Source: a virus | DNA length: 25,172 nt | Virus record (IMG/VR): IMGVR_UViG_3300032516_000187 | Location: 1-25,172 of that record | Strand: one strand, 5' to 3' | Part shown: positions 1-25,172 of the stretch, piece by piece | How the letters are laid out: each line of letters opens with the position of its first letter | Numbering within the stretch: position 1 is the stretch's first letter | Program-made: the position numbers and the translations under genes | The notes under the pieces: model-generated | Databases searched by the model: none | The model's input: only the letters and a program-made list of their open reading frames with translations | What the model was told of the DNA's origin: nothing

Positions 1-15
1 CGCGCCTGACAGAGC

Positions 16-40
16 GCCCGCAGGTTTTCCTGCGGGCTTT
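16..40 (+). terminator. Terminator-like hairpin at remnant breakpoint
   Basis: A perfect 9-bp inverted repeat (GCCCGCAGG at 16-24, CCTGCGGGC at 29-37) encloses a TTTT loop and is followed by CTTT. This is the shape of a Rho-independent terminator, though the T tract is short. The 3' arm is also the first part of the TnpB remnant and occurs at 8444-8452 without the matching left arm. The palindrome was therefore created where foreign sequence was joined to the remnant, either by chance microhomology with a real terminator or by a fold-back event. Confidence 0.5.
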
Positions 41-127
41 GGTAGATACACCCTCCGGCGGCAACGCCGGTGCGCTGAAGGAGACAGTTGCGGCGTGTCC
101 GCAATTGTCCACCTAGAAAGGTATCGG
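25..127 (+). pseudogene. Remnant of TnpB 3' end plus IS right end
   Basis: These 103 bp align without gaps to 8440-8542, the 3' end of the complete tnpB downstream, with three mismatches. Read in the TnpB frame (from 29) they encode FLRALVDTPSGG and onward to CPQLST, then stop at TAG 114-116. The identity ends at the GG of 126-127, which corresponds to the GG at 8541-8542 and fits the GG crossover of IS607-family elements. All of TnpB upstream of this tail is missing, so this is a deletion relic of a second, related element. Omega-RNA scaffolds of TnpB elements normally overlap this part of the gene, so a truncated guide-RNA scaffold may survive here; that is inference. Confidence 0.85.
115..121 (+). 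promoter_or_regulatory. IS-derived ribosome binding site of the lipoprotein gene
   Basis: AGAAAGG lies five bases before the GTG at 127 and is the best Shine-Dalgarno match near the start of the lipoprotein gene. It lies wholly inside the transposon remnant (same sequence at 8530-8536). It decides the choice of GTG 127 over the upstream TTG at 88, which would place remnant sequence in the protein. Confidence 0.5.
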
Positions 128-696
128 TGGCAGTGGGCAGTTTGAAGCAAATCTGTGTTGTGTTTGTGTTGCTTGCGGTGGCCGGCTGCGAGGTCCCGAC
201 GAACTTTAGAACCCAGCCGATCAAGATCGAGCGGCCGACCGTCAATGTGCCGCTGGCACTGCGGCAGAGCAACTGGCTCGGTAATCGTCGCCAGGGGTCA
301 TGTGTCTGGGCGAGCACTGTGTCGTTGTTGCGGTGGCAAGGTCGTTACCGAACGGCAGACTGGGTGCGCGGCAACTACAGTGGTGGATCGTGGCCTGACG
401 ATCACGTAGCGAAACTTGAGAGGGCCGGCATCCGCTACGCTTACGTCACGAACGGTGATGTGCGGTTTTTGGAATGGTGCTTGCGAACACGTCGCGGGGC
501 CGGGGTCACAGTCCTGGGTGGCGCTCATTGTGTTAATCTGGTCTTCTTGGATGAGCATTGGGCGTGCTTGTTGGATAACAACGATGTACAGCGCTATCGG
601 TGGGTTCCGCGTGCGACGTTTCTGGCAGAGTGGCAGGCGAGCTACGGATGGGGCTTTACTGTAGTGTACGCGCCCACGCCGCCGCTACCGCCGTGA
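127..696 (+). CDS. Papain-like cysteine peptidase lipoprotein
   Basis: The product is 189 residues from GTG 127. It has a short lipoprotein signal: KQ, a hydrophobic run, then the lipobox VAGC with the lipidated Cys near residue 21, so it should be membrane-anchored outside the cytoplasm. The rest resembles C39/papain-like peptidases. RQGSCVWAS (Cys about 59) fits the nucleophile on its helix, GGAHCVNLV (His about 134) the catalytic His, and LLDNND (about 150) the Asp/Asn. The family cleaves peptides or acts as amidase; the substrate here is unknown. Its ribosome site comes from the transposon remnant just upstream. Its stop overlaps the next start (TGATG), which indicates translational coupling. 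An inactive family member, or a superinfection or envelope function, cannot be excluded. The family call is moderately sure; export is well supported. Confidence 0.6.
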   Translation: MAVGSLKQICVVFVLLAVAGCEVPTNFRTQPIKIERPTVNVPLALRQSNWLGNRRQGSCVWASTVSLLRWQGRYRTADWVRGNYSGGSWPDDHVAKLERAGIRYAYVTNGDVRFLEWCLRTRRGAGVTVLGGAHCVNLVFLDEHWACLLDNNDVQRYRWVPRATFLAEWQASYGWGFTVVYAPTPPLPP

Positions 697-1394
697 TGCG
701 GAAGCGTGATTTGGTCTTAGCTGCAGCCACGCAGAGGCGCAATTATCTTCGACGCAGGTATGGATTGACCGACCAGGACTACGAGGATGCCTTGAGGAAA
801 CAAGCTGGCCGCTGTGTGAGATGCGGTTCGGATAGTCCTGGTTTAGGCAAGCGGCATTTTATAATCCTTTGCCGTGGATATCATCGCTCGGGCAACATTC
901 AACTTGTGTGTGTGTGTTCGCAGTGTTCGGCATCCTTGCGGCAGGCTCAGAAGTCGCCCTATGAGCGAACTGAAGATGGTGTCCGAAAAGTCTGCTCTCA
1001 GTGCGGCAAGCGGCTTCTTCTGGAAGATTTCTACAGGCATACCAATAACAAGCCTACTGGGGCCTGTAAACAGTGTATCGCGTTGTGCGGCAGGGAGGCA
1101 TCTCATGTACTGAAGCGTCGGGAACGAGGCCGTCGCAGAAATTTGAGGAGGTACGGCCTCACCGAGGACCAATACCGCGTAGTGCTGGACAAGCAAGGCG
1201 GCGGGTGTGCAATCTGCGGAGCAACAGAGCCGGGGCGTAAGGGTGATCGTAATTTCTGCGTCGATCACGATCATCGCACAGGCGTTATGCGTGGCCTTTT
1301 ATGTCATTGCTGTAATCAAGCCATCGGGCATCTGAAAGATAGTCCAGACTTGTGCCGGCAAGCCGCAACGTATCTCGGACAAAATCTTCAATAA
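696..1394 (+). CDS. Endonuclease VII-like protein with duplicated domain
   Basis: The product is 232 residues from ATG 696, which overlaps the previous stop as TGATG; the longer in-frame start at 600 would lie deep in the upstream gene. The C-terminal domain (about 150-232) is a recombination endonuclease VII (T4 gp49) type His-Me finger nuclease: CAICG (171-174), VDHDHRTG (190-193 DHDH) and the CHCC cysteines (203-206), followed by AIGHLKDSP. The family resolves branched DNA, for instance before packaging. Residues about 20-80 repeat the same architecture (RYGLTDQDYEDALRKQ, CVRCG, HRSG, CVCSQC), but three of the four DHDH residues are lost, leaving a degenerate copy. A Zn-ribbon (CSQCG at 100-104, CKQC at 124-127) lies between the copies, as in many phage endonuclease VII-like proteins. 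A role in packaging or DNA debranching fits the place before the terminase gene. Confidence 0.75.
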   Translation: MRKRDLVLAAATQRRNYLRRRYGLTDQDYEDALRKQAGRCVRCGSDSPGLGKRHFIILCRGYHRSGNIQLVCVCSQCSASLRQAQKSPYERTEDGVRKVCSQCGKRLLLEDFYRHTNNKPTGACKQCIALCGREASHVLKRRERGRRRNLRRYGLTEDQYRVVLDKQGGGCAICGATEPGRKGDRNFCVDHDHRTGVMRGLLCHCCNQAIGHLKDSPDLCRQAATYLGQNLQ

Positions 1395-1405
1395 GAGAGG
1401 AACCT

Positions 1406-2089
1406 ATGAAACGCATCCTCCTGAGTCTGTGTCTCTTGGCCCTGGCGGCTGCTCCCGCGTTTGCGGACATTGCCACGGTCAACGGTGTGCTCGTCGAAGA
1501 GCGCGTCATTAACCTGCCCAATGACCAGGGCAAATGGTACATCAGCGTCGTGGGCACTGCCAATGACGCCGGGTACTTACGTCTGCTGGGGTGGTTCGAT
1601 AACAGCGCCAGTCTCAAGGTGCTCAAGAACAAGGTTCACTTCTGTCCGGTCACGGTCGGCCATCCGCTGTACCAAGAGCGATATGCCGCGACCGTCAAAG
1701 GTCTGCCGACTGTGCGAGTGCAGAAGGCTAACGGCGAAGTGGTCTATGATGCCGCCGGACAGAACATTCCTTTGACAGCCGAAGGGCTTTCCGGCGCGAT
1801 CGTCAACAGTATTCAGAGTGCTCAAGGCTTGGGTTCAATCTTGCCGTGGCGGCGGGATATGGAACGCCGGTGTCCTGGCCCGAATCCCAACCCAGACCCG
1901 AATCCTGACCCTGACCCGGACCCGCAGCCAATTGATCCTTCGGTGGACCCAGTGGACCCGGTGCCGGTTTCGCAAAGTGGTGTGCCTAGCTGGGTCCTTG
2001 CTTTGCTGTGTGTGGCTGGTTTTCTTGGTGGTTCCTCGGCTGGCTACGGCCGCCAGTTATACGCGAAGCTGCATCCTGCCTTAAAGTAG
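1406..2089 (+). CDS. Exported membrane-anchored thioredoxin-fold protein without CXXC
   Basis: The product is 227 residues. ATG 1406 is preceded by AAGAGAGG and begins a clear Sec signal peptide (MKRILLSLCLLALAAAPAFA, cleavage before Asp21); the upstream in-frame ATG at 1352 lies inside the endonuclease gene. Residues about 30-145 look like a thioredoxin fold: strand KWYISVVG, a helix, strand KVHFCPVTVG, then GLPTVRVQ with a likely cis-Pro, then NGEVVYDAAG. There is no CXXC pair, so a redox role is doubtful and a binding or scaffolding role is more likely. A Pro/Asp linker (PNPDPNPDPDPDPQP) follows, then one transmembrane helix (about 194-213) near the C-terminus with a short basic tail. The domain should sit outside the inner membrane on a stalk. 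The fold assignment is moderate; signal, linker and anchor are plain. Confidence 0.6.
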   Translation: MKRILLSLCLLALAAAPAFADIATVNGVLVEERVINLPNDQGKWYISVVGTANDAGYLRLLGWFDNSASLKVLKNKVHFCPVTVGHPLYQERYAATVKGLPTVRVQKANGEVVYDAAGQNIPLTAEGLSGAIVNSIQSAQGLGSILPWRRDMERRCPGPNPNPDPNPDPDPDPQPIDPSVDPVDPVPVSQSGVPSWVLALLCVAGFLGGSSAGYGRQLYAKLHPALK

Positions 2090-2142
2090 CTGCGGCTCGC
2101 GCATTCACGTCTCTTGACTCTTGAACTTTCGGAGAAGCAAAA

Positions 2143-2544
2143 ATGAACCCTACCGTTGTGATCTGGATTCTGGCCGTTGTGGTCGCCGTGCTGGTTGGTC
2201 GTGAAGTCGGCAAGTGGCTTTTCGGCGAGAATACCAAGCTGCAGCAGAAGAAGCGCGCCGCGCAGGTCCTTGCCGGCAAGCTGCGGGCCAGTGGTCTTCA
2301 GCGCATTCCTAGTTTTCTCGAAGCACTCGCCTTGGGCGATTTGCAGGCCATGTTTGAGCAGCTTCACGATCTTGCCAAGCTGGTTGAGTCTGGCAGCGAT
2401 GCCATCGAAAAGGAACTGGCGACCGTTTACGAGCGCGTGCTGAAGGCCAAGTTGGCATCCCCCGAGGGTCTGGCCTTTATCAAGGCCCAGATTACCCAGG
2501 TGGAAGCTGCCCAGGTGGAAGTTGCCCCGGCGGCTGTGCTGTAG
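2143..2544 (+). CDS. Small membrane protein with N-terminal TM helix
   Basis: The product is 133 residues; GGAG at 2130-2133 stands before ATG 2143. Residues about 4-20 (VVIWILAVVVAVLVG) form one transmembrane helix. The rest is a charged, helical, Ala/Lys/Glu-rich domain, probably cytoplasmic or coiled, ending in a Val/Ala-rich tail. I recognise no family. Size and topology would suit a holin accessory or a membrane partner of its neighbours, but a single TM helix with a long soluble part is not diagnostic. It lies between two genes for exported thioredoxin-fold proteins and is probably co-transcribed with them. Confidence 0.6.
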   Translation: MNPTVVIWILAVVVAVLVGREVGKWLFGENTKLQQKKRAAQVLAGKLRASGLQRIPSFLEALALGDLQAMFEQLHDLAKLVESGSDAIEKELATVYERVLKAKLASPEGLAFIKAQITQVEAAQVEVAPAAVL

Positions 2545-2599
2545 TCGGCATCGGTTGCGTCGTAAATCTGGACTGACGGCTCGTTCGTCGAGTCATCGT

Positions 2600-2669
2600 C
2601 CCCATGCGGTTCGTGGCGTGGGGACGGTTCTCGAATGGCTTCTGGCCGTACCGTGAGCCATTCGAGAAC
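2600..2669 (+). promoter_or_regulatory. Two adjacent hairpins before the thioredoxin gene
   Basis: The 135-bp gap holds two inverted repeats in a row. The first pairs CCCCATGC (2600-2607) with GCGTGGGG (2616-2623), including one wobble. The second pairs GTTCTCGAATGGCT (2627-2640) perfectly with AGCCATTCGAGAAC (2656-2669) across a 15-base loop. The second stem ends one base before the Shine-Dalgarno GGAG (2671-2674). There is no T tract, so a terminator is unlikely. An RNA structure controlling translation or stability, or a protein binding site, is possible. Confidence 0.5.
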
Positions 2670-2679
2670 TGGAGAAACG

Positions 2680-3030
2680 ATGAGACGCCGAAACTTTTTG
2701 TGGTCTGTTCTTCTGGCGGCGCTGGGTGCCTTGATTGCGGGCTGCATTGCGCCTGCGCCTGCGCCTACGCCGATCCGGTGCAACGGAAGAGTGGTTGCGT
2801 TTACGGCAACATGGTGCGGACCATGCCAGAAGGCCAAGCCTTTCTTGGTACAGGTGCAAGCGGCTGGGGTGGCTGTGCAGATTGTGGACATCGACGCTCA
2901 GCCGGAGTTGGCGAGACAGTATCATGTCATGCGTGTCCCCACTTTTCTCGTCTTCATGTGCGGGAAACCGATGGTGCGGACTAACGATGTTTCGGTGATG
3001 CTGTCGATGACGCAACGCGGGTGTTTGTAG
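2680..3030 (+). CDS. Thioredoxin-like lipoprotein (WCGPC)
   Basis: The product is 116 residues from ATG 2680, with GGAG six bases upstream; the in-frame ATG at 2635 sits in the hairpin region and would bury the signal. It carries a lipoprotein signal with basic MRRR, a hydrophobic stretch and the lipobox LIAGC (Cys about 22), then a short Pro/Ala linker. The thioredoxin domain has VVAFTATWCGPCQKAKPF with the complete WCGPC active site (about 47-51) and RVPTFLVF with the cis-Pro. It ends soon after the last strand, so the final helix is short. It should act as a thiol-disulfide oxidoreductase facing the periplasm or outside, perhaps on cysteines of the nearby cysteine peptidase or of virion proteins; the partner is inference. 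The stop abuts the next ATG. Confidence 0.85.
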   Translation: MRRRNFLWSVLLAALGALIAGCIAPAPAPTPIRCNGRVVAFTATWCGPCQKAKPFLVQVQAAGVAVQIVDIDAQPELARQYHVMRVPTFLVFMCGKPMVRTNDVSVMLSMTQRGCL

Positions 3031-3324
3031 ATGGCGCGACGCTGCCGCAATTGCCCGGATGCTCCCAAACCCGAGCCGGCCCCCAAAGCCACGGAAATGC
3101 CCGTGTTAGCCGCCGAGGCGGAGAAACTGTGGCACCAAGCCTTTTACAGTGCTAACGGTACGCTGGAGATGATGGCCGGCTACGTGATGGTGGGCGTGCC
3201 CGGCAATCCCACACCTCGAATGCGGAAGTTGGCGGCCAGGCTCAATGAGATCATTAAGACCTGCGAGGAGCGTGATGGAAGCGAAACCTCTTCGCTTGGT
3301 GAAGAAGATATGAGGTTGCGCTAG
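3031..3324 (+). CDS. Hypothetical protein upstream of terminase
   Basis: The product is 97 residues; its ATG follows the stop of the thioredoxin gene directly, which suggests coupled translation. The N-terminus is basic and Cys-containing (ARRCRNCPDAPKP), then Pro/Ala-rich. The middle (about 25-80) is probably helical, with AEAEKLWHQAFYS and RMRKLAARLNEIIKTCEE. I recognise no family. The place just before the large terminase would suit a small terminase subunit, but I see no helix-turn-helix motif and do not make that call. Confidence 0.5.
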   Translation: MARRCRNCPDAPKPEPAPKATEMPVLAAEAEKLWHQAFYSANGTLEMMAGYVMVGVPGNPTPRMRKLAARLNEIIKTCEERDGSETSSLGEEDMRLR

Positions 3325-3325
3325 G

Positions 3326-3460
3326 GTGAACGCCGACGCAACCAGCGCCGCATGTGCCATTGTCGTGCCGCTGCCCACGCGACCCTCAGCTTTGCAACCT
3401 CATCAACCTATGATGCCGCCTTATGAGTCTTCTGACGGACTTGAAGCAGACGATCACTGA
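3326..3460 (+). CDS. Possible 44-residue ORF overlapping the terminase start
   Basis: A GTG at 3326, one base after the previous stop codon, opens a 44-codon frame that runs across the terminase ATG at 3423 and ends at TGA 3458-3460. The peptide is Pro/Ala-rich (VVPLPTRPSALQPHQPMMPP) with an acidic end. The terminase ATG has no good Shine-Dalgarno of its own, so a leader ORF that couples translation is possible. I recognise nothing in the product, and it may be chance. Confidence 0.25.
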   Translation: MNADATSAACAIVVPLPTRPSALQPHQPMMPPYESSDGLEADDH

Positions 3461-5081
3461 GGGGCTGAAGAACCAGACTCTCACGTCTTGCAGCCGTTGG
3501 GCTGAGCATCGCCGCGTGATGGGGGCACCGTTTGAGGGGAATTACAGCTTCCTTCGGCATCCCTGGTGCCGCGAGATACACGATAGCAAGGCGGCGTGGA
3601 CCATTGCCATGAAGGCCGCCCAGTTGGGCGTCACGGAGACCGGCATCAACCGGGCCTTCTACACGCTCGACCAGTTGCATCGGGATGTGCTTTACGTCCT
3701 GCCGACAATGATTAACGCGAGCGACTTTTCCAAGGCTAGGTTCACGCCGGCCCTGAAGTTGAGTCCTGTTCTCAAGGAGATGTTTGTCGATACGAATACG
3801 GTTGGGTTGAAATCAACCGGCCGCAACGTCCTCTACATTCGTGGGAGCCGTGGGGATAGCAACCTGAAGTCCATCCCGGTGTCCGAGTTGATCTTGGACG
3901 AACTGGATGAGATGGACATTCATGCGGTGTGGTTGGCGTTGGAGCGCCTGAGCGGCCAGGTCGAGAAGCACATCTTGGCGATGTCCACACCAACCGTGCC
4001 AAAATATGGCATCCACAAGTTGTACCTGACGGGCACCCAGGAACATTTTCATTTTTGTTGCCCACACTGCTCACGATGGACGGAACTGATCTGGCCGGAT
4101 TGCGTCGAGATCATCGGGGAATCGGTCAACGATCCACGGTGCAAGGAATCATTCCTCAAGTGTAAGGAATGCCAGCATCGACTGGAACACGCGGCGAAGA
4201 TCGAGTTTCTTGCCGGTGGGGTATGGCGGCCTACGGAGTTGCAGGCGTCTGACGAGAGGCGGAGCTTCTACATCAATCAGCTTTATTCGTCCACGGTGAC
4301 GCCGAGCGAGTTGGTGATTGCCTACCACCAGGGCTTGGGCGACGAGGCGGCGGCGACGGAGTTTCATTGCAGCAAGATCGGGATGCCTTTCATCGGGGAG
4401 GGTGCCCAGGTCACGGACGACATGATCGAAGCCTGTCTCCGGGGGCACACGATCAACGATCCGCGACCGCAGGTAGGCGGCACTCGTCTGATAACGATGG
4501 GAGTTGACCAGGGCAAGACGGGTTACATCTCGGTGGTGGAGTGGACTTTCGATCGGCCGCCGGGGAGCGACATCAATGCGGCGGCCATCGGCAAACTGCT
4601 GTGGTTCGGTCATTTTCCAGAGGATGGTTGGGACTACCTTGGGGACCTGATGCGGGAGTGGCAAGTCCTGGCTTGCCTGGTGGACGCCGATCCGAACATT
4701 AATGACGCCCGTCGTTTTGCTCGGAAGTTTCGGGGCTACGTTTGGCTCACGCGATACCGGCGGGGACAGACGGCCAAGGAAATCGCGATTCAAGAGGAGG
4801 AGACGGGAGCCCCGTTCGCCATCGTGGATCGGACAAGTTGGCTCAGTTGCACCCTGGGTCGGTTCAAGACGAAGCCCCCGCGAATCCTTTTGCCTCGGGA
4901 CATTTCACTGGAGTATCGTAATCACGTCAAGAATTTGGTGCGGACTTACGTGAAGGATGCGACCAAGAATCTGGCGGCCGTATTCGTGAATACTGGACCG
5001 GATCACTTTTGCCACTCACTTTGTTACGCTGACATTGGGTTGGCGCTGGCACCAACGAGCAGCGGCAGCGAAGACATCTGA
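3423..5081 (+). CDS. Phage terminase large subunit (GpA-like)
   Basis: The product is 552 residues. It is the ATPase-nuclease motor that packages DNA into the prohead, of the lambda gpA-like (PF05876-type) group. The ATPase domain shows a deviant Walker A, KAAQLGVTE (64-72), with the Lys at the front as in lambda gpA and not before the Thr. Walker B is LILDE (156-160), and a motif III-like AMSTP follows (186-190). Two CXXC pairs (213/216 and 247/250) form a probable zinc-binding insert. The RNase H-like nuclease has GVDQGKTGY (Asp362), CLVDADPN (Asp421) and a C-terminal HSLCYADIGLA with the third acidic residue. Length is normal. The portal gene follows 14 bp later. Function is very likely; the start at 3423 is supported by homology-like content only, as the Shine-Dalgarno is weak. 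Confidence 0.93.
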   Translation: MSLLTDLKQTITEGLKNQTLTSCSRWAEHRRVMGAPFEGNYSFLRHPWCREIHDSKAAWTIAMKAAQLGVTETGINRAFYTLDQLHRDVLYVLPTMINASDFSKARFTPALKLSPVLKEMFVDTNTVGLKSTGRNVLYIRGSRGDSNLKSIPVSELILDELDEMDIHAVWLALERLSGQVEKHILAMSTPTVPKYGIHKLYLTGTQEHFHFCCPHCSRWTELIWPDCVEIIGESVNDPRCKESFLKCKECQHRLEHAAKIEFLAGGVWRPTELQASDERRSFYINQLYSSTVTPSELVIAYHQGLGDEAAATEFHCSKIGMPFIGEGAQVTDDMIEACLRGHTINDPRPQVGGTRLITMGVDQGKTGYISVVEWTFDRPPGSDINAAAIGKLLWFGHFPEDGWDYLGDLMREWQVLACLVDADPNINDARRFARKFRGYVWLTRYRRGQTAKEIAIQEEETGAPFAIVDRTSWLSCTLGRFKTKPPRILLPRDISLEYRNHVKNLVRTYVKDATKNLAAVFVNTGPDHFCHSLCYADIGLALAPTSSGSEDI

Positions 5082-5095
5082 CGCGAGGTTGAGTT

Positions 5096-6907
5096 ATGCC
5101 GAATGCGGTCATCAATCTTGTTGATTCAAGATACCCGGGCTATCATTCCGGGCTGACGGATTGGACGAAGTGGCGGCTGGCCTACGACGGCGGGGAAGAG
5201 TTTCGAGACGCCTACCTGGAGAAGTTCTCGACACGCGAGGACCCGATAGAGTTTGCCACTCGTAAGGCGATGACGCCAATCCCGAAGTTTGCAGGCGCGG
5301 CGATCAATGACATCCGTAACGCCATTTACCAGCGTATGAGAGATATCACACGCAAGGGCGGCAGTTCGGCCTATCAGTCGGCGGTCCATGGTTTGAATCT
5401 GGGCGTGGATCGTCGGGGCGCGACCATGAATGCCTTTATTGGCGTCAAGGTTTTGACTGAATTGCTGGTCATGGGGCGGGTTGGCGTGTTCGTCGATGCC
5501 CCATTGGTGTCTCCGATGGCAACCTTGGCGGACGTAGGGAACGTCGCTCCGTACCTCTACAAGTACGACGTGGAGGACATCTTATCCTGGACCTGCTCGA
5601 AGCCTGACGCTCCATCCGAGTTTCAGGCCGTGCTGCTCCGGGACACGGTAATGCAGTTCGACCAGACGTACCTCCTGCCGACGCTTTCCGTGACTCGGTA
5701 TCGCTATCTCTGGATTGACACGGCCACGAACAAGGTCTACCTGCAATTCTATAATCTGGAAGGCACGCCGGTCGATCAATACGGCGAACCGGCGGGCCCT
5801 ATCGCGTTAGAATTAACGCGAATCCCGTTCGTATTGCTGGACATTAGTGGGAGCCTGATTAAGGACGTGGCCCAGCACCAGATCGCGCTCTTGAATCTTG
5901 GTTCAAGCGATGTGAGCTATGCCCTGCGGTCGAACTTTCCTTTCTACGTGGAGCAGAAGGACTTGCGGGCGGTAGGGGGCCACTTGAAGCACGCCGCTAC
6001 GGAAGATGGCACGGCGACCACGGGCGGCCAAGGGGCGATGGAGACGGACATCAAGGTGGGGGCGACCCACGGCCGGGCTTACGACAAAGGGATGCAGCAG
6101 CCGGCCTTCATCAATCCTTCGGCCGACCCCTTACGGGCTTCCTTAGAGCTTCAGGAGCGGCTCAAGCGGGACATTCGCGAACTGGTGAACCTTGCCGTGT
6201 CGAGCCTGGCGGTACGTGTCTCGGCGGAATCGAAGGCGATGGACAACCAGGGTCTTGAGGCGGGCCTGAGCTACATCGGGTTGCTTTTGGAGAGTGCCGA
6301 GCGGCAGATCGCCGAGTTTTGGGCGGTCTACGAAGAGCGGATCGTCACGAAGCGGCAGATTCCGACGATCAAGTACCCGGATCGTTATAGCCTGAAGACG
6401 GATGCTGACCGGATCAAGGAGGCGAATGACCTGTCGAAACTGATGAATCAGGTTCCGGGCCGCAAGGTGAAACGCGAGTTTGCGAAGGGAATCGTGCAGG
6501 CGATTCTCGGTGGAAAGATCAGTGTGGACGATCTTGACGAGATCAATCAGGAGATCGACGGCGCTCACTACACGAATAGCGATCCCCCGATGATTGTGCA
6601 AGCGGTCATCAATGGGCTTTGCGGCGAACAGACTGGTTCGATTGCCTTGGGTTTCGATAACGATGAACATCTCAAAGCACGAGCCGACCATGTGGAGCGC
6701 GTGAAGCGGATTGCAGAGGGGCAAGGAGTGGTTCGGGGAGGCGGCAGGAGTGACCCCGGGGCGCGTGGTGTGCCGGATTTGTCAGCCAATCCCAATGCTG
6801 GAGGAGACGAGAAGACAGCCAGTCGTGACGTGACGTTGCAAGATACGACGACTCCGAACGTGCGCGGTGCCGGTAAACCGAAACTAGGCGCGTTACCAGT
6901 AACCTAA
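5096..6907 (+). CDS. Portal protein, C-terminus replaced by IS insertion
   Basis: The product is 603 residues from ATG 5096, after GAGGTTGAG. It resembles siphovirus portal proteins of the DUF4055 type: an N-terminal DWTKWRLAYDG/FRDAYL region, MTPIPKFAGAAINDIRNAIYQR, YLYKYDVEDILSW, then RIPFVLLDISG and QIALLNLGSSDVSYAL. The portal ring forms the DNA channel and binds terminase and neck proteins. Position after the terminase supports the call. The C-terminal tail (about 545-603) is disordered and Gly/Asp-rich. The last few codons (GALPVT, stop) probably come from the IS: joining GG at 6887-6888 to GG at 8541-8542 would restore an in-frame end KLGDASFSVTV...SWIAV with a stop at 8616-8618. The present protein then lacks about 24 native residues. 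Portal identity is good; the reconstruction is inference. Confidence 0.8.
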   Translation: MPNAVINLVDSRYPGYHSGLTDWTKWRLAYDGGEEFRDAYLEKFSTREDPIEFATRKAMTPIPKFAGAAINDIRNAIYQRMRDITRKGGSSAYQSAVHGLNLGVDRRGATMNAFIGVKVLTELLVMGRVGVFVDAPLVSPMATLADVGNVAPYLYKYDVEDILSWTCSKPDAPSEFQAVLLRDTVMQFDQTYLLPTLSVTRYRYLWIDTATNKVYLQFYNLEGTPVDQYGEPAGPIALELTRIPFVLLDISGSLIKDVAQHQIALLNLGSSDVSYALRSNFPFYVEQKDLRAVGGHLKHAATEDGTATTGGQGAMETDIKVGATHGRAYDKGMQQPAFINPSADPLRASLELQERLKRDIRELVNLAVSSLAVRVSAESKAMDNQGLEAGLSYIGLLLESAERQIAEFWAVYEERIVTKRQIPTIKYPDRYSLKTDADRIKEANDLSKLMNQVPGRKVKREFAKGIVQAILGGKISVDDLDEINQEIDGAHYTNSDPPMIVQAVINGLCGEQTGSIALGFDNDEHLKARADHVERVKRIAEGQGVVRGGGRSDPGARGVPDLSANPNAGGDEKTASRDVTLQDTTTPNVRGAGKPKLGALPVT

Positions 6908-8542
6908 AACCCGGACACATCCAGACATTTGTGGGTTTCTAACAAGCTGGCGAGAATCTATTTCGGAGTCTGTAGCAAGACATTGCTTAGGTGGTCCAAC
7001 AATGGTTGCATCCGCTCGAAACAACTTCCCAGCCGACATTGGCGCTATTGGATTGCTGAGCAGTCCCGTGCGCGGGTCTGCTATTGCCGGGTTAGTTCCG
7101 CCAAACAGCGGGACGATCTTGCAAGACAGGTTGTTGCTTTGCGCAGCCAGTTTCCCACACACGAAGTTGTGCAAGACGTGGGTAGTGGACTTAACTGGAA
7201 GCGAAAGGGATTGCGCGCCTTATTGGAGTGAGTCTGTTGCGGCGAGATCAGCGAGATTGTGGTTGCCCACCGTGACCGACTATGCCGCTTCGGCTTCGAG
7301 CTTGTGGAGTGGCTTTGCACACGACACGGTTGCAAACTCGTGGTTCTCCACGCAGATAAGTGTTCACCCCAGCAGGAAATGGTTGAAGACTTGCTCTCCA
7401 TTGTCCACGTCTTCTCCTGCCGTCTTCACGGCCGGCGAAAGTACACACCGCTGCAAGCGAATCCGGCTGTTCCCAACATCGGAGCAGCGTCGGACGCTGA
7501 AGATGTGGTGCGGTGCCGCCCGCTGGTTCTACAACCAAGCGGTGGAGAAGCAGGTGAGCAACCGCATATCAGTGCAGGTAGCAATGCTGACTGCCTGCCC
7601 GGGGTGGGCAAAGTCTGTGCCGTACAAGATCAAGCAGATGGCGATTGAAGATGAAACCATTGCCCGAAAGAACGGTTTTAAGTTTGCCAAAAAGACGGCG
7701 CAAGCGTTTCACCTGTCGTTTCGCTCGAAGAAAATGCGGCGGGACAGCCTTTACATCCCAAAGCAAAGCGTGGGTCCGAACGGAATTTACCCGAGACTTC
7801 TCGGCAACATGAAGTCGGCCGAGCCTATTGTGCAGTCTGTGTATGATTGCCGGCTGCTCCACAACAACGGAAAGTTCTATCTTCTGGTTCCTTATGACAA
7901 GCCCAAGCGCGAGAACCAAGCCCAGGGTGAAGTCGCGGTCGATCCAGGCGTGCGGACCTTCCTCACTTTCTTTTCTCCCGACGTTGTTGGCAAGATCGGA
8001 GACCTGGCCATCAACAGGATTCAGCGTTTGTGTGCATGGATGGACAAGTTGGTGAGCCGGACGAAGTGGCGGGCAGCCCGCCGGATGCGCGAGCGCATCC
8101 AGAACCTCATCAGCGACCTACATCACAAAGCCGCGCTCTGGTTGGTGAAGAACTTTCGCACAATTGTCATTCCCAAGTTTGATGCGCGGGAAATGACGAT
8201 TCGCAAGGCGCGAAAGATCAACAGCAAGACTGCGCGGAAGATGCTTACGCTGGCCCACGGGCGGTTCAGGACAATCTTACTGGACAAGGCCGAGGAATGG
8301 GGGCGCACCATCGTCCACGTCTCGGAAGCCTACACCAGCAAAACCTGCTCGGTCTGTGGCAAGCAACATGTGATCGGCGGAAAGAAAGTGATGAACTGTT
8401 GTGAAAAGTACGACCGCGACATCAACGGCGCTCGTGGGATTTTCCTGCGGGCTTTGGTAGATACACCCTCCGGCGGCAACGTCGGTGCGCTGAAGGAGAC
8501 AGTTGCGGCATGTCCGCAATTGTCCACCCAGAAAGGTATCGG
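6887..8542 (+). mobile_element. IS607-family insertion in the portal gene 3' end
   Basis: An IS607-type element of about 1.65 kb with a serine-recombinase tnpA followed by an overlapping tnpB on the same strand. The right end is set by the loss of identity with the remnant copy after GG 8541-8542. The left end is proposed at GG 6887-6888 because excision there restores an open portal frame; other GG dinucleotides (for example 6912-6913) are possible. No terminal inverted repeats or target duplications are seen, as expected for this family. tnpA is broken, so self-mobility is doubtful. Confidence 0.75.
6929..7648 (+). pseudogene. tnpA: IS607 TnpA serine recombinase with in-frame TGA
   Basis: The reading frame starts at TTG 6929 with a MerR-like winged-helix domain (VSNKLARIYFGV, SKTLLRWSNNGCIRS). 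The small serine recombinase domain follows: VCYCRVSSAKQRDDL with the catalytic Ser in RVSS, then VQDVGSGLNWKRKGLRALLE. TGA at 7229-7231 ends it after 100 residues. The same frame continues at once with the expected rest of the enzyme (GEISEIVVAHRDRLCRFGFELVEWL, then VEDLLSIVHVFSCRLHG), so a single nonsense change is the whole lesion. Homology ends near 7445 although the frame stays open to 7648 over tnpB. TnpA would catalyse insertion and excision at GG. Unless TGA is read through, the element lacks its own recombinase. The lost GGH motif in the wing (RHWRYW) is also unusual. Confidence 0.85.
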
Positions 8543-8618
8543 CGATGCCAGTTTCTCTGTTACCGTCACGAAGACGGATGTGAGTGCGGGTAGTCAGTTT
8601 TCTTGGATCGCTGTTTAG
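7401..8618 (+). CDS. tnpB: TnpB RNA-guided nuclease with stop-loss extension
   Basis: The product is about 405 residues if started at TTG 7401; TTG 7383 is as good and the true start is uncertain. The N-terminal domain has CKRIRLFPTSEQRRTL and AARWFYNQAVE. RuvC-I is VAVDPGVRTF with the catalytic Asp. The RuvC-II region is RTIVIPKFDAREM, where Asp stands in the place usually held by Glu. The zinc finger is CSVCG followed by a CC pair, and RuvC-III is YDRDINGARGI. TnpB proteins are omega-RNA-guided DNA nucleases that help the element persist. In the remnant at 25-127 the protein ends after LST at TAG; here that codon is CAG (8529-8531), so 29 residues are added, reading out of the IS into the portal gene remainder (DASFSVTVTKTDVSAG, ending SWIAV). 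Whether the added tail harms activity is unknown. Confidence 0.85.
   Translation: MSTSSPAVFTAGESTHRCKRIRLFPTSEQRRTLKMWCGAARWFYNQAVEKQVSNRISVQVAMLTACPGWAKSVPYKIKQMAIEDETIARKNGFKFAKKTAQAFHLSFRSKKMRRDSLYIPKQSVGPNGIYPRLLGNMKSAEPIVQSVYDCRLLHNNGKFYLLVPYDKPKRENQAQGEVAVDPGVRTFLTFFSPDVVGKIGDLAINRIQRLCAWMDKLVSRTKWRAARRMRERIQNLISDLHHKAALWLVKNFRTIVIPKFDAREMTIRKARKINSKTARKMLTLAHGRFRTILLDKAEEWGRTIVHVSEAYTSKTCSVCGKQHVIGGKKVMNCCEKYDRDINGARGIFLRALVDTPSGGNVGALKETVAACPQLSTQKGIGDASFSVTVTKTDVSAGSQFSWIAV
8543..8618 (+). pseudogene. Displaced 3' end of the portal gene
   Basis: The 76 bp between the IS right end and TAG 8616-8618 remain open in the frame that would continue the portal if GG 8541-8542 were fused to GG 6887-6888. 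They encode about 24 residues rich in Ser, Thr and Val and ending SWIAV. They are now read only as the tail of TnpB. There is no start codon with a ribosome site for independent expression. The interpretation rests on frame continuity and position; no homologue was searched. Confidence 0.45.
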
Positions 8619-8628
8619 CGGGCGTGCC

Positions 8629-9174
8629 ATGTTGAATGTTGACTATTACGGGAAACAAAATGGCCAAACGCCTGCGGCGCGTGTCGCCGAGGCGACCGAG
8701 TATTTTGCGTGGCGCCTTCATGAAACGGCATGGACTGACGCTAGCGACGTGAATCGGGAAAAGGCACTGATCGCGGCGCGGGGCGTGATCGACACCCTTA
8801 ACTATAAGGGCAACAAACACAGCGTGTATATGCTCTTGGCGGCGAACCCATCCGCCACTCAAGAGCAGATTCGGGCCGCCGAGGCGACCCAGGCGTTGGA
8901 GTTTCCGCGCGGGGCAGACACGGTAGTGCCCGAGGCCATTCGCATTGCGGGATATGAGATCGCCTATGCACTACTGGACGGCAAGGACCCGGAATTGGAA
9001 CTGGAGAACCTGGCCGTCAGTTCGATGGGGTACGGGGCGGTGAAGACGGCTTATGAACGGTCGCAACTGCCTGTCGAACACATCATCAATCTGGTGCCGA
9101 GTTCTGTTGCATGGCGCTTGCTCAAGCCGTTCTTGCGCGACTCGGATGCCCTGAAGCTGTCACGACTGAGCTAG
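8629..9174 (+). CDS. Head-tail connector (DnaT-like fold) protein
   Basis: The product is 181 residues; ATG 8629 follows the displaced portal end by 10 bp and its Shine-Dalgarno (GCGGGCG) is weak. The layout matches the phage neck proteins often labelled DnaT-like: AARVAEATEYFAWRLHETAW, then EKALIAARGVIDTLNYKGNK, ATQALEFPRG, VPEAIRIAGYEIAYALLDG, and a C-terminal part with AVKTAYERS and WRLLKPFL. In phages this family sits between portal and coat genes and acts as an adaptor at the portal vertex; the DnaT name reflects fold only. The IS insertion just upstream may have weakened expression by separating it from the portal gene. The role is inferred from family and place. Confidence 0.65.
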   Translation: MLNVDYYGKQNGQTPAARVAEATEYFAWRLHETAWTDASDVNREKALIAARGVIDTLNYKGNKHSVYMLLAANPSATQEQIRAAEATQALEFPRGADTVVPEAIRIAGYEIAYALLDGKDPELELENLAVSSMGYGAVKTAYERSQLPVEHIINLVPSSVAWRLLKPFLRDSDALKLSRLS

Positions 9175-9273
9175 GTGCGTGGCCAACTTTACCGGCGACT
9201 GTCCGGGTCAGACTCCGCGAAGACACGATAAGCGGGACTCTGTTATTGTTCATCGTGGTTGAGGAGTGTGCGA

Positions 9274-10119
9274 ATGTTCAATTCTGTTTATCTGTCCCGT
9301 CCGTGGTCGGCGTGTTTCGAGGGTGATGATGAGGCCGCGAAGGCTGTTGCCGCTGTTGCCGCGAAGGCTGCTGCCGAGGCCGTTGCTAACGCCGGCAACC
9401 TGACTAAAGTGTTTAGTCAGGAGGAACTGAATCATATTCTTGCGGAGGATCGCCGCAAGCACCAGACGCAACTCAAGGAGCAGGCCGAAAAGCTGGAAGT
9501 GGTGCTCAAGAGCAGCCAGTTGACCGAACAGGATCGGAAGGCGTTGCAGGAAAACCTCGGGTCTGTCCAAGGTCAGTTGCGGTCGGCGGAGGCCCAGGCC
9601 GCCAGGGAAAAACAGGAGTTGGAGCATTCGTACCAAGCTCGGCTGGCCGACGTGGAAAAGAGGGCAACCACCTGGGAGGTGATGTATCGTGACTCCACGG
9701 TTCAGCGAGCGCTGCAAGATGCGGCTGTGACGAATGACGCTTTCAGCGCAAGTCAGATCGTCACGATTTTGAAGCCTCTGACAAAGCTGGTTGAGGGCGT
9801 TGATCCGGTGACGAAGCGACCTAACGGAAGCTATGAAGTCAAGATCGAGATGATGGATGTCAATCCGAAAACTAATGAACTGGAACCGACGGTGCGCAGC
9901 CCTGAAGAGGCGGTGAAGCGGATGAAGGAGTTGCCTGCGCAGTATGGCAACCTCTTCAAGTCTGGCGTCGTCTCGGGTATCGGTTCCGGTTCGGCCACCG
10001 GCGGCCTTACGTCGGGTCAAGGCGGCAAGCTCGACGTGCGGAAATTGACTCCGCAACAGTATCGAGAGATTCGAGCCAAGAACCCTGAATTGCTCGGTCT
10101 CGCTTCCAAGCGCCGCTAA
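9274..10119 (+). CDS. Capsid scaffold-like protein
   Basis: The product is 281 residues; GAGGAG at 9261-9265 precedes ATG 9274. An N-terminal peptide NSVYLSRPWSACFE (about 3-16) is followed by an Ala-rich stretch. A long coiled coil comes next (about 55-140, with RRKHQTQLKEQAEKLEVVLK and EAQAAREKQELEHS). After it comes ERATTWEVMYRDSTVQRALQDAAV, typical of phage scaffolds, and a basic C-terminus LTPQQYREIRAKNPELLGL that resembles the coat-binding tail of scaffold proteins. It lies directly before the coat gene, the usual place. Scaffolds direct prohead assembly and leave before or during packaging. The N-terminal peptide is shared with the coat protein, which is unusual and is discussed as a finding. 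Confidence 0.8.
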   Translation: MFNSVYLSRPWSACFEGDDEAAKAVAAVAAKAAAEAVANAGNLTKVFSQEELNHILAEDRRKHQTQLKEQAEKLEVVLKSSQLTEQDRKALQENLGSVQGQLRSAEAQAAREKQELEHSYQARLADVEKRATTWEVMYRDSTVQRALQDAAVTNDAFSASQIVTILKPLTKLVEGVDPVTKRPNGSYEVKIEMMDVNPKTNELEPTVRSPEEAVKRMKELPAQYGNLFKSGVVSGIGSGSATGGLTSGQGGKLDVRKLTPQQYREIRAKNPELLGLASKRR

Positions 10120-10215
10120 CCTGCTCAGGGGTCGGTGAAAGGTTGCTCTAGCGACTGGTGAGTCATGGTGACTTACAGCGCTTTTGAGCAAAAGTCAACA
10201 TTGGAGTGTAATCCT

Positions 10216-11631
10216 ATGAATTCCCTCTACCTCTCTCGGCCCTTTGTGGCTTGCTTCGAGAACAATCTGGACGCCTATATCCCGGAGTTGTGGGCGAACG
10301 AGGGTCTGGCTATCCTCGAAGAGAATATGGTCATGGCGAACCTGGTTCACCGTGACTTCGAGAACACCATCGCCAAGTTCGGCGATGTCGTGAACACGCG
10401 GAAGCCCGGCGAGTTCAAGATCAGTCGAAAAACGGACGGCACTACCCTCGTGCAGGAAGACGCCGTTGCAACCAATGTGCCGGTGCCGTTGGATCAGTGG
10501 TTCTACAAGTCGTTCGTGATCCGTGACGGTGAAGGCAGCAAGTCCTTCCAGGAGTTGACCGACATCTACCTCCGGCCGGCGATGCAGTCCATCGCGCGAG
10601 GCATCGACCGCTCCCTTTTGGGGCGCGTTCATGCTTACCTCGGTGCGCCTGCGGCTCGCGTTGGCAAGTTGGGCGGCCTCACCTCTTCGACGGCCAAGGA
10701 TTATGTTCTGGATGCCCGTGAGCGGCTGAACATCAACAAAGCCCCGATGGAAAGCCGGCGGCTGGTCATGGCCCCCACGAGCGAAACGGCCATGCTCAAG
10801 ACCGACATCTTTCTCAAGGCGAACGAGCGCGGCGACGGTGGGACGGCGCTGGAGACTGCGACCCTGGGCCGCATCCTCGGCTTCGACACCTTCATGTGCC
10901 AGAACGTCAATTGCGTTCTGAGTGGGGGCGACATCAGCGCCACCGCCATCACCCTCACCGAGGCGTATGCGGCCGGAGAGGCTGGGGCGCTGGCTGCCGC
11001 GAGCATTGGGGTGGAACTGGTCACTGGTGAATACTTCACCGTGGCTGGCAACGATCAGCCGACTTGGGCCCTTGACCAAGTGGCCTCCACCTCGGTCACC
11101 TTGAACGAGGCCCTGAAGTACGCCACGTTGGATAACGCGGTGTGCTATCGCTACAAGAAGTGCGTGAATGAGGCCACGGAGCGGGCTGCGGGCTACAGCA
11201 AGGCGATGACGTTCACGCACACGGCGGGCAAGTATCTGCAGGTTGGTCAGTTGCTCGCCTTCGGTGTCACTTTGGGCCTCCGTCACACCTACACGATCAT
11301 CGAGGCGACGGTGGTTGATTCGACGCATACCACAGTCCTCTTGGATCGGCCGCTGGCGGTACTCGTGGCGAGCGGCGCGAATGCGTTTCCCGGCCCCTAC
11401 GGGTCGCTGAACCTGGCGTTCCATCGGGACGCCCTGGCCTTGGTCACCCGACCGCTGGCCCTCCCGGATACCCGGATGGGCGTCATGGCCGCCGTGGTTC
11501 CGCACAACGGGATCGGGATGCGGGTTCTGATGCAGTATGACATCAATGCGGGCGGCGTGGTCGTCAACTGCGACATCCTCGCGGGTGTGGCGGTTCTCGA
11601 CAGCGGGCTGCTCGTGCCGGTGCTCGGCTAA
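10216..11631 (+). CDS. Major capsid protein, P22 coat-like
   Basis: The product is 471 residues from ATG 10216 with GGAG at 10203-10206; the in-frame ATG at 10165 has no ribosome site. It starts NSLYLSRPFVACFE, the same peptide as the scaffold. ANEGLAILEENMVMANLVHRDFE and FGDVVNTRKPGEFKI are typical of the coat N-arm and E-loop in the P22 coat group (PF11651-like), as are the closing LAFHRDALALVTRPLALPD, GIGMRVLMQYDI and CDILAGVAVLD. A variable inserted domain (about 235-400) holds the part that differs between phages. HK97-fold coat proteins build the icosahedral shell. A terminator directly follows, so high expression of scaffold and coat as a unit is likely. No maturation protease gene is seen nearby. 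Confidence 0.85.
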   Translation: MNSLYLSRPFVACFENNLDAYIPELWANEGLAILEENMVMANLVHRDFENTIAKFGDVVNTRKPGEFKISRKTDGTTLVQEDAVATNVPVPLDQWFYKSFVIRDGEGSKSFQELTDIYLRPAMQSIARGIDRSLLGRVHAYLGAPAARVGKLGGLTSSTAKDYVLDARERLNINKAPMESRRLVMAPTSETAMLKTDIFLKANERGDGGTALETATLGRILGFDTFMCQNVNCVLSGGDISATAITLTEAYAAGEAGALAAASIGVELVTGEYFTVAGNDQPTWALDQVASTSVTLNEALKYATLDNAVCYRYKKCVNEATERAAGYSKAMTFTHTAGKYLQVGQLLAFGVTLGLRHTYTIIEATVVDSTHTTVLLDRPLAVLVASGANAFPGPYGSLNLAFHRDALALVTRPLALPDTRMGVMAAVVPHNGIGMRVLMQYDINAGGVVVNCDILAGVAVLDSGLLVPVLG

Positions 11632-11650
11632 CCCTGTCTCAAGCGAGTTT

Positions 11651-11689
11651 GGTCGCCTGTTCGGGCACAAACCCGGACAGGCGGCCTTT
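11651..11689 (+). terminator. Rho-independent terminator after the coat gene
   Basis: A 15-bp stem (11651-11665 with 11672-11686, two G-T pairs) closes a six-base loop and is followed by TTT. It lies 20 bp after the coat stop. It would insulate the highly expressed coat gene or attenuate read-through into the tail genes. Confidence 0.8.
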
Positions 11690-11729
11690 CTGTCAGCTTT
11701 AATCGCCCAGTGGGTAAACGGAGATGCTC

Positions 11730-12029
11730 ATGGACTTGCTCGTTGCACAAGTGGCTGTTGACACGTTGGCGGACGGGATTGCCCTACTTAAACAGTACGG
11801 CCCGTTGGTTTTGGTTGTTGCCGTTTTTCTATGGCAAAGCTGGGTTCGCGAGTGCCGCATGAACAAGCGGATCGTGAAGCTCGAAGATGAACAGCGGAAG
11901 GTTCTTATGCCGCTGGTGGAACGGTGCGCTGACGTGATTGCGCAGAACACGTTGATGATGGAGCGTTTGGAAAAGGCGCTGGATGCGCGATTCGAGTGTT
12001 CACTTCGGAACAAGTGTCTTTCACCGTAG
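11730..12029 (+). CDS. Small membrane protein with C-terminal coiled coil
   Basis: The product is 99 residues. GGAG at 11720-11723 is well spaced for ATG 11730 and too close to ATG 11724. One transmembrane helix (about 23-38, YGPLVLVVAVFLWQSW) is followed by a charged helix (RMNKRIVKLEDEQRKVLMPLVERC) that could form a coiled coil, and by two C-terminal cysteines. The layout recalls small phage holin-like or haemolysin XhlA-like proteins, but the order (TM first) and the place among head genes leave the role open. It is the first gene after the coat terminator. Confidence 0.55.
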   Translation: MDLLVAQVAVDTLADGIALLKQYGPLVLVVAVFLWQSWVRECRMNKRIVKLEDEQRKVLMPLVERCADVIAQNTLMMERLEKALDARFECSLRNKCLSP

Positions 12030-12042
12030 TTGATGTGTCGCC

Positions 12043-12555
12043 ATGACGTACCCGGCCAGCTACAGCTTGAACCAGCAGATTCGGCGCGTGCTTTACGCGC
12101 TGAAGCGGCAGTATGGCGGCTCGATCATTATTTATCAGAACGGCAGCGTGACGGCGGACACAAAGACGGGTGACGTGACGCGCCTGAAGACAGCGGTTCG
12201 GATTCAGCGGGCTGTTATTCTGCCGGTCACCGTCTCTCATGTCGTGAAGCAAAGCATCTCGCTGATCTCCGCGAATAAACAGATGGTTATAGGCGGCAGT
12301 TACGAGGCGGGTAAGCGCGTGTTCATTGTGGAACGGCGTGATTGCCCACACTTGGTGTTACATGAGAGCGACTGGCTGGTTTACAACGGCCGCAAGTATG
12401 CCATCGAGAACTTCGAGGAGTACGAGTTCGATGCTGCGTACATCATCAACGGTAAGGAACTGAAGGGCGAATCCATTGGAGTCCCGGGGTCGGTCGTCAA
12501 ACTGACTGCCACGAATACGGTAATGCTTGCCTCGGTTGCCGGTGGAGAGACGTAG
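12043..12555 (+). CDS. Putative head-tail joining (stopper-like) protein
   Basis: The product is 170 residues with a weak ribosome site before ATG 12043. It opens with a helical basic part (SLNQQIRRVLYALKRQYGG) and continues with beta-rich sequence (SIIIYQNGSVTADTKTGDV, then VFIVERRDCPHLVLHESDWLVYNGRKYAIENFEEYEFDAAYII). The phrase LVYNGRKYAIENFEEYEFD is of the kind found in phage head-closure proteins. I do not recognise the exact family. Its place between coat and tail-terminator-like genes supports a stopper or joining role. Confidence 0.5.
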   Translation: MTYPASYSLNQQIRRVLYALKRQYGGSIIIYQNGSVTADTKTGDVTRLKTAVRIQRAVILPVTVSHVVKQSISLISANKQMVIGGSYEAGKRVFIVERRDCPHLVLHESDWLVYNGRKYAIENFEEYEFDAAYIINGKELKGESIGVPGSVVKLTATNTVMLASVAGGET

Positions 12556-12556
12556 G

Positions 12557-13045
12557 ATGCCTAACGCGAATTGGACACGCTGGATTTTCGCTTCCATAGC
12601 CACCTATCTCAAGGCGGTTGCGGCCAGTGAAACGCTGCCGTGTCTTGTTGAGGGGTTGGACGATCGAACCGCCGCATACATGGAGGTTCCCGATCGGTGT
12701 GAAGTGCGCATCACCGGGCCTTTTACCCGTGAACTCAGTCGTAACTATTACCATCTTGAAGTGTTGGTCAACGTTCTGTTTACCAGCACCTACGATGAGA
12801 CGAAGAACCAATACGCCATCCTGCAAAAGATCGGCGGATTCCACGAAGCAATGGATGGAGCCATTGCGGTCTACAAATACGGGCACGGGTCTGATGACGA
12901 TGAAACCGCGTTGGTCGGTTGTCTTTCGCCCGCTCGCGGTCGCGCTGACGCAATCAAGGTGTTTCATTTTGGTCAGATCGATCCGGTCACCCGATTGAAA
13001 CAGTCGATGGTCGATGCCCGGTACATCATGGAGATTAGTGAGTAG
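12557..13045 (+). CDS. Putative tail terminator/completion protein
   Basis: The product is 162 residues from ATG 12557, with GGAGAG at 12544-12549 inside the end of the previous gene. It has an N-terminal helix (WTRWIFASIATYLKAVA) and a mixed alpha/beta body with RCEVRITGPFTRELSRNYYHLEVLVNVLFTS and later KVFHFGQIDPVTRLKQSMVDARY. Size and place, directly before the tail-tube gene, match tail terminators (lambda gpU, SPP1 gp17 class), which cap the finished tail. The final phrase could refer to virion beta-structure. Family-level evidence is weak; the call is mainly positional. Confidence 0.5.
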   Translation: MPNANWTRWIFASIATYLKAVAASETLPCLVEGLDDRTAAYMEVPDRCEVRITGPFTRELSRNYYHLEVLVNVLFTSTYDETKNQYAILQKIGGFHEAMDGAIAVYKYGHGSDDDETALVGCLSPARGRADAIKVFHFGQIDPVTRLKQSMVDARYIMEISE

Positions 13046-13144
13046 TGTTCCTTGTATGCGCGACTACGAAAGAAAGTGTTGTTGGCCGTTGAGAGGCCCC
13101 AGTTGTGTTGGTCAAGCGACCTTTAACAGAGAGGACAGAGGAAC

Positions 13145-13885
13145 ATGGCACGCATCGAGCTAAGACACTGCGATGTCATTCTGCAAGACGGCCTCAGCGG
13201 CGTGGCGAAGATTGACGATGTTACTCCGCCAGTTGAGACTGACACTAGCACGACGATCAACGAGGTGGTTTTGAATACGGCCGACACCGATAAGGTGCCG
13301 GTTGGGGCACGTTTTACGATGGCTGGGGAAACTGCTGCCACGACGGTTCACACCGTCACGGCGCGAACGCCGTCCAGTGCCGGGCCCACCACCGCTATCA
13401 CCTTCACACCAGCGCTTGGCGTGGGGACGTATCTTGATGACGGGGTGCTTACCTTCCTGCCGCAGCAACTTGACATCAAGGTCGGCGAAGGCAATTTGAC
13501 CTACACCGAGCACAACGAGTACCAGTATCTCTTGGATCGCGGCGATCTGGATACGGTTCGCGAGGGCAACCAGGTGCCGATGGATGTGAAGCTGGAATGC
13601 GTTTTCGAGCACATTACCACTGGTACGTCGGAGACGATTAGCCCGTTGGATGCTTTGAAGGGCATCAAAGCGGCTGTTGAGTGGGTCAATGCTTCGGCCG
13701 ATCCGTGCGAGCCGTACTGTGTGGACCTGATTATCGTATACACCCCGCCGTGTGGTGTGGCGCAAGTGGAAACCACGACATTCCCGGAGTTCCGCTCGGA
13801 GCAGCGGGAAATCAATTACAAGGACGCCACCATTGCCGTGACCGGCAAGTGCAAAGTTATCGAACCCATCGTGGTCCGAAGCTAA
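13145..13885 (+). CDS. Major tail (tube) protein, copy 1
   Basis: The product is 246 residues; GAGGACAGAGG stands before ATG 13145. It begins MARIELR.C.VILQDG, has a VPVGARFTMAG strand region, and a conserved core from LPQQLDIKVGEGNLTYTEHN to DATIAVTGKCKVIEPIVV. Beta-rich content, place before chaperone and tape measure, and a tandem paralogue identify it as the tail-tube subunit. Tube proteins polymerise as hexamer rings around the tape measure. It contains conserved cysteines (DPCEPYC, PPCG, TGKCK). The 100-bp leader from 13046 holds no gene or clear hairpin with a T tract. Copy 2 follows after 10 bp. Confidence 0.8.
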   Translation: MARIELRHCDVILQDGLSGVAKIDDVTPPVETDTSTTINEVVLNTADTDKVPVGARFTMAGETAATTVHTVTARTPSSAGPTTAITFTPALGVGTYLDDGVLTFLPQQLDIKVGEGNLTYTEHNEYQYLLDRGDLDTVREGNQVPMDVKLECVFEHITTGTSETISPLDALKGIKAAVEWVNASADPCEPYCVDLIIVYTPPCGVAQVETTTFPEFRSEQREINYKDATIAVTGKCKVIEPIVVRS

Positions 13886-13890
13886 GGAGG
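13883..13890 (+). promoter_or_regulatory. Very strong Shine-Dalgarno overlapping a stop codon
   Basis: TAAGGAGG contains the stop codon of tail-tube copy 1 (13883-13885) and a full anti-16S match, five bases before ATG 13896 of copy 2. This ties translation of both tube genes together and favours high output of copy 2. Confidence 0.8.
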
Positions 13891-13895
13891 CAGAG

Positions 13896-14918
13896 ATGGC
13901 CAGGATAGAGTTGAGAAATTGCAGTGTGATTCTTCAGGACGGCTTCGGCGGCACTGCGGCTATCAATGATACGCCGGCCAATGAAGACGCCGTGACGGAG
14001 ATTGATACCGTAGCAGCGTTGACGAACAACACGACCATTGTCCCTGTGGGTGCCCGCTTCACGGTCGCAGGGCATTCGACTACGCGCGTCGTAATGTCTG
14101 TCAACAGTAACGAGGTGCAAACCGTCACTATTGATGCCACGAGTGGGCATTTTCATGTGCTCTTTGGTGGGCAGACCAGCGGGGCAATCAGTTTCGATGC
14201 AACTGCCGCCGCAATGCAAGTGCTTTTGGCAGCTATGTCGAGCATCGGTGCCGGCAATGTGAGTGTCAGTGGTGCCGCAGGGGGTCCTTACACGGTCGAG
14301 TTCCAAGGAACCCTTGCTAACGCCAACCAAGCTACTATGACAACGGACGCAACGGCACTGGTAGGTGGGGGTACAACTGCGCTGGTGGCCGTGGTTCACG
14401 AGGGCGGCACAACTTGGCAAATTGGTTTCTCGCCTCTGTTTCTGACAGCCGATCTACCGAGCAACGATGATGCGATTACCTTCCTGCCGCAGCAACTCGA
14501 AATCAAGGTCGGCGAAGGCAATTTGACCTACACCGAGCACAACGAGTACCAGTATCTCCTGGATCGGGGTGACCTGGATACTGTCCGTGAAGGCAACCAG
14601 GTGCCGATGGATTTGAAGTTGGAGTGTGTCTTTGAGCATATCACCACGGGCACGTCGGAAGAGATGAGTCCGTTGGATGCCTTGAAAGGTGTCGGTGCGG
14701 CCGACACGTGGGTCAATGCCTCGGCTGATCCGTGTGAGCCGTATTGCATAGACATCATTGTTCTACACACCCCGCCGTGCGGCGCAGTGCAACTGGAGCG
14801 CGTGACGTTCCCTGACTTCCGCTCGGAACAACGGGAAATCAACTACAAGGATGCCACATTTGCCATCACTGGCAAGTGCAAGGCGGTGGAACCCACCGTT
14901 GTGCGCGAAACGGCATAA
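13896..14918 (+). CDS. Tail tube protein, copy 2, with inserted beta domain
   Basis: The product is 340 residues and a paralogue of the preceding gene: same start (MARIELRNCSVILQDG), same VPVGARFTVAG, and a nearly identical C-terminal 145 residues. It is 94 residues longer because of an insert at about 72-169 (VQTVTIDATSGHFHVLFGG, AISFDATAAAMQVLLAAMSS, GNVSVSGAAGGPYTVEFQG). That insert matches a domain common in phage and bacterial surface proteins, of the form tFtLtfnGqtT...AAaAvQaALeaLssiG.gNVtVtG..GGPYTVtFtG. It sits between two strands of the parent fold, so it would project from the tube surface. The product may alternate with copy 1 as a decorated subunit, or be a minor tail protein. 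The gene ends in a strong terminator. Confidence 0.8.
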   Translation: MARIELRNCSVILQDGFGGTAAINDTPANEDAVTEIDTVAALTNNTTIVPVGARFTVAGHSTTRVVMSVNSNEVQTVTIDATSGHFHVLFGGQTSGAISFDATAAAMQVLLAAMSSIGAGNVSVSGAAGGPYTVEFQGTLANANQATMTTDATALVGGGTTALVAVVHEGGTTWQIGFSPLFLTADLPSNDDAITFLPQQLEIKVGEGNLTYTEHNEYQYLLDRGDLDTVREGNQVPMDLKLECVFEHITTGTSEEMSPLDALKGVGAADTWVNASADPCEPYCIDIIVLHTPPCGAVQLERVTFPDFRSEQREINYKDATFAITGKCKAVEPTVVRETA

Positions 14919-14929
14919 ATGACTTCGGT

Positions 14930-14967
14930 GATGCCGGCTACCTAGCCGGCATCATCTTTCTTTTCTT
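14930..14967 (+). terminator. Rho-independent terminator after tail-tube genes
   Basis: A perfect 10-bp stem (GATGCCGGCT 14930-14939, AGCCGGCATC 14944-14953) with loop ACCT is followed by the T-rich ATCTTTCTTTTCTTG. It lies 11 bp after the stop of tube copy 2 and ends just before the ribosome site of the chaperone gene. It would keep the chaperone and tape measure lower than the tube. Confidence 0.9.
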
Positions 14968-14981
14968 GCGAGGGCATGACT

Positions 14982-15509
14982 ATGAAGATTGCAGGCGTCG
15001 ATCCGAAAACTCTGTGCAACGAAGTGGTTCTGGTTTTGCCGCGCGGTGAACAGAACATTATTTTCCGTGCCCGGGGCCTGAAGGACATGGAAGAGTTTAA
15101 CATCAAGTGTCCGTTGCCCAAGCCGCCAGGCAAGCTGACTAAGGATGGCTGGGTCGCGAAGGAGGATGACCCCACTTATATGCAAATCATGACTGAGTGG
15201 GGCAAGAAGCGGTTGGGGTATATCGTAGTCCATTCATTGATTCCATCGGAGATGGAGTGGGACACGGTGAAATTGGATGATCCCCGCACCTGGACGACTT
15301 GGGACAAGGACCTGATTAACGGCGGGCTGACTCAGACGGAGGCCAACCGCGTACTGGCTCTGGTGCTGGAAGCCAACTCCTTGGATGAGGTTAAGCTGGC
15401 AAAGGCGCGCGAGCTTTTTCTTGTTGGTCAGGCACCCATGCCATCCGAATTCTCTGGCCCAGTTATCGCACCGGCGAGTACACGATCTGGCGAGCCTGTG
15501 CCAGGCTAG
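14982..15509 (+). CDS. Tail assembly chaperone (G-like, unshifted form)
   Basis: The product is 175 residues. GCGAGGG (14968-14974) is well spaced for ATG 14982 and too close to ATG 14976. The N-terminal half is beta-rich (CNEVVLVLPRGEQNIIFRARGL), then LTKDGWVAKEDDPTYMQIMTEW and a helical part ending in ANRVLALVLEANSLDEVKLAKARELFL. This is the pattern of siphovirus tail assembly chaperones, which bind the tape measure during tail assembly. The C-terminal tail after about 145 is Pro/Ser-rich. Place between tube and tape measure is as in lambda G. A -1 shift near 15414-15422 would swap the tail for a longer one, described separately. Confidence 0.75.
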   Translation: MKIAGVDPKTLCNEVVLVLPRGEQNIIFRARGLKDMEEFNIKCPLPKPPGKLTKDGWVAKEDDPTYMQIMTEWGKKRLGYIVVHSLIPSEMEWDTVKLDDPRTWTTWDKDLINGGLTQTEANRVLALVLEANSLDEVKLAKARELFLVGQAPMPSEFSGPVIAPASTRSGEPVPG

Positions 15510-15679
15510 GAATTCGGCCGCCCGGCGTCAAGGAATCCTGGGATGAGTGTGGACTTGACACCCAGGCTCTTATCGTCGCGTTCGAGCAGATTGCGAGTTA
15601 CGACGAGAGCGAGCGGGAGGCTCAATTAGTTGGGGCAGGGAAGCCTCCTGGTGTTAATAAGCCGGGTCGCGGGGCTTGA
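15395..15679 (+). CDS. -1 frame extension of the tail assembly chaperone (GT-like)
   Basis: The -1 frame relative to the chaperone is open from 15395 to TGA 15677-15679 and overlaps the chaperone end by 115 bp. It has no start of its own. It encodes YRTGEYTIWRACARLGIRPPG, KESWDECGLDTQALIVAFEQIASYDESERE and a Gly/Pro-rich tail. The pattern W, a short loop, then Ala/Leu..AF.QI......E.E is like T-domain ends of other siphovirus chaperones. The best slip site is the run CTTTTTCTT at 15414-15422, where a TTT-decoding tRNA in the P site can re-pair perfectly after a one-base backward shift. Product about 232 residues if the slip is there. The next gene starts two bases after its stop. Without this frame, 15510-15681 would be an unexplained gap in a compact genome. 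It is not a classical XXXYYYZ heptamer. Confidence 0.7.
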   Translation, partial: AGKGARAFSCWSGTHAIRILWPSYRTGEYTIWRACARLGIRPPGVKESWDECGLDTQALIVAFEQIASYDESEREAQLVGAGKPPGVNKPGRGA

Positions 15680-15681
15680 CC

Positions 15682-16164
15682 ATGAAGTTTACTGCCAAAC
15701 TCTTTGCGCCACGCATTGATGTGGACGCCTATCGCAAGGCCCTGGATCGACATATGACCGCGGTGGTGCGTCAGGGAGCCTCTGTCTGGTTAGCTGCGGT
15801 ACTAGTTGAGATTCCGGTTTGGAGTGGAGCATCTCATGCCACATTCAGCAAACTTGCTGCAGCTAGTGGTCAGGGTTTTGGTGTTGCGGGTTCGCGTTCG
15901 GGTATGGGATCGGCTCAAAGCACGGGTGCGGTTTCAGGCAATCAAGGCCGTTATGTCTTTACATACAGTACCACACTGCCGTGGCTAATTTGGAACGAGT
16001 ATCACAATGCGAATGCGGACCCGGACCCAACCCTTTTTCATCGATTGCTTCAACCTGGCCCGTACAACTTTCAACGAAAGGGGGCTGCAGCATTTGAGCG
16101 ATTTGCGGAAACTGTCCAGTTGTTGCCCGTAGCTCCGTTTGTGAAGTCGTATCTGATTAAATAG
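15682..16164 (+). CDS. Tail-associated protein, function unknown
   Basis: The product is 160 residues. GCGGGGC (15669-15675) precedes ATG 15682, two bases after the chaperone extension stop; TTG 15676 is less likely. It starts KFTAKLFAPRIDVDAYRKALDRH, continues with VWLAAVLVEIPVWSGASHATFSKLA and a Gly/Ser loop (GFGVAGSRSGMGSAQS), and ends with strands YVFTYSTTLPWLIWNEYHN and a helix AFERFAETVQLLP. The phrase around IPVWSGASHAT and LPWLIWNEY resembles HK97 gp10-type neck or tail-completion proteins, which often read VPVdTG.a...W...Y..yvE. The place between chaperone and tape measure is unusual for that family. Confidence in coding is high and in role low. Confidence 0.6.
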   Translation: MKFTAKLFAPRIDVDAYRKALDRHMTAVVRQGASVWLAAVLVEIPVWSGASHATFSKLAAASGQGFGVAGSRSGMGSAQSTGAVSGNQGRYVFTYSTTLPWLIWNEYHNANADPDPTLFHRLLQPGPYNFQRKGAAAFERFAETVQLLPVAPFVKSYLIK

Positions 16165-16173
16165 GTGCGTTTG

Positions 16174-19100
16174 ATGGCCGGCGAAATCATCAATACTCTT
16201 GGCTTTGACACCGAGGGCGCGCTCGCTGCGCTGCGAAACCTGGATCAGGCTTTGCAGTCAACGGGGGCGGCATTGGGCACTTTTGGCGGGAGCATTGCGG
16301 CTTTCAATGCACAGGGTGCCAGTGCATTGACGACTATGCGAGCGTTAGCGACGGCGGCCACTCGCCTGGCGACTGCCAGCCAGTCGATGGGTTCGCTGGC
16401 AGCAGCACAGCCGGGTTCTCAGTTTGGGCTCCCGTCAGGGGTCCAGTCATCGGCGCAGCAGGCGGCTTCCGCTTTGGCGGCGGCAGGTGCGGCAGGGCGG
16501 ACGGCCGGACAGCAGGTGACCAGCGGTATGAATACTGCGGCCAGCGCTACGGCGGAGGTGGCTACGCAGAGCCAGGGGCTGACGGTTAGTTGGACTACGC
16601 TGGGGCGCGTTGTAATGACGCAAGCTATCGTGCGTGCTCTTTCGCTGATGCGTAACGCCTTCAACAATGCGGTAACGGCGGCCGTCCAGTTTGAAAAACA
16701 GATGGCTCTTATTCAAACAATCGAACCGACGGCCACATTTGAGCGGACGGCCGCCGCCGTGCGGAAATTGTCGGACGCCTACAATATCCCGCTTGCTGAG
16801 GCCGGGGCTGGCGTTTACCAAGCTATTAGCAATCAAGTGGGCGACTTTGCCCAGAGTCTCGAATTCACGGCCGAGGCCGCGAAGTTTGCCAAGGCAACGA
16901 ATTCCAGTTTGAAGGATTCTGTTGATCTTTTATCCGGTGCCCTTGCGTCCTACGGTCTGACAGTTCAAGACACCAGCAAGGTTAGCGGAATCTTCTTTAG
17001 CCTTATCGACAAGGGGCGCGTGACCGCGACGGAGATCGCCAACAAATTCGGAACCGTCGGCCCCTTGGCGGGACAGCTTGGGATTCAGTTAGAGGATGTG
17101 ACCGGGGCGTTGGCGGCGGTGTCTGTCAAGGGGTCTAACAGCGCACACAGTTTGACGATGTTGCGGGGCATCTTGGTCGGTTTGCAAAAGCCGACGCCGG
17201 AACTAACAAAGGAATTCGACAGGCTCGGCTTTGCAACTGTTGAAACAGCGACCGCGACCGAACACCTTGATGGCCTTCTAAAGTCGGTTACTGCCGGAAA
17301 GGGCAGTCTCGAATTGGGGAAACTGTTTCCGAATACCCGCGCGACTAGTGGCGTTTCAAGTCTTGCTGCAGACTTCAAGACTCTTATCAACGATATTGAA
17401 GCCGCACGGAAGGCCGGCGCAAACTTCGCACAAGAAAAGTTTCTAGTGGCAACTAGCACCAACGCGGAGACGATGACGGCCGAATTGAATCGGCTGCGTA
17501 ACGCGCTAGCTGTCGATTTGGGTCGGAGCGTCCTTCAAACTATTGTCAATATAAGCAAGCTGGTGGGAGGGGTGGACGAGGTTATTCGGGTGGTCCAGAC
17601 ATTAGGTCCAGTGTTGCTGGGGGTCGGGGGCGGTTTCCTCACACTGCGTGCGTCAATAGCGGCAGCCCACTTAGAGGCCAAGGGACTGGCTAAGGTACTT
17701 GGGCTTTTGGCACTGGTCCCTGTTGCAATTGGCGTCGGTACGTCAATCGGGCAATGGGTCGGCGACAAGTGGAAACAGGAGGCGTTTAGCACCCTCCGCG
17801 CACGGACGGCGGCCGACAAGGAGGCTTTAGACGAATTCAAGAGGCAGCAATCGGAGAAGCGCGACGCCGCAAAAAAGACTGACGAGGCGATAATCCAGTC
17901 TGAGCTTCGGGTGATCCAGACACTTAATCAAAGCTACCTTGCTGACGTTGCCAACGCGAAGCGCGCCAACGACGCCCATCTAAAGAATACGGGAGCCCAC
18001 CTGAATAAAATGCTTCAGACGCAGGAGCAGCTGGTTCAGGAGTTAGCCAAGAAACGGGTGGAAGCTGAGGAGGGAAGTAAGACGAGTCAGGCGCGCGTCG
18101 TGGACTTGTGGGCGAAAATAGAGGAGCGCGAGTTTACACAAAAGATACGTCCGCTTGACGATGCCGAGAAGGTACATGCTCTTATTTCTAGGTCTTCTGA
18201 TCTGGCCGCCCGTGCGGCTCGTGATCTTGTTAAGGCGGCAAAGGCAGGTGACCAGGGGGCAATGGACAGGGCGCTTGCCTTGTTTGGAACCGCCCAGCGT
18301 GTGGGGGAGGAAGCGCAGACCATCGCCCAACGGGGCGAGGATCGGAGTTTAGAGGTCGACGCTGCGCGAGAATTGGAGAGTGTGACATACCGGCAAATTT
18401 CCGCCGAACGGGAATTGCAGAACATCTTGCAGGCTCGTATCGCCCCCCTGAAACAACAGGAGGAGACGCAACGGGCCGTTGTGGACAGTATGCGCGATGC
18501 AATCAAAGTGCTTCTTGACAACTCCAAGCTATTTACCAAGGAGGGTCAACTTCTTCCGACTGAACAGTTAGGTAAGCAAGCGGAGGCTCGTCAAGAGGCG
18601 CTGCGCACAATTGCCAAGGCGGCACTCACCTCGAAAGACTTGACGGCTCTGGGGGCCTTGGGGCTGGCGGATTTTGTGTCTCGTTTCTCTTCGGAATTGA
18701 CGACGCAACCCATCAAGCTGCACTTCGAGGTAGAGTCCGAGCTACAGCGAATCCAAAGTCAATTGACGAAATCCTTTAGCGAATTCAAGGTCCGTTTTGA
18801 AGTGGAAAGGGGAATCTCGGTGGAAGGGCTGGAAACATTGCTGGGCCGCCAATTTCAGAATCCTGACGACGTGGCGAAGGGACTTGTGCAAGTTAAGAAG
18901 AGGGCAGCAGAGGTGCGTGTGGCTTTCGATGCTCAACAAGCGGCTCAACGGGGTGCAAACCAGACTCTTGCTACGTCGGCCGCGGCAACGGACGAGGCAC
19001 TGGACCGGGTGGTCGAACGGCTGCACGAGACCAATTCGGGAGCCGTTCAGCTTGCCCAGCGAGCTGGTATCAAGCTATTTCCATTCGAGCAAACGCAAAC

Positions 19101-19893
19101 AGCAGTTGACGCACTGCGCGCCGCACTGGCTGATCCGCAGTTGACCCTTGAGAAGCTGAAGGCGGCTGCCGCGGAGATCGAGCCGCTTGCTGATCGGTCT
19201 CAGTTTGCCTTTGGGGGCTTCGCCAATACGAAAAATGTCCTCGATTTAACCGTTGCTTTAGAGGCACTTCAACAGCGATTGACAGCAATTAAGACGCTAC
19301 AGGCCCCCTCACCTGCTACAACACAACCTGATACAACACAACTTGACACATTAAAGGCCGTTGAGGAGGCCAGCCGACAGGCCGAGGAGGCCGGCCGACG
19401 GACCAGTGAGGCCACTCAAGGAGCCGCGACGGGGGCCAAGACCACCAAGGCGGGCTTGCAGGACGTGGCCGCGCTGGATATGAGCGGCTTGACGGGGAGC
19501 ATCCAAAATGCCGCCTGGGCTATGTGGGACTTGGCGATGGCCTCGTGGAGTGTGGAGGTTCCGGCTGGTTCGGCGGCTGCGATGGAGGCGGCCCATGGCG
19601 GCAAGGCATGGAAGTTTCTGGCCGGTGGCGGGGCGGTGGGCACGGACGTGATTCCGGCGATGCTCGCGCCGGGCGAGATGGTTATCAACGCCGCTTCGGC
19701 GCGGAATTTTGCCTCTCAATTGACAGCCATCAATGCCGGTGTGCAGCCGGTTTACCGCAGCGAGGGCGGCAGCGTCACCAACATCGGGGATATCAACGTG
19801 ACTGTGAACGGCGGCGGCTCAGGCCGCCAAACGGCAAGGTCCATCGCCACAGAGTTACGAAGGGAACTGCGGCGTGGCGCGTCAACTCTGTAA
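16174..19893 (+). CDS. Tail tape measure protein
   Basis: The product is 1239 residues from ATG 16174; AGGTG lies about eight bases upstream. The N-terminal 170 residues are Ala/Ser-rich and helical. The TP901-type tape measure core (about 165-430) follows: AVQFEKQMALIQTIEP, YNIPLAEAGAGVYQAISNQVGDF, AKFAKATNSSLKDSVDLLSGAL, TATEIANKFGTVGPLA, EDVTGALAAVSVKG. Hydrophobic segments (about 473-530) fit membrane-active parts. A long coiled-coil rod extends to about 1100. The end has GTDVIPAMLAPGEMVINAASARNFASQL, the usual C-terminal mark of this family. The protein sets tail length and enters the cell envelope at infection; with the rough family rule of 0.15 nm per residue the tail would be near 185 nm. 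No peptidase motif is seen. Confidence 0.95.
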   Translation: MAGEIINTLGFDTEGALAALRNLDQALQSTGAALGTFGGSIAAFNAQGASALTTMRALATAATRLATASQSMGSLAAAQPGSQFGLPSGVQSSAQQAASALAAAGAAGRTAGQQVTSGMNTAASATAEVATQSQGLTVSWTTLGRVVMTQAIVRALSLMRNAFNNAVTAAVQFEKQMALIQTIEPTATFERTAAAVRKLSDAYNIPLAEAGAGVYQAISNQVGDFAQSLEFTAEAAKFAKATNSSLKDSVDLLSGALASYGLTVQDTSKVSGIFFSLIDKGRVTATEIANKFGTVGPLAGQLGIQLEDVTGALAAVSVKGSNSAHSLTMLRGILVGLQKPTPELTKEFDRLGFATVETATATEHLDGLLKSVTAGKGSLELGKLFPNTRATSGVSSLAADFKTLINDIEAARKAGANFAQEKFLVATSTNAETMTAELNRLRNALAVDLGRSVLQTIVNISKLVGGVDEVIRVVQTLGPVLLGVGGGFLTLRASIAAAHLEAKGLAKVLGLLALVPVAIGVGTSIGQWVGDKWKQEAFSTLRARTAADKEALDEFKRQQSEKRDAAKKTDEAIIQSELRVIQTLNQSYLADVANAKRANDAHLKNTGAHLNKMLQTQEQLVQELAKKRVEAEEGSKTSQARVVDLWAKIEEREFTQKIRPLDDAEKVHALISRSSDLAARAARDLVKAAKAGDQGAMDRALALFGTAQRVGEEAQTIAQRGEDRSLEVDAARELESVTYRQISAERELQNILQARIAPLKQQEETQRAVVDSMRDAIKVLLDNSKLFTKEGQLLPTEQLGKQAEARQEALRTIAKAALTSKDLTALGALGLADFVSRFSSELTTQPIKLHFEVESELQRIQSQLTKSFSEFKVRFEVERGISVEGLETLLGRQFQNPDDVAKGLVQVKKRAAEVRVAFDAQQAAQRGANQTLATSAAATDEALDRVVERLHETNSGAVQLAQRAGIKLFPFEQTQTAVDALRAALADPQLTLEKLKAAAAEIEPLADRSQFAFGGFANTKNVLDLTVALEALQQRLTAIKTLQAPSPATTQPDTTQLDTLKAVEEASRQAEEAGRRTSEATQGAATGAKTTKAGLQDVAALDMSGLTGSIQNAAWAMWDLAMASWSVEVPAGSAAAMEAAHGGKAWKFLAGGGAVGTDVIPAMLAPGEMVINAASARNFASQLTAINAGVQPVYRSEGGSVTNIGDINVTVNGGGSGRQTARSIATELRRELRRGASTL

Positions 19894-19920
19894 TTCTCTT
19901 TGTCAAGTGAGGAACTTTCA

Positions 19921-20502
19921 ATGAACGACACGATTAGTTTTCGACAAGAGGCGGCTTGCGAGTTGGTTCGCCCGGTCGCCCAGATTTCCGAGCAGATTCA
20001 CGTCCGTGGCCGCTTTCAGGTGGAGCATTGGCGTGGAGGCGAGTTGATCGGTACGTATGCGATTCGTAATGCCATCGTCAACGAGGGCAAGAACAAGCTC
20101 TTGAACGTGATGTTTCACGAGGTCACGGCAATTGCGACGTGGTATCTTTTACTCGTGGATGGGGCTGGCTCGCCTACTCTGGCGGCCGGTGATACCTATG
20201 CCCAGATCAACGGGACGAATGGCTGGGATGAATACGTTGGCTATACTGAGTCCCCGCGTGGTGAGTGGACCGAGGGCGCGGCGGCTAGCCAGTCGATCAC
20301 GAACGCCAGTCCTGTGGTCTTCAATATGAATGCGTCAGGCAGCGTCTACGGCCTGGGTGTGGTCGGCGGCGGTTCGGCCCCTTCGACGAAAAACGATGCA
20401 GCCGGCGGCGGCACGCTTTGGGCGGCTGCCCAGTTTACCAGTGGCACGGTCCCGGTGCTTAATGGCGACCAGTTGAAGGTGACGTACACCGTTAACGCTT
20501 AG
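19921..20502 (+). CDS. Conserved minor tail protein
   Basis: The product is 193 residues; GTGAGGAAC stands before ATG 19921. After an N-terminal helical and beta part (HVRGRFQVEHWRGGELIGTYAIRNAIVNEGKNKLLNVMF) it reads TAIATWYLLLVDGAG, GDTYAQINGTNGWDEYVGYT, ASQSITNASPVVFNMNASGSVYGLGVVGG, GTLWAAAQFTSGTVPVLNGDQLKVTYTVNA. This pattern occurs in many phages as a tail or fibre-associated structural protein of about this size; its precise role is not known to me. Its place after the tape measure suggests the tail tip. A terminator follows. Confidence 0.65.
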   Translation: MNDTISFRQEAACELVRPVAQISEQIHVRGRFQVEHWRGGELIGTYAIRNAIVNEGKNKLLNVMFHEVTAIATWYLLLVDGAGSPTLAAGDTYAQINGTNGWDEYVGYTESPRGEWTEGAAASQSITNASPVVFNMNASGSVYGLGVVGGGSAPSTKNDAAGGGTLWAAAQFTSGTVPVLNGDQLKVTYTVNA

Positions 20503-20522
20503 TCGCAAGACTCCCTCGCTAC

Positions 20523-20566
20523 GGCTGGGCTGGGGAGACGTTCCCCGGCCCGGCCGATTCTTTTCC
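20523..20566 (+). terminator. Rho-independent terminator after minor tail gene
   Basis: A 14-bp GC-rich stem (20523-20536 with 20542-20555, two G-T pairs) closes a five-base loop and is followed by GATTCTTTTCC. It ends just before the Shine-Dalgarno GGAGG (20570-20574) of the next gene. Confidence 0.8.
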
Positions 20567-20580
20567 TTGGAGGCGCAACT

Positions 20581-21660
20581 ATGCTGCTTTGGATCGAGGG
20601 ATTCGACAACTTCGGTACGACAGTGGGCGCGGTTCCGTCGCCGACCGGTGTTGTTGCGCGCAAGTATTCTGTGGTAGCAGCGGAAACTTACATGGATGTG
20701 GACACGGGGCGGCTTGGCGGCTATTCCCTTCAATTGGAAACGGATACTACTTGCTATGTGTCACCGGGCAATTTGACGACTAACGCCACGGTAACTTTAG
20801 GTTTTGCGGCCAAGTGGAAGACTAGCTGGCCTTGGCCTTCGGCGCAGCAATTTGCCGCCTTGTATGATGGCACCACACAAGGCATGAATCTGTACGTGAC
20901 CACGGTCGGCGAGGTGTCGGTTCGCCGAGGCACGACAGTTTTGGCTACCACCAGCGGTCTTGGTTTGTCTCTTGGGGCTTGGGCATACTTTGAGTTCCAG
21001 GTCACCTGCGCTGCGTCGGGAAGTTACGAATTGCGCGTCAACGGCGTCAACGTCCTGAGTGCTTCTGGCGTGAACACCAAGGCGGGCTCGAATAACTACC
21101 ACACGACATTTCGCTTGACGGGCACTGGTGGCATCGACTCTTTTGCGGTTGTCTTCGATGATCTGTACTTCCTTGATGCCAGTGGGAGTCTGAATACGAC
21201 GTTCCTCGGTAATATGCGCGTGACTACGATTCGACCGGACGGTGATGATGCGGACAATAAACAGTGGACACCGGGAACAGGAAGCGATCACTCTGCCCTC
21301 GTGGACGAAGCGGTTGCTGGCACGGAGGCGAATGAAGAGGGCAGCAATTTGGATTATGTACAAGATACCGTATCGGGCCATCTGGACCTTTACACCTATG
21401 CTGCTCTCGCCGGTGTAACGAGTGGTATTGCAGGGGTCCAGATAAACACGGATTGTCGAAACACAGATACGACTTCTTATAGTCTGAAGACGCCCGTGAA
21501 ATCTGGTGCGACAGAAAGTGACGACACCGCGCAGGTGATCGGAAGTACCAACTATGTGACGAAACATCGAGTTGTGGAAACCGACCCGGATACTGCTCCT
21601 CTTGTTGCATGGACGGCGGATGGGATCAATGCGGCGTTGTTTGGCATCAAGGTTGGGTAG
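20581..21660 (+). CDS. Lectin-fold tail protein, copy 1
   Basis: The product is 359 residues with TTGGAGG before ATG 20581. It begins MLLWIEGFDNFGTT. It looks like a concanavalin A/LamG jelly roll: GGYSLQLETDT, TLGFAAKWKTSW, a central AYFEFQVTCAASGSYELRVNGVNVLSASGVNT and FAVVFDDLYFLDASG. A second part (about 215-359) begins IRPDGDDADNKQWTPGTGSDHSALVDE and includes DLYTYAALAG. This second part is common in phage tail proteins next to lectin folds. It probably binds saccharide or serves in receptor recognition. A paralogue at 23765 has the same order. Each copy is followed by an EVLG-repeat protein, which points to duplication of a two-gene unit. Confidence 0.7.
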   Translation: MLLWIEGFDNFGTTVGAVPSPTGVVARKYSVVAAETYMDVDTGRLGGYSLQLETDTTCYVSPGNLTTNATVTLGFAAKWKTSWPWPSAQQFAALYDGTTQGMNLYVTTVGEVSVRRGTTVLATTSGLGLSLGAWAYFEFQVTCAASGSYELRVNGVNVLSASGVNTKAGSNNYHTTFRLTGTGGIDSFAVVFDDLYFLDASGSLNTTFLGNMRVTTIRPDGDDADNKQWTPGTGSDHSALVDEAVAGTEANEEGSNLDYVQDTVSGHLDLYTYAALAGVTSGIAGVQINTDCRNTDTTSYSLKTPVKSGATESDDTAQVIGSTNYVTKHRVVETDPDTAPLVAWTADGINAALFGIKVG

Positions 21661-21669
21661 GTTAGATCA

Positions 21670-23763
21670 ATGGCTGACGTACTTCGCGTAACTCGTCAGT
21701 ATGTCGAGGTGCTTGGCACCGGTGACGGGAAGGCTCGTGTCACGCGGCAGTACGTGGACGTGTTGGGTTACGCGGCTATCCAAGAAGGCGCGGTTGTCCA
21801 TTCTCTTAGTTTGACGCATCTAGCTGCAGTCGAATGGGTGCCTGCTGCCAACATCTATGAAGTCTCGGCTGAACATACTCTCACATTAAGTAGCGTGGCG
21901 GAGGGGTCGCGTGTCCTTGTTGCCACGCACACCATAAGTTTGTCTCACGGGGCATCAGAGACGGCGGTATTCGGTCGATTGGCGGTAGATACGTTGGTGG
22001 CGTCCCAGGAGGCATCGACGCTTGGGGCCTGGGTTCGATCGGCGGCGGATAGTCTTGGACTCACGGACGGGGCCACATTGACGTATGTGATAGGGCGGCA
22101 GGGTATCCAAGCATTGGACTTGGATGACGAGGCAACGGTTGAGAAGAGCAAACTCGTTGTTCAGTCACTTTCCTTGACGCATCTGGCGTATGTTGATGTT
22201 GTGCGCCAGGGGTATGACACCTGGACGCCGACTGACGAGGCGAGTGTTCGGGTGGCGTATGGTCGGTTGGCGGTCGAAGCGCTTTCGCTTGGGCATCAGG
22301 CAACAATTAGCGGGGAGTTCGGACGCGCGGCTATCGACACCTTGGTATTGAGCCAAACGGCGATAGGCGACTTGTGCAAAGTCGGTACGCACACACTGGC
22401 GTTGACGCACACGGCCGAGGTGTCGATGGTGCGGTTGGCCTCCGACAACTTGGTCCTGACCCATCAGGTTGATTCTAACTGGATTTTCATTCGTCGCCGC
22501 ACGGACGCGCTAGCACTGACGCACGCTGCTGTGGCCTCGGCTGTGCGGGCAAAGAGTGCTGCGGACACTTTGTCGCTGACGCATGGAGCCGTCGTCGTTG
22601 CGACGAAGTTGGTGACGGATGTTCTTAGCCTGTCGCACACGGCCTCGGGCGATTGTATTCGGCGGGCGTCGGATACGATTGTGCTGACGCATTCGGCTGG
22701 CGGAGTGATAAGTCGCTTGGGTGCCAGCGACAACTTGATTGGCTTGTCGCATCAGGCCGTTGTCGGCTTCATCAAGCAGATGTCGGCTGCGGGCACCTTG
22801 CGCCTGACGGATAAGGCACGCTCCGGGATCGAGATTGGTCTGGCGAGCGACACCCTTCAGCGTGTCTATTACGAGTTTGATTCAGAGACTGGAGAATTGA
22901 TCCCGCATTACGTGGGCCTCCAGGATCGGGCCGACAGGGTTGTGATTCAGGGCACGCCCTACGCGGTAACGAGCATCATTTCCCTGTCGGATCGGGCCTT
23001 GGGGGTCGTGATTCATGCAGACGCGATTGCCGGCGATGCGACGGATGCTCTAAGCCTGACTCACAGTAACATCGTCGTCCAGTTGCCGTACTTTCGGGGT
23101 GGTCAGCAAGCGGTAAGCACCCTGGCCTTGACGCAGGTGGCTGAGGTCGTCATTGCCAAGGTGGTGAATCACACCCTGGTGCTTACCCACACGGCCACGC
23201 GGCGGATTGATCGGGCGACTTTGGCTGTTGGGGACACCCTGAGTCTGGGCCAGGCAGTTGCTTTCGTCGTGGTCACACGCGATGTGCGTCACCAGTATCA
23301 TCCGTTCGTCGGGGAGGGTGTTTCTGGTGCCCCAACGCCGCCTTCGGCGATCTGCCCGACGCCCGTAGCAGGTATCGGTACTACTCGGCTCTGCTATCCG
23401 GTAACAAGTCCAACCGAATTCGTCAACCTTCGTAGTCCTGAGTATGGGAACAAGGATCGCTTGTCGTTCAATCGGATCAGCCGGGAAACGCGGGGCGGCA
23501 CCCTGATCGTCTTCGCCGATCCGATCTGGCCGAAGACCCAGACGATGGCCTTGACGTTTAGAGGTTTGAGCAGCGGGCAAGTTCAGAATTACTTGACCTT
23601 CATCGAAGCTCATTTGGGTGAGGAGGTCGGCTTCGTGGACTGGGAGGGGTTCTACTGGAAGGGAATCATCATGAAGCCCGAAGAGCCCACCGTGGCCGAC
23701 AGCAAGCAAGTTTACACGATTTCGTTTGAATTCGAGTATGAACCAGCGATATGGGAGCCGTAA
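21670..23763 (+). CDS. Repeat-rich tail protein (LTH repeats) with C-terminal tail domain
   Basis: The product is 697 residues; AGGTTAG precedes ATG 21670. It opens with two RVTRQYV(E/D)VLG motifs. Then come about 23 diverged repeats of about 20-23 residues with the core D.L.LTH.A (DALALTHAAVASAV, DTLSLTHGAVVVAT, HTLVLTHTATRRID), to about residue 540. A break at about 395-440 (VYYEFDSETGELIPHYVGLQ) interrupts them. The last 140 residues form a separate domain with FVNLRSPEYGNKDRLSFNRI, GGTLIVFADPIWPKTQTMALTF and VYTISFEFEYEPAIWEP. That domain type ends many phage tail proteins. The repeats may form a rod or beta-structure that presents the terminal domain, as in side fibres. Function is inferred from architecture and place. 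Confidence 0.65.
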   Translation: MADVLRVTRQYVEVLGTGDGKARVTRQYVDVLGYAAIQEGAVVHSLSLTHLAAVEWVPAANIYEVSAEHTLTLSSVAEGSRVLVATHTISLSHGASETAVFGRLAVDTLVASQEASTLGAWVRSAADSLGLTDGATLTYVIGRQGIQALDLDDEATVEKSKLVVQSLSLTHLAYVDVVRQGYDTWTPTDEASVRVAYGRLAVEALSLGHQATISGEFGRAAIDTLVLSQTAIGDLCKVGTHTLALTHTAEVSMVRLASDNLVLTHQVDSNWIFIRRRTDALALTHAAVASAVRAKSAADTLSLTHGAVVVATKLVTDVLSLSHTASGDCIRRASDTIVLTHSAGGVISRLGASDNLIGLSHQAVVGFIKQMSAAGTLRLTDKARSGIEIGLASDTLQRVYYEFDSETGELIPHYVGLQDRADRVVIQGTPYAVTSIISLSDRALGVVIHADAIAGDATDALSLTHSNIVVQLPYFRGGQQAVSTLALTQVAEVVIAKVVNHTLVLTHTATRRIDRATLAVGDTLSLGQAVAFVVVTRDVRHQYHPFVGEGVSGAPTPPSAICPTPVAGIGTTRLCYPVTSPTEFVNLRSPEYGNKDRLSFNRISRETRGGTLIVFADPIWPKTQTMALTFRGLSSGQVQNYLTFIEAHLGEEVGFVDWEGFYWKGIIMKPEEPTVADSKQVYTISFEFEYEPAIWEP

Positions 23764-23764
23764 C

Positions 23765-24817
23765 ATGGCACTCCTTTGGATCGAAGGCTTTGAGACATTT
23801 GGTACGGTGGTCGGTACGCAGATTTTTGCGCATCTGATTCGTAAGTACGCGCCCCCAATCAACTTGACATCGGCGTGCCTCTTGGCCGCCGGCCGGCATT
23901 TCGGCAAAGCGGTGCAGATGCAAGCAAGCAATCTGCCACTGACATTTGCCACGCCACCGTTTACACCAGTAGACACGGTGATTGTTGGTTTCGCACTGAA
24001 TGTGAGTGAAATATCTGTGGCCTCTGATCTTCTTCGGCTCTACGAAGATGAATCAATATACCATCTCGGGTTTCAGGTGTGCAATTCGGGAGCGATTCGA
24101 CTTAATCGGGCTGGGGTCACACTTTCGGGGGAGAGTGGTTCAAATGTGATTGCAGCCAATGCGTGGTATTACGTTGAGGTGCAGGCAACGATTCACGATA
24201 CGAATGGATCGTATGCGGTTCGTGTCAACGGTGTGCTGGTGGCGTCGGCGTCGGGTATTGATACTCGGAATGGTGGCACCGGGCGGATTGATCGTGTGCA
24301 ATTTCGCAGTTGGACATCACCAACTTCCTATCTGGTTCGGTATGACGACATTTACGTGTTGAATACGCTTGGTACGGATAACAACACTTTTCTGGGTAGC
24401 CAGGTGGTGGAGGCACTTTATCCCGCCACTGAAGTTCGCGGCGATTGGACACCGAGTAGCGGGACAAATAATGCTGCCTTGGTGGATGAGAACCCGACGA
24501 ACGACGACGTGGATTTTGTATCCTCGAATGTAGTGGGAAACAAAGACCTTTACAGTGTCGGCGGTCTTAGTCACGTCACTGCCAATGTTCGCGGAATTCA
24601 AGTCAATGTGGATGCCCGAGTCACGGATGTTGCTCCTCTTAATCTGCGACCTCTATTGAAAGCGGATGCGGTCGAAACTTCGCAAGGGGGCCAAGTGGTA
24701 TCAAGCACCGGGTATAAGGTTTTCACGATTCTTCAGGAGCAAAATCCTAGCACGAATCAACCGTGGACGGTGGCCGAGGTGAATGCAGTGCAGGCTGGAA
24801 TCGAACAAGTGGCCTAA
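23765..24817 (+). CDS. Lectin-fold tail protein, copy 2
   Basis: The product is 350 residues from ATG 23765, one base after the previous stop, with GGGAG at 23754-23758. It is a paralogue of the protein at 20581: MALLWIEGFETFGTVVG against MLLWIEGFDNFGTTVG, then WYYVEVQATIHDTNGSYAVRVNGVLVASASGIDT, RYDDIYVLNTLGTDNNTFLG and DWTPSSGTNNAALVDENPTNDD. It differs strongly in the first 100 residues, where a receptor-binding surface could vary. Probably a carbohydrate-binding tail component. The next gene starts four bases after its stop. Confidence 0.7.
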   Translation: MALLWIEGFETFGTVVGTQIFAHLIRKYAPPINLTSACLLAAGRHFGKAVQMQASNLPLTFATPPFTPVDTVIVGFALNVSEISVASDLLRLYEDESIYHLGFQVCNSGAIRLNRAGVTLSGESGSNVIAANAWYYVEVQATIHDTNGSYAVRVNGVLVASASGIDTRNGGTGRIDRVQFRSWTSPTSYLVRYDDIYVLNTLGTDNNTFLGSQVVEALYPATEVRGDWTPSSGTNNAALVDENPTNDDVDFVSSNVVGNKDLYSVGGLSHVTANVRGIQVNVDARVTDVAPLNLRPLLKADAVETSQGGQVVSSTGYKVFTILQEQNPSTNQPWTVAEVNAVQAGIEQVA

Positions 24818-24820
24818 GAC

Positions 24821-25172
24821 ATGCGCGCAACGCGGCTGGTTATTGAAGTGCTTGGTCGCGGCGCTACAGATGCGTTGCGAGCGACTCGGCTGGGCATTGA
24901 GGTTTTAGGACGCGGTGCCGTTGACGCGACAAGGGTTAGTCGCGTCAGCCTGGAAGTATTGGGTGCGCTGCCGGACTCTTGGCTTCAAACGAGTCGCGTC
25001 AGCCTGGAAGTGCTGGGTGCGCTGCCGGACTCTTGGCTTCAAACGAGTCGCGTCAGCCTGGAAGTATTGGGTGCGCTGCCGGACTCTTGGCTTCAAACGA
25101 GTCGCGTCAGCCTGGAAGTGCTGGGTGCGCTGCCGGACTCTTGGCTTCAAACGAGTCGCGTCAGCCTGGAAG
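24821..25172 (+). CDS. EVLG-repeat protein, truncated by the window end
   Basis: ATG 24821 opens a frame with no stop to the end of the window (117 codons). It starts MRATRLVIEVLGRGATDA, LRATRLGIEVLGRGAVDA, then four complete repeats of SRVSLEVLGALPDSWLQT and the start of a fifth. The first motifs match the N-terminus of the protein at 21670 (RVTRQYVEVLG), so this is probably a second member of that family whose further repeats and C-terminal domain lie outside. Short R(V/A)T....EVL repeats occur in other phage tail proteins as linkers. There is no strong Shine-Dalgarno; the start lies four bases after the previous stop, so coupled translation is likely. Confidence 0.7.
   Translation, partial: MRATRLVIEVLGRGATDALRATRLGIEVLGRGAVDATRVSRVSLEVLGALPDSWLQTSRVSLEVLGALPDSWLQTSRVSLEVLGALPDSWLQTSRVSLEVLGALPDSWLQTSRVSLE
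24938..25172 (+). repeat. 54-bp in-frame tandem repeat array
   Basis: Four complete 54-bp units start at 24938, 24992, 25046 and 25100, and a fifth starts at 25154 and is cut at 19 bases. Each encodes 18 residues. Units 1 and 3 read GTATTG where units 2 and 4 read GTGCTG, and otherwise I see no difference, so the array has a 108-bp higher-order period. The window end inside the array may be an assembly limit. Confidence 0.95.

Follow-up and report, generated by a model that had tools for sequence, protein, structure and literature searches.

A matched N-terminal leader, probably a removable pro-peptide, on the coat and scaffolding proteins of an uncultured phage lineage

The scaffolding protein and the major coat protein of the phage analysed here begin with a common peptide, which is probably a removable leader (pro-peptide) that co-evolves on both proteins under one recogniser. 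Coat, scaffold and, in some lineages, a tail protein would be made with a leader of ~10-15 residues that ends in a small residue (mostly Cys) followed by an aromatic residue. We infer that one common protease recognises this leader and cuts it after the aromatic residue, at [FY]'[AEDG] (apostrophes mark cuts, proposed ones in this lineage), which would leave the same N-terminus as that of leaderless homologues. All substrates in a phage have to be recognised by one enzyme, so that a shift in its specificity would change the leaders together. The enzyme may be a phage C39/papain-like protein, or a host protease used as Staphylococcus phage 80alpha uses Prp. The leader family occurs in a large group of uncultured tailed phages, where the enzyme is probably different from that of 80alpha.

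The shared peptide on scaffold and coat

The DNA comes from an IMG/VR virus record, and its full length of 25,172 bases is referred to here as the window. The head genes and leaders discussed below are as follows.

3423..5081, + strand: terminase large subunit gene (PF05876, phrog_675)
5096..6907, + strand: portal protein gene, without leader (phrog_145, E 3e-28)
9274..10119, + strand: scaffolding protein gene (phrog_206 head scaffolding protein, E 1.8e-7; alignment; GAGGAG 9261-9266)
9274..9318, + strand: scaffold leader MFNSVYLSRPWSACF, proposed cut F'E (sequence; covariation with the coat leader in 83 loci)
10216..11631, + strand: major coat protein gene, P22 fold (PF11651 P22_CoatProtein, E 9.7e-33; phrog_283; Foldseek)
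10216..10257, + strand: coat leader MNSLYLSRPFVACF, proposed cut F'E (sequence; outside the P22 coat profile; AlphaFold2)

The scaffold ORF opens at ATG 9274 with MFNSVYLSRPWSACFEGDD, behind the good Shine-Dalgarno sequence GAGGAG (9261-9266), and the coat ORF opens at ATG 10216 with MNSLYLSRPFVACFENN (also written MNSLYLSRPFVACFENNLDAYIPELW), behind the ribosome-binding site GGAG at 10203-10206. The original prediction had named these genes as scaffold and coat and had described 11 identical residues among 14 at their N-termini, with different synonymous codons at 8 of the 11. The profile matches bear out the gene identities, and both counts were reproduced from the two ORFs. A true start downstream of the motif is excluded for both genes, because the coat body follows directly after the leader and the scaffold body is preceded by no start other than this one. 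The ungapped local alignment score between the two N-termini was 64. Six related phage contigs supplied 638 control N-termini, all of which scored lower (mean 12, 95th percentile 18). A scan of N-termini in the window and in six long contigs found the leader on coat and scaffold only, plus the tail protein of contig G010. Other partial matches, such as the MRIPRSLSYSS N-terminus of a nuclease-like protein, were judged coincidental.

Both profile match (PF11651) and fold place the coat among the P22-like coats, and the best Foldseek matches of its model were the P22, Sf6 and CUS-3 coats. These have the same fold, ahead of which the coat studied here has an extra N-terminal leader. The leader falls outside the P22 coat profile match. 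In the AlphaFold2 model, a single chain built with 72 coats as input, residues 1-20 were disordered (block pLDDT 51-55) and the fold began right after them. In many coats the leader directly precedes ANDNDAFIPELW, and the leaderless homologue of MaAM05 starts at the same point (MATANFIPEIW). The scaffold leader is followed by an acidic, Gly/Ala-rich linker.

Two further elements of the window were noted. A transposon-like insert lies between the portal and adaptor genes (6929-8618); it encodes a TnpB/OrfB-type protein (PF07282, PF12323) and has a short ORF that resembles a recombinase. The end of the record (24821-25171) consists of tandem repeats of the type SRVSLEVLGALPDSWLQT.

Co-variation of the leaders across the lineage

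A coat-based scan yielded 80 viral loci and one contig of a metagenome-assembled genome (MAG) labelled Anaerolinea; three further scans used coat bodies without leader as query, as a guard against bias. The peptide was present at both starts across related phages. Every locus of the lineage in which both starts were readable had the leader on both proteins, and none had it on one protein only. The match between scaffold and coat N-termini exceeded the 95th percentile of the null in 74 of 83 non-redundant loci. The nine weak loci comprised three with a mis-called scaffold start (L200, L257, L275), two with the leader outside the coat window (L156, L162) and four with short leaders that match by eye. 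In contrast, P22-coat relatives that do not belong to this lineage (Hiyaa, VanLee, SSP002, MaAM05, PBR31, 36E38.1, vir515 and Javan262) have the leader on neither protein.

The consensus of the leader family is roughly LYLSxPxxACF/Y'(E/A/D). The residue before the inferred cut is F or Y in 79 coats and 77 scaffolds out of 83 each, and Cys stands ahead of it in 70 and 64, respectively. The P1' residue is mostly A or E in coats, and E or D in scaffolds. A lipobox reading of the leader was rejected, since not every leader has the Cys and a hydrophobic stretch long enough for a signal is lacking.

The leaders differ greatly among phages and match inside each phage. Examples of matched leader pairs (coat/scaffold) are ADAFIVCY/ADAFIVCF in L191, PVVSLY/PVVSLY in L226, LKVRVACF/LKVRLACF in L200, VRYACY/VRFACY in L044, RLIAK/PFIAR in L281 and VLR/VCR in L065. 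The covariation was quantified over the 83 non-redundant loci from ungapped local alignment scores; gene starts were chosen by their Shine-Dalgarno sequences. Coat leaders scored 37.4 against the scaffold of their own locus and 25.7 against the scaffolds of other loci; the highest value among 10,000 permutations was 29.1. The within-locus excess was zero among close relatives and reached ~13 at 40-50% divergence of the coat body. Of 29 phylogenetically independent pairs, 25 showed a positive excess, 3 a negative one and 1 none (25 of 28 non-tied pairs, binomial p 1.4e-5; Wilcoxon p 1.7e-5). Independent evolution after one old duplication would have made own and foreign scaffold leaders equally similar, which was not observed.

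A cause at the DNA level, either a duplicated 5' segment homogenised by gene conversion or an RNA regulatory element shared by the two starts, could also produce matching ends, and with the two copies ~940 bp apart recombination is possible. However, identical leader residues used the same codon in 40% of cases within loci (208/519) and in 39% between loci, both below the 50% expected from codon usage. The lack of a within-locus excess indicates that the matching is kept at the protein level and not by gene conversion, which the codon test rejects; a DNA-level cause is extremely improbable. Thus, selection acts on the peptide and not on the DNA, as the original prediction had proposed, and the covariation across loci and the codon test agree on this point.

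Some loci of the lineage carry inserts near the leader. The coat gene is split right after the leader (~LDAYIPEL) by an insert of ~630-690 nt in L036 (6070-6698) and L054 (6065-6725), in both of which Rfam recognised a group I intron; the coat gene is likewise interrupted in L008, L038, L039 and L042. HNH-type ORFs stand ahead of the coat body in L230 and L232, and a GIY-YIG-like ORF lies between scaffold and coat in L204/L206.

The leader on tail proteins

The window encodes two tail proteins of one family (MARIELR...) in tandem, an arrangement with two copies that is also seen in many relatives.

13145..13885, + strand: tail protein MARIELRH..., leaderless here (leaderless homologue of the L048, L065, L070 and L072 tail proteins)
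13896..14918, + strand: second tail protein copy MARIELRN..., leaderless here (phrog tail matches)

The usual N-terminus of this tail protein is M-ARIELRD. In four lineages (L048, L065, L070, L072) a leader stands directly before ARIELRD or ARIDLRN, and has thus appeared independently on a third protein. The L048 tail protein reads MNKLYLSKSVVGCY'ARIELRD, in which LYLSKSVVGCY'ARIELRD compares with LYLSKSVESCY'GPEE of the scaffold. In L072 the tail protein reads MNCYLSTPCIAAF'ARIDLRN, with CIAAF'ARIDLRN against FIAAF'DGDD of the scaffold, and in L070 it reads MIDSLYLANPQLVNY'ARIELRD. In L065 the tail protein (MFLNPVLVCR'ARIELRD), the scaffold (LAVLVCR'DNDD) and the coat (MLVLR'ANDN) all have an unusual Arg before the proposed cut, where the others have F or Y. 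The match of the tail leader to its own scaffold was better than that to ~99% of scaffold leaders in three of the four lineages; the L070 tail leader matched its own coat and scaffold only averagely. The leader is the sole part common to coat, scaffold and tail protein, and its junction falls on the leaderless N-terminus.

A leader on the tail protein with this exact junction is predicted by a shared processing signal and not by a head-nucleation tag. The original prediction had suggested a common address tag that recruits scaffold and coat to the same partner (portal, a protease or each other) as the prohead nucleates. A common partner is still the natural reading, and the protease was among the partners listed. 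The tag directed at the portal or at each other is less likely, and fits poorly because the peptide also occurs on the tail protein in four lineages, exactly before the leaderless N-terminus.

Alternatively, the peptide might be a permanent N-arm, with coat and scaffold peptides binding one pocket on coat or portal and the scaffold copy serving as a placeholder that the coat copy displaces at maturation. Two ligands of one co-evolving pocket would covary alike. Moreover, 80alpha with uncleavable coat and scaffold is viable and its scaffold made without leader gives no assembly; this N-terminus is essential even if uncleavable (PMC5744158). However, docking in the head makes no sense for a tail protein leader, found in four lineages; residues 1-20 did not pack against the coat body in the AlphaFold2 monomer; and the end of the leader coincides with the start of leaderless homologues. 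We consider such docking quite unlikely.

The leader could also act as a tag that binds a host chaperone or membrane site and gathers new structural proteins, either uncut or cut incidentally. This possibility has been raised for 80alpha, where a common chaperone is one proposed reason why the scaffold needs its leader (PMC5744158), and it fits a leader common to head and tail proteins. A tag of this kind alone would not account for why the leader ends so sharply, after an aromatic residue and directly at the native N-terminus, or for the residue-level matching, such as the Arg in all three L065 proteins, and is very unlikely. A removable leader would be compatible with a transient chaperone or regulatory role before its removal, by analogy with what was raised for 80alpha.

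Known systems and candidate enzymes

The original prediction knew of no described phage system with this arrangement. It is in fact already known from 80alpha, in which scaffold (ENKLKFNLQFF'ADQS) and coat (KLKLNLQHF'ASNN), like the ribosomal protein L27 (MLKLNLQFF'ASKK), have a common leader that the host protease Prp removes (PMC9405229 Table 1; PMC5744158); the leader family described here is a different one. As in the 80alpha gp47 coat and gp46 scaffold, whose leaders have ~13-14 residues, both proteins bear the same leader and it ends in an aromatic P1 residue, here at the inferred site. As in the 80alpha/Prp group, a tail protein can carry the motif too, the case there being the major tail protein of phi13 with its 80alpha-type leader (PMC5744158, PMC9405229). 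In contrast to 80alpha, the leaders of this lineage are unrelated to LKLNLQFF'A, vary highly among phages and have mostly Cys at P2, and the coat has the P22 fold.

The cut could be made by a host Prp, as in 80alpha but in other hosts, which would be a special case of the removable leader. The arrangement is the same, P1 is aromatic, and Ala is common at P1' of coats and tail protein. A true Prp motif is also present on the scaffold of Aeribacillus phage AP45, a P22-coat relative, where RLNLQFFAEGG stands right before a Gly/acidic linker, as the leader does here; the AP45 coat differs in being leaderless (MAINNFIPTVW), and its scaffold motif in matching the Prp consensus. Against a host Prp, the leaders of this lineage lack the consensus MLxx(D/N)LQ(F/L)F'A. 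Searches for Prp (PF04327) gave no hit in 19 phage contigs or in 121 genomes from the phylum assigned to the one relative with a host label, the Anaerolinea MAG, whose binning may be wrong; readable L27 N-termini in that phylum had no leader. Host Prp is an unlikely enzyme here.

No prohead-protease gene was recognised between the terminase large subunit and coat genes of the window, and no classical prohead protease among the conserved genes tested. A candidate protease is a conserved 166-aa phage protein in which Cys12, His120 and Asp131 are invariant (15 sequences) and stand in papain-fold order. Its AlphaFold2 model (pLDDT 91) had PCAT1 as best Foldseek match, followed by staphopain among others. 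PCAT1 is an ABC transporter that contains a C39 leader-peptidase domain. The phage protein, a putative peptidase, resembles it in its modelled C39 fold and invariant Cys-His-Asp; it differs in standing alone, without a transporter, and in that the leaders end in an aromatic residue and not in Gly-Gly. It matched no curated family in Pfam, PHROG or NCBIfam.

Of the 19 long contigs from the lineage, 18 have the C39-like gene, the MAG phage contig among them. Nine untagged relatives were all without it, and a search of the INPHARED collection gave no record that has it. It is missing from G011, an 83-kb contig with matching leaders that have Leu and not Cys before the aromatic residue. The gene sits outside the structural module. 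Its co-occurrence with the leader is no more than an association, as every core gene of the lineage would show the same pattern. The identification of this protein as the enzyme is tentative. The fuller proposal, that a phage-encoded stand-alone C39-like peptidase cuts the co-evolving leaders of coat, scaffold and some tail proteins while enzyme and leader specificity drift together, is doubtful. If true, a stand-alone C39-like leader peptidase would represent a new class of virion maturation protease in a large uncultured phage lineage; our literature search found no paper on C39 peptidases and capsid leaders.

In 80alpha it is a puzzle why assembly needs the scaffold N-terminus when the cut can be dispensed with (PMC5744158). 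The lineage described here offers a large natural experiment, with leader pairs that are matched yet diverse in sequence and apparently an unrelated solution. As a third substrate, the tail protein helps to locate the cut, and there is a candidate for the enzyme. This makes it testable why several assembling proteins carry one leader and which protease drives the co-evolution. Such phages might also be assigned to hosts, or to a protease of their own, with the aid of their leader sequence.

The window also encodes, at 88-696, a Cys/His protein of papain-like appearance behind a lipoprotein-like N-terminus; it is without family match and is present in four of six long relatives. In contig G017 (L295:1501-2697) a sigma-factor-like domain and the C39-like protein share one reading frame, and in contig G001 a weakly sigma-70-like gene adjoins the C39-like gene.
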